From Pyrobaculum ferrireducens (GTDB lineage Archaea; Thermoproteota; Thermoprotei; Thermoproteales; Thermoproteaceae), in the NCBI RefSeq assembly GCF_000234805.1, contig NC_016645.1, positions 1,464,391 through 1,528,390 on the forward strand: a stretch of DNA of 64,000 nt. The letters are read 5' to 3'. Numbering within the stretch: the first letter of the stretch is position 1; each line of letters starts with the position of its first letter. The notes beneath the pieces are model-generated. The model had not been told where the DNA came from. It saw nothing but the letters and a program-made list of their open reading frames with translations, and did no database searches. Both the position numbers and the translations under genes were made by a program. This document shows, one piece after another, positions 1 through 64,000 of this stretch.

Positions 1-6
1 GCCGTA

Positions 7-681
7 ATGTGTAGGATATTGCTGTCGGTGGGGGGCCGCCCCTCTAGCTTTTTCAAGTCGTTTATTGAAATCTCCAAGCGAGATAGGACAATGGGCTGGA
101 GCCACGGCAGTGGCTGGGGGGCGCTCTGGGCCTCTAGAGAGGGGTTTGGGGTGTACAAGTCTCTGAGGCCGATATGGGAAAGCTTCGTGGAGCCGCCGGT
201 CGGCTACTCGCTTTACCTACTACACAGCAGGCTGGCCTCCGTTGGGAGGGTAGCCTTCGAGAACACCCACCCAATTGTCTACGGCCGCTACGCAATTGCC
301 CACAACGGCACTCTGGACAAGGAGAGATTTCTAGCTGAGCTGGAGAGGCGCGGAGTGGAGGTCGGCGACGTGGCGGGGGAGACAGACTCCGAAGTTTTAC
401 TCAAAGCCATTGTTAAAATGGGCGCGGACGAAGACGCGGTGAAGGAGATCGCAGAGGCGGCGAGGCAGTTCATAGACCCCGAGGAGCCCCTCCTAAACTT
501 CGCCTTTATAGACGGCGGCGGGAAGGCCTACTTCTACACGTACAGGGAAAGCGAACACCCGCACTACGTCCCCGTCTACGCCGAGCTCGGCGACGTGTTT
601 CTAATCGCCTCAGAGCCACTAGGCGGAGGCGCGGAGTGGAAAACTCTAAAAAACGGCGAGTTGCTAACCCTCACATACTAA
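7..681 (+). CDS. Class II glutamine amidotransferase-like protein
   Basis: The protein starts Met-Cys, so processing would expose Cys2 as the N-terminal nucleophile of class II (Ntn) glutamine amidotransferases, which release ammonia from glutamine. The glutamine-pocket motifs are visible: a THP...AIAHNGTL segment near residues 85-100 and GETDSE near 124-129. At 224 aa it is a stand-alone glutaminase-fold protein of the YafJ type, without a synthase domain, so the acceptor substrate is unknown. The ATG at 7 is fixed by the need for Cys at position 2. The gene stands alone at the window edge. Confidence 0.85.
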   Translation: MCRILLSVGGRPSSFFKSFIEISKRDRTMGWSHGSGWGALWASREGFGVYKSLRPIWESFVEPPVGYSLYLLHSRLASVGRVAFENTHPIVYGRYAIAHNGTLDKERFLAELERRGVEVGDVAGETDSEVLLKAIVKMGADEDAVKEIAEAARQFIDPEEPLLNFAFIDGGGKAYFYTYRESEHPHYVPVYAELGDVFLIASEPLGGGAEWKTLKNGELLTLTY

Positions 682-757
682 CTAATCAACGGCCGACTCA
701 TCTCTACAACGCGGAACGGATAAGCAAAAGGGACGACGCCTAATCTCCGTCCAGGCT

Positions 758-1360
758 CTAACTGCTATCCCGATGCCCCTTTTCCTCCTCCTTTCTCCTG
801 GCGAGGGCCACCCATATAGAGGCGTAGATGTGGAGTTTCCACGTCTCCGGGGTCCCGTACTCCAGAATCAGCCGCCTAGCCACATCCCTAAGCCACACAG
901 CCTCGTCGTATGTAAGCTCCTCCTTCTCGATAAGGGCCTTCAGCCTCTCCACTTCCTCCCTCGTAAGCGGGTTGGCCCCCACCAGCTTCACAACCCGCCA
1001 AAGCTCCCCCCTCGCCAAGTCTGCACTCCTCTTATCAATCACACCCTCCGCGGCTAGGAACTCCACAAAAAACTCTCGATAGCCGGCAAAGCCGTGGAGA
1101 AGACGGTCAAGCCGCCGGTCGATATATCCCTTTAGATCCGCATCTCTTTTACTAACATCTTCAAAACCAAGCCGCATCTCCCGCTCTAGCCTCTCAAATC
1201 TGCTGTCTACATCTCTAAACCTGTTTTCAATTTCCTTAAACTTGGCGCCAAGCCAGTACAATGCCCCGCCCAGCAACCCAATTATAGTCAAGGAAAACCC
1301 AACCACGTAGTAAACCACATCCACAACCCAACCGCGCCACCCATATATAAGTCTTGACAT
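758..1360 (-). CDS. Membrane-anchored coiled-coil protein, function unknown
   Basis: Not recognised as a named family. From the ATG at 1360 the protein is about 200 aa. It has one or two N-terminal hydrophobic segments (residues ~8-40), then a charged heptad-like stretch (KFKEIENRFRDVDSRF and onward) predicted to form a coiled coil, then a helical C-terminal domain rich in Arg and Glu. The open frame runs upstream to 1498 but would overlap the divergent gene that starts at 1437, so a start at 1360 (or 1399) is preferred. A membrane-tethered oligomer is the most that can be said. Confidence 0.6.
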   Translation of the reverse strand: MSRLIYGWRGWVVDVVYYVVGFSLTIIGLLGGALYWLGAKFKEIENRFRDVDSRFERLEREMRLGFEDVSKRDADLKGYIDRRLDRLLHGFAGYREFFVEFLAAEGVIDKRSADLARGELWRVVKLVGANPLTREEVERLKALIEKEELTYDEAVWLRDVARRLILEYGTPETWKLHIYASIWVALARRKEEEKGHRDSS

Positions 1361-1436
1361 ATCACCAAAAGTTTCAAAAGACACCCTCGGTGCTCCCATC
1401 ACTATTGCGGATATAACGGCGTGTAGATGTGCAGTC

Positions 1437-2771
1437 GTGGAGACTGGCGAGTTGCTAAGCCGCATAGAGACCGCACTCAGCCCGCAACCGCCGCCCACGC
1501 TGGAAGAGGTCTTGGCTGAGATAGGAAGGAGGGGCGTGGTGACAGGAGGGCTGAACAGAGTCCTCCAAGGGTATAAGATATACGTTTCATATGTCGCGGA
1601 GAAAATAGCACAAATGGCGCCGCAACACGAAGATATAGAAAAAGGAGCGGTGATAATGAAGCAATTACTTGATAGGTTAGGGAAGGTGGCGGAAGGCGTA
1701 CTGAAAATGGTAAGAGAGCATATTGATAGTGGAATTACGAAAATTAACGGAGTCGGGGTTTACGAAGCGGGAGGCCACAAGAGCTATTATGTGAAAATAG
1801 GCGGAGTAAAAGGAGAGAAGAATTTTCCAAACCTACTCAGCGGAATGGAACTGGAGCCGTTTCAATTAGGTTGGAGAGCGTCTGACGAGAGCAGGGTTGG
1901 GAAATACGCGGCGTTGTACACAACACAACTCTGGCAGTTGTACGCCTGGCTAGCCGTGAGGCCAGGTCGCGTTAAGATCTACGTCCCCCGTCTCAACCTC
2001 ACCAGACATGGAGCATCTCCGATGTTTGTAGCCGTGGCTGAATGCCACATCCAGGCGTGGTCTAAAGACGAAGCACAGAAACTAGCTATTGAATACATAA
2101 AGAGGGGGGACTACAGGCCGTTGTTAACTTGGTGGCTAGGCGACGGCTCCGTCAAGTGGTCCTTTGTGGAAAAAAGGCACTATAAATTGAGAATCAGCGC
2201 AGGGGACAATATCAAGCAACAATTGACGCAGTTAGTTGGCGGATTTTACGAAAGGAGAGAAAAATACTTCTATCTGGCAGGCGGGAAGAGGCTATTCAAA
2301 GACCTGATAGAGTCGGCTGGTGATTATGGCAAATTGCTGGATATATTAAGCCCCCACAAGTGGCAGTATCTTAAATCCATATACACACCTAGGAGGAAAT
2401 ATAAGAGAAGCCCCCCTTCGAATGTACCCAATGTTATCTATGTGGAGACTCCAAGCGGCACTATAGGACTTAGATTACAACTGGTGTTTAATGAAGGCGG
2501 TGCGCTATACGCCGTAAAATACTGTAGCTCACAAGAGGAGGCTCATAAAGTGGCTGAGGCGTTGCGCCGACTCTCCACAGAGCCAAGGATTACGAAAGGC
2601 AAGACAAGCTACGCCGTTTACATACCAACACAAGAATTTATAAAATTAGTAAAAAATGATAAAAATCTATATATGTTTGTAAAAGAATACATTCATAGAA
2701 GACTAGAAATTGCAACAGAGCAACAAAAGGCAATTATTTTGAAGTTAGTCAAAAGACTTGGCTTAGAATAA
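1437..2771 (+). CDS. PaREP2-like protein with LAGLIDADG-type motif
   Basis: This 444-aa protein contains WWLGDGS near residue 229, preceded by a hydrophobic Leu-rich helix and followed by basic beta-type sequence. That resembles the LLGDG(S) active-site helix of LAGLIDADG homing endonucleases and the PaREP2b-type paralogous proteins of Pyrobaculum. A second, weaker related region may lie around residues 340-440. The start is GTG at 1437, about 25 nt after a TATA-like GATATAAC. The gene is clearly richer in A/T and in AAA/ATA codons than its neighbours, above all near its 3' end, and it ends 77 bp from a tRNA gene, so transfer is likely. Endonuclease activity is inferred, not shown; only one clear acidic motif is visible. 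Confidence 0.55.
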   Translation: METGELLSRIETALSPQPPPTLEEVLAEIGRRGVVTGGLNRVLQGYKIYVSYVAEKIAQMAPQHEDIEKGAVIMKQLLDRLGKVAEGVLKMVREHIDSGITKINGVGVYEAGGHKSYYVKIGGVKGEKNFPNLLSGMELEPFQLGWRASDESRVGKYAALYTTQLWQLYAWLAVRPGRVKIYVPRLNLTRHGASPMFVAVAECHIQAWSKDEAQKLAIEYIKRGDYRPLLTWWLGDGSVKWSFVEKRHYKLRISAGDNIKQQLTQLVGGFYERREKYFYLAGGKRLFKDLIESAGDYGKLLDILSPHKWQYLKSIYTPRRKYKRSPPSNVPNVIYVETPSGTIGLRLQLVFNEGGALYAVKYCSSQEEAHKVAEALRRLSTEPRITKGKTSYAVYIPTQEFIKLVKNDKNLYMFVKEYIHRRLEIATEQQKAIILKLVKRLGLE

Positions 2772-2848
2772 CCCCCATCTAAATGCTTTACAGCTTTCTT
2801 GGACTAGTCTATGAAAATATCAAAAATTTATTCAAAGAATGTCAATAG

Positions 2849-2937
2849 TAGCGGGGCCCGGATTTGAACCGGGGACCTCGGGGCTCCACGGATCTCCGTT
2901 ATGAGCCCCGCGGCCTACCAGGCTGGCCTACCCCGCT
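2849..2937 (-). tRNA. Initiator tRNA-Met (CAT) with 15-nt anticodon-loop intron
   Basis: Read on the minus strand, it has a 7-bp acceptor stem AGCGGGG/CCCCGCT, a GGCC/GGCC D stem, anticodon CAT (2903-2901), an anticodon stem CGGGG (2910-2906) with CCCCG (2883-2879), a T loop TTCAAAT and discriminator A (2849). Three G:C pairs next to the anticodon loop and an A1:U72 end are hallmarks of archaeal initiator tRNA. About 15 nt lie between the loop and the 3' anticodon stem (roughly 2898-2884), fitting an archaeal intron removed by splicing endonuclease at or next to position 37/38. CCA is not encoded. Confidence 0.92.
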
Positions 2938-2970
2938 CGTCTCTGTTTTTGTGTGGGTTTATATGTTTTT

Positions 2971-3504
2971 CTAGGTTTTGTATAGAGGGGTGTTATAGGG
3001 GAGTCTTGGGACTAGGGCCATGGCGACGGCGGCTAGGTTTAGGTCTTTTCTGGTTATGCGCCTCTTGGTGAGGGCGCCTATGATGCCTTCGCGGTAGCCT
3101 ATGGAGGGTCTTTGGTAGTGCCTCTCGGCTAGGGCGCCGAGCTCCACGCCGTTTAGGAGGTGGGGGAGGAAGGGGGGTGGTATCTGGAAGGCGGGGCCGA
3201 AGCCTATGGTCACAACGCCTTCTCTATCTGCGACGGCGGCTATGGTTATGTCGAGGTGGGTGTCGGCGGCCTGCACCGCGCCCGCCTCTATCCCGACGCC
3301 GTGTTCTGCCTTGGGTATCTGGCTCAGCGCGGCTTTTGCCCTCTCCACGGCTCCCTTTACCACGGTTTCGAGGCCTATGGGCTGTGGGGGGACTGGGGGC
3401 CGCGCCGGGGCTGGCACCACCACCGCCGGTATGCCGAACATCTTGTAGGCCTCCTCCACTGCTCTTATCTTGTTTGGGTTTTTAGTCCCCACAGCCACTA
3501 TCAC
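2971..3504 (-). CDS. Inosine/xanthosine triphosphatase (YjjX/DUF84 family)
   Basis: The 177-aa protein begins with a beta strand followed by VGTKNPNKI, the nucleotide-binding start of the YjjX (NTPase I-T) family. These enzymes hydrolyse ITP and XTP and so keep deaminated purines out of nucleic acids. Length matches the family (about 170-180 aa). The middle carries the family's GxEAG-type segment (VGIEAGAV), and the GYREGIIGALTKRRITR stretch fits the conserved C-terminal active-site region. Its ATG overlaps the TGA of the upstream methyltransferase gene (ATGA), so the two are likely co-translated. Confidence 0.85.
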   Translation of the reverse strand: MIVAVGTKNPNKIRAVEEAYKMFGIPAVVVPAPARPPVPPQPIGLETVVKGAVERAKAALSQIPKAEHGVGIEAGAVQAADTHLDITIAAVADREGVVTIGFGPAFQIPPPFLPHLLNGVELGALAERHYQRPSIGYREGIIGALTKRRITRKDLNLAAVAMALVPRLPYNTPLYKT

Positions 3505-4142
3505 GGGTGGGGAGTTTTCCCCCGTTTAAATTCTAGACAGGCGAAGCCTGCCCGCTCGGCCTCGTCTATGCCCGTGTCGACGGGGTCCTCGGGGGCGTCG
3601 GGGCCGGGGGGCGGGGTGAATAGGGTGGCGACCACCCTGGCGGGGGCGAGGCCGGGGGCCATGGCGGCTACCTCAGCCAGTGTGTAGAACTTGGCTTTGG
3701 AGTAGAAGGGGTGGCCCCGGGCGCCCAGCTCGGCGTAGAGCCTCCCCCATGGCGATTTTCCCGGGACTACGCAGGCCACGATCCTCTGGGCGACGCGGGC
3801 GGCCTCTCTCAGCACCGCCGCCGGGTCGTCGACGAAGCAAAGCGTGACGACGAGGAGGGCGCATGGGTAGGCCCCGTCCCTGAGGGGCAGGCTTTCGCCG
3901 ACTCCCTCCACCAGGTCTAGGTCTCTGGGGGCTAGCCTCAGCATCTCCCGCGCCGGGTCAACGCCGGCTCTGAGGCCGAGCGGCGCCGCGAATCTCCCCG
4001 TGCCGACGCCGATCTCCACCCCGCCGACACAGCCCAGCCTCTCGACGGCGGCTAGTTCAGAGGCGTATATGGCTCTGTGCCTCTCGTACCACTTGTCGTA
4101 GTCGTCGGCCCTCTGCCTAAACACCTCGGCGCTCCTCCACAT
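3501..4142 (-). CDS. SAM-dependent methyltransferase (class I)
   Basis: A 213-aa Rossmann-type methyltransferase. Motif I is GVEIGVGTGRFA (residues ~40-51), followed by an acidic residue after beta 2 (GVDPAREML). The post-I region is LVEGVGESLPLRDG, and a LLVVTLCFVDDP stretch forms motif IV/V, as in methyltransferase_11 proteins. The substrate cannot be read from the sequence. It lies between the unknown gene at 4117-4491, whose 3' end it overlaps by 26 nt, and the ITPase gene, whose start overlaps its stop, so all three probably share a transcript. Confidence 0.82.
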   Translation of the reverse strand: MWRSAEVFRQRADDYDKWYERHRAIYASELAAVERLGCVGGVEIGVGTGRFAAPLGLRAGVDPAREMLRLAPRDLDLVEGVGESLPLRDGAYPCALLVVTLCFVDDPAAVLREAARVAQRIVACVVPGKSPWGRLYAELGARGHPFYSKAKFYTLAEVAAMAPGLAPARVVATLFTPPPGPDAPEDPVDTGIDEAERAGFACLEFKRGKTPHP

Positions 4143-4491
4143 ATGGACAGTACCCCTCCTCCGCCACCTTGAGCTCGTACACGCCGTGTTGAGTCACCAA
4201 GGCGACTCTCTCGGCGGGCGGCGCCTCCCTAATTACCAAGGCGCCGTGGGATCTCTTCGGAATCACGACCTCATTCTCGGTGTGCTTCACTTCGCCGTGG
4301 CCCGCGACAGCGCTGGGGGGTAGGTGGTATCCCCCCACGTCGATGTACATGAGATTCAGCTCCCGGGGGGCGCCGTCTATACAGACGACGATGTCCCCGC
4401 CCTCTCTATATGCGTATATCGCGGCGGCCTTTGGCCAGTGTAGGAATGGGAGGAGGTCGGCGATTAGCTGGATCAGTGCGGCAATATCCAC
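4117..4491 (-). CDS. Conserved-looking small protein, unknown function
   Basis: Not recognised. The GTG at 4491 is preferred over the longer open frame to 4578, because a TATA-like ATAAATA lies about 25 nt upstream and the longer form would run into the preceding gene. The resulting 124-aa protein opens with a hydrophobic helix (IAALIQLIADLLPFLHW) and then has a mainly beta-strand body (IVVCIDGAP, VALVTQHGVYELKV). It is the last member of the cluster begun by the RecA-like ATPase at 4799-6013, though the internal promoter suggests partly independent expression. Confidence 0.5.
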   Translation of the reverse strand: MDIAALIQLIADLLPFLHWPKAAAIYAYREGGDIVVCIDGAPRELNLMYIDVGGYHLPPSAVAGHGEVKHTENEVVIPKRSHGALVIREAPPAERVALVTQHGVYELKVAEEGYCPYVEERRGV

Positions 4492-4517
4492 TGAGTCTCC
4501 CCGGCGTGGGTATTTAT

Positions 4518-4799
4518 CTATTTCCAGTAGTTCTTGTTGCTGAGTATCTTCTTCAACTCCTCTGGGGTGGTTGCGCAACCGTTTTTGCTTAGCCAGTCGC
4601 TTAGTATGCGTAGCATCAGCTCTGCGTTGTGGCGCCCCATGGCCTTCTCCAAGACTTCATACAGACGCCAGGGCTCCTCAGTTATGTAGTAGTCCAGCGG
4701 CTTGCCGTAGGTCGCCAAGATTCGGTAGTGCGCCATGACTCTCCATGAGAAGTTCACCTCCGCGTAGAACCTCAGCAGTAGCTCCTTAGTGACACACAT
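4518..4799 (-). CDS. Small helical partner protein, copy 1 of 3
   Basis: A roughly 93-aa all-helical protein of unknown function. It aligns with two other proteins in this window (13815-14081 and 15181-15519). Shared features are a HYR.L...GK.L motif, a Tyr-x-VLE..MG/ALG segment, HNAEL(M/F)L, a WL...GC motif and a closing EEL.KIL. Its ATG (4799) shares one base with the TGA of the ATPase gene upstream (TGATG), indicating translational coupling; a GTG at 4802 is the alternative start. The repeated pairing with RecA/KaiC-like ATPases suggests it binds or regulates them, which is inference from context. Confidence 0.7.
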   Translation of the reverse strand: MCVTKELLLRFYAEVNFSWRVMAHYRILATYGKPLDYYITEEPWRLYEVLEKAMGRHNAELMLRILSDWLSKNGCATTPEELKKILSNKNYWK

Positions 4800-6013
4800 C
4801 ACATCCTTGTGTATACCACCCTCCTCCTCTGCTCGTCAATTTTGAACTGGAATCTAATAGGCACCGGGCTCTCCGGCGTGTGCGCCTCCAGCTCCCCGTG
4901 TCTGAACTTAAATACGTAATCTACCAGCGAGCCCAGGTACAGGCTCGCGGAGTCCCAGGCGTCGTAAGAGTTGAACACAAGGACCGTGGTGGTGGGGTAG
5001 TTAACTAGGGATTGGTACAGCCTCGCCGCCTCAACCAGCAACTCGGGTCCGGTGGAGGAAACCACTTGCTCGTACTGATCGGCGAAGTGCACGTCGAATC
5101 TGCCGCGGTTAACCATCTCGGCGCTCTTGAACCACCACGTCAAACTCTTGTGCTCCACAACGGGGTGGTAGAACCACTCGATATTAGGAACCTGCCACCT
5201 CACGCCCAGGCTCTCGGCGAACTTGGTAAAAGTGGGAGCCACCTTGTGGTGGTGGTAGAGCACCCTCGACCCCCGCCTGGCCAGCTCAGCCGCCGTGAGC
5301 ACCATCAGCTTGCTGGCCAGCCCGTCGGGTGGGCCCACCACGGCCACCAAGGTCCCCCTCCACACGCCTCCGCCTATTGCCTCGTCGATCTCCGGCGCAC
5401 CAGTTGTCAACCTGTCGCTGGGCAATTCCTTCGACTTTTCAATAGGCGTAATCACAAACGGGCCGGACTCCGTAATTACGAAGGGTAGCTTGGCGTATTT
5501 GAGAGGCTTGCCTCTGGTCTTCAGTAGCTTGACATATCGTATGGAGGCGCCCGATTCATATACTTGGTGCTCCACCTCTATAATAACATCCGCAATGTAA
5601 TCTGCTGGAGTCACCTCCACACCCTCTTTTATAAAGATCACAGGCGACTCCCGGGAGATGCCGTGGTAAAACACTGCGTGGACAAGCTCCCTCTCCCCTT
5701 CTCCAGCTATGGCGTTCACGCCGTCGACCACAACGACGTCAGGTCTCAACTGGGCAACTTTCTCAACTATGTACTCCACCACCGCCTTCTCCCCCGTTGT
5801 CACCATGTCGAAGATGTAGGCCGGCGGCGTAGTCCCCACGGAGGCCAGATACCTCCTCAATCTCTCCTCTGTCTCGTAGAAAGTGAACCACGTAGCCTTC
5901 CTAAAGCGAGACACTGCCTTAGCCACTAGTAAAGTCTTCCCAGCCCCCGGCAGACCCTTCACCACTATTACACCTTCACTAAACAGCTCTTCGAGGTTAC
6001 ACCCTGCCGACAC
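4799..6013 (-). CDS. RecA/KaiC-like ATPase, two-domain, copy A
   Basis: About 404 aa with an N-terminal P-loop KGLPGAGKTLL (Walker A, residues ~19-29) and a Walker B-like RPDVVVVDGVNAI about 75 residues later, as in RAD55/KaiC/ArlH-type ATPases. A second, similar half begins near residue 220, but its P-loop is degenerate (VGPPDGLASK, lacking the GKT/S), so probably only the first site hydrolyses ATP. GTG at 6013 is preferred over TTG at 6028, because a TATATAAAAT box lies about 25 nt upstream. It is coupled to the small helical gene at 4518. A paralogue is at 14093-15184. Targets are unknown; signalling or surface-structure control is inferred. Confidence 0.7.
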   Translation of the reverse strand: MSAGCNLEELFSEGVIVVKGLPGAGKTLLVAKAVSRFRKATWFTFYETEERLRRYLASVGTTPPAYIFDMVTTGEKAVVEYIVEKVAQLRPDVVVVDGVNAIAGEGERELVHAVFYHGISRESPVIFIKEGVEVTPADYIADVIIEVEHQVYESGASIRYVKLLKTRGKPLKYAKLPFVITESGPFVITPIEKSKELPSDRLTTGAPEIDEAIGGGVWRGTLVAVVGPPDGLASKLMVLTAAELARRGSRVLYHHHKVAPTFTKFAESLGVRWQVPNIEWFYHPVVEHKSLTWWFKSAEMVNRGRFDVHFADQYEQVVSSTGPELLVEAARLYQSLVNYPTTTVLVFNSYDAWDSASLYLGSLVDYVFKFRHGELEAHTPESPVPIRFQFKIDEQRRRVVYTRM

Positions 6014-6070
6014 GTAGAAGTATAACAAACTATTTTATATATTTTCTGGTGTATACGTCGTAATGCACTG

Positions 6071-7078
6071 CTACTTAATTTCTCCCACTGCCAGCTTCAA
6101 AGCCGCCGCCGCCGTCTCCACCTGCGCCACTTCTATACGCTCGTCTTCAGTGTGTGCGTAGACCGGGTCGCCGGGGCCGAAGGCGACGATGTTCTTGGTA
6201 AGCGCGGCCAGTATGTTGAAGTCGGCGGTGCCCCACTTCCTGCTGAGCTTCGGCTCTACGCCGAGTTTTATCAACGCTCTGGTTAAGGCGCGGGCCGCCG
6301 GGTTCGTGGGGGACACCTCCACGGGGTCTGTGCAAGACGCCGCCCTGGCGCCGGGTGGTAGCGACTGCAGCAGGTCGCGGCAGGTCCTGCCCGGCGGTAT
6401 TCTGACGTCCAGCACCATGACGCAACGGGTCGGCAACTTATTGGGGGCCTCTCCGCACTGCACCACTGTGGGGGTGACGGTGAAGGCGTCGTACCTCTCC
6501 GCGTGGCCGAGGGCCCTCTTCACCTCCTGGTAGACGGCGTATAGCTCCTCCACGACGTTGCCGTAGATTGGCGAGCTTGCGTGGCCCCCCCTGGACTGTA
6601 GCTCTATGTACACCTTCGCGCCGCCTCTGTAGGCGTAGGCGATGTGGAGATTCGTGGGCTCCCCCACATATATGTGGGTTGGCCTCGGGGGGCCTCCCCT
6701 CATTAGGGCCTCTGTCCCGGCGCTGTCGTCCTCCTCGGCGGTGACCAGCGCAAGGACCAGCGTCCCCCGCGGCTCGGCTTCTAGAAAGGCCTTGAGGTAG
6801 GCGACGAGGGGGCCTTTGTCGTCTACGGCGCCGCGGCCCCAGACGACGCCGTTTTCAACTCTCACCGGCAGGGGGCCGGGCACCGTGTCCATGTGGGCGT
6901 GTAGCCACACCACGGGGGACCCCCCGCCTTTGACAGCCAATACGTTGCCCGCCTCGTCTATCCAGACGTCTGTCACGTGCCTCTTTAGATAGGAGTGTAG
7001 ATACCTGGCGAGCTCCGCCTCGCCGTGGGGCGGGCTGTATATCTTCAACACATCCACCAGCAACTGGGTGACGTCCAT
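6071..7078 (-). CDS. lysK: M20-family deacylase, probable LysW-lysine/ornithine hydrolase
   Basis: M20 metallopeptidase fold. Visible motifs are HAHMDTVPG (first zinc ligand and catalytic Asp), WGRGAVDDKGP (bridging Asp), TAEEDDSAGTEAL (catalytic Glu plus zinc-binding Glu), VGEPTN and a C-terminal AHTEDERI His. The 336-aa length and these motifs fit archaeal LysK/ArgE-like enzymes, which free lysine or ornithine from the LysW carrier protein at the end of the pathway. ATG 7078 is chosen over the upstream frame because a TTTATATA box lies about 22 nt before it. It is divergent from the HTH gene at 7141. Confidence 0.75.
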   Translation of the reverse strand: MDVTQLLVDVLKIYSPPHGEAELARYLHSYLKRHVTDVWIDEAGNVLAVKGGGSPVVWLHAHMDTVPGPLPVRVENGVVWGRGAVDDKGPLVAYLKAFLEAEPRGTLVLALVTAEEDDSAGTEALMRGGPPRPTHIYVGEPTNLHIAYAYRGGAKVYIELQSRGGHASSPIYGNVVEELYAVYQEVKRALGHAERYDAFTVTPTVVQCGEAPNKLPTRCVMVLDVRIPPGRTCRDLLQSLPPGARAASCTDPVEVSPTNPAARALTRALIKLGVEPKLSRKWGTADFNILAALTKNIVAFGPGDPVYAHTEDERIEVAQVETAAAALKLAVGEIK

Positions 7079-7093
7079 GGAGCTGTTTTGTGA

Positions 7094-7122
7094 GGTATAT
7101 AAAAACCACAAAATATATATAA
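7094..7122. promoter_or_regulatory. Divergent promoter with two TATA boxes
   Basis: GGTATATAAAAA (7094-7105), read on the minus strand, serves the deacylase start at 7078. AAATATATATAA (7111-7122) lies about 25 nt before the ATG at 7141. Spacing in both directions fits leaderless archaeal transcripts. Confidence 0.65.
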
Positions 7123-7140
7123 CGCGGGGGATTCTTGTAC

Positions 7141-7404
7141 ATGCACATACGCGAGGCGTTGAGGCTTGCGAGGGAGTTCGGCGCCTTCACCGCGGCACAG
7201 GCGGCTTACGTCTTAGGCAGGCCCGTCGCCGAAGTGAGGGAGAGGCTGGAGCGGTTTGTCTACAACGGCTTGCTGAAGGCGGTCGACGTTGCGGGGGTGA
7301 GGTTTTACTACAGAGATCCCGTGGAGGCGGCGGAGGTTATCCTCAGCTCGGTAGACATAGCGGCCCTCCCCCGCGAGGAGAGGCGGAGGCTGGCCAATCT
7401 ATGA
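7141..7404 (+). CDS. Small winged-helix-like DNA-binding protein
   Basis: An 87-aa protein. Its first 65 residues read as a winged helix: helix AREFGAFTAAQAAYVLG, recognition-helix-like VAEVRERLERFVYNGLL, then a short beta wing (VAGVRFYYRDP). ATG 7141 is placed by the TATA box about 25 nt upstream. Its stop overlaps the start of the cupin gene (ATGA), so the pair is a small operon. It could be an autoregulator of the pair, or of the divergent deacylase gene with which it shares an intergenic region; this is inferred from position only. Confidence 0.65.
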   Translation: MHIREALRLAREFGAFTAAQAAYVLGRPVAEVRERLERFVYNGLLKAVDVAGVRFYYRDPVEAAEVILSSVDIAALPREERRRLANL

Positions 7405-7730
7405 GCTGGAGGTGGGAGAGGCTGAGCGACTGCGTGGAGAGGAGGTATATAAGCGGGGAGAGGATGACGGTGGCGCAGTTCAGAATTAGGGAGGGCTGTG
7501 TGGTGCAGAGGCACAGCCACCCCAACGAGCAGATCACCGTCGTTCTGCAAGGCGTCTTGGAGTTCGACGTCGGGAGGAGGCGCTTCACCGCCTCGGCGGG
7601 AGACGTCGTCGTGATTCCCCCCGGCGTGGAGCACGAAGTAAGGGCCGTAACAGACGCCGTGGTGATAGACACCTTCGCCCCGCCCCGCGGAGACTGGGCC
7701 GGCGGGGGAGACGCCTACCTGAGGAGGTAG
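7401..7730 (+). CDS. Cupin-domain protein
   Basis: A 109-aa single-domain cupin. Motif 1 is QRHSHPNEQITVVLQG (His, His and Glu metal ligands, residues ~34-49), and motif 2 is AGDVVVIPPGVEHEV with the last His ligand. Such small cupins bind Fe, Mn or Zn and act as isomerases, dioxygenases or sensor domains; the sequence does not say which. It starts inside the stop codon of the HTH gene and ends one base before the convergent HtrA gene. Confidence 0.85.
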   Translation: MSWRWERLSDCVERRYISGERMTVAQFRIREGCVVQRHSHPNEQITVVLQGVLEFDVGRRRFTASAGDVVVIPPGVEHEVRAVTDAVVIDTFAPPRGDWAGGGDAYLRR

Positions 7731-7731
7731 G

Positions 7732-8610
7732 CTAGAGCTCGAGGATCCTCCCCGTCCTCCAGACCTGGAACCTGGGCCTCCTTCTGTTGACCACCGCCTC
7801 GGCCACGTAGAGCCTCAGCTCGAAAACGTTGGTCACAGTCTTGCCGTCTACTTTCGTTATCACGTCGCCCCGCTGGATGCCTATCTCGTCTGCGGCTGAG
7901 CCGGGTAGCACCTCCGCCACGAGGAGGCCTCTATCTATGGGGAAGCCGTATAGAGAGGCCAGGGCTTTGTTCAGCGCCGTGACGTATATGCCAAGGGCGG
8001 GGCGGGTGTAGCGGCCGTATTTCTGCACCATCTCCAGCATGACGCGTGTGAAGTCTATAGGGACTGCGAAGCCGAGGCCCTGCGCCCCCGCAATAATGGC
8101 CGAGTTTATGCCCACCGCCTCCCCCGACATGTTGATCAGCGGCCCCCCGGAGTTGCCAGGGTTGATAGCGGCGTCTGTCTGTATCAAAAACTCGAATACC
8201 CTCTCGCCGGCTCTTAGAGTTCTGCCGACGGCGCTGACTATCCCAAAGGTCGCCGTCGGCTTGTCGAGGAGGGCTAGGGGGAATCCGATGGCCACCACGC
8301 CCTGGCCCACCCTAAGCCTCAAGGCGCTCCCCATGGGGAGCGGGGGTGTCTGCAACTCGGCGTATATCAACGCCATGTCGTAGTCAGGGTCCCCAGCCGC
8401 CACCCTCCCCGGCGCCTTGTCGCCCTCGGGCGTCACCAGCACAACCTCATCCGCCGAGGCCACGACGTGGAAGGCAGTGGCGAAGAAGCCCCTCCCCACG
8501 GCGAAGGCCGTGCCGAACCCCACGTCGCCCGTGAAGACGTCCACCTGCCGCGTGACGACGGCCACCACAGACCTAGCGGCCTTCTCCACCAAGTTGCTGA
8601 GGTCCACCAC
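7732..8610 (-). CDS. HtrA/Deg-family serine protease with PDZ domain
   Basis: A 292-aa trypsin-fold protease. The catalytic triad is visible: His in ATAFHVVAS (~residue 48), Asp in DPDYDMALIY (~80) and Ser in NPGNSGGPLIN (~154). A C-terminal PDZ domain of about 80 residues follows (GLLVAEVLPGSAADEIGIQRGD). These enzymes degrade misfolded proteins. No signal peptide is apparent, so it is probably cytoplasmic or loosely associated with the membrane. It starts at GTG 8610, back to back with the SppA-like gene, and the two may share a protein-quality role. Confidence 0.87.
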   Translation of the reverse strand: MVDLSNLVEKAARSVVAVVTRQVDVFTGDVGFGTAFAVGRGFFATAFHVVASADEVVLVTPEGDKAPGRVAAGDPDYDMALIYAELQTPPLPMGSALRLRVGQGVVAIGFPLALLDKPTATFGIVSAVGRTLRAGERVFEFLIQTDAAINPGNSGGPLINMSGEAVGINSAIIAGAQGLGFAVPIDFTRVMLEMVQKYGRYTRPALGIYVTALNKALASLYGFPIDRGLLVAEVLPGSAADEIGIQRGDVITKVDGKTVTNVFELRLYVAEAVVNRRRPRFQVWRTGRILEL

Positions 8611-8659
8611 ACCCCCTCTTTGAGGACTTAAAAATATATAGGTGGGCTATCCCTATAGC

Positions 8660-10312
8660 ATGGCAGAGAGGTGGGTTGTCCTAGGGGTTTCCCTAGCCCT
8701 CGCGGTCAGCGTCGCCGCGCTTTTCCTAGCCTTCACAGCCTGCAGAGCCCCGCCCCAGCCTCCACAGCCAGCTAAGCCGAAGATCGTGCTGGTGCCCGTC
8801 AACTACGTCATCGACAGCCCCCAAGTGGACAAGACGGTGTCCGCCCTCACCTCGATAGCGCAGAGAGACGACGTGGCTGGCATAGTCCTCGTTATCGACT
8901 CGCCGGGCGGCACGGTGTCGGCTACAGAGGCGCTGTACACAGCGCTTCGGGGGATAAACAAGACGAAATACGCCGTGGTGAACGGCCTCGCCGCCTCCGG
9001 CGCCTACTACGTGGCGGTGGCGGCTGACAAGATATACGCAACGCCCTCCAGCTGGGTGGGCAGCGTTGGGGTGATAGCCGTGCTGTGGCCCGAGGAGTAT
9101 TTCTACGACATACCCGACTACGTGTACACGACGGGGCCTCTCAAGTACTACGGCAGGGAGCTGGTGGACTACTACAACGACATCGAGAGGGTGAGGCTCA
9201 ACTTCGTCAACGCCGTCTTGAAGGGGCGGGCGGGCAAGATCAAGGCCGACCCCCAGGTTTTCGAAACCGCGACTATCTTCACAGCCGACCAGGCGAAGAG
9301 CCTCGGCCTAGTCGACGAGATAGGCGGCATCTTCGACGCTGTGAGAGACATGGCGCAGAGGCTGGGCCTAACCCAGTACGAGGTGAAGTACCTCAGCCAG
9401 GTGGCCAACGTCTCGACGGCCCCGGCGGGGGCCCAGTACAAGGTAGAGCTCTCCACGCTACTCAACTCCACGCCTGTGCCTATCTTCTACATTCTGCCGA
9501 CGGCCGTCCAGTGGATGCTCCCGGCGGACGGCGGGGGGAACAAGACGCCTCCGCCCGCCGCCCCGCCGGAGAAGCCCTACGTCGTGCTGGACATGGCCCA
9601 CGACAACATGGTCCCCCGTAGCTTTATAGAGGTTCTGCGCGCCGAGCTAGCCACGAGGGGATACGCCCTGGTTTCCGCCGCCAGCGAGTACCAGCTGTCG
9701 ACGCTTCTCGCCAACGCCACGGGGCTCGTTGTGGTTAACCCCACGGCTCCCTTCAGCAGAGACGGCGTTAGGGCTGTGCTGAACGCCACGGCGAGGGGGG
9801 TGAGGGTGGCCTACTTCTACGACATGAGGGCCAGCGCGGTGGTGGTGAGCTCCGGCGCGGCCTACGTGGCGCCCTACTCCCTATTCGCGGTGTTCGACCC
9901 GTTGCTGACATACTTCAACATGTCGGGACTGAGGGCGGTTTACAACTTCACCGCCGGCGGGGCGAACTACACAGAGAACTGGCAGTTCGTCGCAGTGAGG
10001 CCCCGGGGCAACTGGACACTGCTGAGGGGGGTGGAGAGGCTCCTCCTCTTCAGCCCCTCGGCCGTGGCGGCCAGCACGCCGCTTAGGCTAGAGGCCTGGG
10101 GCTACGTATTCGGCTACGGCTGGGGCAACTACACAGTGGCGGCCCAGGTGGGCAACTTCACTTTCATAGGCACCGTGAGGTCCTTCACGCCGTACTTCAT
10201 AACCCAGGGAGACAACTGGAGATTTTTCAAAAACGTGGTGGACTGGCTCGTAGAGAAGAGACCTATTGCGAAGAAGCTCGGCCCCGTGTCTGCCGTGATA
10301 TATACAGGTTGA
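8660..10312 (+). CDS. SppA-type signal peptide peptidase (S49) with C-terminal extension
   Basis: An N-terminal membrane anchor (residues ~5-27) is followed by a Pro-rich linker and an S49 (ClpP-fold) domain. The motif DSPGGTVSATEALY and the nucleophile Ser in VNGLAASGAYYVAVAAD are visible; the catalytic Lys is probably in the GRAGKIKADPQ region. This class cleaves leftover signal peptides in the membrane. The last ~250 residues form an additional domain with many Asn-X-Ser/Thr sequons, so it is likely outside the cell. ATG 8660 is chosen because the TATA-like AAATATATA lies about 25 nt upstream. Confidence 0.82.
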   Translation: MAERWVVLGVSLALAVSVAALFLAFTACRAPPQPPQPAKPKIVLVPVNYVIDSPQVDKTVSALTSIAQRDDVAGIVLVIDSPGGTVSATEALYTALRGINKTKYAVVNGLAASGAYYVAVAADKIYATPSSWVGSVGVIAVLWPEEYFYDIPDYVYTTGPLKYYGRELVDYYNDIERVRLNFVNAVLKGRAGKIKADPQVFETATIFTADQAKSLGLVDEIGGIFDAVRDMAQRLGLTQYEVKYLSQVANVSTAPAGAQYKVELSTLLNSTPVPIFYILPTAVQWMLPADGGGNKTPPPAAPPEKPYVVLDMAHDNMVPRSFIEVLRAELATRGYALVSAASEYQLSTLLANATGLVVVNPTAPFSRDGVRAVLNATARGVRVAYFYDMRASAVVVSSGAAYVAPYSLFAVFDPLLTYFNMSGLRAVYNFTAGGANYTENWQFVAVRPRGNWTLLRGVERLLLFSPSAVAASTPLRLEAWGYVFGYGWGNYTVAAQVGNFTFIGTVRSFTPYFITQGDNWRFFKNVVDWLVEKRPIAKKLGPVSAVIYTG

Positions 10313-11231
10313 GCTCCCTCAGCAAATCCCCCAGCAGGGCCCTGGGTATCCTGGCGCCAGCCGCGTTTTTGTGGCCCCCGCCAGAGGCGGACTGCCTCCT
10401 GGCGAATTCCCTCAAGAATGCGTTGAGATCCACTCCTGCAGAGGAGCGGAGGCTCATGACGTAGATCTCCCCCCTCTCCTCGGCGGCGAGGCCCACCAAG
10501 GCATCTTTGAGGCCTCTGGCTAAATTAGCGGCGAGGCCCAGGGGGCCAGGCGGGTTTATGACATAGGCCACCTTGCCCTCCACCAACGCGTTTTTCTCCA
10601 CCCACCCCACGAGGGCCTCGTTTACCCGCGCCTGCTCCTCCGCCAGCTTGAGCAACTTCGCCATGGCTGAGGGGGCCCCGTTCCCAGCAAGGTGGTTGAC
10701 GACTTCCCGCTTGAATTCATGATCTTTCCGCGCCCGCTCCAGCCCCTGCATTAAGACGCCGGCCTCGTAGTATACAATTCTCTTGTCCCAACGCTCCAGC
10801 GCCGACCTTACCCACTCGGTGTAGTCCATGTAGTCGCTTATGGCGCCGTACAGAGCCACGCGGGTGTAGGCGCGGGGGAGTCTGCCGGCCAGCCGCCGGT
10901 AGACAAGCTCAGACGCCGACGGCCCCTCCTCGTGCACCACCTCCACCCCCGGCAGATCCGCGGAGAGGGGATGGTGGTCGATGTAGACAACGCGTCCCGT
11001 GTATCTAGAAAAAACTTCCCGCGCCTCGCCCGCGATTTTCTCGTCTATGGCTACGTCGACGATGTAGACGTCGCCAGCCGCCGCCTCGCGGAAGTCCTTT
11101 ACGAGATCCACCGGGTGTGTGAAGTAGATCCGCACCTCGTCGTAATCGCCGGCAAGGGCCGCCTTCACAAGCGCCGCGGAGCACACGCCGTCTGCGTCAC
11201 CGTGTGCCATAATTGTGAGAACACGCCCCAC
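10263..11231 (-). CDS. DHH-family phosphoesterase (RecJ/NrnA-like)
   Basis: A 322-aa protein with the DHH-superfamily motifs: I, MAHGDADGVCSAAL (residues ~8-21); II, YIVDVAIDEK; III, VVYIDHHPL (the DHH motif); and a C-terminal DHHA1-like glycine motif SGGGHKNAAGARI. Family members are Mn-dependent nucleases or phosphodiesterases that act on ssDNA, nanoRNA or cyclic dinucleotides; the substrate here is unresolved. Its 3' end overlaps the convergent SppA-like gene by 50 bp, an arrangement that could produce antisense RNA. Confidence 0.85.
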   Translation of the reverse strand: MGRVLTIMAHGDADGVCSAALVKAALAGDYDEVRIYFTHPVDLVKDFREAAAGDVYIVDVAIDEKIAGEAREVFSRYTGRVVYIDHHPLSADLPGVEVVHEEGPSASELVYRRLAGRLPRAYTRVALYGAISDYMDYTEWVRSALERWDKRIVYYEAGVLMQGLERARKDHEFKREVVNHLAGNGAPSAMAKLLKLAEEQARVNEALVGWVEKNALVEGKVAYVINPPGPLGLAANLARGLKDALVGLAAEERGEIYVMSLRSSAGVDLNAFLREFARRQSASGGGHKNAAGARIPRALLGDLLRELNLYISRQTRGRASSQ

Positions 11232-11266
11232 GTGTTGTATTAATTAACTCCGTTATATAGATAGAT

Positions 11267-11755
11267 GTGCGGACTCTCCTCCTGTACTCCAAGGAATGGC
11301 GCGATGAAAACATCCAGCGCCTCTACAAGGCCTTTACTGTCCTCCTCCAGAGGCAGAGGGCCTACGCCCTTGAGAAAATAGTAGCTAAGGCGCCGAACCG
11401 GGCCCTGGTATTCACCTACCCATGCGGCTGGCACGGCGACGTCTTATTCATAGCCCCCTACATTGTGGCCGTAGGGCCCTTTGAGAGAGATGCCTTCATA
11501 GACATGGTCTTGACACTGCCTGACCGAGTGGCCTTCACCATTCTAGAAGGCGGGTGGACTCTTGAGGAGGTGTTCAAGAAATTTGGCCCCTTCGACGTAG
11601 GAATCGCATGCGAGGGATCCCCAGTCAGCGGAGCCAGGAGGTACGTACATAAGATGATAGTTATAAAAGTCGGCGGCCCAATGGGCGAGCTGATAAATAC
11701 ACTATATAGGCCGGAGGACACGGAGGCGGACGAGGTGATTGAGGCGCCCGTCTAG
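11267..11755 (+). CDS. Unknown protein heading the GTPase operon
   Basis: A 162-aa protein not recognised as a known family. It starts at GTG 11267. Predicted structure alternates alpha and beta: YALEKIVAK, RALVFTYPCGWHGDVLFIAPYIVAVG, VAFTILEGGWTLEEVFKKFG. The tail is acidic (EDTEADEVIEAPV). It precedes a Ras-like GTPase gene by only 9 nt, so a functional link (regulator or effector of the GTPase) is plausible. A roadblock-like or similar regulator is one idea, but the sequence does not prove it. Confidence 0.6.
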   Translation: MRTLLLYSKEWRDENIQRLYKAFTVLLQRQRAYALEKIVAKAPNRALVFTYPCGWHGDVLFIAPYIVAVGPFERDAFIDMVLTLPDRVAFTILEGGWTLEEVFKKFGPFDVGIACEGSPVSGARRYVHKMIVIKVGGPMGELINTLYRPEDTEADEVIEAPV

Positions 11756-11764
11756 CCGGCGGAG

Positions 11765-12235
11765 ATGCGTAAATACGTAATATTCGTCGGCGTGGGCGGC
11801 GTGGGGAAGACCACCCTAGTCTATAGACTAGTCAGCGTGAGGCAGGCGCCCCCGCCGACTAAGCGCCCCGGCTTCTACCACGCCTATCTAAAAGGCGGCT
11901 CCTACTACATCCTAGACGTGCCGGGGCAGTACGTGGACGAGGTGGTGGAGACTATTTCCAAAATGGTTTTCATGTATTTCGACCGCGCCCTACTCGTCTA
12001 CGACCTCACTAGACGCGACACCCTCCAGGCCCTATACGAAATCGCCGACAGGCTCTGCCGCTTCCACAAATGCATATCAGCCAAGGAGCTGTGGGTGGTG
12101 GGGAACAAGAGGGACCTCGCCGTGAGCTTGGGGGTGGAGCACACGCCGGATTTATCTACGCTGGGTGCCCAGAGATATGTTAAAATATCAGCAATACACG
12201 ACCCATTTGACAAACTACTGGAGCTGTTGCCATGA
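11765..12235 (+). CDS. Small Ras-like GTPase
   Basis: A 156-aa single-domain P-loop GTPase. G1 is GVGGVGKTT (residues 9-17), G3 is LDVPGQ (~57-62), G4 is VVGNKRD (~117-123), and a G5-like KISAI lies near residue 144. The DxPGQ motif resembles the MglA/Arf/Ras-like branch used by prokaryotes for polarity, motility and vesicle-like processes. It is the middle gene of a tight three-gene operon: 9 nt after the unknown gene, and ATGA overlap with the next. The pilus cluster begins 3.4 kb away, so a role in surface-structure control is worth testing but is only inferred. Confidence 0.82.
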   Translation: MRKYVIFVGVGGVGKTTLVYRLVSVRQAPPPTKRPGFYHAYLKGGSYYILDVPGQYVDEVVETISKMVFMYFDRALLVYDLTRRDTLQALYEIADRLCRFHKCISAKELWVVGNKRDLAVSLGVEHTPDLSTLGAQRYVKISAIHDPFDKLLELLP

Positions 12236-12888
12236 TCTGCGAATACCTCGCAAGAGGCGCCGTGTGCTCCCAGGCCTACAGGAGGTGGAGCAGGCCGGAG
12301 TTTTTCAAGAGATTAGGCCTCCCCCCGCCGGGGCCCGCGCCGAGGTGCACAGAGGTGGAGGAGGCGGCCGCCTACCTTGTGGACCACCTGCTGATTCCAT
12401 TCTACGAGGGGAGGGAGGTGGCCCTCACCCCGGCGGCAGTGTCGGCGCTGGAGGCGATCTCCGCGCCGTTGCAGGCGCTAGAGGGGGAGCTCTCCGCCTA
12501 CGTGCCAGAGGACCCAGTCATGGTGTACACCGGGCCGTGCGTTTTCGGCACGAGGATGAGGAAAAACGCCGTAATCACAGGACCCAGACCCATCATAGAG
12601 AGGCTAGCCGAATATCTACAAGCCCCCAGCCACCACTTCGTGGCAATTGACGAGGGCGAACCCGCGGAGCTGGCTGAAAAATACGGAGTCCAAGCCGCGG
12701 TGAGTTGCATCACCGCGCCCCGGGCTCCCTTGAAGAGCTACGTCTTGACATGTTGGGAAAACCAGTGGCTGGGAGAGCTACTAAGCAAGGCGCTCGGCAT
12801 GCCTCCGGCAACCGAGGGCATAGCCGTGCCGCTACGCCACGCCAAGCTACTCATCCAGCACCCAAGAAAAAATTTAAATAAGCGCTAG
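12232..12888 (+). CDS. Unknown protein ending the GTPase operon
   Basis: A 218-aa protein of unrecognised family. It begins inside the stop codon of the GTPase gene (ATGA). It has several Cys near the N terminus (ICEYLARGAVCSQAY), a charged helical centre and an alpha/beta C-terminal half. No catalytic motif stands out. Tight coupling suggests it acts with the GTPase. Its last codons contain the TATA-like TTTAAATA (12873-12880) that appears to drive the small RNA candidate downstream. Confidence 0.6.
   Translation: MICEYLARGAVCSQAYRRWSRPEFFKRLGLPPPGPAPRCTEVEEAAAYLVDHLLIPFYEGREVALTPAAVSALEAISAPLQALEGELSAYVPEDPVMVYTGPCVFGTRMRKNAVITGPRPIIERLAEYLQAPSHHFVAIDEGEPAELAEKYGVQAAVSCITAPRAPLKSYVLTCWENQWLGELLSKALGMPPATEGIAVPLRHAKLLIQHPRKNLNKR
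12873..12880 (+). promoter_or_regulatory. TATA-like box inside a gene end
   Basis: TTTAAATA sits in the last codons of the 12232-12888 gene. No start codon of a convincing ORF lies about 25 nt downstream; instead, at about 12897, the stem of a structured sequence begins. Confidence 0.5.
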
Positions 12889-12894
12889 ACAGTA

Positions 12895-12950
12895 CACGGC
12901 GGCTGAGAGCCCCGGAGGGGCCCGGTGAGCGCCGCAGTCGGTCCCCCTTG
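12895..12950 (+). ncRNA. Candidate small structured RNA with k-turn-like element
   Basis: Starting about 20-25 nt after a TATA-like box, CGGCG (12897-12901) can pair with CGCCG (12930-12934). Inside lie CTGA (12903-12906) and GTGA (12925-12928), whose GA steps could form a kink-turn. An apical hairpin GCCCC (909-913)/GGGGC (917-921) with GGA loop sits at the tip. No ORF fits. Single-stem H/ACA-like guide RNAs of Pyrobaculum are built on such stems, so that class is the leading idea. Ends and targets are not determined. Confidence 0.4.
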
Positions 12951-13029
12951 TACAACAACTCCCCCTCTGCTTTTAACGCCCCTCACCTCATGTAAGCAAT
13001 GTATTTAAGAGAGGCACCCCCCTACCCGC

Positions 13030-13695
13030 ATGGAGATTGTTGTGAGGGACGTGGTGAAGCTCTACGGCGACTACCCAGCCCTCAGGGGGGTAAGCCTCGA
13101 AGTCCCCAGGGGGGTCTTCCAGTGCCTCATCGGGCCCTCCGGCTCGGGCAAGTCCACCCTCCTCCACATAATAGGCGGCGTGGACAAGCCGACCCAGGGC
13201 GAGGTGTGGGTGGCCGGCACGAGGCTGAACGACCTCGGCGACGACCAGCTGGCGGAGTTTAGAAACAGAAACATCGGCTTCGTCTTCCAGCTCTTCTACC
13301 TAATCCCCAGGATGTCTATACTAGAAAACGTGGAGCTCCCCCTCATACTCAGGGGAGTCCCCAGGGAGAAGAGGAGAGAGGCGGCGCTGGAGGCGCTGAA
13401 ACTCGCAGGCCTCGGCCACGTCGACCCCCGCAAGAAGCCTACACAACTCTCCGGCGGCGAGCAGCAGAGGGTGGCTATTGCACGCGCCATTGTGACAAGG
13501 CCCAGAATCCTCCTCGCAGACGAGCCGACGGGCAACCTAGACAGCGCCACGGCTAAGGTAGTTATGGAGACCTTCCTCAACCTCAAAAAGGAGCTGGGCG
13601 TCACCATCGTCATGGTGACCCACAACCTAGAGCTACTAACCTACTGCGACCGCTACGCCAAGATGCGAGACGGCAAGATCGTGGAAACCGGCTAA
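13030..13695 (+). CDS. ABC transporter ATPase (LolD/MacB/FtsE type)
   Basis: A 221-aa nucleotide-binding subunit. Walker A is [10 protein letters not shown], the Q-loop is [12 protein letters not shown], the signature is [15 protein letters not shown], Walker B is [13 protein letters not shown], and the H-loop is VMVTHN. The DEPTGNLD motif is typical of the MacB/LolD/FtsE group, which works with FtsX-like permeases in lipoprotein or peptide export. No permease gene is adjacent, so its partner lies elsewhere. A TATA-like TATTTAAG lies about 25 nt before the ATG, consistent with a leaderless monocistronic transcript. Confidence 0.88.
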
Positions 13696-13814
13696 GCGAC
13701 CAAGCCTCTAGGCACCACCTCCACGCCGGGTTAGACCCACCCCCGCCGGCATGCGGCTATGAAACCGGCATATACACGGTATATAGGTATATATAGTGGG
13801 TCCATTCAGAGGCT

Positions 13815-14081
13815 GTGTGCCTCGACAAAGAGAAATTAGTAGCCGCGGTTGAGAACCTCAGCCCACCTCTCAAGGCGCTGATAAACATAGCGACGTTGAG
13901 AATAGTGGGCAGACCCCTTGAGCAGTTGCTCGAAACAACGCCCCGCGAAGCGCTCAAGGCATTTCTCCAATTCGCGGGGCCCCACAACTACCAGCTACTA
14001 CTCCGAATATTCCAGCAACAATTAGCCAAGCAGAAATGCTACGTAACACTGGAGGAGCTAGACAGATTTATACAGAGATGA
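13815..14081 (+). CDS. Small helical partner protein, copy 3 of 3
   Basis: An 88-aa helical protein that aligns with those at 4518-4799 and 15181-15519. It shares the central G(R/K)PLEQLLE...A segment, GPHNYQLLLR in place of HNAEL(M/F)L, a conserved Cys near the end (KQKCYVTLEEL) and the same overall length. It starts at GTG 13815, downstream of TATATA repeats. Unlike its relatives it is transcribed alone, on the strand opposite the ATPase gene, and ends 11 bp from that gene's 3' end. It is the most divergent copy. Function unknown. Confidence 0.65.
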   Translation: MCLDKEKLVAAVENLSPPLKALINIATLRIVGRPLEQLLETTPREALKAFLQFAGPHNYQLLLRIFQQQLAKQKCYVTLEELDRFIQR

Positions 14082-14092
14082 AAAAGAGGGAG

Positions 14093-15184
14093 TTAGCAGG
14101 GTATATCCACCCCCACCTTGCCGCCCGGCGCCCGAACTGCTTGTACTACGCCTTTATCTACTCTAATCACGACGTCGAAGAACATGTCGAATTTCTCAAG
14201 GTCGCGTAGAGACACCACTATGGCAGGTCCCATTTGTGCAATTTTCCGCAACACCTTCAACACCTTGTATAGGCTCTCGTCGCCATACATGGCTCTCACC
14301 AAGTCAAGCCCTCGGATAAACACGGCGTCGTACCCCTCCCTCGCCAATTTATATAGCGTAACTAGAAGCTCTTCAAAGTTCATCTCCATCTTCAAGGCAG
14401 GTACTCCCCTAGTCTCGGCGTATATTAACCCACCGGTAGCCATGTCTATGTACCTAACCTTTCTTCCCCTCTCCATTAAAGCCCTTGCTGTATTGATCAT
14501 GAACCAGTTCTTCCCCGCCCCCATAGGCCCCACCACGCTGTGAAGCAAACCCTTGTAGAGCCCCCCAGCGGCGGCATCTAGACACCACCCAGTCTCCACC
14601 ACCTCCACCGCCGAAGTTGGAGCAGTACTCTCCTCAAATAATATTACTCCAGAGCCCTCGGCGATTACGAACGGCACCGAATAACCCGCCTTCCCACCCC
14701 TAACCTTCTTCACTAATATCTCTCTAATAGCGCCGTAGGGCTTTAGGTCATATACCAACTCAATGACGTTGTCGGCTATGTACGCCACCTTCTCCGCCAC
14801 CTCTCTCTCTGCGGTTAAAAACACGTCTATACCCGCCTGCTTAATGACTCTATACACCACGTTGTGGATAACATCAACCCCACCCCCAAGACTCAGAAAT
14901 TCTGTAATAGAGTCGATAACCAAAGCCCCGGGCCTCTCCCGGATCACCGAGTCCACCAACGTGTTAAAGAAGGCCCCTGCCTCTGCTAGAGGAGCCTCCC
15001 AAAACACCAGCCTATCGCCAAAGTCGTAGCCAAGCGCCGCCATGTTTTTCCTAAAAGCTACTTCATCCTCAAACGCAGAGACCCAAAACACCTTGTCGTA
15101 ATTCCCATGGACATACCAAGCGGTTAGCGTCGTCTTCCCTGATCCAGGCGGCCCGTAAACCAGGGTAACGCCGCGCAACTTCAT
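14093..15184 (-). CDS. RecA/KaiC-like ATPase, two-domain, copy B
   Basis: A 363-aa paralogue of the ATPase at 4799-6013. The first P-loop is YGPPGSGKTTL (residues ~10-20), and a Walker B-like GALVIDSITEFL follows. The second half has VVGPMGAGKNWF, a P-loop with Asn for Thr/Ser, so it may bind but not cleave ATP. Start ATG 15184 overlaps the TGA of the small helical gene (ATGA); the longer frame to 15247 would overlap that gene by 67 nt. Dual-domain RecA-like proteins of this kind include KaiC and the archaellum regulator ArlH. Its position 0.4 kb from a pilus ATPase operon makes motor or assembly control a reasonable guess. Confidence 0.72.
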   Translation of the reverse strand: MKLRGVTLVYGPPGSGKTTLTAWYVHGNYDKVFWVSAFEDEVAFRKNMAALGYDFGDRLVFWEAPLAEAGAFFNTLVDSVIRERPGALVIDSITEFLSLGGGVDVIHNVVYRVIKQAGIDVFLTAEREVAEKVAYIADNVIELVYDLKPYGAIREILVKKVRGGKAGYSVPFVIAEGSGVILFEESTAPTSAVEVVETGWCLDAAAGGLYKGLLHSVVGPMGAGKNWFMINTARALMERGRKVRYIDMATGGLIYAETRGVPALKMEMNFEELLVTLYKLAREGYDAVFIRGLDLVRAMYGDESLYKVLKVLRKIAQMGPAIVVSLRDLEKFDMFFDVVIRVDKGVVQAVRAPGGKVGVDIPC

Positions 15185-15519
15185 AGCCTCCCCAAAATCT
15201 TCCCTATTTCCTCTATAGACTTTACACAGCCCTGCCTCTCGAGCCATGTCTTGAACATGTAGAGAAAAAGCTCGGCGTTGTGTTGACCCAGGGCTCCGCT
15301 CAGCACTTGGTACACCGACGACGGATTCTCCAGAATTATCTGCTCAAATGACTTGCCAAATCTAGACAACACACGGTAGTGGATAAAAGTCCTAAGCGAG
15401 GAGTTGAGGGAGGTGTAGAATTTTACAAAACCACGGAGAAGTTCAACATCTTCACATTTAGGATGCTCAAAGCGCTCAGATCGCGCCTCTTTCTTGATGC
15501 TTTCCCCTATTTGAGACAC
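15181..15519 (-). CDS. Small helical partner protein, copy 2 of 3
   Basis: A 112-aa protein whose last ~85 residues align with the products at 4518-4799 and 13815-14081: IHYRVLSRFGKSFEQI, then YQVLSGALGQHNAELFL, a WLERQGC motif and IGKIL at the end. An added N-terminal stretch of about 25 residues is charged. GTG 15519 lies about 25 nt after an ATATAT box. It is translationally coupled to the ATPase downstream (ATGA). In copy A of the module the ATPase comes first and the small gene second, so the order is swapped while the pairing is kept. Confidence 0.7.
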   Translation of the reverse strand: MSQIGESIKKEARSERFEHPKCEDVELLRGFVKFYTSLNSSLRTFIHYRVLSRFGKSFEQIILENPSSVYQVLSGALGQHNAELFLYMFKTWLERQGCVKSIEEIGKILGRL

Positions 15520-15587
15520 AAACTACAAAAAAGGACCTTGATATATGTTTTACTGTGTAGTAACGGAAAAAGATTCAAAACCTATTT

Positions 15588-16367
15588 TTAAATATTTGCC
15601 ATTGAGTCAAAAATAACGTAGAAAATAAAGCCGACTATGGGGATGTAGATAAGCGCCATGAACAACATCAACGTCAGGGGGTCAACGTTCATTGGGCCGG
15701 CCTGCAGGGCGCCCAGGGGGCTGAAGGCAAGCGCCACTATATAGACAAGGAGGGGGAGCAACATGACCACAACCACAAAGATTTCAAACATGAGGGAGAG
15801 GGACCTCACCAGCGACTGCGCCTTCACCTGCTTAGCCCTAAGCATCCAGTCGAGCCTAGCCATCAGCACAAGATCCACGCGTTGCGTAATCCGGGACGAC
15901 TTAGTAATCAGCTCCACTGTCTCCCTGTACGAGGGGCTCGGCACCCTCTCCGCGCTGTGGGCCAGAGCCTCCTCGGGGCTGGAGCCCATCACCACCATCT
16001 CCCTAGCCGCCAGCGCCAGCTCCCTTGCGATGAACCGGTCCTCCTCCACCTCGGCCAGCCTCGTCACCACGCGCCCAAGCGGCAGGCCAGCCGCGAGGAG
16101 GGGGAGCATCACGCCCAGCGTATAGACAAAATTGTTTTCAAAATGGCTACGCCTCGCCGTGATTAAGTACACGGGGTAGAGCAAAACCCCGGCAAACGTC
16201 AGCAAAGCCGCCACTGCGCCGATGGCCACGGCGGCGACGGGGCCGAACAGAAACAGCGCCACGATCCCCGCCGCGGCTCCCGCGGCGATCGGCGCCACCA
16301 CTAGTACAAAGAGGTAGCGGCGGTAGGAGAAGGCCAAGCCGCTTTGGCGGTACAGCTCGTAGATCAT
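15588..16367 (-). CDS. Type IV pilus platform protein (TadC/GspF-like), second half
   Basis: A 259-aa polytopic protein. N-terminal membrane segments (residues ~25-70) lead to a cytoplasmic helical domain with the T2SSF-type pattern LPLLAAGLPLGRVVTRLAEVEED, and further membrane segments follow at the C terminus. Such proteins form the inner-membrane platform of type IV pili and archaella. Its ATG overlaps the stop of the pilus ATPase gene (ATGA). Together with the related protein at 17815-18600 it appears to supply, as two polypeptides, the two T2SSF domains that are often fused in PilC/TadC homologues. Confidence 0.75.
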   Translation of the reverse strand: MIYELYRQSGLAFSYRRYLFVLVVAPIAAGAAAGIVALFLFGPVAAVAIGAVAALLTFAGVLLYPVYLITARRSHFENNFVYTLGVMLPLLAAGLPLGRVVTRLAEVEEDRFIARELALAAREMVVMGSSPEEALAHSAERVPSPSYRETVELITKSSRITQRVDLVLMARLDWMLRAKQVKAQSLVRSLSLMFEIFVVVVMLLPLLVYIVALAFSPLGALQAGPMNVDPLTLMLFMALIYIPIVGFIFYVIFDSMANI

Positions 16368-17842
16368 ACGGCGCCCCGCCTAACCTCCTCAAGCGTGCGG
16401 TCGGGGTCTATGTGGTATTTTGTGAATATTTTGGCGACGACGTACGGCGTGGAGAAGCCGTGTTTCACCATTTCGGCTATCAACGCCTTCCTCCTCTCCA
16501 ACTCTCTTTTCAAATAATCCAGAGAGACAAACCTAGTTCTTGAAATAGTCTCGAGGTGGCGGCTCTCCTCCACCTGTTCCAGCCTGTCGGCCTCGGGGTT
16601 CCACCTGTATACGTAGTGTAGCCTGGGGCGCCCTCCGCGCGTCACACCCATGTTCTCCGCGATCTCCACCACCCGCCTGGTGATCTGGCCCCCCACCTTC
16701 ACCCTCAAAATCCTCACGAAGACGTGTGCGAGGCCCACCAACATGGGGGGTACGTGCATAGGCCTGGTGAGGAGCCTCCTCACCGCGTCTTCTATAGTCT
16801 CTGCGTGTATAGTCGTGGCGCCGGAGTGGCCCGAGCCGAAGGCCTGGAACAGTACGTAGGCCTCCTCCCCCCTCACCTCGCCAACCACCACGTAGTCGGG
16901 TCGGGACCTCATGGCTATGGCCAGGAGGTCAAACGCGGAGACGTCCCTCACCCCCTCGTGCCTCCCCGGCCTAGTCAAGAGGGCCTGCCAGTGGTCGTGA
17001 ATTATGTTGATCTCCCTGGTGTCCTCTATGGTTAAGATCTTGGCGTCCGGCCTCACCAGGTACAGCAGGGCGTTGAGGAGGGTGGTCTTCCCCGCCCCCG
17101 TGGGCCCAACGATGACGATATTCCTCCCGTAGTCAAGCATAAGCCAGAGGTAGGCCACGGCGTCGCTGGAGATGGTGCCCATCTTCACCATATCCACCAG
17201 GGTGATGGGCACCACGAAGTACTTCCTCACCACGAAGCTCGGCCCCCTAGGCGAAACTGGCGGAATTGCCAGTTCCACGCGGAACCCCTCCGGCAACATG
17301 CCCTCAAGCACGGGGTCGGCGTAGGACACAGGCCTCCCCACCAAGGCGGAGAACCTTTGTACGTAGCCGTCCAGCTCCTCCGCCGTGAGGACTATGTCCG
17401 TCTTCAGCGACTCCCAGCGGCTGTGCCAGATGTAGACGTGCCCCGGGCCGTCGACGTGTATATCCTCGATAAAGGGATCCCTAACCAGGGGGTCAAGCCT
17501 CCCGTAGCCGAGCAGATCCCGGCGCAGGAAGTACATCAGCTTCCCCCACCTCCTCTCGTCTATCCTTATCTTAAACTCCGACGCCGCCCGCCTCGCCAGC
17601 TCCTCCAGATACTCGGCCCTCCTCTCCCGCGCAAGCTTCAACACGCCGTCCCTCACCTCGCCCACGTTCTGCACAGCCCGCTTCAACGCCGCCAGCTGGC
17701 GGGCCTCCTCCTCGCTCAGAGGCGGCTCCACCGGGCGGTACCTCCTAAACCCCTCCCCATCTACGTAAACCACTGCCTGTACATACTCCGACACCTCGTA
17801 CTGATCCAAGATGTTTAGAACCCCAGCCACATCGGCGCCCAT
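16364..17842 (-). CDS. Type IV pilus/TadA-type secretion ATPase
   Basis: A 492-aa GspE/TadA/ArlI-family hexameric ATPase. Visible motifs are Walker A VGPTGAGKTTLLNALL, the Asp box ILTIEDTREINI, Walker B YVVVGEVRGEEAYVL, and the His box ATTIHAETIEDAVRR. The N-terminal domain (~150 residues) precedes the DIHVDGPGHVYIWH segment characteristic of the family. It powers pilin insertion and extraction at the cytoplasmic face. It is flanked by two platform genes with overlaps of 28 and 4 nt, so all three form an operon transcribed 18600 to 15588. Confidence 0.9.
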   Translation of the reverse strand: MGADVAGVLNILDQYEVSEYVQAVVYVDGEGFRRYRPVEPPLSEEEARQLAALKRAVQNVGEVRDGVLKLARERRAEYLEELARRAASEFKIRIDERRWGKLMYFLRRDLLGYGRLDPLVRDPFIEDIHVDGPGHVYIWHSRWESLKTDIVLTAEELDGYVQRFSALVGRPVSYADPVLEGMLPEGFRVELAIPPVSPRGPSFVVRKYFVVPITLVDMVKMGTISSDAVAYLWLMLDYGRNIVIVGPTGAGKTTLLNALLYLVRPDAKILTIEDTREINIIHDHWQALLTRPGRHEGVRDVSAFDLLAIAMRSRPDYVVVGEVRGEEAYVLFQAFGSGHSGATTIHAETIEDAVRRLLTRPMHVPPMLVGLAHVFVRILRVKVGGQITRRVVEIAENMGVTRGGRPRLHYVYRWNPEADRLEQVEESRHLETISRTRFVSLDYLKRELERRKALIAEMVKHGFSTPYVVAKIFTKYHIDPDRTLEEVRRGAV

Positions 17843-18600
17843 AGCCCCACCCCTACCATAATCACCCCAGCCCCCCCGTGGACCATCCCCGCCCTAGCGC
17901 TCCCGCTGACCAACCTGCCCACCACAGCCCCACCCACGACGCTGTTGGCAATGCCAGATATATAAAGCACGCGGATAGCCAAATCTCGGCTAACCACAGC
18001 CGGCTGTATGCCCTGTATCGGGCCCGCCGAGGCGGCGGAGAACTTCGCCAGCTCGGGCAGGAGGAAGTATACAAGGACGTCGGCCAGCGCGGCGAACACC
18101 AGCAACACCGCGTAGAACAGCGCCACGTAGGGCCTCAGCTGGGAGAGAAGAGAGGAGCGGAACTCCACCACCGTGGCGAAGCTCCGCGCCGCCACATCCA
18201 GCACCTCCGGGAGCCTAGCCCCCGACCTCACCCCCTCCGTGATGATAAGCGCAAACCGGCGGAAGTTAGCCGAGGGGAGCTCCCCCGCCATCCTCCAGAG
18301 GGCCTCCTCCACTGTCAGCCCCCCAACCTCCGCCAGCGACAGCACCCTCCTCAAGACATCGGCCATGGGCCTAACCCCCAGCTGCGCCGCCACCTCCAAG
18401 GCGCTTCTCATGTCCAGCCCCGCCGCCGCCGCGTCTGAAAAAACTCTCAAAACCTGGGGAATCTGCCCTTCCAGCCTATACACAAACACAGACCGCCTCC
18501 ACGCCCCGTAGCCCACCGCGATCAGCACAGCCCCCAGCCCCACACCTAGCCAAAAAGCCCGCACATAGAGAAACTCCAGCACGGAAACTAAAGCGATCAT
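17815..18600 (-). CDS. Type IV pilus platform protein (TadC/GspF-like), first half
   Basis: A 261-aa membrane protein with a hydrophobic N terminus (residues ~5-35), a central T2SSF-like helical domain (DAAAAGLDMRSALEVAAQLG and AARSFATVVEFRSSLLSQL), and C-terminal membrane helices. It is the first gene of the pilus operon and overlaps the ATPase gene by 28 nt. It is related in pattern to the 15588-16367 product, supporting a split or two-subunit platform. No promoter element was pinned down in the A/T-rich 257 bp upstream. Confidence 0.75.
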   Translation of the reverse strand: MIALVSVLEFLYVRAFWLGVGLGAVLIAVGYGAWRRSVFVYRLEGQIPQVLRVFSDAAAAGLDMRSALEVAAQLGVRPMADVLRRVLSLAEVGGLTVEEALWRMAGELPSANFRRFALIITEGVRSGARLPEVLDVAARSFATVVEFRSSLLSQLRPYVALFYAVLLVFAALADVLVYFLLPELAKFSAASAGPIQGIQPAVVSRDLAIRVLYISGIANSVVGGAVVGRLVSGSARAGMVHGGAGVIMVGVGLWAPMWLGF

Positions 18601-18857
18601 TCATTAATAAATTACTGTGCTGAAAATACCGCCGAGAATATAGCCCTCTGGCAGTGATTAGCATAACTATGTAAAAACATCAGACGTCGCGACCTCGCGG
18701 CAGTATATGTAGTTTTCCAAGTAGCTGGCACTAATCCTCTCAGAATAATATACATAATGGTACTAATATAGGCATGTTGGAGCCCCTCCTGAGGATGTGT
18801 AGCGACTATGAAAATCATGAATAAACTCAAGGTAAAACAGATAATAAAAAAGATATC
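18601..18857. other. A/T-rich intergenic stretch between pilus operon and pilin
   Basis: 257 bp with high A/T content between the divergent-facing pilus operon start and the 3' end of the pilin gene. Several TATA-like stretches occur. A minus-strand frame of 72 codons exists but lacks any coding character. It probably carries the promoter of the pilus operon and the 3' region of the pilin transcript. Confidence 0.4.
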
Positions 18858-19304
18858 TTATGAAGCTGTAACTGTCGTTGCTATTTCTGTACCCCGTGCT
18901 GTTACTAGCTTCACAGTGTAATCATAGCCCGCATTAAGTGAGCAACCCAATATAGCCTTAACCATCAATATATCACCAGTTTTATTGTAATTATTCGCTG
19001 TCGAGAGATCTTTAGGTCCGCATATTATTGTATTTGTTCCTGCTTGTAATATATATAAAGTTGACCATTTTACAGGTAAATTTGTTAGATTCCTTATATA
19101 TAGTGTAACCTCCGCATTCGTCGCTTTTAGACTTGTTGCCTCTATCTTAAGTTTCTCGGCGGCGGCCATCTGCTCTGCTTGGGATGTGGCTTTTGTGACG
19201 TATCCGGCGAACCAGAGGTATACCAGCACCGCTCCTATTACCGCCACCACTATTAGCAACACCGCGGCGACTATTGGTTCGAGACCTTTGGTTTTGGTTT
19301 TCAT
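18858..19304 (-). CDS. Type IV pilin with class III signal peptide
   Basis: A 148-aa protein. A short basic leader MKTKTKG is followed by LEPIVAAVLLIVVAVIGAVLV, the classic prepilin-peptidase site (after Gly) and the hydrophobic assembly helix. The remaining ~105 residues are a Thr/Asn-rich beta domain with two Cys (CGPKD and GCSLNAG) that may pair. Codon use in the head domain is unusually A/T-rich for the window (many AAT, ATA, ACT codons), as often seen in fast-evolving surface proteins. It would be polymerised by the ATPase and platform encoded at 15588-18600. Confidence 0.82.
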   Translation of the reverse strand: MKTKTKGLEPIVAAVLLIVVAVIGAVLVYLWFAGYVTKATSQAEQMAAAEKLKIEATSLKATNAEVTLYIRNLTNLPVKWSTLYILQAGTNTIICGPKDLSTANNYNKTGDILMVKAILGCSLNAGYDYTVKLVTARGTEIATTVTAS

Positions 19305-19440
19305 GTGAGCCCTGTACCTCCAGTTTAAAATATTCTGTGGTGCGCCTTCCGTTGTATACTGGTTATATATGCATTAGACAAAAACCTTGCGTTCTGCGGG
19401 GTACACCATAAAAAATTTCTACAGATGTCCACTTGTCTAC

Positions 19441-19848
19441 ATGCGTGGGGTTTCGGAAGTCGTGGTGAATGTCCTCCTTCTCGCGATCACCGTGGCGGCG
19501 TCGACTCTACTCTTTTCGATATTTTTTAATGTGTATACCCAGCAACAGAGCCGCTTGGTTGTTGAGGGGGCTGGCGACGTGTGTGTTGCCCGGGTTTTTG
19601 ACGTGGGGAATGTGAGCGGCGTCGCTAGATTTTACATATACAACAGGGGCAACGTGGCCTGTATATTTGACAAAGCGTACATATACTCTGGGAGCGCCGT
19701 GGCGGGGCCGTGGTCTGTGTCGAGTTGCCGGGTTGCGCCTCAGTCGGTGTCTCTCTGCGACAGCTCTGCTCCTTACCGCGTCGGCGTTGTATACCGCCTG
19801 ACGGGGCCGCGGGGCGAGGTGGCCGAGGTGTCGTGGCCTGGGCCATGA
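19441..19848 (+). CDS. Pilin-like secreted protein (minor pilin)
   Basis: A 135-aa protein. From ATG 19441 it has a short MRG leader followed by VSEVVVNVLLLAITVAAST, a class III-type signal and hydrophobic helix, then a beta-rich domain with several Cys (DVCVARV, NVACIFD, VSSCRV, VSLCDS) that could form two disulfides. The frame extends upstream to 19387, but the leader favours 19441. Its TGA overlaps the start of the giant surface protein (ATGA), so this minor pilin probably works with it. Confidence 0.72.
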   Translation: MRGVSEVVVNVLLLAITVAASTLLFSIFFNVYTQQQSRLVVEGAGDVCVARVFDVGNVSGVARFYIYNRGNVACIFDKAYIYSGSAVAGPWSVSSCRVAPQSVSLCDSSAPYRVGVVYRLTGPRGEVAEVSWPGP

Positions 19849-22800
19849 GGGGCCTCTCCACCGTGGCGGGGTTTGTCGTCTTCGTCCTAGCCTTGATAAT
19901 ACTGTTCGCCTCGGTGTTCTTCTTCTACAACATGTTGCAGACGGCGGCGCAGAAGGGGGTTGAGCGGGTGCAGAACAGCGCCGTGAGAGACTTCGAGGCG
20001 TCCTTCACCTACGGGCCGGGTGGGTGCGGCGTGGGGGGCGGCTGGATTTACTACGTGGTTCAAAACGCCACGGGCCACGTGCTGGGGAACGGCACCTCGC
20101 CGAGGTGCCCGCCGGCCGTCTCTGGGATCTACACCTACCGGGTGGTTAGAAGCGACGGCGCCGTGGGGACGGCTAGGGTGTACATCGGCCCGCCGCTGGT
20201 CGCCGGAATCTCTACCGCGGCGTACTTGGGGCCGGGGGGCACCTTCACAATACCTATAGTCATTAGGCTGGCTAGCAACCGGTCTGCCTACATCCCCATC
20301 TCAAACCTGTCGGTTTCCCTCTCCGCGCCCCCCGGCGTGTCTTGTACCCCCCCGCCTGGCCAGTCATACCTCACCGTGCCGCCCAGCGGGGTGCTTGAGG
20401 TTAACCTAGGCGCGGCCAACTGTAATGTGACCGACTACACCTACCTCGCCACCTCCGCGAGGCTTGTCAACGCCACGGTGACGCTTTCCTACGGCGGCGC
20501 CACGCTGTCGACTACGAGGCTGGTGGTCGGCTCCGTGGCAGATAGGTGGGGACAGGCGTCGTTTACATACAGCGGCGGCGTCTGCAACATAGCCGCTCCC
20601 TCGGCTCCCCTGTTCTACGCAGTTTTTAAAAACGGCGCGGTTTGGAGCGGCGGGAAATACGACAGATCGGTGCCATGCCCCGCCGGCGAGGGGATCTACG
20701 AATATAGGGCGCTGGGGGGCGACGGAGTTATATACAGCGTGCCTGTGGTTGTTAAGGCGAACTCCATCAGGGCGTGGGCGGAGTCGAATAGAACAGTGGC
20801 CTACGTCAACGCCACGGGGCAGACGGTGGCCTTCGACCTCTATCTCCGCTTCTCTAATCCAAACCCCGGCTACGTCCCGGTGAACTACAGCTTCTCCCTC
20901 GTCTACAACACAGCGCTTCTCAGCTGTACGCAAGTCGGTACGCCGGACGGGGACCCCCGCTCGCTGGTGTTGCTCCCGGGCGAGACAAGGGCTCTGTACG
21001 CCGGGACCTATACTTGCACCGTGAATGGCGAGTTCAACGAGACTAACATCGCCGTGTCCATCACCGCCGCATACACCGGCGGCGGGCAGACCGTGGTGTT
21101 GTACAGCGGCGTGGTGGGCACGGCCACCACATTCGCCGCCCCCAACTGGGTCGTCTTTACCATCGTCTGGGGCAATGGCACCTCGTACAGCGTCGCGGGG
21201 TACGGCGCCGTCCAGCTCCAGTACAGAAAGAGCCTATTCACAGTGAGGTGGCGCCCCGCGGCGCCTCCGCCGCCTGTCTGTCCCCCAGTCTACGTCTATC
21301 TCAATAAGAGTCTGTCGCCGCTTGTATGGGCTCTGAGCGCGGTCTCTCGGTTCAACGTCACCACGCTCTTTATGAAGGTGATGCCGGGCTGGCCAGAGCT
21401 TTACGACGTGGCTGTGTTGTCTACGCCCTCCGGCGGCTGGTCGGCCTCTCTCAACAAGACTGGGGAAGCTGGTCAAGGCGATTACGGGATCTACCTCGGC
21501 GGCCGCCTCCAGCTGTCTCCTAGCCGGGAAAGCGGCTCCCCGGCGCCTCTCCCCGCGGCGCTGGCTTGGTACATGAAGACCTCCTCCACGTGGTCGGCGA
21601 CTGCCAACGCCACGGTTTTCGGCGCGGCAAAGTGCACGTACCCCCTGCTGAACTTCACAGCCCTGCCAATGGCCAAGCTCCTCGGCTGGTCATTTACCTG
21701 CGGCGTCTCTCAGATAGTCGACGACTACTCTAGTTACGGCTCGGTGAGCGGTTGCACGACGTGGGGTTTTGAGAAGAGCTTGCCATACAACCGGACGGTG
21801 GTAAGCCAAGCCTCTGTATATCTAGATACTAAAAGGAACTACGACGGATCTTACTCTCTAAAGCTAGATATTACTAATGATGGTGGCTACGCGGTGTTTT
21901 ACATAGACGTGGCTAGGTGGCTTGGCTACGTGCCGTCCACCAGCTCCTTCTCGATATATGTAAACCCCGACAAAAAACCTGATAACACCCACAGCTACCA
22001 GGTCAGCTTTTTTATCGATGTAAATAACGACGGCGTCCCAGACATAGAGCTGATCTACTACGCCAGAGGGGGTAGCTACATGGCTGTATCCACATACCTG
22101 GGATACAACACCAAGACTCTGATAGGCGGTAGGTTCACCGTCAAGGCCGATAAGTGGAGGCAGTTCTCGCTTGGCACGATTTACTCAACCGGTAGGATTG
22201 TGGGAGTTGCCTTGGTTTCCTTCGGCAAGGCAGAAGCCGATGTGTGGTGGGACGAGATGACTATATGCAAGAGTAGCTACTTTACAAATGCCCCGTATGT
22301 CTCGGTCATAGCCGATGGCTGGAGCTCCACCGGAGTCTCAATTAGTACACAGTATTCACCTACTTCTCCCCCATCTCTTCAGCTTGAGGTTGATGCCTCA
22401 AACTCCACAGGAAGTCCCGTGGATGACTACGGCGTGGCGGCGCTTATCTACGACGTGGCTGGCTGGGTTGGAAGCGTCTTGCCAGTTGCGGGCACCTCTA
22501 TTTCAGTTAAGGTCTTGTATCAAAGAGATGTTCAAGATGTTAGGAATAACGTGTACTACATCTCTCTAGGTATTGATTTAAACGGTGATGGGGTTGTTGA
22601 TAGAGAAGTTGTATACTACACGCCAGATACGTCCGGGGGCGCCGGCGTCGTGGTCTCTATGTATTTTAGAGACGCGGTGGGCAACCCGCTTATTGTCTGC
22701 ACCGTAGACACAGCTGGCAACTGCGCCGTGACCAACTCTACTCTCTTCGCCGCGTATAGAGTGTACAACTTCAACACCACCACAATCACCCTAGACGGGC

Positions 22801-23345
22801 CAGGAGCATTAGTGAAAATAGCCCTAGCCGCGGTAGACGCCAGCGGCTACCAAGACGGCACCGTAGACGACTTCTGGGTGTTTTGGGACGACTTGACTGT
22901 GGCTTACAGCGCGTGTCCTCCGCCGTCCGGCTGGTATTCAAGGGGGTACGTCTGGCAGTCGTACGGCTACCTGCTGGCGACGGCGGGGGGCGTGGGCTAC
23001 GCGGCGCTTGTCCCAAACGCCCTTACCTACGTGGCTAACTTCACTGGCGTTGGTACATACGCCGTGTTTGACTCGGCTCTAAACGTGGTCTTCGGCGTGT
23101 ATAGGGGGGCCTCTGGCTTCAGCGCGGTGTGCGGCTCTGCGCTGTACGCACTTGGCGCTTTTCCAGCCGCCAGATACGTGGAGCTGAGGCCGCTGGGCGG
23201 CCTCGGCGACGTCGTGATAAGAGACGCCAACGGCAACATACTGGCGAGATACGGCTGTAGCTACACCACAACACCCACATACATAGGCGTAAAGACAGGA
23301 GCCGGAGAGGCGATAAAACTATACACACTAGAGGCGTGGGGGTGA
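19845..23345 (+). CDS. Giant pilin-anchored surface protein with tandem domains
   Basis: A 1166-aa protein. ATG 19845 gives MRGLSTVAGFVVFVLALI, a pilin-like leader and membrane helix; the open frame before it overlaps the pilin gene and is not used. Outside the membrane there are beta-sandwich-like repeats to about residue 560. Two related domains follow (~626-805 and ~806-1024), each with a Ca-binding-like D-x-N-x-D-G motif (DVNNDGVPD, DLNGDGVVD) and a W(D/W)D(E/D)(M/L)T closing strand. The end resembles a DUF2341-type domain. It has many N-glycosylation sequons. A lectin- or adhesin-like role is inferred. The tandem-domain DNA (about 21.7-22.7 kb) is richer in A/T than the flanks, suggesting later acquisition. 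Confidence 0.75.
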   Translation: MRGLSTVAGFVVFVLALIILFASVFFFYNMLQTAAQKGVERVQNSAVRDFEASFTYGPGGCGVGGGWIYYVVQNATGHVLGNGTSPRCPPAVSGIYTYRVVRSDGAVGTARVYIGPPLVAGISTAAYLGPGGTFTIPIVIRLASNRSAYIPISNLSVSLSAPPGVSCTPPPGQSYLTVPPSGVLEVNLGAANCNVTDYTYLATSARLVNATVTLSYGGATLSTTRLVVGSVADRWGQASFTYSGGVCNIAAPSAPLFYAVFKNGAVWSGGKYDRSVPCPAGEGIYEYRALGGDGVIYSVPVVVKANSIRAWAESNRTVAYVNATGQTVAFDLYLRFSNPNPGYVPVNYSFSLVYNTALLSCTQVGTPDGDPRSLVLLPGETRALYAGTYTCTVNGEFNETNIAVSITAAYTGGGQTVVLYSGVVGTATTFAAPNWVVFTIVWGNGTSYSVAGYGAVQLQYRKSLFTVRWRPAAPPPPVCPPVYVYLNKSLSPLVWALSAVSRFNVTTLFMKVMPGWPELYDVAVLSTPSGGWSASLNKTGEAGQGDYGIYLGGRLQLSPSRESGSPAPLPAALAWYMKTSSTWSATANATVFGAAKCTYPLLNFTALPMAKLLGWSFTCGVSQIVDDYSSYGSVSGCTTWGFEKSLPYNRTVVSQASVYLDTKRNYDGSYSLKLDITNDGGYAVFYIDVARWLGYVPSTSSFSIYVNPDKKPDNTHSYQVSFFIDVNNDGVPDIELIYYARGGSYMAVSTYLGYNTKTLIGGRFTVKADKWRQFSLGTIYSTGRIVGVALVSFGKAEADVWWDEMTICKSSYFTNAPYVSVIADGWSSTGVSISTQYSPTSPPSLQLEVDASNSTGSPVDDYGVAALIYDVAGWVGSVLPVAGTSISVKVLYQRDVQDVRNNVYYISLGIDLNGDGVVDREVVYYTPDTSGGAGVVVSMYFRDAVGNPLIVCTVDTAGNCAVTNSTLFAAYRVYNFNTTTITLDGPGALVKIALAAVDASGYQDGTVDDFWVFWDDLTVAYSACPPPSGWYSRGYVWQSYGYLLATAGGVGYAALVPNALTYVANFTGVGTYAVFDSALNVVFGVYRGASGFSAVCGSALYALGAFPAARYVELRPLGGLGDVVIRDANGNILARYGCSYTTTPTYIGVKTGAGEAIKLYTLEAWG

Positions 23346-23560
23346 TTGGGGCCTCCCTCGCTGGTGCGTCGTATCTAATGAGGCGCTTCTTGTCAAGGTT
23401 GTCTTCGCGGCTGGGGGAGTGGCTTGTGGAGAAGCTGGTGTATGAGGGGGCTGATTGGGGGTCTTTCGTAGGCTATCTGATATACGGCTTGTCGGTTTTT
23501 GGCTTCCTCCTACTTGTCCTCGTCTACGTGTCTACTCTGTTGGTGAGGGTGGGTGCGTGA
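23342..23560 (+). CDS. Small membrane protein coupled to the surface protein
   Basis: A protein of about 72 aa. GTG 23342 overlaps the TGA of the giant surface protein (GTGA). It has a basic amphipathic N-terminal half (MRRFLSRLSSRLGEWLVEKL) and a C-terminal membrane segment (YLIYGLSVFGFLLLVLVYVS). No family is recognised. As the third gene in the 19441-23560 operon it may help to anchor or export the surface protein. Confidence 0.6.
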   Translation: MIGASLAGASYLMRRFLSRLSSRLGEWLVEKLVYEGADWGSFVGYLIYGLSVFGFLLLVLVYVSTLLVRVGA

Positions 23561-23647
23561 GGCCTCGGGGGCGGATTCCCTCCCCTGCCTGGGGGGACAT
23601 GTCCGCCCCCCCACCACTTAGTTTTAAGTTGGGTGTATATATTCTTT

Positions 23648-24094
23648 GTGATTGTATTTGTCGACGAGAGTGGGGTGAAGTCTTTCTGTAACTGCGTGGC
23701 GGTTGGGGCTGTGGCTTTCGAGGCGAGGTACGGGGTGCCGTATATGGAGCTGGGGAGGCACGTCCTTGAGCGTATCCGCCGGATGGCGAGGGTGGGGGGC
23801 GAGGTTAAGTACAGCGACGTCCGGCGTAGGGCCGACGTGGAGGCTGTTGTGAGGCTTATCTCCGAGGTGGCCGAGGTGAGGTTTAGGGTGGTGCACTTCA
23901 CGTCGCATGGCGACGTCGAGGAGGCTGTGGCAGAGCTGTCGAGGGGCGCCGTGCTGGTGGTGCTCGACAACCAGCTTCTGCCCCGGAGGCCGAGGATCGG
24001 GGCCCGGGTTATCGAGAGGGATTCTAGGCGGGTGCCGGGGCTCCAGCTGGCTGACGTCGTGGCTGGCTACGCGAGGTCGCGGGAGTGTCGGTAA
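23648..24094 (+). CDS. DUF3800-family protein
   Basis: A 148-aa protein. It opens with VIVFVDESG and ends with LQLADVVAGYARS, the two signature motifs of DUF3800 proteins, thought to have an RNase H-like fold with acidic active-site residues and often found near mobile or defence genes. A further Asp lies in the central VVLDNQ. GTG 23648 is preferred because TTTTAAG lies about 25 nt before it; GTG at 23633 is in frame. It begins the accessory stretch that continues to 28.3 kb. Biochemical activity is not established. Confidence 0.72.
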   Translation: MIVFVDESGVKSFCNCVAVGAVAFEARYGVPYMELGRHVLERIRRMARVGGEVKYSDVRRRADVEAVVRLISEVAEVRFRVVHFTSHGDVEEAVAELSRGAVLVVLDNQLLPRRPRIGARVIERDSRRVPGLQLADVVAGYARSRECR

Positions 24095-24304
24095 GTAGCC
24101 CGCCGGCTTTTCAGTCCAGCTGAATGTCCAGCACCTCTCCGGGGTAGTGGTGTATTGTTATCATTAGGAGGCCTCGGCGTCTTGGCTGTAACTACGCGTA
24201 GTGTTCTACAGCGGTATTTTACAACTGTCTTTCTTCTTTCTATCTCAGCGGCGCGCCACTTGGCGGGCACCTCCTCTGGAGTTCCCGCGGCGTGAATTCT
24301 GTGG

Positions 24305-24687
24305 ATGTTTTTCATAATGACTTCAACCCTCTGGCTGGGGTCTAACAGAGATATCGAGGACGCGGTTTATATCTACAGATTTGGGAAGGCGAAGGGTTTA
24401 TTAAGTGAGGAGTCGCTTGAGGCGTGGGAGAGGCGTATGGGGGTGTTGCTGAGGAGCTTGAGAGAGAGCGGAGGCGGAACCTACAGCACAATCTGAAGAT
24501 CGTGGCGTACTTCGCCGAGCTCGCCGCGAGAAACGACCCGGATTACTGGCGCTCCTATATAGACTTCATAAACAGCTTCTATAGATATGTCTGGAGGAGG
24601 CTTGAGGATCCCCTCTTCCGCGAGACGTATCTTCAGATACTGGAGATGAGGCGCCGCAGGCCTAGGAGGGAGCCGCCGGGCGCCTAG
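24305..24687 (+). pseudogene. Frameshifted small gene of unknown function
   Basis: Two overlapping frames each look coding in part: 24305-24496 (MTSTLWLGSNRDIEDAVYIY and onward) and 24424-24687 (NLQHNLKIVAYFAELAARN and onward). Joining them at the G run 24439-24443 by adding one G gives a continuous helical protein of about 120 aa running from the first into the second. No family is recognised. Either one base has been lost (mutation or sequencing error) or frame choice is variable. Two independent tiny genes are the alternative. Confidence 0.5.
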
Positions 24688-24722
24688 AGGTCGATTTTTA
24701 AAACTTGGCGGGGTTTTGGGGT

Positions 24723-25003
24723 GTGAAGATTTTGAGGATTTTGGAGGACGCCGAGTTGAGGATAAGGCGTGTTGAGTCTGCCGACGACGTGGATGTGTTG
24801 CGGTGGAATCTCTACGTCGCTGTTCAGGACGTGCTTGACGCGCTGGCGGTTCTCTTCTCTGAGCTGGGCTGGAGGAAGCCGCCGTCGTACACCCGCCTTG
24901 TCTTAGAGGCTGAGGAGGGGGGCGTGTTGCCGCCGGCTTCGCCCCCCTTGTGAAGATGCGTAACACATTGGCCCAATGCCTATATGGAGGTAGAGGCCCG
25001 TGA
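24723..25003 (+). pseudogene. HepT-like HEPN toxin, frameshifted before its active site
   Basis: GTG 24723 lies about 25 nt after TTTTTAAAA. The first ~77 codons match HepT/DUF86 proteins: ILRILEDAELRIRRVE, a helical middle (YVAVQDVLDALAVLFSELG), then PSYTRLVLEAEEGGVLPP. The frame stops at 24953, right after a C6 run (24942-24947). Adding one C restores PLVKMRNTLAQCLYGG up to a stop at 25001-25003. There HepT normally has its RN-x(2-4)-H RNase motif; here the His position reads Gln. So the toxin seems inactive twice over, while the adjacent antitoxin-type gene is intact. Confidence 0.6.
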
Positions 25004-25448
25004 GCTGTGGGAAATGAGGAGGAGGGCGCTGGAGGAGCTCCCGCGATTCCTCACCGCCCTCACGTCGTTTATAAAGGATCGGGGGATCGATCCCGTGGTG
25101 GAGTGGGGATCCGCAGCCGAGGTGTTTAGGAGGTTTGGGGTTAAGTTCGCCTACCTCTTCGGCTCCCGGGCAAGGGGGCTGGGGCTGGAGGACAGCGACT
25201 GGGACGTCGCCGTCTACTTCGGCAGAGAGATCACCGTCGTCGACGAGGCGGAGCTCGCGGCGGAGCTGTCGAGGGTTCTGGGGGTTGAGGTTGACGTAGT
25301 TGCGCTGGACGCGGCGGGGCTGGACTTGATCTACACAGTGCTTAGAGACGGCGTGGTTATCTACTCGGCAGACGAAGCTCTCCGGAGGCGGTGGGAGATC
25401 GAGTCGTATCTAGAGTATCTAGACTACGCCGCGAGCTACCTTGACTGA
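24984..25448 (+). CDS. MNT-type nucleotidyltransferase (MntA-like antitoxin)
   Basis: A 154-aa minimal nucleotidyltransferase. The core motif LFGSRARGLGLEDSDWDVAVYF (residues ~52-73; Gly-Ser and two Asp) and a later DVVALD supply the catalytic triad. MntA proteins neutralise HepT toxins by adding AMP groups to the toxin's active-site region. It follows the broken HepT-like gene with a 20-nt overlap of the restored frame, the usual order of such pairs. An N-terminal helical extension of about 45 residues precedes the catalytic fold. Confidence 0.82.
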   Translation: MEVEARELWEMRRRALEELPRFLTALTSFIKDRGIDPVVEWGSAAEVFRRFGVKFAYLFGSRARGLGLEDSDWDVAVYFGREITVVDEAELAAELSRVLGVEVDVVALDAAGLDLIYTVLRDGVVIYSADEALRRRWEIESYLEYLDYAASYLD

Positions 25449-25639
25449 TTACGCTTAGGCCACGCTTTAGGAAAGCGTTTGCCATTCATACAGATTTTTG
25501 GCGACACGGTCACTGTGTCATATGGCGTATGCCGCGGGTGATACACTCAGCGCAAGACGGCGCGCCGCAGTAAAGAGGAGATCCGCTGTGGTTTGAACAT
25601 ACCGATCGTGTAGAGGTTGAAATTTGCTCCGTTCAGCAT
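25449..25639. other. Intergenic region between two HEPN/MNT loci
   Basis: 191 bp between the 3' ends of the two convergent toxin-antitoxin-type loci. No coding frame or clear hairpin of note was recognised. Confidence 0.35.
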
Positions 25640-26017
25640 CTAGAGGCGCTTTTGGACGGCGCAGTGTTTTGCTGTGGATATGAGTTGCTGGGCTACCCCG
25701 AGGTCGTCTTTAATAACTATTCCCAGCGCAATATCGAGGGCTAGGGGGTAGCACTTCTCGACGACTTTACGCGCCTCCTTTAGGTTTAGCGCTATTACCT
25801 CTACACCGGGCGGCGTCTTTAGCCCGGCTAGCCTCCGGTGGGGAGGCTCGGAGAAGCGTCCAACTACTAGGACATCTATGTCGCTGTCCTCTCTGTAGTC
25901 TCCTCTGGCGTACGAGCCCACGAGGAGTACTGTGCCCTCAACCGACGCGGCAACCCGCTCAGCCGCCTCCCATGCCCGCCTCCTCAACTCCTCTCTCCAC
26001 TTAAAGATCTCCATACT
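25640..26017 (-). CDS. MNT-domain nucleotidyltransferase, pair 2
   Basis: A 125-aa protein from ATG 26017 (MEIFKWREEL). The catalytic motif LLVGSYARGDYREDSDIDVLVV contains the GS and D-x-D residues, and a later VEVIALN replaces the usual third acidic strand. The upstream frame (to 26065) lies within the HEPN gene and is not needed. It overlaps the 3' end of the HEPN gene by 34 nt, the usual arrangement of HEPN/MNT toxin-antitoxin modules in thermophilic archaea. Confidence 0.8.
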   Translation of the reverse strand, partial: SMEIFKWREELRRRAWEAAERVAASVEGTVLLVGSYARGDYREDSDIDVLVVGRFSEPPHRRLAGLKTPPGVEVIALNLKEARKVVEKCYPLALDIALGIVIKDDLGVAQQLISTAKHCAVQKRL

Positions 26018-26397
26018 TCCTTCACGAATTTGATGACCTCCTCGGCGGCTTTGATGGTTGCCCAACGCGTCTCTGCGGGAGAGTACTCAAATGGCGACCC
26101 CTCGCTCCAGGCATCCACGTACCTCGTTGGTATGTAGAACTTGTCAAGGAGTCTGCACAGCTCCACCATGTCCTCACCCACCGGCACCAGCCGGCTGACC
26201 CCGGCGATTAGGTGGGTGAGGGAATGCCCCCTGGCGGGCATCCCTACGCCGTACAGCAGGGCCTTGAGTGCGAACTCGGCGGCTTGGTGCGCCTTGAAGC
26301 AAGCCCAGTTGAAGTCGCCCCGCTCGGCGTCGCCCACGGCAGAGGACAAGGTCCTCTCCGCCATGGCTATCCATCTGGTAAACTCCCTGGCATCCAC
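25984..26397 (-). CDS. HEPN-domain protein, pair 2
   Basis: A 137-aa four-helix HEPN protein: WIAMAERTLSSAVGDAERGDFNWACFKAHQAAEFALKALLYG is the classic N-terminal half, where AHQAAE-x2-LKALL is diagnostic. GHSLTHLI lies before the long central loop, and the last helix ends in VKEVWRSL. The HEPN RNase motif (R-x4-6-H) is not obvious, as in many KNTase-partnered C-terminal-type HEPN proteins that bind nucleotide substrates. Co-transcribed with the overlapping MNT gene. Confidence 0.82.
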   Translation of the reverse strand: MDAREFTRWIAMAERTLSSAVGDAERGDFNWACFKAHQAAEFALKALLYGVGMPARGHSLTHLIAGVSRLVPVGEDMVELCRLLDKFYIPTRYVDAWSEGSPFEYSPAETRWATIKAAEEVIKFVKEVWRSLSGERS

Positions 26398-26522
26398 AAA
26401 CTGCAGAGGCCGGGTTAATATATAGTTGATCGCGGCTCATCTCTAACGCTGTTGGGTAGAGCCCAGTGGTGACGCCGGCTTTCCACGGCGCATATTTTTA
26501 AACTTCGTAGACGTGCTTTGCT

Positions 26523-27032
26523 ATGGATCCCGATCTCGCTAAGGTGTTAGGGGGGCTTGGGGCATTCGTCGCGGCGGCGGGGTTCTTCGCCGGGTGGCCC
26601 GCGGTGATCGTAGGCACGGTGCTGTTATACATCGGGCTATCCGAGCTACGGGCGGGCGGGGCGGATCTATCCAAGTGGCTTGTATATGCGATCTTAGCCG
26701 CCGTCGCATTTGGGATCGCCCACATGGCGCTGGGCTTCTCGCTTGAGCGCTTCTACCGCCTTTGGTCTCTCCCCGTAGCTGGCTTCGCTCTGGCGGTTGG
26801 CGTTGCGGCGTGGGTAGCCGGGTGGGTTCTGCAAGTGGCTTCGGCCTACCGCCTCCGCCCGGTGCTCAAGGCGCTTGAGGGCTCAACCGGCGAGAGGCTG
26901 TTCTCAGTGGCCAATACCCTGTACTGGTGGGGCTCCTTTCTCGCCGTGATCGCCGTGGGGCTCATCCTGGTCTTCGTGGCTTATCTGCTAGTGGGCGCGG
27001 GGTTGCTCGTGGCGAAGTTCCAGCCTAGATGA
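26523..27032 (+). CDS. DUF996-type membrane protein
   Basis: A 169-aa protein with four or more membrane segments: residues ~8-40, ~52-75, ~82-105 and ~135-160. The N-terminal pattern (KVLGGLGAFVAAAGFFAG) matches the DUF996 group of archaeal membrane proteins, whose function is unknown. TTTTTAAAC lies about 25 nt before the ATG. Its stop overlaps the next gene's start (ATGA). Confidence 0.68.
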   Translation: MDPDLAKVLGGLGAFVAAAGFFAGWPAVIVGTVLLYIGLSELRAGGADLSKWLVYAILAAVAFGIAHMALGFSLERFYRLWSLPVAGFALAVGVAAWVAGWVLQVASAYRLRPVLKALEGSTGERLFSVANTLYWWGSFLAVIAVGLILVFVAYLLVGAGLLVAKFQPR

Positions 27033-27547
27033 CTGAGCTGAAGCTGCCGCCCAGCGTCAGGAGGGTTGTGGAGATATGCCGCTCTTTGGGGTTTAAGGTA
27101 TTTCTAATTGGGGCCCGGGCTCTGGAGTTCTACGGCGTGGTGCGGCACACGGCCGACTGGTACTTGGCTGTGGACCAGCCGTTTACTGTGGAGGTGAGGG
27201 ATAGGCTCACTGAAGCGTTGAGGGGGGCTGGCTTCGCTGTGCAGTGGAGGAAGTGGGGATTATATGTCGACGCGGCGGGCGTCCACGTAGACATAAACTA
27301 CGCGCCCCTTATCCTAGACAGCGAGTTTATATCTAGGTGTAGAGAGGCAGAAGGCGTCTTTATCCCATCTCCGGAGGATCTAGTTATCCTGAAGCTTGCA
27401 AGCGGCGAGCGTAAAGACGTAGAAGACTTGAAGAAACTCCTCAGGTTACCCCTCGACTTGACTTACCTCAAAAAGAGGGCTCTCCAGGCAGGTCTGGATA
27501 GGGAGCTGTGGAAGATTTGGCGGAGGGTGCATGGTACTCGCCTTTAG
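27029..27547 (+). CDS. AbiEii-like nucleotidyltransferase-fold protein
   Basis: A 172-aa protein with the nucleotidyltransferase pattern FLIGARALEFYGVVRHTADWYLAV, a VHVDINYA third strand, and PSPEDLVILKLASGERKDVEDLKKLL, which is diagnostic for AbiEii/DUF1814-like and related NTases. The usual T-x-D-x-D motif reads T-A-D-W-Y here, so one metal-binding Asp is replaced by Tyr; activity may be lost or altered. It overlaps the DUF996 gene (ATGA) and the following unknown gene (17 nt). Such proteins often serve as antitoxin-side or toxin NTases; no AbiEi-like partner is recognised. Confidence 0.7.
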   Translation: MTELKLPPSVRRVVEICRSLGFKVFLIGARALEFYGVVRHTADWYLAVDQPFTVEVRDRLTEALRGAGFAVQWRKWGLYVDAAGVHVDINYAPLILDSEFISRCREAEGVFIPSPEDLVILKLASGERKDVEDLKKLLRLPLDLTYLKKRALQAGLDRELWKIWRRVHGTRL

Positions 27548-27983
27548 AGAAGGGGGGTGTCTGCTCTTCGGAGCTGTGAGGCTGTCGGCTGAGGCAGTAT
27601 ATGTCTTGGAGGGCTGTGCCCTGGCTGGCTGGTCCGCCCTCGCCGCCTATTTAGGCACGGCGCTTCTCCTTCCATTTCACCCCCCGTATCTCCAGTTCGT
27701 ATGCCCGTCGCTCGACACTGTTGTTGAGAGGGCTGTAAAAACCTCGCTACGTGTCTGGAGAGGGCGGGGCCACGTCTCCCTCGGCACCAGGCTGGGCAAG
27801 GAGGCGGAGGTACTTGGAGGATTCGTCACGGGCGAGCGATTCCGCTGTGGGTTGTATGTACAGCCGTGCGACGAGGCAGTTAGGCACATCGCCGCGCACG
27901 GCCCCGGCTCGAAGTATCTAAAGTTGCTACCGAGGTACGTGGAGGAGGGCTTGTGTCTACCAGGACAAGGACGTTCTGTATAG
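27531..27983 (+). CDS. Unknown protein downstream of the NTase gene
   Basis: A 150-aa protein of no recognised family, starting at ATG 27531 inside the NTase gene. It contains a hydrophobic stretch (ALAGWSALAAYLGTALLLPF) and a region with Arg, Lys and several Cys (CLLFG, FRCGLYVQPCDE). It may be the partner of the upstream NTase-fold protein, by position only. Confidence 0.45.
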   Translation: MVLAFREGGCLLFGAVRLSAEAVYVLEGCALAGWSALAAYLGTALLLPFHPPYLQFVCPSLDTVVERAVKTSLRVWRGRGHVSLGTRLGKEAEVLGGFVTGERFRCGLYVQPCDEAVRHIAAHGPGSKYLKLLPRYVEEGLCLPGQGRSV

Positions 27984-28445
27984 GTTATAGATTAACGCAA
28001 GGCGTCTGACACCTCCCCGTCCCTCGGCGGGGCGGCTCACGGACGCCCTCATCCCCCGCCCGTCTGGGTGGGGCTGTGGGGCTGGCCCGGGCAAGCAAGG
28101 CGGGCTTTGGTGCATGGGCCGGCCCGTTCAGCGTCCAGCTCGGATCTGGACACTCCCCTAGGGTCTTCTCGTCCACGGCGTTCGCGGCCTCGGTTCTAGC
28201 CTCTCCACCGCGTGTTAAAGACACTATCTGCCGCGAGGGTTCTTTAGTTGGCAATCATGGGATCGCGTCCACGATGACGACGTGGGCAGGCGATCCCTCT
28301 GCATTATGCGACTCCGTATACTAAGGGTTTACATTTCCCGTTTAGCTAGTGTGGCTACTTAATGTGTGTGTCTTGTTTGACAAGCCGTTAAACTAGTAGG
28401 CGCATTTGGAGTGAATTTTTAAAAAAGGGGCGCGTCAGCCCCTCT
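27984..28445. other. Non-coding stretch with structured GC-rich relic
   Basis: 462 bp without a convincing gene. From about 28000 to 28330 it is GC-rich and full of hairpins, such as CCCCG/CGGGG near 28016-28035, CCCCCGCCC/GGGTGGGG near 28054-28074, and GTCCAG (28133-28138)/CTGGAC (28146-28151). Read on the minus strand it resembles the GC-rich 3' end of IS200/IS605 tnpB elements, where the omega RNA lies, but no TnpB reading frame survives. Comparison with Pyrobaculum IS ends would decide. The last 100 bp are A/T-rich and hold the promoter of the DUF1646 gene. Confidence 0.35.
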
Positions 28446-29531
28446 ATGGCGTTGGAACAGCTCATCCTCCAGATAGTGTTCCTCATCGTGCTTGTGGTGC
28501 CGCCTCTTGTTTCGAAGAAGGTGGAGCATAACATTGAGCTGTTTTTTCTTGCCGTGGGTGCCGCCGGCGTGTCTCTGGCGGGTTTGTGGAGCTGGGAGCT
28601 TTTGAAAGAGGCGCTTCTCCACCCAGTAGCCGTCTACCAGCCGGGCTTGGGGTATCTGCCAATTGGCATTACTCAAGTCGTCCTCGCCGCGGGGCTTGTC
28701 TTCTACGCCTTCCGCAACAAGCTCGCCGCCTGGGCAGAGGCCTTAGCTAAGCCGGCGGTTATCGCGCTACTCATACTGCTCCTCGGGATGTCTAGTAGCG
28801 TCATCTCTGCCATCGTGGCGTCGGCGGTGTTGGCCGAGTTGCTGGGCTTCGCCAACGCGCCGCATATATACAAGGCCAGGGCGGCCGTCTACGGTGCCTT
28901 TGCAATTGGCGCGGGGGCCGCGTTGCTACCGCTTGGCGAGCCGCTGTCCACCATCGCCGTGGCTAAGCTGAAGCAGGGCTTCTTCTACCTAGTGGAGGTC
29001 CTCCTAGACGTAGTGGCTGTGGTGGTGGCGTTTTTCGCGCTGTACGCATATCTAACCCTCAAGAGGGTGGGGGCGGGCGGGATCGAGATTGAGCCCTACG
29101 AGCCTGAGCTGAGAGAGGTGCTCCTCAGAGCCGCGAGGGTTTTCATCTTCATATTCGCCCTCACCCTACTGGGGGAGTTCTTTAAGCCCATGGCCGAGGC
29201 CGTGGCGGGGCTCGGCAGAGAGGTGCTGTACGTATTCGGCACTCTGTCCGCCGTGGCGGACAACGCCACACTGGTGGCCGCGCTGGTCAGCCCCGACATG
29301 GCTGTGGAGACGCTCCGCAGCTTCCTGATTTCGCTCGTGTTGGCGGGGGGCTTCACTGTGCCGGGAAACGTGCCCAACATCGTACTGGCAAGCGTGTTGA
29401 AGATAGGCTTCAAGGAGTGGATAAAGCTGGCCCTCCCAATAGGCCTCGCCGTCTTCACCGCCGTCGGCATCTACGTCTTGTTTCTCGCGCCGCACCCACC
29501 ATTTATACAACAGCCGCAACAGCCCTCTTAA
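28446..29531 (+). CDS. DUF1646-family ion transporter
   Basis: A 361-aa polytopic membrane protein with about nine to ten hydrophobic segments. Landmarks are PPLVSKKVEHNIELFFLAVG, the re-entrant-like GAGAALLPLGEPLSTIA, GTLSAVADNATLVAALVSP, and GGFTVPGNVPNIV near the C terminus. The DNAT and GNxPN motifs place it in the DUF1646 / ion-transporter (NhaD-like) superfamily, likely a cation carrier. TTTTTAAAAA lies about 25 nt upstream of the ATG. It stands alone. Confidence 0.82.
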   Translation: MALEQLILQIVFLIVLVVPPLVSKKVEHNIELFFLAVGAAGVSLAGLWSWELLKEALLHPVAVYQPGLGYLPIGITQVVLAAGLVFYAFRNKLAAWAEALAKPAVIALLILLLGMSSSVISAIVASAVLAELLGFANAPHIYKARAAVYGAFAIGAGAALLPLGEPLSTIAVAKLKQGFFYLVEVLLDVVAVVVAFFALYAYLTLKRVGAGGIEIEPYEPELREVLLRAARVFIFIFALTLLGEFFKPMAEAVAGLGREVLYVFGTLSAVADNATLVAALVSPDMAVETLRSFLISLVLAGGFTVPGNVPNIVLASVLKIGFKEWIKLALPIGLAVFTAVGIYVLFLAPHPPFIQQPQQPS

Positions 29532-29560
29532 GTTATTAAAATAGTGAGATATGTCAAGTT

Positions 29561-30031
29561 GTGGAGATTCCGCTTTTTCTTCTGGAAAAAGCGAGGAGAC
29601 AAGGCCTTGATTTAGTAGACCTTATCTCAAAAGCGCTGTCTCTTGACCCAAATAGCCGCACGGCGGCACATCTAGAGCTAGCAGAGAGGTTCCTTAACGA
29701 GGGGAGAGAGCTTGTTGAAAAAGATCCTGTGCAGGCAAGCGAAAAGCTGTACAAGGCGGCTGTGGAGGCTGTAAAGGCGCTGGCTACTGCGCTGGGGCTC
29801 GGGGAGGCCGAGAGAGCGGGTGAGTACGGCCGCTGGACCGCCCAGTTGCTTTTCCAAGCAGTCGACTCGGCGTCTAGGGTGGTGGGCGAAGAGGTGAGGC
29901 TGTGGTGGCGGGTGGCTTGGGTTCTCCACGTAGAGGGGTTCCACGAGGCGAGGCTTAGTAGCCAGCAGGTTAGCCGCGATCTGCCATACATAGAGAAACT
30001 TGTTAATCTAGCTAAGCAGGTGAAGAAGTAG
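29561..30031 (+). CDS. PaREP1-family protein
   Basis: A 156-aa helical protein from GTG 29561. The signature of PaREP1/PaREP8 proteins (abundant in Pyrobaculum and other crenarchaea) is visible: AAHLELAERFLNEGRELV, QASEKLYKAAVEAVKALA, then WTAQLLFQAV and HVEGFHEARLSSQQV. Function is unknown; the family is expanded near toxin-antitoxin-like and mobile loci. A relative is at 42530-42946. Confidence 0.82.
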   Translation: MEIPLFLLEKARRQGLDLVDLISKALSLDPNSRTAAHLELAERFLNEGRELVEKDPVQASEKLYKAAVEAVKALATALGLGEAERAGEYGRWTAQLLFQAVDSASRVVGEEVRLWWRVAWVLHVEGFHEARLSSQQVSRDLPYIEKLVNLAKQVKK

Positions 30032-30168
30032 AGCCTCAGGTTTTATATGGAGGCCTCTTCTTGCCGCTGAGGTGAGGCCTCCTATACGCCTCTCTTAAGC
30101 TGAACTTAACAATATGTTACTTACTTCTATATATGGCAATACTTTAATTTTGTATACATCTGGTTCCT

Positions 30169-31437
30169 ATGTCTCTAAGATTTGTAGTCACAGCCTCTAC
30201 AATCGGCACGTTGATTGAATGGTATGATTTTTTTGCCTACGCCTCGATTTCCCCCTTCATCGCGGCTAAGTTTTTCCCGAAGGGGGACCCAGCCGCCGCC
30301 GTTATCCTCACTTGGCTGGTGTTCGCAACTGGGTTCGTCGTGAGGCCTCTCGGCGCCGCTGTTTTTGGACACCTCGGCGACCGCGTGGGGAGGAAAACCA
30401 CGTTTCTCGCCACCCTCCTACTCATGGGCACCTCCACATTCCTCATAGGCCTCCTCCCGACCTACGACCAGGTGGGGATAATGGCCCCGATCCTCCTGGC
30501 GGCTCTACGTATGTTGCAGGGCGTTGCGCTTGGGGGCGAGTTCGGAGGCGCCGTGACCTACGTGCTGGAACACGCGCCGCAGGGCAGGCGGGCTTTCTAC
30601 GCCGGCTTCCTCGCGGCGACGCCGCCGCTCGGCCTCGGCCTCTCCTCCCTCACCCTCGTGGCCACAGCCTTTACTCTGCCCAAGGCCGACTTCGAGGCGT
30701 GGGGCTGGAGGGTGCCGTTCCTAGTCTCCATAGTGCTTACCCTCTTCGGTCTCTGGCTTAGGTTGAGGCTCGCCGAGACCCCCCTATTCTAGAAGATCAA
30801 GGCAGAGGGCAATATCTCCAGGATACCCATCGTGGAGGCGTTTGCCAAGTACCCTCTCTACATGCTTGTGGGTATAGCCGTGGCGGCTGGCCACGCGGTT
30901 ATCGCCTACACAGCCACCGGCTACATATTCCCCTACTTAACCAACGCCCTTAAGTGGAGCCCTGTGGATGCAAATATGGCAGTGGGCGCCGCCTCTATTG
31001 CCCATCTGCCTTTCTACATACTAAACGCCTACATGGCGGATAGGGTGGGGAGGAGGCGGATATACATGGCGGGGCTCGTCATGGGGCTCGCCGTGTTCTA
31101 CCCAATCTACTACGCCCTGGCGGGCATAAGAAGCGTGGCGCTGGCCTCCCTCTTGATATTTGTCCTTATCCTCACCACCGCATTCACCTTCAGCGTCTTG
31201 GGGACAACCCTGGCTGAGCTCTTCCCGACGAGGGTGCGCTACACCGGCATGTCGCTGGCGTTTAACATAGGTATTGGCCTATTCGGCGGCTTCACCCCCT
31301 CAATCGTCCAGACCCTCGGCGTCGTGTTTAACAACCCGCTGGCCGGGGTCCTGCTGTACACCTACGCCGTAGTGGCGGTGGCGTTGGTAGTGGCGCTTAA
31401 GTGGCTACCTGAAACCGCCCAGCGCCAGCTCGCCTAG
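30169..31437 (+). pseudogene. MFS metabolite:H+ symporter gene with in-frame TAG
   Basis: The two parts, 30169-30789 and 30793-31437, lie in one frame and are separated only by TAG at 30790-30792. Together they encode a full ~420-aa MFS transporter of the MHS type: GTLIEWYDFFAYASISP, the loop motif GHLGDRVGRKTT, RMLQGVALGGEFGGAV in the first half, and ADRVGRRRIYMAG in the second. Homologues have a residue such as Gln or Lys after ESP(V/L)F at this central loop; a CAG-to-TAG change would explain the stop. ATG codons follow downstream (30832), but half a transporter is unlikely to work. True mutation, read-through or sequence error remain possible. Confidence 0.8.
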
Positions 31438-31493
31438 CGAATCCCCAGCCGTTGCTATGGACAACTGATATATAGATATCTTTATTTTGGGGC

Positions 31494-32993
31494 ATGTCTC
31501 GAACAACTGCAATTATAGTGGGGGTTGTTGCCTTGTTAATAATCGCATTGGCTTTGTTGACGCTTACACAGACCCCGCAACAGAGGCCCACGGCCACCCA
31601 GAGCCCCACTGCCTCCCCCACTTCGCCTACGTCCGCCACAACATCGCCTCAGATAACCGGATCTCTCACCGTGCTGGTGCCCACGGGGGATCCCACGCTG
31701 ATGCCCTACGTAAAGCTTGTGGCAAGTGAGTTCATGAAGAGGTACCCGGGCGTGACGATAACTATTCAGCCGGTGCCGTTTGGCCAGATGGTCCAAACCG
31801 CGCTCACGGCGTTGCAGAACAAGAATCCCGACCCGGCGGTCATCATATTCTATCCGTCGCAGGCCTCGACCCTCGGGCCCTACTTAATGGATCTCAAGCC
31901 GTATTTCGACAAGGGGCTGTTCACCATGTCTGAGCTCCCAATCGGCGCAATGACTGCTGTAATCGTGCTGTCAGGCGATGGAAAAATTACGAAGATCTTC
32001 GGCGTGCCGTTTCAAATGGTTTTCGGCTACGTCCTCGTCTACCGGAAGTCGATTTTCGAAAATCCAAATCTAAGGCAGGAGTTTAAGCAGAGATATGGAT
32101 TTGACCTGGACCCGCTTACATGGTCTTCGTGGGATCAGCTAATAAAAGCCGCCGAATTCCTACAGGAAAAGAAGGTGGCTAAATATGCCCTTCTGTTCCC
32201 CGACGGGCTACAGCAGTCTATCTTCAATGGATTTATCGGTATCTTCTACACATACGCCCTCAGCGATCCGTGCGTCGGCATCCCCCAGCTAGAGGGTGCG
32301 GCGCCTACCCAGGGCTACTGGGCCTACTTCAGATCAACCCCGCAGGGCGTAAACATAACCGTGGGGTGCCCCTCCTTCCTACAGGCACTTGAGACATACA
32401 AGAAGCTGGTGCAGTTCCAGCCTCCGATTACAGTGCAGGCTATGGAGTACGACCAGTTGAGAGACCTCTTCCTCACAGGCGACTACGCTATGGTCGCCGC
32501 CTGGACCAGCTTCATACCTATATACAACAACGCCACCCTTTCAAAGGTGGCTGGTGACATCGCGATTGCGCCGCTCCCCGGCGGCAAATTCCCATACGCC
32601 ACCGGCCTAGCCCCCACTTTCATAGGGATTAACCCATATGCTAAAGACCCCGACCTGGCGGCGAAATTCATATCGTTTTTAATGTCTCCCGAGATGTATA
32701 AACTCGGCGCGGAGAAGGTGGGCTTTGTTCCCTCTACCGTAACGGGACTGCAAGCCGCGGCTGAGGTGCCCTCCATGAGCTGGGTGAAGCCCTTCGTGCC
32801 GTTGCTCCAGGGCAAGATTCCGCAGTCTGAGCTACCGAGACTCACGCTGGTCAACAGAGTCACCAACTTCTTCACAGATCTCAGGCCGTACTTCATCAAC
32901 GAGGTGGCTAAGTATCTAAGGGGGGAGCAAGACGCCGCAACCACGCAGATGAATATCTACAAGACCTGGCTCAGCATTATGAAAATTTCATGA
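31494..32993 (+). CDS. ABC sugar-type solute-binding protein
   Basis: A 499-aa protein. An N-terminal hydrophobic anchor (residues ~6-28) is followed by a Thr/Ser/Pro-rich linker (~30-55), usual for crenarchaeal binding proteins held at the membrane. The body is a class of extracellular solute-binding protein (MalE/UgpB type): LTVLVPTGDPTL, TLGPYLMDLKPYFDKGL, FGVPFQMVFGYVLVYRKSIF, then YAMVAAWTSFIPIYNN. Specificity cannot be read. It starts an operon with the permease (ATGA overlap) and ATPase. Confidence 0.87.
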   Translation: MSRTTAIIVGVVALLIIALALLTLTQTPQQRPTATQSPTASPTSPTSATTSPQITGSLTVLVPTGDPTLMPYVKLVASEFMKRYPGVTITIQPVPFGQMVQTALTALQNKNPDPAVIIFYPSQASTLGPYLMDLKPYFDKGLFTMSELPIGAMTAVIVLSGDGKITKIFGVPFQMVFGYVLVYRKSIFENPNLRQEFKQRYGFDLDPLTWSSWDQLIKAAEFLQEKKVAKYALLFPDGLQQSIFNGFIGIFYTYALSDPCVGIPQLEGAAPTQGYWAYFRSTPQGVNITVGCPSFLQALETYKKLVQFQPPITVQAMEYDQLRDLFLTGDYAMVAAWTSFIPIYNNATLSKVAGDIAIAPLPGGKFPYATGLAPTFIGINPYAKDPDLAAKFISFLMSPEMYKLGAEKVGFVPSTVTGLQAAAEVPSMSWVKPFVPLLQGKIPQSELPRLTLVNRVTNFFTDLRPYFINEVAKYLRGEQDAATTQMNIYKTWLSIMKIS

Positions 32994-34681
32994 GGGATAA
33001 ACAACTCTTTTTTCTAGCCCTGCCCCCACTTCTCTATCTCTTTTCCCTCACCCTCTATCCAATCCTAAGCAACATTTTCCTCAGTTTTTTTGAGAGGACA
33101 TACGAGGGGTCGCTGAGGTGGGTTGGTCTGGGCAACTATCTCTGGTTTGTTGAAAAAGATCCCTATGGACCTCTGATTCTTTGGAACACGGTATTCTACA
33201 CAGTGGCGACGCCTGTTATAGCCGTCCTAATAGCCACGCCCGTGGCGCTCGCCATAAAGCGTCTAGGCGGTAGGTGGCTAATCCTGGTTATGCTCCCCGC
33301 CTTCATCCCGCCTGTGACCGCCGCCATGGCGTGGTACCTAATGCTAAACCCCCTTTACGGCCTTGGCTACTACTTAATGCAGAGCGGCTTAATCAAGATG
33401 AACCCCCTCTCCACTGTGTGGACTGTGGTTCTGATCGACGTCTGGCGCGCTTTCCCCACGGCGGTGTTGGTAATTTACTCCGGGCTGAGGTCAGTGCCGC
33501 AGACTGTAGACGAGGCCGCCATGGCCGACGGAGTGGTGGGAATTAGGAAATTCTTCGCCGTTGACCTCCCCCTGATCACCCCCCACATACTCACAGCCTT
33601 CGTCCTCACTGCCTTGACGGGGTTCTTCACCTTCGACCCCATATACATCGGCACGGCGCAGGTGGGGCCGAGGCTACTGGACAACTTGGCGTACTACAGC
33701 TTTGAGAAGTTTGCCTCTGGGGAGTTTGGATACGCAGCGATGCTAATCGTCTTGATGACCGCGGTGGGGACAGCCCTATCGCTGACTTACATGAAGGCCC
33801 TCACGGCGAGGACTTTCCTAAAGATGCCGGGCGTATACCGGCTACCCAACCGCGAGGCGCCGCCCGTGCTCCACGCCGCAGTCCTCGCCTCGGCGCTCTT
33901 CTTTGTCTTCACGCCGCTGATATGGCTATTTCTAGTGGCGGTGAAGCCTCCCAGCGAGATCATAAACGTGCCGCCCGCCATCCTCCCCTCCAGACTAGCC
34001 TTCGACAACTTTATCCAGGTATTCACCCACGGCCTTCCCTTCTTCTTAGTGAGTATCTACATAGCGGCTATAAACACGACGTTGACAATTTTCTTGGCTA
34101 CATTAGCCGCCTACCCCATGCGCCTCCACGGGGTGGGTGGGGGCTACCTGGTGGCGTATATCCTCTACCTCATGACGACCCCCACGCTTCTATACATCGT
34201 CCCCCTCTACCTAGTGGTTAGGGAGCTACACGTCTATGACACTTTATTTGCGTTGGTCTTAACTTATCCGATAATGACGTTGCCCTACTCCATATGGATA
34301 CTGTACAACTTCTACGCCAACTTCAATAGGCAGGTGGAGGAGGCGGCGCTGGCCGACGGCCTGAGCCGGGTGAAGGCTTTCGCCAAGGCGGTCCTGCCCC
34401 TGAGCAGAGGCGGCATGAGCGTGGCGGGGCTCTACGCTTTTCTATTCTCGTGGGGCGCTTTGGTGTTCCCCCTCGCCTTCACCTCGACGCCGTACAACCT
34501 CTCCAACCCGCTGTCCTTCTCCGGCGCCCAGACCTTTTCCATCTACATCGCCATGTTGATGAGCCCGGTAACTATGAGCTACGGAGAGGTGGCAGCCGCG
34601 GGTATTGTGAGCATCCTCCCACCGCTGATGTATCTCATTGCAGTTAGGAAAAATCTTGAAAAGGTGTGGGGCGCCAGGTAG
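32990..34681 (+). CDS. Fused CUT1-type ABC permease (MalF-MalG in one chain)
   Basis: A 563-aa protein made of two binding-protein-dependent permease halves. The first (residues ~1-285) has the EAA loop DEAAMADGVVGIRKFFAVDLP, the second (~290-563) has EEAALADGLSRVKAFAKAVLP; each has about six membrane segments. CUT1 systems normally encode these halves as two genes, so this is a natural fusion. No stop or frame change separates them. It overlaps the binding-protein gene by 4 nt and is followed at once by the ATPase gene. Confidence 0.88.
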   Translation: MRDKQLFFLALPPLLYLFSLTLYPILSNIFLSFFERTYEGSLRWVGLGNYLWFVEKDPYGPLILWNTVFYTVATPVIAVLIATPVALAIKRLGGRWLILVMLPAFIPPVTAAMAWYLMLNPLYGLGYYLMQSGLIKMNPLSTVWTVVLIDVWRAFPTAVLVIYSGLRSVPQTVDEAAMADGVVGIRKFFAVDLPLITPHILTAFVLTALTGFFTFDPIYIGTAQVGPRLLDNLAYYSFEKFASGEFGYAAMLIVLMTAVGTALSLTYMKALTARTFLKMPGVYRLPNREAPPVLHAAVLASALFFVFTPLIWLFLVAVKPPSEIINVPPAILPSRLAFDNFIQVFTHGLPFFLVSIYIAAINTTLTIFLATLAAYPMRLHGVGGGYLVAYILYLMTTPTLLYIVPLYLVVRELHVYDTLFALVLTYPIMTLPYSIWILYNFYANFNRQVEEAALADGLSRVKAFAKAVLPLSRGGMSVAGLYAFLFSWGALVFPLAFTSTPYNLSNPLSFSGAQTFSIYIAMLMSPVTMSYGEVAAAGIVSILPPLMYLIAVRKNLEKVWGAR

Positions 34682-34684
34682 GCC

Positions 34685-35641
34685 ATGCTCTTGATAAAGG
34701 GCCTTAGAAAGAGCTTCAAGACTTTTACCCTCAGCATCGACGAGCTGACTATTCCAGACAACACCTACGTGGTGTTGCTAGGCCCGTCGGGTTCGGGTAA
34801 AACCACCTTGCTGAGGCTTATAGCGGGGCTTGAGAAGCCTGACGCCGGCTCTATATACATAGATGGGAGAGACGTGACGAGGCTCCCGGTGTGGAAGAGA
34901 GATATCGGCATTGTGTTTCAAAACTACGCCCTCTACCCACACCTAACTGTTTTCGACAACATAGCGATGCCGCTGAAAAATAAAAAGATGCCTATGGCAG
35001 AGGTTAAGAGGCGCGTGGTGAAGATGGCCGAGATTCTGGGCATCGCCGATCAGCTGGAGAAATACCCCCACCAGCTCTCCGGAGGACAGCAACAAAGGGT
35101 GGCCCTCGCCAGGGCCTTGGTGAAAGAGCCCAAAGTCCTACTCCTTGACGAGCCGCTTAGCAACATCGACGCGAGGCTGAGGCTCGAGGTGAGGGGGTTT
35201 TTGAAAGATCTCCAGAGGAGGCTCGGCACAACTGTGATACACGTCACACACGATCAGGAGGAGGCAATGGCGATTGGCGACCTGCTGGTGGTTATAAACA
35301 ACGGGAGGGTGGAGGAGGTCGGCCCCCCGTCACAGCTCTACACAAGCCCCCGTAGTCTCTTTGTCTTCAACTTCCTTGGGCTGAGCAACGTGGTTCCAGC
35401 CAAGCTACTGGGGCTAGGCGGCGAGGAGCGCGTCGGCTTTAGGCCAGAGGACGTGGCGCTCGGCAACGGGCCATACGTGGGTAGGGTGGCTAGGGTTGAA
35501 TATCTCGGCGCCTATAAAATAGTGGAGGTTGAATACGAAGGCCAATTTATCAAGGCAAGGGCCCCTCCTGATTTCAACATAGCCGAGGGCCAGGTGGTGA
35601 GGTTCGACGTTAAGAAAGATAAGGTGGTGAAATTTGCCTAG
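34685..35641 (+). CDS. ABC transporter ATPase (MalK/UgpC type)
   Basis: A 318-aa subunit. Walker A is GPSGSGKTTLLRLIAG, the Q-loop is VFQNYALYPHLTVFDNI, the signature is LSGGQQQRVALARAL, Walker B is KVLLLDEPLSNID, and the H-loop is VIHVTHDQEEAM. After the ATPase core a C-terminal OB-fold (TOBE) of about 80 residues follows (VGFRPEDVALG and onward), as in carbohydrate-import ATPases. It completes the transporter with the genes at 31494 and 32990. Confidence 0.92.
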   Translation: MLLIKGLRKSFKTFTLSIDELTIPDNTYVVLLGPSGSGKTTLLRLIAGLEKPDAGSIYIDGRDVTRLPVWKRDIGIVFQNYALYPHLTVFDNIAMPLKNKKMPMAEVKRRVVKMAEILGIADQLEKYPHQLSGGQQQRVALARALVKEPKVLLLDEPLSNIDARLRLEVRGFLKDLQRRLGTTVIHVTHDQEEAMAIGDLLVVINNGRVEEVGPPSQLYTSPRSLFVFNFLGLSNVVPAKLLGLGGEERVGFRPEDVALGNGPYVGRVARVEYLGAYKIVEVEYEGQFIKARAPPDFNIAEGQVVRFDVKKDKVVKFA

Positions 35642-35643
35642 CT

Positions 35644-36396
35644 ATGTACCTACACATATTGGGATCGGGCGCGGGCGGTAGCCCCGGCTCCAGGCGCTGG
35701 AGGTCGGCCAATCTGCTAGACACAGGCGAGGGCTTGGTGGTGATCGACTGCGGGGTTGGGTGCCACTACCGGCTGTCAGACAGGGGGCTCCTAGCCGAGG
35801 TGGACTACGTACTAGTGACGCACAGCCACATGGACCACTACTTAGGCCTGCCAGAGACGCTTTTCCAAGCCCACATCGAGGGGCGGAGGAAGCCCATCCA
35901 CATATTCGCCCCTAGGGTTGTAGAAGAGGCGGCTAGGCTCGTCGCTGTAAATCTATTCAAGGCGCCCAGCTACCAGATCCATTTCCACAGATTGGCCCCG
36001 GGCACCGTTGTGAAGCAAAATACGCTGGTGGTTGAGGCCGGTGAGGCATGTCACCACACCGCGGAGGAGGCGTATGCGTTTAAGATATCTGCCCGCGGCC
36101 TGGACATACTATTCTCTGGAGACACGGGGCCTGGTTGCGAACCCGTTGAGAGGCTGGGCCAGGGGGTTGAGCTGGCGGTGCTAGAGGCCACATGCAACGA
36201 GGAGTATGGAGAAATCTGCAGGAGGTACGCTCACATGACCACCTTTGATGCTGTGAGGGAGGCCGAAGCCATGAAGGTACGCGAGGTGGTGCTGAGCCAC
36301 ATCGATGAAAAGTTCAATCCCACGGTGTATCAAGACGTGAAAAAGCTAAACCGCCACGTTTTAGTTGCCGAGGATAACATGGTTATCCACCTGTAG
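35644..36396 (+). CDS. Metallo-beta-lactamase fold hydrolase (RNase Z/AHL-lactonase-like)
   Basis: A 250-aa protein. The two-zinc motif THSHMDHYLGLPE (residues ~60-72), further His in ACHHTAEEAY, Asp in FSGDTGPGC, and His in the last VVLSHID fit the MBL fold. The N-terminal GSGAGGSPGSRR resembles the opening of RNase Z-like proteins, but the long RNase Z exosite arm is not seen, so a small-molecule hydrolase is more likely. It starts two bases after the ABC ATPase stop, so it probably acts on the imported compound. Confidence 0.82.
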   Translation: MYLHILGSGAGGSPGSRRWRSANLLDTGEGLVVIDCGVGCHYRLSDRGLLAEVDYVLVTHSHMDHYLGLPETLFQAHIEGRRKPIHIFAPRVVEEAARLVAVNLFKAPSYQIHFHRLAPGTVVKQNTLVVEAGEACHHTAEEAYAFKISARGLDILFSGDTGPGCEPVERLGQGVELAVLEATCNEEYGEICRRYAHMTTFDAVREAEAMKVREVVLSHIDEKFNPTVYQDVKKLNRHVLVAEDNMVIHL

Positions 36397-36432
36397 GGCG
36401 ATACCTATAATAACACATACACCGCGCACATC

Positions 36433-37164
36433 ATGAAGTGGCACGAACTCACCTGGCCCGAATTTGAGAGAGTGGACAAGACGGTGGCTGTGTTGCCGGT
36501 GGGCGTCGTTGAGGCCCACGGCCCGCACCTCCCCCTGGGCACCGACACCCTAATGGCAATCTACATAGCAGAAAAGGCAACTGAGCAGACGGGGGCGCTC
36601 CTAATGCCGCCGCTTTGGTACGGCTATACCTACGTATTAGACAAATTTCCAGGGACCATATCAATATCCCAGGAGACTCTCTACCGGCTGTTTCGAGAAA
36701 TATTTACGGAGGTGGCGAGGAATGGGGTGAGGTACCTCGTTGTTGTAAACGGCCACGGCGGCAATGTAGACGCGTTGAGAGCCGCCGCCCGCGATGCGGC
36801 CAAGGCCTCTGACTTAACAATTGTCGTGGTGAATTGGTGGATTGATCTAGCAAAGGAGGCGAGAAGGAGGGTTTTAGAGACGCCGGAAGGCCACGCGGCT
36901 GAGGACGAGACTAGCGAAGTTTTGGCGGCCTACCCACACCTAGTAAAGGAGGTTCCCAGAGACGCTGACGAGTGGGTGGAGATGCGATACGCTGTATACG
37001 GAAAAGAGGTGAGCCGCGTGGTATATACAAAGGCGGTGCAGGGCTACCCCTCAAAAGCCTCGCGGGCAAAGGGGGAGGCCATACTGAGGGAGGCCGTGGA
37101 GGAGCTGGCCATGTTAATTAACGACTTGAAGAGAGGCAGGCTACCTATTGAGAAAAGGGGATAG
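36433..37164 (+). CDS. Creatininase-family amidohydrolase
   Basis: A 243-aa protein. Motifs VLPVGVVEAHGPHLPLGTD (Glu, His and Asp metal ligands), NGHGGNVDALR and GHAAEDETSEVLA (His and Glu ligands) define the creatininase/ArfB/MftE family of metal-dependent amidohydrolases. The substrate is unknown. It follows the ABC-MBL genes after 36 bp, so it may take part in the same import and breakdown route. It is the last gene before a 471-bp stretch without a firm gene. Confidence 0.87.
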   Translation: MKWHELTWPEFERVDKTVAVLPVGVVEAHGPHLPLGTDTLMAIYIAEKATEQTGALLMPPLWYGYTYVLDKFPGTISISQETLYRLFREIFTEVARNGVRYLVVVNGHGGNVDALRAAARDAAKASDLTIVVVNWWIDLAKEARRRVLETPEGHAAEDETSEVLAAYPHLVKEVPRDADEWVEMRYAVYGKEVSRVVYTKAVQGYPSKASRAKGEAILREAVEELAMLINDLKRGRLPIEKRG

Positions 37165-37185
37165 GCGAGCATCCACCGTTCTTCA

Positions 37186-37220
37186 CTGGTAGTACCACCA
37201 GTAGCTGGTGGTTTTACCAG
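37186..37220. repeat. 35-nt inverted repeat (hairpin) after creatininase gene
   Basis: CTGGTAGTACCACCAG (37186-37201) and CTGGTGGTTTTACCAG (37205-37220) are complementary at 14 of 16 positions with a three-base loop. It begins 21 nt after the creatininase stop codon. It could end transcription, stabilise a 3' end, or be a protein-binding or mobile-element site; no T-rich tail follows directly. Confidence 0.6.
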
Positions 37221-37423
37221 CTCTCTTCAAGCTAGAGCCAAAGATGCCGCTTGACGAACTTCACAATTTCGAGGAGGGAACTGGGGAATTCGAGACAGGT
37301 GTACGAGACACGCCGCTTCGCAGATTAGCCTAGTCCACGTCAATCTCGGGGATCCGACTCATCGCTCACAGAAGAGCCGTGGCCAAGATTTAAAACTTAC
37401 CAGGACAAGAGATCCTAAGGGCC

Positions 37424-37546
37424 GTGTCTCTAAAGCTGACGAGGCGAGTAGAAATTAAGAGGGCAGTAGAGGCCAAGGTAGGAGCCGAGTTTTACGATAA
37501 AAACTCCACGGTCCTTGTCCACCTTTCCGTTAGATGGGAACTCTAA
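37424..37546 (+). CDS. Possible 40-aa protein
   Basis: GTG 37424 to TAA 37546, about 30 nt downstream of a TATA-like TTTAAAAC (37389-37396). The product is basic at the N terminus (SLKLTRRVEIKRAVEAK) and has a hydrophobic strand-like end (STVLVHLSVRWEL). It has no recognised relative, and may be a degraded remnant of a longer gene. Confidence 0.3.
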   Translation: MSLKLTRRVEIKRAVEAKVGAEFYDKNSTVLVHLSVRWEL

Positions 37547-37635
37547 AAAGCGGGGACACTACGCCACAGCTGACCCAACATTATGATAAGGCGGCTACGT
37601 CCTCCCAATCCTAGCGTCTCCGGGATCTTCTATTT

Positions 37636-40023
37636 TCACGCCCTCCTAAGCCGCAGGGCGTTTAGCGTGACGGATATGCTGCTGAGCGCCATGGCCAGCC
37701 CCGCCAGCTCGGGGCGGAGGTAGAGGGCGGGGTAGAAGAGGCCCGCCGCCACTGGTATAAGCGCGGCGTTGTATACAAAAGCCCAGAAGAGGTTAAACCG
37801 GGCGTTCCTCACAATCTTGCGGGACAGCTCTAGAAACTCCACCACCTTGGCCAAGTCCCCCTTCCTCACCACCACGTCGCCAGCCTCCTTCGCCACCTCT
37901 GTGCCGGTCGCCACCGCGATACCCACATCAGCCGTGGCTAGAGCCGGCGCGTCGTTAACACCATCCCCTATGAAGATAACCCCGCCCTCCTTCTTAAGCT
38001 CCTTCACCACCTCGGCCTTCTCCTCCGGGGTCTTGCCGCCGAAGTACCTCTTGACGCCCAGCCTCTCCGCCACCTTGGCCACAGCCGCCACGTGGTCCCC
38101 CGAGACAATAACGGGCTCCAGCCCCATCTCCCTCAGCCTCTGCAAGATCCTCCCCGCCTCAGGCCTCACCTCGTCCCCCACGACTAAGTAGCCTCTCACC
38201 ACGCCGTCCACCACGACGTAAGCCACGGTGTAGCCCTCGGCTCTGTACGCCTCCGCTTCCCGGCGGATCTCCAGTGGCAACTCAGCCCCGAGCCCCTCCA
38301 CCAGCTTCTCATTACCCACACCAACCACCGCGCCGTTCACCCGGGCGTACACCCCCTGGCCGGGGAATGTGTCGAACATATCAGGCTCAGCCACAGCAAC
38401 CCCCCTCTCCGCGGCGAATTTAACCACGGCGGCCGCTATTGGATGCGCCGACTTAGCCTCGGCTGACGCCGCCAGCGACAGCGCCCACTCGTCGCCTACA
38501 TACTTCACAACCCGGGGCGCCCCCACCGTCAAGGTGCCGGTCTTGTCAAAAGCCACGTATCTAGCCCCCAGAGCCCGCTCCACAGCCTCGACGTTCTTTA
38601 CCAAGAGACCCCTCTCCGCCGCCCTGCCGATCCCCACCACCACCGCCAGAGGAGTCGCCAAGCCCAAGGCGCAGGGGCAGGCAACCACCAGCACAGCCAC
38701 CGCGAACAGCAAGGCACGCCACACGGGGGCCCCCGCGAGGAGCCACCCCACGAAAGTAGCAGACGCCACAGCCATCACGACCCAGGTAAAGACCCCGGAG
38801 ACTCTGTCCACAAAGTTCTGGATAGGCAACCTCGCGTTCTGCGCCTGCCTCACCAGCTTAACCACCTCCGCCAGGTAGGTGGCCTCGCCACTACGCGTAG
38901 CCCTCACCAGAAGCCGGCCTCTGACCAGCGTCGTCCCCGCCAGAACCAAGTCGCCCGGCCCCTTCTCCACCGGCAGAGGCTCCCCGGTGAAGGCAGACTC
39001 GTCCACCGCCCCCACGCCCTCGTCCACGTAGCCATCCACGGGGAGCCTCTCCCCCTCTCTCACCTCCACCACCTCCCCCGGCCTCACCTCCGCGGCGTCC
39101 ACCTCCACCCAGCCTCCCCCCCGCCTCACCCTGGCCCTCGGCGGCTGGAGGCCGGCCAGCCGCCTAACCGCGTCTCCACTCCTCAACTTCATCAAACTCT
39201 CCAAGTACCTACCAGCGAGGACGAACGTAATCACAAGCGCCGAGGCTTCGAAAAAAGTCGGCCCACCGGCAAAGACGGCATACACGCTGTAGAGAAAGGC
39301 GCTGAGGGTGCCCAACGTGACAAGGGTGTCCATATTCGCCGTCCCGTTTCTAAAAGCCCTGGCGGCCCCCGAGATAAACCTCCATCCTGAGTAGAACTGC
39401 ACCAGAGCCGCCAGAGCCATCTGCACCAGCGGCGGGACCAGCTCAACCCCCACCATCATGGGCACCAGTAACGCAGACGCCGCCGCCGCGGGCAAGAGCC
39501 TACGCCTCAAATCCGCCGCCTCCAGCTCAGCCACCCGCCTATCCACGTCTACCTCAACCCCGCCCCTCCTAACCTCCCTCACCCTGTACCCAGCCTCCTC
39601 AAGACGCTTCACAACAACGTCGGCGCCCACCTCCAGCGGGTTGTACTCAACATAGAGTACGCCAGTCGCCGGATTCGCCCTGGCGTAGAACACTCCCCAG
39701 CCCCCCGCCCGCCTCTCCACCGACTCCGCCTCCTCCGGCCGGAAATCCACCACGAAGTAAGCCGACTCCCTATACACGTCGTACCCAGCCCTCCTCACCG
39801 CCCTGAGAAGCTCGCCGTAGTCCAGAACCTCTGGATCCACCACCAGCCTCGCCTCGTTACTGGCGAGAGACGCCTCTGCCCACTTAACCCCACGGACAGA
39901 CAAAAGCGCCTTCTGCACTGTCAGCGAACACGTGGCGCAGTGCATCCCCAAAATCTTCAACACAGTCTCACGGCCCTCCACCCTAAGCCCCACAGAAAGC
40001 CCTCTCGAAAACTCCATATCCAT
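37636..40023 (-). CDS. copA: P1B-type copper-exporting ATPase
   Basis: A 795-aa protein. An N-terminal heavy-metal-associated domain with GMHCATC (residues ~27-33) is followed by a second HMA-like fold lacking the Cys pair. Membrane helix 6 carries CPCALG, the phosphorylation site is DKTGTLTVG, the conserved His-Pro of P1B pumps is in SAHPIAAAVV, and GDGVNDAPAL closes the P domain. CPC and the metal site at the end suggest Cu(I) export. A TATATAT element lies about 22 nt before the ATG. It leads the copper island 37.6-42.4 kb. Confidence 0.92.
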   Translation of the reverse strand: MDMEFSRGLSVGLRVEGRETVLKILGMHCATCSLTVQKALLSVRGVKWAEASLASNEARLVVDPEVLDYGELLRAVRRAGYDVYRESAYFVVDFRPEEAESVERRAGGWGVFYARANPATGVLYVEYNPLEVGADVVVKRLEEAGYRVREVRRGGVEVDVDRRVAELEAADLRRRLLPAAAASALLVPMMVGVELVPPLVQMALAALVQFYSGWRFISGAARAFRNGTANMDTLVTLGTLSAFLYSVYAVFAGGPTFFEASALVITFVLAGRYLESLMKLRSGDAVRRLAGLQPPRARVRRGGGWVEVDAAEVRPGEVVEVREGERLPVDGYVDEGVGAVDESAFTGEPLPVEKGPGDLVLAGTTLVRGRLLVRATRSGEATYLAEVVKLVRQAQNARLPIQNFVDRVSGVFTWVVMAVASATFVGWLLAGAPVWRALLFAVAVLVVACPCALGLATPLAVVVGIGRAAERGLLVKNVEAVERALGARYVAFDKTGTLTVGAPRVVKYVGDEWALSLAASAEAKSAHPIAAAVVKFAAERGVAVAEPDMFDTFPGQGVYARVNGAVVGVGNEKLVEGLGAELPLEIRREAEAYRAEGYTVAYVVVDGVVRGYLVVGDEVRPEAGRILQRLREMGLEPVIVSGDHVAAVAKVAERLGVKRYFGGKTPEEKAEVVKELKKEGGVIFIGDGVNDAPALATADVGIAVATGTEVAKEAGDVVVRKGDLAKVVEFLELSRKIVRNARFNLFWAFVYNAALIPVAAGLFYPALYLRPELAGLAMALSSISVTLNALRLRRA

Positions 40024-40254
40024 CTAAACCGACCCGCAGATATATACCTGATGCGAAACCACACAACCTCCCGGCCTCACCCCACCGACAAGAGGTGGGA
40101 CAATCAACCCACCCCTCTCTCTAAAAACGCCCGGGGGCTTAACCACGCTCCCCGGCAGAGCCGCCGGTGTCTTGACACCCCTCCAGAGGCAGGTCTACGA
40201 ATCTACGCGCCGTACGTTGCCGTTTTCGTACACTACGTAATACCCCGGCCCCTC

Positions 40255-40686
40255 CTACGTTTTGGAGTCCGTCTCTCTATGTGGTAAAGCCAAGCCTTTT
40301 ACTCCGACGAAGCCGTCTTGTGCTAATTCAGCCACCGCCGAGACCGGGACATGGCCCTCTACATATCTGCCGTTTATAACAACTGTGTGACACGACTGCA
40401 AATCCACAGGTATCCCTAGACTCTTCTTAATTCCTATAAGCTCCTCTGGAGATACCACCCTTACCTCCACAGCTAGGATAGATCTCAATTTAGGCAGATA
40501 TGTACCGCAACAGCCGCACGGCGGAGAATAGTAAAACACCGCCTTCACAGAACCTGTTTCTCTAGACACCGCACCGTTGAAGTAGAACTGCTTTAAAACA
40601 ACCCCCAACGTAAGCGAAGCTACGGCAACCACCACCAGCACGAATAGACTCTTTACAACAGATTTCTGCCTCTTCTCTCTAGCCAT
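40255..40686 (-). CDS. DUF411-family metal-binding protein, membrane-anchored
   Basis: A 143-aa protein from ATG 40686. A single N-terminal membrane anchor (KSLFVLVVVAVASLTLGVVL) precedes a thioredoxin-like DUF411 domain with SPPCGCCGTYL (metal-binding Cys), LQSCHTVVINGRYVEGHVP, and a final GLALPH-like motif. DUF411 proteins are found in copper-resistance loci and probably bind Cu outside the membrane. It lies upstream of CopA on the same strand, but 231 bp apart. Confidence 0.82.
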   Translation of the reverse strand: MAREKRQKSVVKSLFVLVVVAVASLTLGVVLKQFYFNGAVSRETGSVKAVFYYSPPCGCCGTYLPKLRSILAVEVRVVSPEELIGIKKSLGIPVDLQSCHTVVINGRYVEGHVPVSAVAELAQDGFVGVKGLALPHRETDSKT

Positions 40687-40815
40687 GAGGTAATTGAAAT
40701 ACACACATATATGGAAAGTGTGAAACCTCCATTTTCAACAAGTTTCAGCTATGTGAAACCGCCTCCCGCGAGGCAATTCAGCAAATCAATAAAAGGACCC
40801 ACCCAGTGGTGGCCC

Positions 40816-41028
40816 ATGAGGAAAATAGGTATAGGCCTGATACTGACGGGGTTTTTACAGGCGCAGTGCCCCATGTGCGGCGGCTGGTGGGGGCCGGGCG
40901 TTGGTTGGTGGGGCTTCTTATGGATGCTTCTCGGCTTTGTGCTGTTTGTCCTGTTTATAGCGTTTATAATTCTTGCCGTGTTCTGGCTCTATAGACAGCT
41001 CTTCAAGGGGCCTCAGCCTCACTACTAG
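40816..41028 (+). CDS. Small Trp/Gly/Cys-rich membrane protein of the copper island
   Basis: A 70-aa protein from ATG 40816. It has a signal-like start, then CPMCGGWWGPGVGWWGFLWM and a membrane helix (FVLFVLFIAFIILAVFWLY). The CPMC pair with Trp/Gly/Met resembles metal-binding segments of the 41523-42203 protein. The TATA-like CAATAAAAGG lies about 25 nt before the ATG. Its 3' half overlaps the end of the opposite-strand HTH gene by 111 bp. Confidence 0.6.
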   Translation: MRKIGIGLILTGFLQAQCPMCGGWWGPGVGWWGFLWMLLGFVLFVLFIAFIILAVFWLYRQLFKGPQPHY

Positions 41029-41418
41029 CCTACCTGCCTGCTTTTCTAAAACCACTAGGTTTTTTTCGGCAAGCCTCTGGGCGGCTCTCCAAGCCCTAAG
41101 TTTTCTAAGACCCAGCTCTCGAGCCACCTCCGCAAGCACTGCCTCACCCCCCTTTTCATATATCTTTATGTAAATTGACCTCTCCGGTTCCCGAAGTAGA
41201 TTTGCAACAACTAGATAGTACCCCGCCGGCCGCGTCTCCACGGGCTTGAAGCCATGTATATAAAAATAGAGAGTCGCAACCGTGACGACTACAAGTAGGG
41301 CGAATATCGGCAACATGGGGGATGGAAATGGGCAGTGTGGACACATGAGATGGACATGTACATAGTCAAGTAGAAAAGCTAGAGCCACCGCGATGGCGAA
41401 TAGATAAACCGCTTTCAT
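40918..41418 (-). CDS. Membrane-tethered HTH protein, possible copper-island regulator
   Basis: A 166-aa protein from ATG 41418. Two N-terminal membrane segments (VYLFAIAVALAFLLDYVHVHL and LPIFALLVVVTVATLYFYIH) with HVHLMCPHCPFP between them, a likely metal-binding loop (His, Cys and Met). A cytoplasmic winged helix follows (IYEKGGEAVLAEVARELGLR and AWRAAQRLAEKNLVVLEKQ). A metal-sensing membrane-bound regulator fits the layout, but is inferred. Its 3' end overlaps the opposite-strand gene at 40816-41028. Confidence 0.65.
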   Translation of the reverse strand: MKAVYLFAIAVALAFLLDYVHVHLMCPHCPFPSPMLPIFALLVVVTVATLYFYIHGFKPVETRPAGYYLVVANLLREPERSIYIKIYEKGGEAVLAEVARELGLRKLRAWRAAQRLAEKNLVVLEKQAGRLVVRLRPLEELSIEPEHGKNYKRYKQDKQHKAEKHP

Positions 41419-41522
41419 AAAGGTAAACATCCGGAATATATTAAGACATTTCACTCCGCGCGTAACAGTTCCGCCTGTTTGTTTCACGGCAGGTATATAC
41501 AATTCTAAATTTCTATGAGGTC

Positions 41523-42203
41523 ATGGAAAACAAAAACTCAAACACCAAGATAGGAGTAATAATATTATTAGTAATTACGGCGGTTGCAGTGTCTATATTC
41601 ATACAAGCCATGTGGATGAGCCAGCCGTGGGGTGGCGTCTTCGGCAATACTCCTTATACAAGTAGCGCCATGGGGCACCCAGGCGGTATGATGGGAGGTA
41701 TGATGGGTCAGTGGGGTGTGTGGCGTGGGCCGGGCATAGGCTCGTGGGGAGGCGGGTGCCCCATGATGGGGTGGTGGGGGGTTGCCGGCGGCGTGGTTAA
41801 CGATACAAACGTCGCGAGATACGTGGAGGAGAGGACTGGCTATGAGGTCCTCTCTGTTGAGAAATACAGCAATGGGTACTACGTAGTGGTGGGTCTCGGC
41901 GGCTCTCCCCAATACGAGCTGTTGGTATTCCCCAACAGCGTGGTTCACCCAGAACCCCAGTCAGTGATGTGGCGGGGGGCGCCGGTAAGGATAAGCGAGG
42001 AGCAGGCCAGGTCAATTGCGCAGAGCTGGCTGAGCCGATACTTCCCAGGCGCCGAGATTGAAGAAGTGTACACATTCCCAGGTTACTACACATACCACTT
42101 TAAGATTGGAGACGACATGCAGATGCTAAGCGTCAACGCCTACAGCGGCGCCGTTTGGTTCCACAGCTGGCATGGCAAATACCTAGGCGAAGTGGGACAC
42201 TAA
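41523..42203 (+). CDS. Met/Trp/Gly-rich exported protein with PepSY-like domain
   Basis: A 226-aa protein. An N-terminal anchor (residues ~10-30) is followed by a Met/Gly/Trp-rich stretch (GHPGGMMGGMMGQWGVW, then CPMMGWWG) typical of Cu-binding periplasm-like proteins. The last ~90 residues resemble a PepSY-type domain (ISEEQARSIAQSWLSRYFPG, EIEEVYTFPGYYTYHFKI and AYSGAVWFHSWHG). It likely binds copper outside the cell. ATG 41523 is about 25 nt after an A/T-rich promoter-like region. Confidence 0.68.
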   Translation: MENKNSNTKIGVIILLVITAVAVSIFIQAMWMSQPWGGVFGNTPYTSSAMGHPGGMMGGMMGQWGVWRGPGIGSWGGGCPMMGWWGVAGGVVNDTNVARYVEERTGYEVLSVEKYSNGYYVVVGLGGSPQYELLVFPNSVVHPEPQSVMWRGAPVRISEEQARSIAQSWLSRYFPGAEIEEVYTFPGYYTYHFKIGDDMQMLSVNAYSGAVWFHSWHGKYLGEVGH

Positions 42204-42232
42204 ACCTTTATAATGCATATTTTTTCACACCT

Positions 42233-42409
42233 ATGCACAAAGAAATTGACCCAGTCTGCGGGATGGAGGTAAACTCCTCCACCGCCAAGTACAAGACCCT
42301 CTACAAGGGGAAAGCCTACTACTTCTGCTCACCTGCCTGTAAAGAGGCGTTTGAAAAAAATCCAGAATACTACCTAAAACACGGCCCCCAGGGAATGCCA
42401 CACCACTAA
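42233..42409 (+). CDS. YHS-domain protein
   Basis: A 58-aa protein from ATG 42233: DPVCGMEVNSS, KYKTLYKGKAYYFCSPACKEAFEKNPEYYL, the full YHS motif (Cys, later CxxxC). YHS domains accompany copper ATPases and act as metal-binding or transfer units. A His-rich tail closes it. The TATA-like TTTATAATGC lies about 25 nt upstream, within the 3' end region of the preceding gene. Confidence 0.87.
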   Translation: MHKEIDPVCGMEVNSSTAKYKTLYKGKAYYFCSPACKEAFEKNPEYYLKHGPQGMPHH

Positions 42410-42529
42410 ATCCGCCTCTCATCCGGCGCTCCCCGGGGCGTCGAAACTTCGATACACACCAAACACGGGACATTAGGCGACATGGACACCAAGCGACAAA
42501 CAGCACCAGGCCGACACCACCTAAACTCT

Positions 42530-42946
42530 CTACGCAACTAACCTCCTGAGCATCTCCATAAGCCTAAGCGCGTCCTCTCTATGGGCGTCGAAATTAACTC
42601 TAGTCAGAAAGCTGTGATTTGAATGAAGTCTCTCACAGCATGCAAAGAGTCTGCCCAGAGGCTCCCTCAACTCTTCAGAAAGTCTCTCTATAATTTCGGC
42701 GTAGTCCCGGTGGCTGTAGTGTCTCCAACCTCTCTTTTCTGCAACTGCGTTGAGCAACGCCGCGACGGCCCCCCAATACTTCTCCCCACTCTGGGCCAAG
42801 TCGCCCTTTGCATAAAGCTCCTCGGCCTCCTTTAGGTACTTCTCATGTAACTCCAAGTAGATCTTAACCCTAACGTCAGGATCAAGCTGTCGCGTCAACG
42901 CATCGATCACCAACTCCTCTACGCTACTACCCCTCTCCTCGGCCAT
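42530..42946 (-). CDS. PaREP1-family protein
   Basis: A 138-aa helical protein, relative of 29561-30031: YLELHEKYLKEAEELYAKGDLAQSGEKYWGAVAALLNAVAEKRGW, SHRDYAEIIERL and FDAHREDALRLMEMLRRL match the PaREP1 pattern. Function is unknown. The gene is at the end of the copper island and next to a GC-rich relic (43025-43200), a setting seen for mobile or accessory genes. Confidence 0.82.
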   Translation of the reverse strand: MAEERGSSVEELVIDALTRQLDPDVRVKIYLELHEKYLKEAEELYAKGDLAQSGEKYWGAVAALLNAVAEKRGWRHYSHRDYAEIIERLSEELREPLGRLFACCERLHSNHSFLTRVNFDAHREDALRLMEMLRRLVA

Positions 42947-43238
42947 CTTTTTCAGCTATTTAAAAAGCACCTGGGGGATACTTATCGTAGCCTACATCGA
43001 GTATTCATTATATTCTTTAGTAGGAAACCCCCAGGTTGATCTCTCCCCGGGGACTTGCCGGTGCAAGCATCCGCGGCCCGCCTCCCGTGAATTCTGGAGA
43101 AGTGAAGGGAGAGTCCCCCCGCGGCGTGTCCAAGGGCTGGCTATCGGTAGGGTGCTACGTCTAGGGCTTCTATCGGCGGCCGTGATGCGGCGGTGTGTAT
43201 CTAGATTTAATTTATATATACGAGTCGACAGTTGTATA
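42947..43238. other. Non-coding stretch with GC-rich possible insertion-element end
   Basis: 292 bp. From about 43025 to 43200 it is GC-rich and rich in short hairpins, such as CCGGGG near 43046-43060. Read on the minus strand it resembles the 3' tail of IS200/IS605-type tnpB genes, without a surviving frame. The final 30 bp contain AATTTATATATA (43209-43220), the promoter of the next gene. Confidence 0.35.
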
Positions 43239-43676
43239 ATGAAAGTGGCAGTTGCATGCAACCAGGAAAACGTCGTGTTCCCGGGGCACTTCGCCCACGC
43301 CCCCAAATTCCGTATATACATGTACGAGGGCGGCCAACTAAAACTTCTTGAGGAGAGGACAAACCCCCTAGGCTCCGTGCCGGACTACGACGAGCACCAC
43401 CACCATCACCACCACGAAATCGGCGTCATGAATACAGATTTCCAAGGCGAGGAGGCGCCTCCGGCCCACGGCCTCCCCAAGTATCAGTGGCTTAGAGACA
43501 AGGTGTTGCCGGATGTGGACGTGGTGATAGCCGCCGGCGCCTGCCAGACCAGCTACAGATTCTTCACTAGCTCCGGCGTGAAGATGCTGTTTACAGACCC
43601 GGTAGAGGTGTCCACACTCGAGGAGTACATAGCCAGCGACCCCGGCTCCTTCGAGGAGGCTCTAAGCCAGGCGTGA
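43239..43676 (+). CDS. NifX/NafY-like dinitrogenase-cofactor-family protein with His tract
   Basis: A 145-aa protein from ATG 43239, placed by AATTTATATATA about 25 nt upstream. VAVACNQENVVFPGHFAHAPKFRIY is the NifX/FeMo-cofactor-biosynthesis fold start. Seven His in a row (residues 53-59) form a likely metal-binding loop. DVVIAAGACQTSYRFFTSSGVKMLF is the conserved second half. No nitrogenase genes are near, so it may handle Fe-S or other metal clusters. It is 1 nt from the CDGSH gene, with which it is probably co-transcribed. Confidence 0.82.
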   Translation: MKVAVACNQENVVFPGHFAHAPKFRIYMYEGGQLKLLEERTNPLGSVPDYDEHHHHHHHEIGVMNTDFQGEEAPPAHGLPKYQWLRDKVLPDVDVVIAAGACQTSYRFFTSSGVKMLFTDPVEVSTLEEYIASDPGSFEEALSQA

Positions 43677-43677
43677 C

Positions 43678-43848
43678 ATGATTAGGATAATCGCAAGAGA
43701 AAACGGCCCTCTTCTAGTGGAGGTAGACGGCCAGGTACAGTACGCCCTCTGCCGTTGCGGGCACTCAGAGAAGAAGCCGTTTTGCTCAGGTGCGCACAAG
43801 GCTGTGGGCTTCAAAGCGCCAGAGGCTATTATAGAAGTAGCTAAGTAG
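43678..43848 (+). CDS. CDGSH-type iron-sulfur protein
   Basis: A 56-aa protein. CRCGHSEKKPFCSGAHK (residues 25-41) is the CxC-x2-S-x3-P-x-C-(D/S)-G-x-H motif that binds a [2Fe-2S] cluster with three Cys and one His. The usual Asp of CDGSH is Ser here (CSGAH), which is a known kind of variation. Its length and single domain match archaeal CDGSH proteins. ATG 43678 follows the NifX-like stop by 1 nt. This gene is short and easily missed. Confidence 0.87.
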   Translation: MIRIIARENGPLLVEVDGQVQYALCRCGHSEKKPFCSGAHKAVGFKAPEAIIEVAK

Positions 43849-44032
43849 GGCTGAACTTATGGAAATTGAGTTTTTACAAACATTATATTTACTAGTGCTT
43901 TAATAATCAAATATCATTTGTAGATTATATGACAGTCTTTTATTTTTATAGATTGAGGCTTGTTTCTACTTGTATATTTCTATTTTTCTTTTGTCTGTCT
44001 ATAATTTTAAATCTACCGGCTTGTGTTTATGC

Positions 44033-45124
44033 ATGATTGTGGTGGTTGGGGGAGGCGTGGTGGGGCTTTTCGCCGCCTACTATCTAAAACGCGAGGGCGT
44101 GGACGTAGCCCTCGTCGAGGCCCGCGACATCGCCCACTCCTCGCGGGCGGCCGCGGGTGTGCTGGAATTTACCAAGTTTGAACTCAATAGGATAAATGTG
44201 GGGGGGTACGCGAGCCGCTACTTGAAGATGATTAGGAGCGGCAAGGCGGCGCTACGCCGCATAGACCCTCTCTGGCTCTTGACTTATTTAAAGATGTACG
44301 GCAGGGATCCCGGCGCCGACGTGTGGGCATTTATGAGCGAGATGGCCCAGTTCTCCAAGAGGGAGTATTTCAGACTCGCCGAGGAGTCAAACGACTTCGA
44401 GCTGAGGGAGGAGCCCGTCTACGAGGTGGTTGACGAAGTGGAGAAGGAGGTCGACTCGCTGAGGCGGGATCCGCTTAGGCCGAGGTTTGAGGTGGGGGAG
44501 CTGGACGGGAGGCGGGTAATTGTGTATCTAGACGCCGTGGTGGTGTCAACGGACCTGCTCGCGGATAGACTGGTCAGGGAGCTGAGCGGGGTTAAGATAA
44601 TTAAGAAACGTGCCGCCGAGCTGGAGGACAAACATTTGGTTCTGGAAGACGGCGAGAGGCTGGCCGTGGACGGCGTCGTGTTTGCCAGCGGGTGGTGGTG
44701 CCGCAGGATGGGCGTCCCGGTGGCGCCGCTGAAGGGATACGGCGTCAGAGCCGCCGCGGCCCAGAAGCCAGGCAAGACCATAGCCGACTTCGTGGGCGGG
44801 GTATTCGTAGTGCCTTTCTCCAGGTGGGTGAAAATCACGGGGAGGTTTGACGTGGATCCATATCCAGACCTGAAGTACCTAGACAAGGTGCTGGAGGCGG
44901 CGCGGCGCTGGGTCCCAAGCTTCGAGGTGTTCGACACGGCGGTGGGCTACAGGCCCTGCACCCCAGACGGGTTGCCGATCCTAGAGAGGCGGGGCGACGC
45001 GGTCATCGCCACCGGGACCTGCAGACTTGGCTGGACCTACGGCCCCGCAATGGGGAAGCTCGCCGCCGAGCTGGCGCTGGGCAGGAGGGGGGACACCCCC
45101 CTCACAACTAGGAGGTTTAGGTAA
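44033..45124 (+). CDS. FAD-dependent oxidoreductase (DAO/DadA family)
   Basis: A 363-aa protein. VVVGGGVVGLFAAYYLKREG is the dinucleotide-binding motif; the middle carries DAO-type features, and the C-terminal motif GYRPCTPDGLPIL with GTCRLGWTYGPAMGKLAAELA closes the FAD site. Such enzymes oxidise amino or imino acids (D-amino acid, glycine, proline or sarcosine); the substrate is not readable. ATG 44033 is chosen; TTTTAAAT lies about 28 nt upstream, and the longer frame has A/T-rich non-coding-like sequence. Convergent with the next cluster. Confidence 0.82.
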   Translation: MIVVVGGGVVGLFAAYYLKREGVDVALVEARDIAHSSRAAAGVLEFTKFELNRINVGGYASRYLKMIRSGKAALRRIDPLWLLTYLKMYGRDPGADVWAFMSEMAQFSKREYFRLAEESNDFELREEPVYEVVDEVEKEVDSLRRDPLRPRFEVGELDGRRVIVYLDAVVVSTDLLADRLVRELSGVKIIKKRAAELEDKHLVLEDGERLAVDGVVFASGWWCRRMGVPVAPLKGYGVRAAAAQKPGKTIADFVGGVFVVPFSRWVKITGRFDVDPYPDLKYLDKVLEAARRWVPSFEVFDTAVGYRPCTPDGLPILERRGDAVIATGTCRLGWTYGPAMGKLAAELALGRRGDTPLTTRRFR

Positions 45125-45407
45125 GCGAGGCGCAACGGTCCTTTATCAACTTGGCGAGGTTTTCAAGCCCCAGCTTGAGGGTGTAGAACACCAGCACGTA
45201 GACTCTGTGGCTGTCCCTCACCGAGAGGCACAAGCCGCCGCAGTACCTCTCCACCACGTCTTCGATCCTGCAGCCGCCGTGGGCTGGCGGTAGCTTGATC
45301 ACGCCGCCCTCGGCGTATATCAGCGTCTTCAGGTTGCAGGTGCAGACAATTTCAAACACCACATCCTCTACACACCTTTTGGCGTCTCTGGTAAACACCT
45401 CAAGCAT
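45117..45407 (-). CDS. Unknown Cys-rich protein in TusA-like operon
   Basis: A 96-aa protein from ATG 45407, which shares one base with the stop of the preceding gene (TAATG). It has several Cys (RCVEDVVFEIVCTCN, GGCRIEDVVERYCGGLC) and a helical C terminus. No family is recognised. It is the third gene after the TusA-like gene; sulfur or metal handling is suggested by its Cys and its context only. Confidence 0.55.
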   Translation of the reverse strand: MLEVFTRDAKRCVEDVVFEIVCTCNLKTLIYAEGGVIKLPPAHGGCRIEDVVERYCGGLCLSVRDSHRVYVLVFYTLKLGLENLAKLIKDRCASLT

Positions 45408-45673
45408 TATATCACCAGAACCGGCCTCCCACGGCACGCCTCTATAAAGCTAAGTGGCCCCGCGGTTTTAAAATCTGGAGGAACCTCCCACGGAGTGTAG
45501 GTACATATCCTCACCTCGCCGAGCGAGGCGGCTTTTTCGGCGAGTTTTCGACCACCCATAGCTAGAAATATATATCTCGGCTTAAATATTTCCAGTAGTT
45601 TAAGCGCCGCCTCGTCCGGGGTGATTACCAAGGCGCAGATTACCTCGTCCTCTTTATTAGAAACCTCATCCAT
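45407..45673 (-). CDS. Unknown small alpha/beta protein in TusA-like operon
   Basis: An 88-aa protein with alternating strands and helices: EVICALVITPDEAALKLLEIF, YIFLAMGGRKLAEKAASLG, VRICTYTPWEVPP. It overlaps the TusA-like gene by 34 nt and the following gene by 1 nt. No family is recognised; a flavodoxin- or DsrE-like half is possible but unproven. Confidence 0.5.
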   Translation of the reverse strand: MDEVSNKEDEVICALVITPDEAALKLLEIFKPRYIFLAMGGRKLAEKAASLGEVRICTYTPWEVPPDFKTAGPLSFIEACRGRPVLVI

Positions 45674-45873
45674 CCCCCCTCCAGCTCCGTGTATTCAACC
45701 AGCTCGTTCTTTGTGAATTTACACCACACCGGTATGTCCTCCTTCGCACAAGGGTCGTTTGTAATAACCTCAAGGTAGCCCCCTACCGGCACGTCCGCGA
45801 TAGCCTTCCTCAACTCTACAGGTCCCAGGCAGTGGGAGCCGCTTATTTTTATGCTCTTCTTTACAACCTCCAC
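45640..45873 (-). CDS. TusA/SirA-like sulfur carrier with altered CPxP motif
   Basis: A 77-aa protein. CLGPVELRKAIADVPVGGYLEV, ITNDPCAKEDIPVWCKFTKNELVEY and a final beta strand match the TusA/SirA fold. The usual Cys-Pro-x-Pro motif reads Cys-Leu-Gly-Pro, so the active Cys is kept, but the first Pro is Leu. TusA proteins carry sulfane sulfur. With DsrE-like proteins nearby (45943-46380, 54945-55295) it may move sulfur to or from the Dsr system. First gene of a three-gene operon. Confidence 0.82.
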   Translation of the reverse strand: MEVVKKSIKISGSHCLGPVELRKAIADVPVGGYLEVITNDPCAKEDIPVWCKFTKNELVEYTELEGGWMRFLIKRTR

Positions 45874-45942
45874 GGAGGCTCTGCAGATTGTTCTAAATAA
45901 GAGTTATTAACTAGGGGGCTTGGAATACAAGAAAAAGGGGGG

Positions 45943-46380
45943 TTAGATGAACAGCGTCACAGCGGCGTCCTTCGCCCTCTCTAGGAAGGTAGCTGCGCCG
46001 ACTACGTCGTCGACAAAGTCGGCGAGTGCGGACTTGTCCTTTATGCCAAACATCTCCATTGTGGTGGAGCATGCATACACCTTCACATTCCCCATAGCCT
46101 TTGCCTGCCTCATCAGCTCGTGCCACGGTGGGAAGTTCATCTGCATTATTGCCTGCGCAACCGCCGGGGCGTATTCCGAGAAGTCGGCCGAGATCTTAGG
46201 CGGAGCGTTGAGGAGCTCCTTCCTAATGGCGTTGAGGCCCCAGAAGGTGAAGAACACCTCCACCTCCCAGCCCCCCGCCGCCGCCGCGCTTGACAATATG
46301 GCAACCGGATAAAGCTTATCGGCGGTGCCAGACCATGCAATTATAGCCAGCTTGTTCTTTTTCTCGATTTTCTCAGCCAT
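45943..46380 (-). CDS. DsrE-like sulfur-transfer protein
   Basis: A 145-aa protein of the DsrE/DsrE2 fold. KLAIIAWSGTADKLYPVAILSSAAAAGGWEVEVFFTFWGL is the N-terminal half, and KVYACSTTMEMFGI carries the single Cys expected to hold sulfur. The C-terminal GAATFLERAKDAAVTLFI is usual for the family. It lies 69 bp upstream of the TusA-like gene on the same strand, and may deliver sulfur to it or receive it. A second DsrE-like protein is encoded at 54945-55295. Confidence 0.82.
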   Translation of the reverse strand: MAEKIEKKNKLAIIAWSGTADKLYPVAILSSAAAAGGWEVEVFFTFWGLNAIRKELLNAPPKISADFSEYAPAVAQAIMQMNFPPWHELMRQAKAMGNVKVYACSTTMEMFGIKDKSALADFVDDVVGAATFLERAKDAAVTLFI

Positions 46381-46476
46381 AACCCCCCGTCCGTTTCTCG
46401 ATTTTAAATATTATTAACAAGTGGCTGGCTTATCTAAATTCTCGAAAACAATATATGGAGAAGTCGCATCAAGTAC

Positions 46477-46734
46477 ATGAAGAGAGAGGAGTGCATCGTG
46501 TACAAGTTGAGATTCAAGACGTATATAGACGCGGTGAGGTTCCTGACACATCTAGCTGAGATCGCGGAGAGGCATGGGCACCACCCAGACGTGGAGCTGA
46601 AATATACAAACCTAGTCCTCAGGCTCACCACCCACGACGCCGGCAACAAAATAACCGACAGAGACCTCGCGCTAGCCAAGGAAATAGATAGACTAATCGA
46701 GGCACACAGAGACGCTATTTCCAGCGCCGAGTAG
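46477..46734 (+). CDS. Pterin-4a-carbinolamine dehydratase
   Basis: An 85-aa protein. The PCD motif is visible: RHGHHPDVELKYTNLVLRLTTHDAGNKITDRDLALAKEID (active-site His-His-Pro, then Tyr, His, Asp). Such enzymes dehydrate 4a-hydroxytetrahydropterins; in prokaryotes without aromatic amino acid hydroxylases the same family may serve molybdopterin metabolism. The length (about 85-100 aa) fits. It is monocistronic. Confidence 0.87.
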   Translation: MKREECIVYKLRFKTYIDAVRFLTHLAEIAERHGHHPDVELKYTNLVLRLTTHDAGNKITDRDLALAKEIDRLIEAHRDAISSAE

Positions 46735-47018
46735 CGAGACGTCGAGGCGGCCAGCCGCCGCGGCTACGGCTAGACAAGTCTCTGACCGCATTGGGCCATT
46801 CACCACCCGACCGCGTAGTGGGGCCGGGCTAACCCATCCACGCCTCCGCCGACCCGCTCGGCGTATCCTAGCAACGACCGTTGCACATTTGGTGAATCCC
46901 CCGCCGCTCTCCACGTCTCTTTGCCGGATGCCAACACAGCGACCTAACTAGAAAGGGGGGTAAGCAACAACCTGGGGATCGGCCACGTCATAATTCAGTT
47001 CTATGTACGTAGATGCTC
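46735..47018. other. 284-bp non-coding stretch
   Basis: Between the pterin dehydratase gene and the 3' end of the YyaL-type gene. It is GC-rich at 46740-46900, with short complementary segments; a minus-strand frame of 73 codons has no protein-like order. Another insertion-element tail is possible, but nothing is certain. Confidence 0.3.
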
Positions 47019-49022
47019 CTACGCTAGCTTGTAGGTGTTTTTCATAAATTCTGCCACCGCCTTCTCTAGCTCTGCCGCTGTTTTTATCGGCAGGCTACAG
47101 GCATTACCGGCGCATATATACGCCGCCGGCTTCGGGCCGCTGAGCATAGACCTAACCGCCGGATCCTTATAGGGCCAGTCCCCCTGTACTGGCACGACAA
47201 CCATCCAGGGCCTGTAGATCGACAGCGCCGCCTTCCACATCTCCTCCGACTCCCCCACCACCACGACGCGGGGCACCCCCCAGCTGAGGAGACCGAGCGC
47301 CAGCCACAGCCCCGCGGCCGAGGGCCCCACCCTCTCCATCTTGCCGTACACCGCAGACACCGCCTTGTAAGCCGCCTCTGCGAAGTCCCGCCTCCCCACC
47401 ACCTCTGACAGCGCCGCCAGCGCAATCGACGCCAGGGCGTTCCCCGAGAAGTTCGGCGTATCCAGCACAGGGTAGTGCGGCGTGGCCACAACCGGGTCAA
47501 CCTCCTCCACGTCCCTAAAGCCGCCGGCGTCTAGGTACCTCGCGGCGAGGATCTCCCCCGCGGCCCGCGCCGCCTCGATAAACTCCAGCCTGGCGGTGTG
47601 GGAGAAGCCCTCTACCCACGCCAAGACGCAGTATGCGTAGTCCTCGACGGTGGGCCTCCCCACCGGCCTGCCCTCTCTAAAGCCGTGGGGAAACCCGCCG
47701 ACGCGCGCCAGATGCCCGGCGAATAGCTCAAGCGTCTTAACGGCATGCCCCACGTCGCCGACCGAGGCGAGCCTGGCCGAGAGGAGTTCCGCGTAGGCCG
47801 CGGCGCAGCTCCACCCCACGTACACGGTGGTGTCTGTGTAGGGCGGCTTCCTGCGGCCCCTCGCCTCGGCTAGGCGGCGGTACACCTCCTCCACCTCGGG
47901 GCCCTCCATGGGCTCAGCCACGTACAGCGTCGCCTTGCCCTCAGGCCACGGCCGCGTCTCGAAGCCGAAGTGCCGAGCCGCCACTGGGTACAGCTCGCCC
48001 AAGACCTCCTTCACCTCGTTGAGGCCCCAGCGGTAGTAGCCGCCCTCCTCGCCTTCCACATCTGCGTCTTGGCTGGCGTAGTACCCACCGCCCGAGGCCC
48101 TCATGAAGACGTCCAGCCACTTCACTATGCCAGCCGCCGTCTTTCTATACAGCGGGTTTCCAAACTGTCTGTAAGCCTTGGCGTAGAGCGCCAGGAGCTC
48201 CGCGTTGTCGATCAGGAGCTTCTCGTAGTGCGGAATCAGCCAGTACCTATCCGTGGAGTATCTAAAGAAGCCCCCTAGGAGGTGGTCGTATATGCCGCCG
48301 CGGGCCATGGCCGTCAGCGTGGCCTCCGCCATCTTTCGGTAGACCCCCACCTCGTCGTAGAAATGCCTAAACAGTAGTAGCTCCAGCTGGGTGATAGGTG
48401 GGAACTTAGGCGCCCCGCCGAAGCCGCCGAACTCCTCGTCGAAGGACGACGCCAGCGCCGCCAGCACATCTAGCTGAGCCTCAGGCCTCGGCTCGCCTGG
48501 AGCGGGGGCGTGCCACCTGGCGAGTTCCCGCGTCAAGTCTCTGTGGAACTGCGAGATGTCTCCCCTCTTCTCCCTGTAGGCCTTCAACACCGCCTCCAGC
48601 ACCTCCACCATGCCGGGTAGCCCCGTCTCTCTACGCGGGGGGAGGTAAGTGGCGGCCCATATCACCTCCCCCTCCGGGGTCATGAACACAGTCAGCGGCC
48701 ACCCCGCCTGGCCCGAGATTAGTTGCGCCGCCTCCTGCAGTCGCCTATCCACGTCAGGCCTCTCATCCCGGTCCACCTTGATGGGGACGAAATGCTGGTT
48801 GATATATGCGGCCACCTCCTCGTCGTTGTACGTCTTCTCGTCCATCACGTGGCACCAGTGGCACCACACAGCACCAACGTCCACCAGCACCGGCTTCCCC
48901 TCCCTCCGCGCCGCCTCAAACGCCTCCCTACACCAGCCCCACCACCTAACCCTACTCCTCAAACCCTCCAGCACAAAGGGCGACTTGGACTCGGTGAGGC
49001 ACCTAATCCTAGCCTCCTCCAT
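47019..49022 (-). CDS. YyaL/DUF255-type thioredoxin-domain protein
   Basis: A 667-aa protein from ATG 49022; the upstream frame to 49238 runs into the divergent merA gene and is rejected. N-terminal domain: a thioredoxin-like fold with VGAVWCHWCHVMDEKTY (CxxC, residues ~44-60), VDRDERPDVD and GWPLTVFMTPEGE. The rest is an alpha/alpha toroid as in N-acylglucosamine epimerases. The family (YyaL, SSP411) is widespread but its function is unknown. It shares a 58-bp promoter region with merA. Confidence 0.85.
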   Translation of the reverse strand: MEEARIRCLTESKSPFVLEGLRSRVRWWGWCREAFEAARREGKPVLVDVGAVWCHWCHVMDEKTYNDEEVAAYINQHFVPIKVDRDERPDVDRRLQEAAQLISGQAGWPLTVFMTPEGEVIWAATYLPPRRETGLPGMVEVLEAVLKAYREKRGDISQFHRDLTRELARWHAPAPGEPRPEAQLDVLAALASSFDEEFGGFGGAPKFPPITQLELLLFRHFYDEVGVYRKMAEATLTAMARGGIYDHLLGGFFRYSTDRYWLIPHYEKLLIDNAELLALYAKAYRQFGNPLYRKTAAGIVKWLDVFMRASGGGYYASQDADVEGEEGGYYRWGLNEVKEVLGELYPVAARHFGFETRPWPEGKATLYVAEPMEGPEVEEVYRRLAEARGRRKPPYTDTTVYVGWSCAAAYAELLSARLASVGDVGHAVKTLELFAGHLARVGGFPHGFREGRPVGRPTVEDYAYCVLAWVEGFSHTARLEFIEAARAAGEILAARYLDAGGFRDVEEVDPVVATPHYPVLDTPNFSGNALASIALAALSEVVGRRDFAEAAYKAVSAVYGKMERVGPSAAGLWLALGLLSWGVPRVVVVGESEEMWKAALSIYRPWMVVVPVQGDWPYKDPAVRSMLSGPKPAAYICAGNACSLPIKTAAELEKAVAEFMKNTYKLA

Positions 49023-49080
49023 GTACTGCCCGAATTGCCCAAATAAATGATAATTTATAAACCGCTTCACACACAACCAC

Positions 49081-50490
49081 ATGTCTAGATACGACGTGGT
49101 GGTCCTCGGCGGCGGTAGCGCCGGGGTTGCGGCGGCGGTGAAGGCGGCCCAGCTCGGGGCCAGCGTCGCCGTGGTCAACCAGGGGCCACTCGGGGGCACC
49201 TGTGTAAACGTGGGGTGCGTCCCCAGCAAATTCCTCATCAGAGCCGCCCAGCTGAAGAAAGAGGCGGAGAACCCCTTCTACAAGGGCTTCGAGGCTGTGG
49301 TGAAGGTCGACATCAAGGCGTTGCTGAGCCACATGAAGGATGTCGTCGGCAATCTCCGGAGGGAGAAGTACGACGAGGTTCTGCGCTACTACGACGTGGA
49401 GCTAATCGAGGGCCGGGGGGTATTGGCCGGCCCCCACGTGGTGAAGGTGGGGGAGGGGGTCGTGGAGGGCGATAAGATAATCGTGGCGACAGGCGCCAGG
49501 CCCCGCCTCCCAGACATTCCGGGGCTTAAAGAGGCTCTGGAGAGGGGACTCGCCTACACCAACGAGGAGTTTTTCAAGCTCGACAATATCCCATCGTCTG
49601 TGGTTTTCATCGGGGGTGGGGCCATAGCGGCCGAGCTGTCGCAGGCCTTGGCGAGGCTGGGGGTAGACGTCTCCGTTATCCACCGCGGCCGCCTGCTGAA
49701 GTACGAAGAGGAAGTTGCTTCCGAGTATCTTGAAGAGGTCTTGAGGGATGACGGGGTAAAGCTGATAAGAGGCGAGGCCTCCGCCGTGGAGGTCAGAGGC
49801 GGCGAGGTGGTGGTGAGGCACAGCGGCGGCGAGGTGAAGGCAGAGGCTGTTTTCGTTGCAACCGGCAGAGTCCCCAACGTGGAGCCGCTGGGAGGCTTGC
49901 TTAAACTCGCCCCCCACGGCGGGGTTGAGGTAAACGAGAGGATGGAGACCTCCCTCCCCGGGGTGTACGCCGCGGGGGACGTCACGGGGGGCCTAGGCGG
50001 TGTGCGCTTCCTGGAGAACGCCGCGGCGCGGCAGGGGGTGGTAGCGGCGGTCAACGCATTGGGCGGCAGGGCCGTGTTTAACCCGGCGGCGGTGCCGAGG
50101 GTGGTGTTTACAGACCCGGCGGTGGCCAGCGTGGGGCTGAGAGAGGAGGACATGTTGAAGAGCGGCGTCGGCTGTAGGTGCAGAGCGGCGCCTATAGACG
50201 CCGTGGCGGCTGGGTGGACCCGGGGCAAGACAAGGGGCTTCATAAAGATAAACACATATCCCGAGACGTGGAAAATCACGGCGAAGCGGGGAAGGATCGC
50301 AGGCGCCCTCGTGGTGGCCCCCGAGGCCGAGGAGCTGATTAATGTATTTGCGCTGGCGGTACAGATGGGGCTAACCGTAGACGACCTGGTGGAGTGGTTG
50401 CCAAGCTTCCCCTCGTACGGCGAAGCCGCGCGGCTAGCCGCCCTGGCCTTCTACACAGACCCGACAAAGCTGAGCTGTTGCGGGGGGTGA
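49081..50490 (+). CDS. merA: Mercuric reductase
   Basis: A 469-aa class I pyridine-nucleotide-disulfide oxidoreductase. VVLGGGSAGVAAAVKAAQLG binds FAD; GGTCVNVGCVPSKF has the redox-active Cys pair; the NAD(P)H site is VFIGGGAIAAELSQALARLG; the end is KLSCCGG, where the vicinal Cys pair that delivers Hg(II) in MerA lies. The usual N-terminal HMA domain is absent, as in archaeal MerA proteins. It reduces Hg(II) to volatile Hg(0). No MerR or ArsR-type regulator is adjacent. TTTATAAA lies about 25 nt before the ATG. Confidence 0.88.
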   Translation: MSRYDVVVLGGGSAGVAAAVKAAQLGASVAVVNQGPLGGTCVNVGCVPSKFLIRAAQLKKEAENPFYKGFEAVVKVDIKALLSHMKDVVGNLRREKYDEVLRYYDVELIEGRGVLAGPHVVKVGEGVVEGDKIIVATGARPRLPDIPGLKEALERGLAYTNEEFFKLDNIPSSVVFIGGGAIAAELSQALARLGVDVSVIHRGRLLKYEEEVASEYLEEVLRDDGVKLIRGEASAVEVRGGEVVVRHSGGEVKAEAVFVATGRVPNVEPLGGLLKLAPHGGVEVNERMETSLPGVYAAGDVTGGLGGVRFLENAAARQGVVAAVNALGGRAVFNPAAVPRVVFTDPAVASVGLREEDMLKSGVGCRCRAAPIDAVAAGWTRGKTRGFIKINTYPETWKITAKRGRIAGALVVAPEAEELINVFALAVQMGLTVDDLVEWLPSFPSYGEAARLAALAFYTDPTKLSCCGG

Positions 50491-50496
50491 AAAAAA

Positions 50497-50528
50497 GGGG
50501 GTTTGGAGAATCCGCGGTCTCCAACCCC
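50497..50528. terminator. Inverted repeat between convergent merA and aprM-like genes
   Basis: GGGGTTTGGAGA (50498-50509) and TCTCCAACCCC (50518-50528) are complementary with one bulged T and an eight-base loop. It lies between the stop of merA and the stop of the membrane-protein gene. A bidirectional transcription end is likely. Confidence 0.5.
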
Positions 50529-50531
50529 TTG

Positions 50532-51416
50532 CTAGTACCCGGGCTGTATCTCCTTGCCGGTTTTGTTTAGAGGCTTCAGCGTGGTGGGCGGTAGGCGTGT
50601 GTTGGCCCCGGCGAGGTCTTTATCTGCGTATTCGTAGATGCGCCAGAAGATGCGATAGATTATGTGGTCCGCCTTTGTCCAGAAAAAGGCCCAGAAGAAC
50701 AGCGCCACAGGTATGGCGTGGAAGTGTGTGGCAAATACGAGGAAGGGATAGGCCGCGTCTCCGGCGATGGCCCAGGCAAGTATCGCCGCCTGTAGCACAA
50801 ACCCGCTGAGGCCGAGCAACAGCACCATAAGCGGGAGGTAGTCGGCGCCTATGAGGTCCCAGATGCCTCTGTAATTCGCCTCTTTGTACCTCACCGACAG
50901 CCATATAAGCGCCCCAACCACCATAAACACCCCTCCCAACATGCCAATCGCCCTCGCCGGGTGTGTGAAGTCTAGTACGATGTAGTTGTGTGGAAACGTT
51001 AAGTAAGCCAGCGTGGTGGATATGGCGGCGAATACAAAGCCCCACACCATGAGCAACTTGGCGGCTCTCTTGGCGCCCCTAGTCCTAACCACTTCCTTCT
51101 CGGATCGGCCGTATTCACACTTGAGTATATTCATGGCGAGGACGTCGACGAAGATCGTCTTGAAAAACGCCGAGATGACCCTGCCGGCTCCCATCGGCGG
51201 CTTATTTGACAGCAGGCCAGTCTCCCACTTGGCGTAGGGTATCATCATCTGCATCTGCGGGTACCTCATCAAGTTGAACTGCCTAACGCCCTTATACCAC
51301 AGAGTGGCGATTATCCAGATAACAGTAATCACGGCGAGGACATCTATGGCAAACCAGTCGACTGGGCTCTCCACGTATGTGTACCCGCCCTGTTGGATAA
51401 TCTCAGGCTTATGCAT
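50532..51416 (-). CDS. Haem-type membrane protein next to aprBA (AprM/QmoC-like candidate)
   Basis: A 294-aa protein with about five to six membrane segments: residues ~24-45, ~115-140, ~155-180, ~195-225 and ~240-260. Several His lie in or beside helices (TFPHNYIVLDFTHPARAIG, FATHFHAIPVALFFWAF), as in b-haem-binding quinol subunits (NarI, QmoC/DsrM-like). It is divergent from aprBA across 83 bp. A role in passing quinol electrons to APS reductase is inferred from context; no soluble Fe-S Hdr-like domain is attached. Confidence 0.68.
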   Translation of the reverse strand: MHKPEIIQQGGYTYVESPVDWFAIDVLAVITVIWIIATLWYKGVRQFNLMRYPQMQMMIPYAKWETGLLSNKPPMGAGRVISAFFKTIFVDVLAMNILKCEYGRSEKEVVRTRGAKRAAKLLMVWGFVFAAISTTLAYLTFPHNYIVLDFTHPARAIGMLGGVFMVVGALIWLSVRYKEANYRGIWDLIGADYLPLMVLLLGLSGFVLQAAILAWAIAGDAAYPFLVFATHFHAIPVALFFWAFFWTKADHIIYRIFWRIYEYADKDLAGANTRLPPTTLKPLNKTGKEIQPGY

Positions 51417-51499
51417 GGATCCTTCCGTCGGTGTAGAAAAAACTATTATTTCCCACCCGTTGGTAATAATCCATTTTTATAGAGCCAGCCGGAGACTCC

Positions 51500-51991
51500 A
51501 TGCCTACATTTGTATATGCATCTCTATGCAAGGGCTGTGGCAAGTGTGTAGACATATGCCCCGCCGACAATATGCAGTACAACCCCAAGAACAGAAAAGG
51601 CTACAACGCCGATCCCATCAGCTGCGCTGAGTGTATGAACTGCGTCAAGTACTGCCCAGAACACGCCGTCGACGTGAGGCCGTACTCCGACTTCGCCCCC
51701 CTGGGCGCCAGGGTCGGCGTCATTAGGGACACAAAGAAAAACATCATCTACTGGAGGATTGTGTTTAGAGACGGCACTGTCTACGACTTCGCCTCCCCCA
51801 TTAGGACGACGCCGTGGGGGTCGGCTAAGGGAGCGCTAGACATACCCGAGAGATCTGACCTAGACTCTGAGCTCCTTGCCCTCGAGGACAAGCCTGAGTA
51901 CCTCGGCTTCCCCGAACTACCGCGTCCCAAGCAAACGGTGCGGATTGTGGGCAGTATACTAAAGGCCAAGCAAAAGACCGGCGGCGGGTAG
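51500..51991 (+). CDS. aprB: Adenylylsulfate reductase beta subunit
   Basis: A 163-aa protein. Two [4Fe-4S] sites: CKGCGKCVDICP (residues ~10-21) and CAECMNCVKYCP (~43-54), then the C-terminal tail typical of AprB that wraps around AprA (VRPYSDFAPLGARV and onward). It passes electrons to the FAD of AprA for reduction of adenylylsulfate to sulfite and AMP. It precedes aprA by 3 nt. TTTTTATAG lies about 22 nt upstream of the ATG. Confidence 0.93.
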   Translation: MPTFVYASLCKGCGKCVDICPADNMQYNPKNRKGYNADPISCAECMNCVKYCPEHAVDVRPYSDFAPLGARVGVIRDTKKNIIYWRIVFRDGTVYDFASPIRTTPWGSAKGALDIPERSDLDSELLALEDKPEYLGFPELPRPKQTVRIVGSILKAKQKTGGG

Positions 51992-51994
51992 GCT

Positions 51995-53878
51995 ATGTCG
52001 CTCCACTTCCCCACCAAGATCGTCGACACCGACATTTTGGTGGTTGGAGGCGGAATGGCTGGATGCGGCGCCGTGTTTGAGGCGAAGTACTGGTGCCGTA
52101 GCAAATGCAAGGTTACTCTCGTAGAGAAGGCAAACACCGAGAAGTCCGGCGCCGTGGGCATGGGCCTATCCGCCTGCAACCTCGGCGTCTTCACCACAGA
52201 CCCGGACGACCCCAAGCCCGAGGACTTCGTCCAGTACGTGAGAAACGATCTGCTGGGCATGGTCAGGGAGGACTTGGTGTACGACATCGCCCGCCACATG
52301 ACTTCGACTATAAAGCTCTTCGACGAGTGGGGCCTGCCTATCTGGCGCGACCCCAAGACTGGGAAGTACCTCAGAACCGGCAGGTGGCAGCACCCAATAC
52401 ACGGCGAGTCTTACAAGGCGATAATAGCGGAGCCGTGCCGTAAGTCGGCTGACGAGGTGTACGAGAGGGTGTATGTAACACATCCACTTCTAGATGAGTC
52501 GAGGCCTAACAGGATTGCCGGAGTGGTGGGCTTCAATGTGAGGGATGGCACTTTCTACGTCTTTAGGGCCAAGGCGGTTATCGTAGCCGCCGGCGGCACC
52601 TCTCTGCTGTACAGGCCGAGGAGCGTCGGCGAGGGGCTGGGCAGGGCTTGGTACCCCACATGGGCGTCTGGGAGCGCCTACGCCATACCTCTACTCGCCG
52701 GGGCTGAGACGGTGACCATGGAGTTTAGGCTGGTGGTTGTGCGCTTTAAAGACGCCTACGGACCGGTGGGCTTCCCCTACCTCCTCCTCAAGATGAGGTC
52801 GACAGATGTCAAGGGGAAGCAGTGGGAGCCTCTGCCAGACGAGGCGAAGGCCGAGCTCTCCAAGATATTCTACGACTTCGCCTGGGCCAAGCCAACGCCC
52901 ACCCCCATAAGGACCTGGGTCACCATTCAGAACCTCAAGGAGGGGAGGGGGCCCGACTTGATGCAGACCCAGGAGAGACTTCCCGACGAGGAGTCTCTGA
53001 AGGTGCTCTTCGAGGACTACCTCGACATGACCCCCACACAGGCGTTCTACTGGGCTTCGCAGAATATCCACCCGCAGAAGACCCCATCGGAGCTCATGCC
53101 CACCGAGCCCTACGTTCAAGCCAGCCACGCGTCGCCCGGCGGCATGTGGGCCTCCGGGCCTTCCGACATCGCGCCGAAGGAGTACATATGGGGCCCCAAC
53201 AGGATGCTCACGGTGGAGGGCCTATTTGGCGCGGGGGATGTGGTGGGCGCAAGCGGCCACAAATTCAGTAGCGGGTCTTTCACAGAGGGGAGGATAGCCG
53301 GCAAGTCCGCGGCGAGGTACGTGTTGACCCAGGCCAAGGACTACAAGCCCACGATTAGCAACGACACCATTGAGCGGTACAAGGAAATTGTCTACAGACC
53401 GCTTGAGTGGTACCACAAGAACAAGCCTCTGACGACGACGCCGGAGATGCCTCCGCAGTACACCAACTGGTTCGAGATCCACCCCAACTACCTCAACTGG
53501 TACCAGCTCCTCGTGAGGCTGCAGAAGACTATGGATGAATACGCCGCGGGTTGGGGCATGTTCTACACCACCAACATGTACCTCCTCAACAGAGGCTGGG
53601 AGCTGTTGAAGATGCTCGAGGAGGACTTCCGCTTCGCAGCCGCGGCGAGCCTCCACGAGCTGTTGAGGGTCTGGGAGGTGTACCACCGCCTCCTAGTGGG
53701 GCAGGCTGTGGTGTTCTCAATGATGAATAGGAAGGAGAGCAGGGGCTACTACCTCAACGCGGACTACCCCTACATTGACGAGGAGAACTGGCACGTCTTT
53801 ACACACGTAAGGAGAGACCCCAAGACCGGCCAGTGGAGCTTCAGAACGTCTCCAGTAATACACATAATACCGCCCTGA
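51995..53878 (+). CDS. aprA: Adenylylsulfate reductase alpha subunit
   Basis: A 627-aa flavoprotein of the fumarate-reductase group. DILVVGGGMAGCGAVFEAKYW is the FAD motif; residues SGAVGMGLSACNLGVF lie near the flavin, VIVAAGGTSLLYRP closes the FAD domain, and FGAGDVVGASGHKFSSGSFTEGRIAG is typical of AprA. It reduces APS to sulfite and AMP in the cytoplasm (or the reverse during sulfite oxidation). The length fits archaeal AprA (about 620-650 aa). No ATP-sulfurylase gene is seen in the window, so activation of sulfate must be encoded elsewhere. Confidence 0.94.
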   Translation: MSLHFPTKIVDTDILVVGGGMAGCGAVFEAKYWCRSKCKVTLVEKANTEKSGAVGMGLSACNLGVFTTDPDDPKPEDFVQYVRNDLLGMVREDLVYDIARHMTSTIKLFDEWGLPIWRDPKTGKYLRTGRWQHPIHGESYKAIIAEPCRKSADEVYERVYVTHPLLDESRPNRIAGVVGFNVRDGTFYVFRAKAVIVAAGGTSLLYRPRSVGEGLGRAWYPTWASGSAYAIPLLAGAETVTMEFRLVVVRFKDAYGPVGFPYLLLKMRSTDVKGKQWEPLPDEAKAELSKIFYDFAWAKPTPTPIRTWVTIQNLKEGRGPDLMQTQERLPDEESLKVLFEDYLDMTPTQAFYWASQNIHPQKTPSELMPTEPYVQASHASPGGMWASGPSDIAPKEYIWGPNRMLTVEGLFGAGDVVGASGHKFSSGSFTEGRIAGKSAARYVLTQAKDYKPTISNDTIERYKEIVYRPLEWYHKNKPLTTTPEMPPQYTNWFEIHPNYLNWYQLLVRLQKTMDEYAAGWGMFYTTNMYLLNRGWELLKMLEEDFRFAAAASLHELLRVWEVYHRLLVGQAVVFSMMNRKESRGYYLNADYPYIDEENWHVFTHVRRDPKTGQWSFRTSPVIHIIPP

Positions 53879-53967
53879 GGTTTAGAAATCGGCCCCCCGT
53901 CTTTTTCCAATTCTTTATGAACATTAATTTCATAGGTAATTTTTTAAAAGTGTAGATTTATCTACGT

Positions 53968-54471
53968 ATGCTCATCGGTGTTATAGCTGATACACACGAC
54001 GACTACAAGGCCATTTATAAATTCGGCGAGGTGGCGAAGAGGATGGGCGCGTCAGCGGTGATACACGCCGGCGACTGGACGTCCCCCTTCTCCATGCTTA
54101 AGCTGAGGAGGGCCCTTGGGCCGGGCGTGCCCGTCTACACAGTCTTCGGCAACAACGACGGCGACCGGTTTAACTTCGCCAAGAGGGCGGCGGAGGCGCA
54201 GATAGAGGTGCTGGGGGAGGCCGGCGTGGTTAACCTCGGCGGGGTGAGGATCGGGGTGTACCACGGCACCTCTGAGCTTCTGGTAGAGGCCATGGCTAGA
54301 TCTGGGCTTTTCGACGTGGTAATCTACGGCCACACCCACCGGGTCGACATCAGGCGGGTAAACGGCGCCCTCGTCCTCAACCCCGGCGAGGCTTGTGGAT
54401 GCGCCTCGGAGAGACCCACAGCCGCCGTGCTGGACACCGACGGGCTAAAAATCGACCTAATCGATTTGTAA
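53968..54471 (+). CDS. YfcE/MJ0936-type metallophosphoesterase
   Basis: A 167-aa protein. IADTHDDY (Asp-x-His), IHAGDWT, FGNNDGDRF and YGHTHRVDI are the metal-binding motifs of the calcineurin-like phosphoesterases; the length fits the YfcE/MJ0936 group. Substrates are probably phosphodiesters (cyclic nucleotides or similar). TTTTTAAAAG lies about 25 nt before the ATG. It lies between apr and dsr genes but may be unrelated to them. Confidence 0.87.
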   Translation: MLIGVIADTHDDYKAIYKFGEVAKRMGASAVIHAGDWTSPFSMLKLRRALGPGVPVYTVFGNNDGDRFNFAKRAAEAQIEVLGEAGVVNLGGVRIGVYHGTSELLVEAMARSGLFDVVIYGHTHRVDIRRVNGALVLNPGEACGCASERPTAAVLDTDGLKIDLIDL

Positions 54472-54487
54472 AAAGGAAAAAGCGGAT

Positions 54488-54823
54488 TTAGACGCAGCCC
54501 GTGGGCTTGGGCGCGCCTGCTACTTTACAGGCGCCGTGGGCTGGGCCTGAGGGGAAGAGCTGGTATATCTTCTCGAGAGAGAAGCCGGTCTCCTTTGTCA
54601 CCATCTTAATTGGTGGGCAGGAGCCGTAGGTTTCCCAGTATTCTCTAAGGTATTTTACGAGTTTCCAGTGCTCCTCTGTCATTTGCTGGACGCCCTCCAG
54701 CTCTCTAGCCATCCACTCAGCCACCTTTTCATCCCACTCCTCTGGATTCTGCATAAAGCAGTCCTCGTCTAGTATCACCTTCTTGCCATCCACCTGGTAC
54801 TCACCCGGGCACTTAACCGGCAT
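54488..54823 (-). CDS. dsrC: DsrC sulfur-carrier protein
   Basis: A 111-aa protein from ATG 54823 (a second ATG is at 54835). Family motifs are DEDCFMQNPEEWDEKVAEWMA, LTEEHWK-type MTEEHWKLVKYLREY and the mobile C-terminal arm GPAHGACKVAGAPKPTGCV with two redox Cys (one penultimate). In sulfite reduction this arm enters DsrAB and leaves as a trisulfide. It is transcribed alone, facing the phosphodiesterase gene and divergent from the DsrE-like gene. Confidence 0.93.
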   Translation of the reverse strand: MPVKCPGEYQVDGKKVILDEDCFMQNPEEWDEKVAEWMARELEGVQQMTEEHWKLVKYLREYWETYGSCPPIKMVTKETGFSLEKIYQLFPSGPAHGACKVAGAPKPTGCV

Positions 54824-54944
54824 GGTGGCATGCACTGTATTAATTTATTTTCTTTATTCCCACTTTCCTAGATATATGGCTGAGGGCGGGGAGTTTCGCG
54901 CGGGTTGGTAATAATTTTTAATTATGTATGGAACTCTGAGCCTC

Positions 54945-55295
54945 ATGGCGGACAAGGTGGCGTTTCTGGCAACTATGCCGCCGGCAGACAGCCCGAGGAT
55001 ATCTACAATGCTTGGATACGCCCTCGCCGCCGCCTCCATGGGGTTCGAGGTGTTGATATTCTGGACGCTGGACGGGGCCCACGTCGTGAAGAAGAAGGTG
55101 TTTGAGAAGCTTGACAAGCAGATCCAGGAGAGGTTTAAGCAGTGCCTCGACATGGGTTGTAAGATGTGGCTCTGCTCCTCGGCGGCTGCCACCTTTAACA
55201 TTAAGGAGGATGAGGTGGTGGAGGGGGTGAAGATTATGGGCATAGCAAGCTTCTACGAATACGCCAGCGAGGCGAAGATAACGCTAACCTGGTAG
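54945..55295 (+). CDS. DsrE-like protein beside dsrC/dsrAB
   Basis: A 116-aa protein from ATG 54945; TTTTTAA lies about 25 nt upstream. ADKVAFLATMPPADS opens a DsrE/F-type fold, and KMWLCSSAAATFNI carries the Cys. It is related in pattern to the 45943-46380 product (ACSTTMEMFGI). It ends one base before the convergent unknown gene of the dsr operon. A sulfur-transfer role to or from DsrC is inferred. Confidence 0.78.
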   Translation: MADKVAFLATMPPADSPRISTMLGYALAAASMGFEVLIFWTLDGAHVVKKKVFEKLDKQIQERFKQCLDMGCKMWLCSSAAATFNIKEDEVVEGVKIMGIASFYEYASEAKITLTW

Positions 55296-55769
55296 CTACT
55301 CTATCTCCACAGCGTCTAAAACCTTGTATTTTTTATTCAAGACTTGGAGATACTGCTCTGTCCTGTCCCGGAGGAGGTACAGCGCCACGGCCCCCCAGTT
55401 GTGGTAGGCTTTGTCCAGCTCGACGTTTATCTTCAGCGCGATGAAGCCAAACGCCCTGCCGCCGCCGCACTCGGCGGGGTACACCGAAAAGGCGTACTTA
55501 GTTGACTGGCCACTCCAGGGGACGTCCTCCGCCACGTCTACCAGCGTAGTGGCCTCCTCCACGCCCTCGCACCGGTCAACCTCTATTAGGACCCTCTTCT
55601 TCAAGTCGAGAAAACCTAGGTGGTAGTACTCCCCATCTAGCTTAAAGGCGAAGAGCATGTCGTGGAGAGTGACGTAGTAGACCCCCTCCTCGCCCGCGGC
55701 GAGGAGGTAAGGTATCTGGTTGAGAAAAACGGGGGGTTGGGACCTGGCCCTCTTGACAAATTCCTCCAT
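55296..55769 (-). CDS. Unknown protein coupled to dsrB
   Basis: A 157-aa protein, not recognised. ATG 55769 shares one base with the stop of dsrB (TAATG), so it is made with DsrAB. It is beta-rich (GVYYVTLHDMLFAFKLDGEYYHLGFLDLKKRVLIEVD) with one helical end. Two Cys are present (DRCEGVE, PAECGGG). No cofactor motif. A maturation, assembly or regulatory role for sulfite reductase is inferred only from the coupling. Confidence 0.65.
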   Translation of the reverse strand: MEEFVKRARSQPPVFLNQIPYLLAAGEEGVYYVTLHDMLFAFKLDGEYYHLGFLDLKKRVLIEVDRCEGVEEATTLVDVAEDVPWSGQSTKYAFSVYPAECGGGRAFGFIALKINVELDKAYHNWGAVALYLLRDRTEQYLQVLNKKYKVLDAVEIE

Positions 55770-56914
55770 TACAAGGCGTCTCTCAGCCTCTTGTAGACGT
55801 CGCCCCTTCCTCGGAATGTGAGGAACGTCCTGGCGAACTCAGGCACCTTCTGGTAGTAGTCGTGCACCTCCTTCAGCCCCACCAGCTCCAGGAACTTGGT
55901 CCAGCCCACCCTGTCTATGAAGTCTGCGAGCCTCTCGCCGGGGTTGGCGTGCTGGCGCCACACCTCTATGACGTGTTTAACCACCGCGACGATCTCCTCG
56001 TACCGCGGCGGAATCGCCGGCAACCAGGGGATCAGCACCCTCGCAAGTCTAGCGCCGCCGCCGGTGTTCGACAGCTTGCCGCCGACCAGTATCGCCACCC
56101 CCACGTTCTCGGGGTCGTAGTCAAAGGCGTCGCAGTTCTCCTTGCACCTCGCGCAGTTTATACACTTCTCCCCCAGCAACACTAGCTTCACCTTGTCGCC
56201 CTCCCTCCTCAGAGTCAGCGCGCCGGTGGGGCACACCTGGACTAGGAATATCTGGCTCTCCTGCACCTTCGCCAGGGCCCTCGGCGGCGGGAGGCACATC
56301 CCTATGACGTCCTCTCTAATCTTAGGCGGGGCGCCCCACTGCCCCACTATGGCTATGTCTATGGCGGTGCCGCCGGCGCACATCGAGGGGCAACCGGAGA
56401 CGAATATACGCAACTTGGCGGGGAGGCTCTGCTCCTTGAAGTAGGGAGCAAGGGCGTCGCCCAGCGCCTTTGTAATACTCGGCGAGTCGACCACCGCGGT
56501 GGTGCAGGTGAGGTAGGCCGTGCAGGAGTTTATGCCCCACATCGACCTCCCCCAGCCGCCTACTGGGAAGCCCATCTTCTCCACCTCCTCCTTGATCTTC
56601 ACCGCCTTGTCTAGCGAGTCTGTGAGTATCTCAAGATTGCCCGCCATCGTAACTCTCATCGCCCCGATGCCCAGGCTGTCGGCAATGTCAGCCAGCTTGT
56701 CTAACGTGTCGGCGCTGATTCTGGCGTTGGGCGGCATTGCCACCTTTACAGTAAAGACCCGGTCGCCCGTCTCGGAGATGTGCTCAATTATGCCGTTGCC
56801 GTGGAACTTTCTGTCCACCCACCTGCCGTAGTTCTTCAAAACCTTCTCCGGCAGGAACTTCTCCAAGTCGACGGGGAATACCTTCTGGAGCCTGGCGGCC
56901 TTAGGCGAGCTCAT
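55769..56914 (-). CDS. dsrB: Dissimilatory sulfite reductase beta subunit
   Basis: A 381-aa protein. The sirohaem/[4Fe-4S] ligands are CTAYLTC (Cys-x5-Cys) and SGCPSMCAGG (Cys-x3-Cys); the inserted ferredoxin domain has CINCARCKENC, complete with four Cys. The N terminus carries the sulfite-reductase half-domain (TGDRVFTVKVAMP). With DsrA it reduces sulfite with electrons from the membrane and DsrC. Its ATG overlaps the TGA of dsrA (ATGA). Confidence 0.95.
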   Translation of the reverse strand: MSSPKAARLQKVFPVDLEKFLPEKVLKNYGRWVDRKFHGNGIIEHISETGDRVFTVKVAMPPNARISADTLDKLADIADSLGIGAMRVTMAGNLEILTDSLDKAVKIKEEVEKMGFPVGGWGRSMWGINSCTAYLTCTTAVVDSPSITKALGDALAPYFKEQSLPAKLRIFVSGCPSMCAGGTAIDIAIVGQWGAPPKIREDVIGMCLPPPRALAKVQESQIFLVQVCPTGALTLRREGDKVKLVLLGEKCINCARCKENCDAFDYDPENVGVAILVGGKLSNTGGGARLARVLIPWLPAIPPRYEEIVAVVKHVIEVWRQHANPGERLADFIDRVGWTKFLELVGLKEVHDYYQKVPEFARTFLTFRGRGDVYKRLRDAL

Positions 56915-58143
56915 ACCCTCCCCTTCAACTGCTCTGCGAATTGTAGAAACTTCTCCCTAACCTCCTTAGGCAACACGGCGTACGGCACCTCGTCAGGGTT
57001 CTTGGCGGTGGAGACAGGCATCCCCTCAAGCTTGATCCCGGCCTTCTCTATGAACTTGTCCAGCCCCACGTGCATGACGTAGTCCCCAAGCCTGTACTTA
57101 GGCTGCGCCTCGCTCTCCCAAGGCCCAATCACCTTAAACGTGAGGTCAACCGCGTCCCTCGCCTGGTCGGGGTTCAAGTAGCCAATAAACCACCCCAGCT
57201 TAGGCCCGAAGCGCCCCTTAGAGCCACCCCCAATCACCACCGCAACTTTCCGGTTCTTACCTGGTTTTATTGCTGGGTATGCTGTTCTTATGCAGTGCAT
57301 TGATTTTTTGCAGCGGGTGCCGTCTATCTTCAGCTCCTTTTTCTCTGGATCCCAGGTGATGGCGCCGCTTGGACAGTTAGCCGCAAGCCTAGCCGGATCC
57401 ACCTCACCAGCCTCTACCTTCTTCCTCAAAAGCTCCTGATCCACCTCAGGAGCACCAACCCAAACACCAATAAACCCAATGTCGCCCCTCGCGGCGCGGG
57501 CGCAGTCCATCGGGCAGCCGGAGAACTTTATCTTGAATTTGTAGGGGTAGTTGGGGGTCACGATGTTGTCGTTTACCCGCTTGTCTTTGTGGAACTCGGC
57601 GTACCACTTCAACGTGTCGTATAGGGCGAACTCGCACAGAGCCGGCCCGACGCATGCGTTGAGTGCCCTTATGGCGTCTCCGCTACCGCCGACGTCCGTC
57701 CCTATCTCTCTAAGGGCGTCTACCATCGTCTCCGCGGTCTCAGGCGTGAGGTTTAGCACAAGGGCGCCAGTCTGTCCAACGAGCTCTATCAAGCCAACGC
57801 CGAGCTCCCTTGATATCTTGGTAATCTTCCTAACGAAGTCGGACCTGAGGAACTTGCCCGGGGTGTGGAATACTCTGAAGTGCACCTCGCTCCCCCCGCC
57901 GGGCACCCAGTCCCTGGCCCACCTCGACAGCACCCCGGTGTTGACGTACTCAACCTTAACCGCCGCCGGCCCCCATGGGCTCTTCCTAGCCACAAGCCCC
58001 ACGCCGTATACGTGAAGAGGATAGCGGGTCTTCCTCAGCTCAGTGACGTGGCTCGGCCACGGCCCCTTTTCCAGCTCTTTAAGCACCTCCTCGGCTTTTG
58101 AGAGAAGCTCCTCTTTAGGTGGTAGGCCCGGTGGAGCCGACAT
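56911..58143 (-). CDS. dsrA: Dissimilatory sulfite reductase alpha subunit, copy 1
   Basis: A 410-aa protein. Cys164-x5-Cys170 (CVGPALC) and Cys210-x3-Cys214 (GCPMDC) are the sirohaem-cluster ligands. The ferredoxin insert has Cys257, Cys277 and Cys283, but Ser at 280 (RCKKSMHC), where DsrA of other organisms has Cys. The N-terminal GPWPSHVTELRKTRYP is conserved with copy 2. It begins the operon dsrA-dsrB-unknown gene. Two stretches of its DNA (57286-57447 and 57623-57654) are nearly identical to the second dsrA copy at 62966. Confidence 0.95.
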   Translation of the reverse strand: MSAPPGLPPKEELLSKAEEVLKELEKGPWPSHVTELRKTRYPLHVYGVGLVARKSPWGPAAVKVEYVNTGVLSRWARDWVPGGGSEVHFRVFHTPGKFLRSDFVRKITKISRELGVGLIELVGQTGALVLNLTPETAETMVDALREIGTDVGGSGDAIRALNACVGPALCEFALYDTLKWYAEFHKDKRVNDNIVTPNYPYKFKIKFSGCPMDCARAARGDIGFIGVWVGAPEVDQELLRKKVEAGEVDPARLAANCPSGAITWDPEKKELKIDGTRCKKSMHCIRTAYPAIKPGKNRKVAVVIGGGSKGRFGPKLGWFIGYLNPDQARDAVDLTFKVIGPWESEAQPKYRLGDYVMHVGLDKFIEKAGIKLEGMPVSTAKNPDEVPYAVLPKEVREKFLQFAEQLKGRV

Positions 58144-58293
58144 GTAGAAAAAATTGATGCAAACATATATTACTTATTAACCAATGTTTGAAAACAATAA
58201 ATATGTGAAAAAGAGCAGATTAACTAATGTATATGTGGCAAAATATTTGTTTTTTAATAATATATAGAAATGGCATAATCCATTTATATTCGC

Positions 58294-58956
58294 TTAATTT
58301 CGTGTGCAGTTCTGTATAATAATGAGTAGTGGCCTTCTCCCTTTGAAAGAGGGGAGCTCGCCCGCCGTGGTTTTTACACAATTGCCCCCCAGCGACACCG
58401 CTTGGCAGACGTATATCCTCACCCCAGCCCCGCAGACCTTCTCCACAGCATCCCTCACAGCCTCCAGCTTGTCACCCATCATGTGCACCACCACGGTGTC
58501 GGCGGCGACCTTGGCTAGGGTTTCGGCGTCGAAGTAGGGGAAGGAAAAGAGAGCTATATGTCTTAGCGATACGCCGTCTGTCAGCTCAATTCCGTGGAGA
58601 GCCGCCGCGGCGGTGAAGGCGCTTACCCCCGGCACCACGCTACACGGCACCCCCCGGGCTTCGGCTTTTTTACATATCTGGACGCCGCGGCCGAAGACCG
58701 TGGGGTCGCCGTTTTTAAGCACAACGACGTTGAGACCCCGGGCCGCCTCTTCGATGAGGCGGTCCACCGTCTTGTCGTGGTCCTCCCTCCTGTGGCCAAT
58801 CTTCACCCGCCTCGCCTGGGGGGCGTAGCCTTCGACGATCCCCTCCGGCACCAAGTCGCCGTATGCCACTACGTCAGCTCTGCGCAACAGCTCCACAGCC
58901 TTTACCGTCAGCAGGCTCGGGTCGCCGGGGCCGGCCCCCACTACGTAGATCGGCAT
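58294..58956 (-). CDS. Uroporphyrinogen-III C-methyltransferase (SUMT-like)
   Basis: A 220-aa protein from ATG 58956. IYVVGAGPGDPSLLTVKAVELLRRADVVAYGDLV, VVLKNGDPTVFGRGVQI and VVPGVSAFTAAAALHGIELTD are the tetrapyrrole methylase motifs. It probably makes precorrin-2, the first step to sirohaem; CobM/CbiF-type methylases of the same fold remain possible, since the second motif reads KNGDPTVFGRG rather than KGGDP. It overlaps the CbiA/DsrN-like gene by 16 nt. Confidence 0.78.
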   Translation of the reverse strand: MPIYVVGAGPGDPSLLTVKAVELLRRADVVAYGDLVPEGIVEGYAPQARRVKIGHRREDHDKTVDRLIEEAARGLNVVVLKNGDPTVFGRGVQICKKAEARGVPCSVVPGVSAFTAAAALHGIELTDGVSLRHIALFSFPYFDAETLAKVAADTVVVHMMGDKLEAVRDAVEKVCGAGVRIYVCQAVSLGGNCVKTTAGELPSFKGRRPLLIIIQNCTRN

Positions 58957-60281
58957 AGCGCCGCCAAGACGTTGTATGTGTAGGGGTGGATGTGTAGATA
59001 CTGGGCGTGCATGTTGTACTTCACAACGCCGTCCCACCCCCCTCCCACCCCCACACCCCTCTCCAGCCTAATGACGAGATTTGGCTTCTCCCTAAAGATA
59101 ATCTTAGAGTAGTGGAACTCGTGGCCCACCAGCCTCGTCCCCCGGGGCGCCACTGGGGTATTCCCCACCACATGCCCCCAGGCGTATCCCTTGCCCACCG
59201 GCCTGTCCAGCATCGCCGTGACTGCGTCGATGGCGCCAACCATCTCGTACTCGCTACGGTCGATAATTATAGAGGAGGTCATGTACATAAGGCCTCCGCA
59301 CTCGGCGTAAAGCCTCCCCCCCGACTCCACATAGCTCAGAAGGGCTTTTCTAAACGGCCTATTCCGCTCCAGCTCCTCAGCCAGCACCTCCGGGAAGCCG
59401 CCCCCAACCACGACGAGATCCACCGGCGGCAACGCCTGGTCCCTCAGCGAGTTTATGAAGACAGGCTCCCCCACCGACGCCGCGGCCTCGAGTAGCTCTG
59501 GGTAGTAGAAGGTGAAGGCGCGGTCCATTATAACACCCACCCTACAGTTGCCGCCAGCGGGGGGGTCAGCCTCGGGGTCTACGTCAAGCTCGCCGGCCCT
59601 CTTGGCGATGGACAAAATCCCGTCGAGATCAAGATGCGGCACCACGTAGCTCTCCAACACGTCCAAGACGCCGCCGGCGTCGGCTCTCTCGCCAGTGGGG
59701 ACCAGGCCTAGGTGCCGGTAGGCGAAGGCCTCGGCCACCCTCTTCGACTTCGGCACAACGCCTACGATCTCCACGCCCTCCTCGGGGAGGGCCTTGACCA
59801 GCTTCTCCGCCTGTCTAGGGGTGACGTTTGTCAAAATTACCCCAGCCACGTCCACGCCGGGGTCAAAAGCCTTGAGGCCCCTTACGACTGCGCGGAGCGT
59901 TCTGTTTACCCTCTCGCCGTTTAGCACCACCACCACCGGGGCCTTGAGCAACTTCGCCACCTGCGCCGTTGAGCCAAACTCGGAGACGCCGTCTATCGAG
60001 TCGTAGAGGCCGAGCACCCCCTCTACCACAGCCAAGTCGGCGCCCGCGGCGTATTTCACAAACCTCCTCCTCACCCCATCCTCGCCCATCAACACCACGT
60101 CGAGATTTCTACTCGCCGCCCCGGCGGCTATGCTGTGGTAGGAGGGGTCTATGTAGTCGGGCCCCACCTTGAAGGGCGCCACCCTCAGCCCTCTGCGGGC
60201 GAGGCCGTACAAAATGCCGAGGGTTACAATGGTCTTGCCTGACATCCCCCGGGGCGCCGATATGACAATTCTCGGAGTCAC
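58941..60281 (-). CDS. CbiA/DsrN-type amidase (tetrapyrrole glutamine amidotransferase)
   Basis: A 446-aa protein from GTG 60281. The N-terminal domain is a dethiobiotin-synthetase-like ATPase (IVISAPRGMSGKTIVTLGIL, FKVGPDYIDPSYHS), and the C-terminal glutaminase has YAECGGLMYM (nucleophile Cys) and GHEFHYSKI. CbiA amidates cobyrinic acid; its homologue DsrN, in dsr operons, makes the sirohaem amide of sulfite reductase. Proximity to dsrAB and a SUMT-like gene favours DsrN. No other cobalamin genes are seen here. TTTTTTAAG lies about 25 nt upstream. Confidence 0.8.
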   Translation of the reverse strand: MTPRIVISAPRGMSGKTIVTLGILYGLARRGLRVAPFKVGPDYIDPSYHSIAAGAASRNLDVVLMGEDGVRRRFVKYAAGADLAVVEGVLGLYDSIDGVSEFGSTAQVAKLLKAPVVVVLNGERVNRTLRAVVRGLKAFDPGVDVAGVILTNVTPRQAEKLVKALPEEGVEIVGVVPKSKRVAEAFAYRHLGLVPTGERADAGGVLDVLESYVVPHLDLDGILSIAKRAGELDVDPEADPPAGGNCRVGVIMDRAFTFYYPELLEAAASVGEPVFINSLRDQALPPVDLVVVGGGFPEVLAEELERNRPFRKALLSYVESGGRLYAECGGLMYMTSSIIIDRSEYEMVGAIDAVTAMLDRPVGKGYAWGHVVGNTPVAPRGTRLVGHEFHYSKIIFREKPNLVIRLERGVGVGGGWDGVVKYNMHAQYLHIHPYTYNVLAALCRST

Positions 60282-60330
60282 GAGCCACTGGGCGTTTTCT
60301 TAAAAAATCTTTATTACTAATGGTAGGCTA

Positions 60331-60909
60331 CTACCTCCTCCTAGCCTTTACCCTCAGAATTCCGGGGGCCGTCACTATGTCCACTATTTCGTAGCCCAGG
60401 TCCTCCAGCATGCATCTAACCGCCGATGCCGTCACCTCCACGCTCTCTATGCTGTAGCCTACGCCTATGGTGTCTATTGTGAACTCCCCGCCCTCGGCCT
60501 TTATCTCGAACCTCCTGGCCGGCACGACGTTGGCGAGGTACCTGGCGAAATACGCCGCGTTCTCCAGCGTGCCGAACACAGCCTTTATATACCCCGCTAT
60601 CATCTTCCCAGCTTCGCACCAAACCGCCAATGCCGTCTCTTTATTCATCTTGAACATCTCCACAACCATCTTGTCCAGGAGGCGGCCGGGGAGGGGGACA
60701 GTCTCAAGCTCAGTCATAACCTTGTAGAAGGTGGCTATGTCCCTGATCTGCTGCACTGAGAAGCCCTCTTTGATCAGCGCGAGGCCGACGCCCAGTATCT
60801 GGTTAGCCAGGGCGAACTGGGTGTAGCCCATGGACTCCGCGGTTTTCGCCAAGTCCTCAGCCACGTCCCTGGCCACGGCGATGTTTATCCTGTCTTTTCT
60901 CACACTCAT
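60331..60909 (-). CDS. RHH-type DNA-binding protein with unknown sensor domain
   Basis: A 192-aa protein. DRINIAVARDVAEDLAKTAESMGYTQFALANQILGVGLALI looks like a ribbon-helix-helix domain (residues ~5-50). A helical middle with one Cys (VWCEAGKMIAGYI) and a beta-rich end (FEIKAEGGEFTIDTIGVG, RCMLEDLGYEIVDIVTAPG) form an unrecognised ligand-binding or dimer domain. It sits just upstream of the DsrN-like gene on the same strand, so regulation of the sulfite-reductase or sirohaem genes is a fair guess. Confidence 0.62.
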   Translation of the reverse strand: MSVRKDRINIAVARDVAEDLAKTAESMGYTQFALANQILGVGLALIKEGFSVQQIRDIATFYKVMTELETVPLPGRLLDKMVVEMFKMNKETALAVWCEAGKMIAGYIKAVFGTLENAAYFARYLANVVPARRFEIKAEGGEFTIDTIGVGYSIESVEVTASAVRCMLEDLGYEIVDIVTAPGILRVKARRR

Positions 60910-60994
60910 AGATTCTCATAAATTACAGATATTTATGTTTAAAAGACAGGAAACAACTAGAGGTGCTGTACACCTTTGGTCTTGCTTAAAAAGT

Positions 60995-61387
60995 TTATTC
61001 GCGACTTGTGTATAATTGTCTGAGACAGTCTAAAATTCTTCTTGTAAGCACCTTCGCCATCTCCTCTACATAGCCCTTACCCAGGAGGTTCACCAACCCG
61101 CTCTGCCTCCCACAGAACCGCCACTCCCTCTCCCTTACATACAGAACGAATTCCAACCTGCTCCCCAGCCCAGTGCCGAACCCCTCGTAAATCCACAACC
61201 CCCCCTCTACCCGCCTGGATTTTACATATATCCTAACGCCGGGGATGAGCCACCCCTCCACCCGCGGCTCGTAAACCATGTACTCCCCGCTACGCCCCCC
61301 GTTTCTCCACCCTAGACAACGCATCAACTTATCTAGGTCGACATCTGCCACGGGCCGCTCCAGCTCCCCCCTCAGCTCAATATCCAC
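60995..61387 (-). CDS. Unknown protein opposite hemD
   Basis: A protein of about 130 aa from GTG 61387. Beta-rich with many Arg (GVRIYVKSRRVEGGLWIYEGFGTGLGSRLEFVLYVREREWRF), and a helical end. Not recognised. GTG is preferred over TTG 61399, because the shared TATA box (61408-61414) lies 24 nt upstream. Divergent from a hemD-type gene. Confidence 0.5.
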   Translation of the reverse strand: MDIELRGELERPVADVDLDKLMRCLGWRNGGRSGEYMVYEPRVEGWLIPGVRIYVKSRRVEGGLWIYEGFGTGLGSRLEFVLYVREREWRFCGRQSGLVNLLGKGYVEEMAKVLTRRILDCLRQLYTSRE

Positions 61388-61407
61388 ACATAGACACAAA
61401 CCTCTAG

Positions 61408-61414
61408 TTTATAT
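61408..61414. promoter_or_regulatory. Single TATA box between divergent genes
   Basis: TTTATAT on the plus strand, ATATAAA on the minus strand. It lies 24 nt from both ATG 61435 (plus) and GTG 61387 (minus). One element may serve both genes; no second box is visible. Confidence 0.55.
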
Positions 61415-61434
61415 GTCCAAAACACCGACGGCTT

Positions 61435-62133
61435 ATGCGGGTTGTGGTGACCAGCCCCTTCGCGGCGGAGGCCTTTGCCAAAATTCTAAGAGATGTAGAG
61501 GTCGTCCCCGCCCCCGTGCTTAGGCTCGAGCCCGTGGATGTGGATGCAGACGCCGTGAGGATCGCCGTGGCTGAGAGCGACGTTGTCATCTTCGTCTCCG
61601 GGAGGTCGGCGTATAGGCTCAGGGAGCTCGGCGTGGTTCTAAACCTGGCGGGGAAGGCCGTGGGCACGGCCGAGGGGAGGAAGGGCGCCGTCATGATTAG
61701 AAACGCCTTTGGCGTGGAGCCCCAGCTCGTGGCCAACACCTCCGAGGAGCTCGCCGACCTCGTGGTGCGATGCGGCGTGGCAACCCTCTTCCACCACGGC
61801 GAGAGGGCTGAGGCGCTGGCGAGGCGCCTCCACTCCACCTGCGCGCGGGTGCACGAGTTCTACACCTACAGATCCGAGCCGGATGAGGAGGTGCTTCGGA
61901 GCCTAACACGCGGCGACGTGTACGTATTCTTCAGCGCCACAGCCGCGGAGCTGGTGGCCTCCAGGCGGCCAGACGTCCTAAAAGACGCCGTAGCAGTCGC
62001 CGCGGGCCCCGCCGTGGCGGCTACGTTGGAGAGATACGGGGTTAAGCCACTCAGCCCACCTGGAGGCAGAATTGCCGAGGTGGCTCTATACGTCAGGAGC
62101 CTCCTTGAGGAACTTAGCCACGGCCTCCGCTAG
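61435..62133 (+). CDS. hemD: Uroporphyrinogen-III synthase, copy 1
   Basis: A 232-aa protein. MRVVVTSPFAAEAFAKIL, DVVIFVSGRSAYRLREL, VANTSEELADLVVRCGVATLFHHGERAE, FFSATAAELV and VAAGPAVAATLERYGVKPLSPP follow the two-lobed HemD pattern: a hydrophobic strand then Ser/Thr-rich loop in each lobe. The enzyme closes and inverts ring D of hydroxymethylbilane to make uroporphyrinogen III, the entry to sirohaem and haem. A second HemD-like gene (62086-62883) converges on it with 48 bp of overlap. Confidence 0.75.
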   Translation: MRVVVTSPFAAEAFAKILRDVEVVPAPVLRLEPVDVDADAVRIAVAESDVVIFVSGRSAYRLRELGVVLNLAGKAVGTAEGRKGAVMIRNAFGVEPQLVANTSEELADLVVRCGVATLFHHGERAEALARRLHSTCARVHEFYTYRSEPDEEVLRSLTRGDVYVFFSATAAELVASRRPDVLKDAVAVAAGPAVAATLERYGVKPLSPPGGRIAEVALYVRSLLEELSHGLR

Positions 62134-62883
62134 ATAGGCGAGGAAGGGCTTCTCGGGCGCCAGCACCCGCGCAACTCCGTAGCGCCTCACCGCCTCCTCG
62201 GTCACAGGCCCAACAACGGCGATGACAGATCTGCCGGAGTTAGCCACCTCCACCACATCCCGAAGCAGGCCGGCCTTCTCCACCGCCTTGAAGAAAGCCT
62301 CCGCCCCGACGCCGCTTGTGAAGACCAAGACGTGGCGGCCCTCCAAAAACCTCCTCGCCGCCTCCAAGGCGTTGGCCTCTGGCGCCTCCTCCGTCTGGTA
62401 GACCTGGACGTACCTCACCTCCGAGGCCAAGCCCTTCAGCCGCTCAATTAGCTCAGTGTCCACCGCGCCGTAGAAAGAAACCAGCAACCGCCGACCCCGT
62501 AGCAGACCCGAGGCCCTTGCCAGGAGCTCGTCGGACGTCTCGCCGTAGTTGGGACAGTCAAGCTTGAAGTACGTCTTTATGTTGCCGGAGGCCTTGGCGC
62601 CCCTACATAGGAGCAACCTCTCCGCTAGGATGCTCCGCAGGTAGTCCAGCCTCCCGGCGCGCTTTGCCAGCTCTGCGAGGCCCCACGCCGACTGCCCCGT
62701 CATGAAGAGCACCGTGTCCGACCAGGAGAGGTGGCCAACCACCGCATCCAAATCCACGCCCGACTCCTCAACCATGACTGTGGGCAGGTAAACCACCTCG
62801 CCCCCAGCCTTGACAATCAACCTAGCCAGAAGCTCCGCCTTGGAAGGCCTACCTGAGGTGATGATAACCGTCCACCCGGCCAC
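62086..62883 (-). CDS. hemD: Uroporphyrinogen-III synthase, copy 2
   Basis: A 265-aa protein. WTVIITSGRPSKAELLARLIVKAGGEVVYLPTVMVEE, DTVLFMTGQSAWGLAELA, ASGLLRGRRLLVSFYGAVDTELIERLKGLASEV and VLVFTSGVGAEAFFKAV with VAVVGPVTEEAV-like RSVIAVVGPVTEEAVRRYG match HemD. It is closer to the common HemD form than copy 1. Two HemD-type genes in convergent arrangement are unusual; one may have a changed role. Confidence 0.8.
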   Translation of the reverse strand: MAGWTVIITSGRPSKAELLARLIVKAGGEVVYLPTVMVEESGVDLDAVVGHLSWSDTVLFMTGQSAWGLAELAKRAGRLDYLRSILAERLLLCRGAKASGNIKTYFKLDCPNYGETSDELLARASGLLRGRRLLVSFYGAVDTELIERLKGLASEVRYVQVYQTEEAPEANALEAARRFLEGRHVLVFTSGVGAEAFFKAVEKAGLLRDVVEVANSGRSVIAVVGPVTEEAVRRYGVARVLAPEKPFLAYLAEAVAKFLKEAPDV

Positions 62884-62940
62884 TGTCCCGCCTATATGTA
62901 TTACTTAAGTTTTTATTTCACTTTTGGGAGAAATAAGAGA

Positions 62941-62948
62941 TTTTAAAA
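62941..62948 (+). promoter_or_regulatory. TATA box of second dsrA
   Basis: TTTTAAAA lies 25 nt before ATG 62966, with an A-rich stretch before it. This gives a leaderless transcript and shows that the second dsrA has its own promoter. Confidence 0.65.
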
Positions 62949-62965
62949 TAGATCGGTGCACCTCT

Positions 62966-64000
62966 ATGCAGGTACGTGTAAAAAAGCCGTTAACTGTTGA
63001 TGAATATGCAAAACAAGGTATGGAGATGTTGAAGTACTACGAATCTGGTCCCTGGCCGAGCCACGTCACCGAGCTTAAAAAAACCAAGTATCCAATTGAG
63101 GCCTACGCCGCGGGGCTCGCCGCTGGGAAGACTATGTGGGCCGCCGGCTCGGCCAAGATACGCTATGTATACACCGGCTTCATCGCCAGGAGGACCCGCG
63201 ACGGCAAGATCTCGGAGCTACACTTCCGCGTGTGGCAACCCTCCGGCTACCTATACAGCACCGAGAAGCTGAGGAAGCTGATGGACTTCGCCGATAAGTA
63301 CGGCCTCGGCTTGCTTGAAATCGCCGGCCAGCAGGGGCTGATGATAATCTCCATTAGGCCGGAGGTGGCCGACGAAGCCGTGGACTACTTGAGAAACGTC
63401 GTGGGGACGGATATAGGGGCCACCGGCGACACTATTAGAGAGCTGGCGGCCTGCGTCGGGCCGGCTCTGTGCGAGTTCGCCCTGTACGACACCCTAGAGG
63501 CCAGAGACAGGTTCATGACCCACCCCAAGATCTACGAGTGGATGTCTAACCAGCTCTTCCCGTTCAAATTCAAGGCAAAGTTCTCCGGATGCCCCTTCGA
63601 CTGCACACGCGCCGTGCACCGCGCCGACTTCGGCTTCATCGGCGTTTGGGTCGGCGCTCCCGAGGTGGATCAGGAGCTTTTGAGGAAGAAGATTGAGGCT
63701 GGTGAGGTGGATCCGGCTAGGCTTGCGGCTAACTGTCCAAGCGGCGCCATTACCTGGGACCCAGAGAAAAAAGAGCTGAAGATAGACGGCACCCGCTGCA
63801 AAAAATCAATGCACTGCATAAGAGCGGCGTACCCGGCGATAAAGCCGGGAAAAGAGAGGAAGATCGCCGTGGTTGTGGGCGGCCACGTGAAGGGTAGGTT
63901 CGGCGGCAAGATGGGTAAGCCGCTTGCGGTGGTTAACTCGGTGGAGGAGGCCATGGACTGGGTGGTGAAGACTGTGGAGAGCTGGACGGAGTATATGGAG
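62966..64000 (+). CDS. dsrA: Second DsrA paralogue, cut by window end
   Basis: The frame is open from ATG 62966 to the last base (345 codons; about 60 more expected). It matches DsrA copy 1 along its length: GPWPSHVTELKKTKYP, Cys163/Cys169 (CVGPALC), Cys209/Cys213 (GCPFDC), Cys257, Cys277, Ser280 and Cys283. N-terminal and middle parts have diverged strongly, but two DNA patches are nearly identical (63452-63483; 63662-63823). It has its own TATA box. A dsrB partner may follow outside the window. It may serve another substrate, expression state or heteromer. Confidence 0.9.
   Translation, partial: MQVRVKKPLTVDEYAKQGMEMLKYYESGPWPSHVTELKKTKYPIEAYAAGLAAGKTMWAAGSAKIRYVYTGFIARRTRDGKISELHFRVWQPSGYLYSTEKLRKLMDFADKYGLGLLEIAGQQGLMIISIRPEVADEAVDYLRNVVGTDIGATGDTIRELAACVGPALCEFALYDTLEARDRFMTHPKIYEWMSNQLFPFKFKAKFSGCPFDCTRAVHRADFGFIGVWVGAPEVDQELLRKKIEAGEVDPARLAANCPSGAITWDPEKKELKIDGTRCKKSMHCIRAAYPAIKPGKERKIAVVVGGHVKGRFGGKMGKPLAVVNSVEEAMDWVVKTVESWTEYME

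Follow-up and report, generated by a model that had tools for sequence, protein, structure and literature searches.

Archaea possess many KaiC-like ATPases, few of which have known targets. In the archaellum, the KaiC-like protein ArlH stimulates the motor ATPase ArlI (PMC8978795), which is a precedent for the action of such a protein on a filament motor. Further, the KaiC-like protein CirA affects archaellation in Haloferax and acts on archaellum gene expression (PMC13286277). PH0833 of Pyrococcus horikoshii, a homologue of KaiC, autophosphorylates (PMC5520375). A pair comprising a KaiC-like ATPase (arCOG01174) and an alpha-helical protein (arCOG03758) was reported beside the 'subclade 4B' pili of Thermoproteales, and regulation of the pilus by that pair was already proposed in 2016 (Makarova et al., 2016; PMC4858521). 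In the reading of that study, the helical protein replaces KaiB, and the pair would regulate expression or a KaiC-like timing or oscillation. The association of the pair with pili is therefore previously known; we found no experimental test of its predicted role in the literature.

The pilus locus of Pyrobaculum ferrireducens

We analyzed a stretch of 64,000 nucleotides of P. ferrireducens (hereafter, the window). The features considered below are as follows.

19845-23345, plus strand: large secreted protein with a hydrophobic N-terminus, candidate adhesin or minor pilin judged by its sequence
19387-19848, plus strand: second pilin-like gene, divergent (PF07790, 20.1 bits, under the cut-off of 25.2)
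18858-19304, minus strand: major type IV pilin (TIGR02537, archaellin/type IV pilin N-terminus, 21.2 bits against a cut-off of 20; 8FK7 match, E 6.7e-41)
17815-18600, minus strand: TadC-like platform protein 1 (PF00482, 7e-11)
16364-17842, minus strand: TadA/T2SSE-type pilus assembly ATPase (PF00437, 6.9e-31)
15588-16367, minus strand: TadC-like platform protein 2, TadC2 (PF00482, 8.9e-13)
15541-15546, minus strand: TATA-like box before small B (-27 to -22 of its GTG start)
15181-15519, minus strand: small helical protein B, 112 aa (AF2 pLDDT 88, all-helical; dN/dS 0.17)
14093-15184, minus strand: copy B, a KaiC-like ATPase of two domains and 363 aa (PF06745, 5.8e-15; AF2 pLDDT 87; KaiC in Foldseek)
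13815-14081, plus strand: small helical protein C, 88 aa, divergent paralogue (dN/dS 0.15)
13788-13796, plus strand: TATA-like box before small C (-27 to -19 of its GTG start)
4799-6028, minus strand: copy A, a KaiC-like ATPase paralogue belonging to another clade, Walker A of domain 2 lost
4518-4802, minus strand: small helical protein A, encoded by the partner gene of copy A

The initial annotation had placed copy B 0.4 kb from the TadA and platform genes, all on one strand. The gap is of that size (15184 to 15588), but it is filled by the small B gene, the direct neighbor on the pilus side is a TadC gene, and TadA lies 1.2 kb off. The genes for the ATPase, small B, TadA, both TadC proteins and the pilin are all on the minus strand, whereas the small C gene is on the plus strand and convergent with that of copy B. 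The small B gene overlaps the copy B gene by 4 nt (ATGA). For copy B, the longest open reading frame starts at 15247; this start was dropped for 15184, the likely start, where the starts of the orthologues align. Comparison with the closest relative yielded low dN/dS values for small A, B and C (0.15-0.17) and for the ATPase (0.15), calculated from few substitutions, and small A, B and C and copy B therefore look like real genes.

The orthologue of the pilin in genome G028 is identical to 8FK7 over 139 of 139 residues; by sequence, the operon pilin is that of the solved P. calidifontis pilus 8FK7. Most pilus loci of the family have a pilin-like gene of the 19387-19848 type close to the pilin gene. 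The product of 19845-23345 had no Pfam match in the profile search.

The locus resembles subclade 4B of PMC4858521 in its lineage and in gene content, by which the likeness was judged. The T2SSE ATPase is flanked by two TadC-like (T2SSF) proteins, and the KaiC-like gene has a small alpha-helical partner. Pilins lie alongside; where subclade 4B has two of the PilA family, one here (18858-19304) scored above its cut-off and the other (19387-19848) under that of Pilin_N. The third, convergent small paralogue C is an addition to the published arrangement. The accessible text of PMC4858521 does not mention the swapped gene order in relatives, the decay together with the pilus or the replacement of copy B by an A-clade copy described below.

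In the further genomes examined, too, the gene that opens the module is preceded by a similarly placed TATA-like box. The box before small B points to an own, probably leaderless promoter. These boxes speak for transcription of the small protein and KaiC-like genes separately from the pilus genes and disfavor a single operon, although read-through may still occur.

Copy B is a two-domain KaiC-like protein

In the AF2 model, copy B comprises two RecA domains and matched KaiC in Foldseek with E 6e-25 and a TM score of about 0.7-0.8. Its KaiC domain (PF06745) scored 55.7 bits against the Pfam cut-off of 26.6. The ATP site of domain 1 is intact, with Walker A GPPGSGKT, the acidic motif FEDE and Walker B LVIDS. 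Domain 2 is degenerate: the acidic pair is absent, in Pyrobaculum the Asp of Walker B is changed to Arg, and in P. ferrireducens the Thr/Ser of Walker A is changed to Asn. Across copy B proteins, mean pairwise identity was 65% in domain 1 versus 43% in domain 2.

The curated KaiC model gave 43.6 bits against a cut-off of 408, and the second domain does not possess the full Walker A and B motifs and catalytic glutamates of the clock KaiC. Further, a hand alignment revealed no Ser/Thr pair in the segment of domain 2 that would correspond to the KaiC phosphorylation sites, which would disfavor a phosphorylation clock of the KaiC type. Copy B thus shares with cyanobacterial KaiC-KaiB the two-domain RecA fold, the ATP-binding first domain and a small partner encoded alongside, and differs in its degenerate second domain, in the absence of a visible phosphorylation-site pair in that alignment and in its partner, which is all-helical in contrast to the thioredoxin-fold KaiB.

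The initial annotation had likened the ATPase to ArlH. What holds of this comparison is a RecA/KaiC-superfamily ATPase beside a VirB11/TadA-type motor ATPase and TadC/ArlJ-like platform genes, as for ArlH/FlaH and ArlI. Copy B is not ArlH, however: it scored 20.6 bits with NF052589, far under the cut-off of 215, and has two domains where ArlH has one. None of the 19 Thermoproteaceae genomes encodes a protein reaching the ArlH cut-off, and the FlaD/E domain of archaella (PF04659) is likewise absent from all 19.

The small helical proteins

Sequence comparison indicated that small A, B and C are mutually homologous; in the small-protein tree, paralogue C was clearly separated and the branching order of the others was not resolved. 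Searches with Pfam and NCBIfam profiles assigned the small proteins to no family at usable scores. One family member matched NitrOD5 (E 0.0046). HNF1 profile matches were not significant (E >1), and a role in DNA binding was not retained. The arCOG of the small protein has been labelled in the literature as a death-fold domain; for small B, Foldseek returned only pyrin-domain matches in support of this assignment (E >5, probability <0.1), which left it unconfirmed.

The nearest structural neighbor of small B was PH0832 (2P9X), a weak match (Foldseek probability 0.93, E 0.48), and the two proteins did not match in sequence. A search of the relatives with PF11505 (DUF3216), presumably the family of 2P9X, gave nothing above the cut-off. 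By locus-tag number, PH0832 adjoins PH0833, so that in P. horikoshii, too, a small helical protein gene is numbered next to a KaiC homologue. We know of no link between PH0832/PH0833 and pili.

Conservation and decay in Thermoproteaceae

Among 19 Thermoproteaceae genomes, 14 possess tadA orthologues and 13 have readable pilus loci. The pair, or its decayed remains, directly follows TadC2 in 11 of these 13 loci. Conservation of the neighborhood with pilus genes, the check set beforehand by the initial annotation, was thus borne out, and the adjacency is far beyond chance. The flanking genes, the gene order inside the pair and the ATPase clade vary between pilus loci; Pyrobaculum and Thermoproteus have different genes on the outer sides, while the pair stays beside TadC2. 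The copy B clade is monophyletic (support 100/99), and its members in the tree are all pilus-adjacent, except one in the draft genome G038 (76% complete), in which copy B is present and no pilus operon was found.

P. oguniense (G031) no longer has the pilus operon, and its copy B ATPase is truncated at residue 164. In a second Pyrobaculum genome, G027, tadA lacks the initial ~180 residues and the copy B ATPase is a fragment. The copy A ATPase is intact in both genomes. G040 possesses no B copy; in its place after TadC2 lies an A-clade ATPase gene accompanied by a small gene. The pilus operon of WP30 (G032) appears intact and its copy B has a frameshift where domain 2 begins; in a third genus (G043 and G044), the pilus is present and the pair absent. 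Judged by the latter three situations, the pilus does not appear to require copy B.

The pairing itself is widespread: of the 67 genes of the small family, 41 have a KaiC-like gene at most 1 kb away (about 1% expected), and such pairs occur also at loci without pilus genes. The third pair of the P. ferrireducens genome lies beside a winged-helix gene. Because a promoter-like sequence precedes the pair and the same pairing is found at pilus-free loci, it is a general signalling pair used here next to the pilus and not a pilus-specific motor part.

Possible role of the pair

We lean, by a modest degree, toward copy B being a KaiC-type ATP-state signalling ATPase dedicated to the neighboring type IV pilus, with the small helical protein as its direct partner. 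The conservation of the pair beside the pilus and the loss of both together in two genomes speak for it, and ArlH and CirA are precedents. Against it speak the promoter-like sequence of the pair, the pairs at pilus-free loci, the pilus loci without an intact copy B and draft genome G038, which has copy B and no pilus operon found. Copy B would form a hexameric ring, the shape of which would be altered as domain 1 binds and hydrolyzes ATP; this shape may control binding of the small protein, as KaiC controls KaiB. The small protein would then relay the state, most likely by contacting proteins of the TadA/TadC motor, as none of the module's genes codes for a recognizable DNA-binding domain. One KaiC-like clade is hereby tied, by neighborhood and shared decay, to a pilus with a solved filament (8FK7), which makes the proposed KaiC-like control of archaeal pili testable in a setting where filament, motor and partner protein are all defined.

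That the pair regulates expression of the pilin or pilus genes, or a KaiC-like timing or oscillation of it, and not the motor, is possible but rather unlikely. This is the reading stated in PMC4858521, and the winged-helix gene beside the third pair is in line with it; so is CirA, which, in the accessible account of Haloferax volcanii (PMC13286277), is encoded near surface-filament genes and affects filament production, as copy B may do. CirA acts on an archaellum, with no small helical partner described in that account. Against this reading, the module here encodes neither a DNA-binding domain nor a transcription factor.

We give little credence to copy B as the ArlH counterpart, namely a structural cofactor of the motor that would attach directly to the TadA ring and that assembly would need. 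The shared superfamily, the adjacency to motor genes and the stimulation of ArlI by ArlH (PMC8978795) speak for it, but the domain number and profile scores given above, with no family member above the cut-off, argue against it, as do the pilus loci without an intact copy B (G032, G040, G043 and G044). Equally improbable is that the genes are neighbors merely by descent, with no link in function, and that the pair serves another pathway. Its own promoter-like sequence and the pairs at pilus-free loci would fit, but the adjacency is kept across two genera despite differing neighbors, copy B decays with the pilus where copy A is retained, and an A-clade copy takes the position of B in G040.

Returning to the dedicated ATP-state signalling ATPase, the same ATPase may be bound with different effects where several small paralogues exist, as do B and C here. 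We infer both the contact of the pair with the motor and the competition between small paralogues. The full version, in which a KaiC-type ring that has neither KaiB nor the phosphorylation sites of KaiC is an ATP-state switch on the pilus motor, B and C compete, and relatives swap the ATPase clade or gene order while the module stays at the pilus, is a highly tentative proposal and, taken whole, doubtful. Small C was found in three genomes only (G000, G035 and G027), and the TATA-like box before it is also present in G035 and G027.

Organization of the locus

The genome of P. ferrireducens (2.47 Mb, one contig) encodes a KaiC-like ATPase and a small helical protein (copy B) beside type IV pilus genes. 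The features, with the minus-strand genes in transcription order, are:

18858-19304, minus strand, type IV pilin (first)
17815-18600, minus strand, TadC-like protein (second)
16364-17842, minus strand, TadA-type ATPase (third)
15588-16367, minus strand, second TadC-like protein, TadC2 (fourth)
15181-15519, minus strand, small helical protein B (fifth)
14093-15184, minus strand, copy B ATPase (sixth)
13815-14081, plus strand, small paralogue C, convergent with the copy B ATPase gene
4518-6028, copy A, paralogous small-KaiC pair

The initial annotation placed copy B and the TadA and platform genes on one strand, which holds; small C lies on the opposite strand. The three small genes and the copy B ATPase gene are under purifying selection (dN/dS 0.15-0.17 relative to the closest relative, with few substitutions). 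In the inspected genomes, the module's first gene is preceded by a TATA-like box at about -27, as are small C and the pilin, suggesting that the module is probably transcribed on its own as a leaderless mRNA and neighbours the pilus operon more than it forms a strict part of it. Several Pyrobaculum genomes carry copies A and B close together, within about 15 kb (4518-6028 and 14093-15519 in the window).

The copy B ATPase is a KaiC-like protein

A profile search assigned the copy B ATPase to the KaiC family (PF06745, 55.7 bits; cut-off 26.6). Its predicted structure (mean pLDDT 87) contains two RecA-type domains; of the solved structures searched with Foldseek, KaiC gave the best match (E about 6e-25, TM 0.7-0.8). 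The earlier likening to the archaellum protein ArlH was rejected (20.6 bits; cut-off 215); none of the 19 family genomes passed this cut-off, and the archaellum FlaD/E domain was absent from all 19. In nine orthologues, domain 1 retained Walker A, Walker B and a FEDE motif at the position of the KaiC-type catalytic glutamates, and domain 2 lacked the acidic pair; mean pairwise identity was 65% in domain 1 versus 43% in domain 2. Further, Arg replaces Asp in the domain 2 Walker B of Pyrobaculum, and Asn replaces Thr/Ser in the domain 2 Walker A of this species. No Ser/Thr pair was seen in the copy B ATPase at what we take to be the KaiC phosphorylation-site positions, which were aligned by hand.

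The small proteins are helical, about 90 residues long (pLDDT 88), with invariant P, G, HN and L positions; most start with MC and carry a second cysteine of the NGC type. Small B is extended by 20 residues at its N-terminus, with Lys-Cys where others begin Met-Cys, and its start is likely an upstream GTG with a TATA box at -27. Foldseek returned only weak matches for small B, the best being PH0832 of Pyrococcus (2P9X; probability 0.93, E 0.48), whose gene, judging from locus numbers alone, would adjoin that of PH0833, a KaiC homologue with autophosphorylation (PMC5520375). Structure and profile comparisons neither confirm nor exclude the death-fold label of the literature. In the 19 family genomes, a KaiC-like gene is found no more than 1 kb away from 41 of the 67 small-family members, compared with a chance expectation of about 1%; the count is biased slightly upwards by 21 seed members drawn from such loci. 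Two cysteines are conserved in most small proteins (A, B and C) and two are invariant in the ATPase (C201 and C363); these residues could form disulfide bonds inside one partner or between the two.

The pair is conserved at pilus loci

Orthologues of the pilus ATPase (63-100% identical) were found in 14 of the 19 genomes, and 13 loci were readable beyond TadC2, that of G033 stopping too early. The small-KaiC pair or its remains directly followed TadC2 in 11 of these 13 (G000, the source genome, G035, G028, G029, G030, G032, G039, G041, G042, G040 and G027; the small gene of G039 is partly N-masked, with both ends of the family pattern visible), bearing out the proposed conserved neighbourhood. 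The pilus loci of the third genus (two genomes) lacked the pair. This adjacency is more than general synteny, because genes bordering the module in several Pyrobaculum genomes are missing from G028 and the Thermoproteus-type genomes. The order is small-KaiC in most genomes and KaiC-small in G029, G030 and G032. In the ATPase tree, clade A (98/98) is separate from clade B (100/99), and a clade-A ATPase occupies the pilus place in G040. A second KaiC-B gene of G029, frameshifted and accompanied by an intact small gene, is located apart from the pilus operon (L039:8700-10069).

The pilus operon is missing from P. oguniense, where the copy B ATPase gene (kaiB) is cut short at residue 164 and the N-terminus of small B is absent. 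A DUF3800 gene, located beyond the pilus cluster in the window (23633-24094), directly adjoins the truncated kaiB there (L047:10109-10576), a juxtaposition that marks a deletion or rearrangement. In G027, tadA (L048:5710-6893) lacks the first ~180 residues and kaiB is fragmentary, while small B and small C are still open; by our own reading, the ORF just upstream of this tadA presumably represents part of an anthranilate-synthase-type gene. Copy A persists intact in both genomes where copy B decays. Two genomes count against strict dependence between copy B and the pilus: WP30 (G032), with kaiB frameshifted in domain 2 next to an intact-looking pilus operon, and the draft genome G038, in which copy B is present and the pilus operon was not found.

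The G028 pilin is identical to that of the solved pilus 8FK7 (139/139 residues), which was observed on P. calidifontis cells (PMC12954529). Therefore, the homologous operon, including the small-KaiC pair, belongs to a pilus that cells actually produce. The pilin was the fastest-changing gene between the source genome and G035 (18858-19304 versus L037:4917-5357; dN 0.34, dS 1.27; neighbours, dS about 0.07-0.2), as if replaced via recombination.

Possible role of the pair

What is observed of copy B is its family, its predicted fold, the state of its motifs, its pairing and its linkage to the pilus. Most likely, the ATPase would assemble into a KaiC-type ring in which domain 1 senses or hydrolyses ATP and to which the small protein would bind according to nucleotide state, and the pair would adjust pilus assembly through protein contact, perhaps with the motor. 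Small B and small C may compete. The main rival is that the pair controls expression of the pilus genes, in the way that CirA acts on archaellation (PMC13286277).

Makarova et al. 2016 (PMC4858521) describe the small-KaiC pair beside Thermoproteales "subclade 4B" pili, whose gene sets comprise a single ATPase, two TadC-like genes and pilins of the PilA type, and propose that the helical protein replaces KaiB. The association is thus already known as a prediction, and no experimental test of it was found in the literature searched. To this the present analysis adds that copy B has decayed together with the pilus in two genomes, that a clade-A ATPase stands in for clade B at one locus, that gene order within the pair can be flipped, that a third small paralogue lies convergent with the ATPase gene, that the module has a putative promoter of its own, and that the pilus is linked to 8FK7.

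Other KaiC-like loci

The domain 2 Walker A motif of copy A lacks its Lys (comparison locus in a relative, L048:17647-19148). A third small-KaiC pair of the source genome (G000:C1:236165-238701; L089:6028-8701) is accompanied by a divergent additional KaiC-like gene; no pilus genes lie beside it, and MoxR-type AAA and winged-helix genes adjoin. In the third genus, a protein resembling ArlH, scoring about 109 bits where the cut-off is 215, is encoded beside another TadA-type ATPase (G043:C8:79372-81377 and G044:C119:8503-10508); this is a divergent archaellum-like locus.
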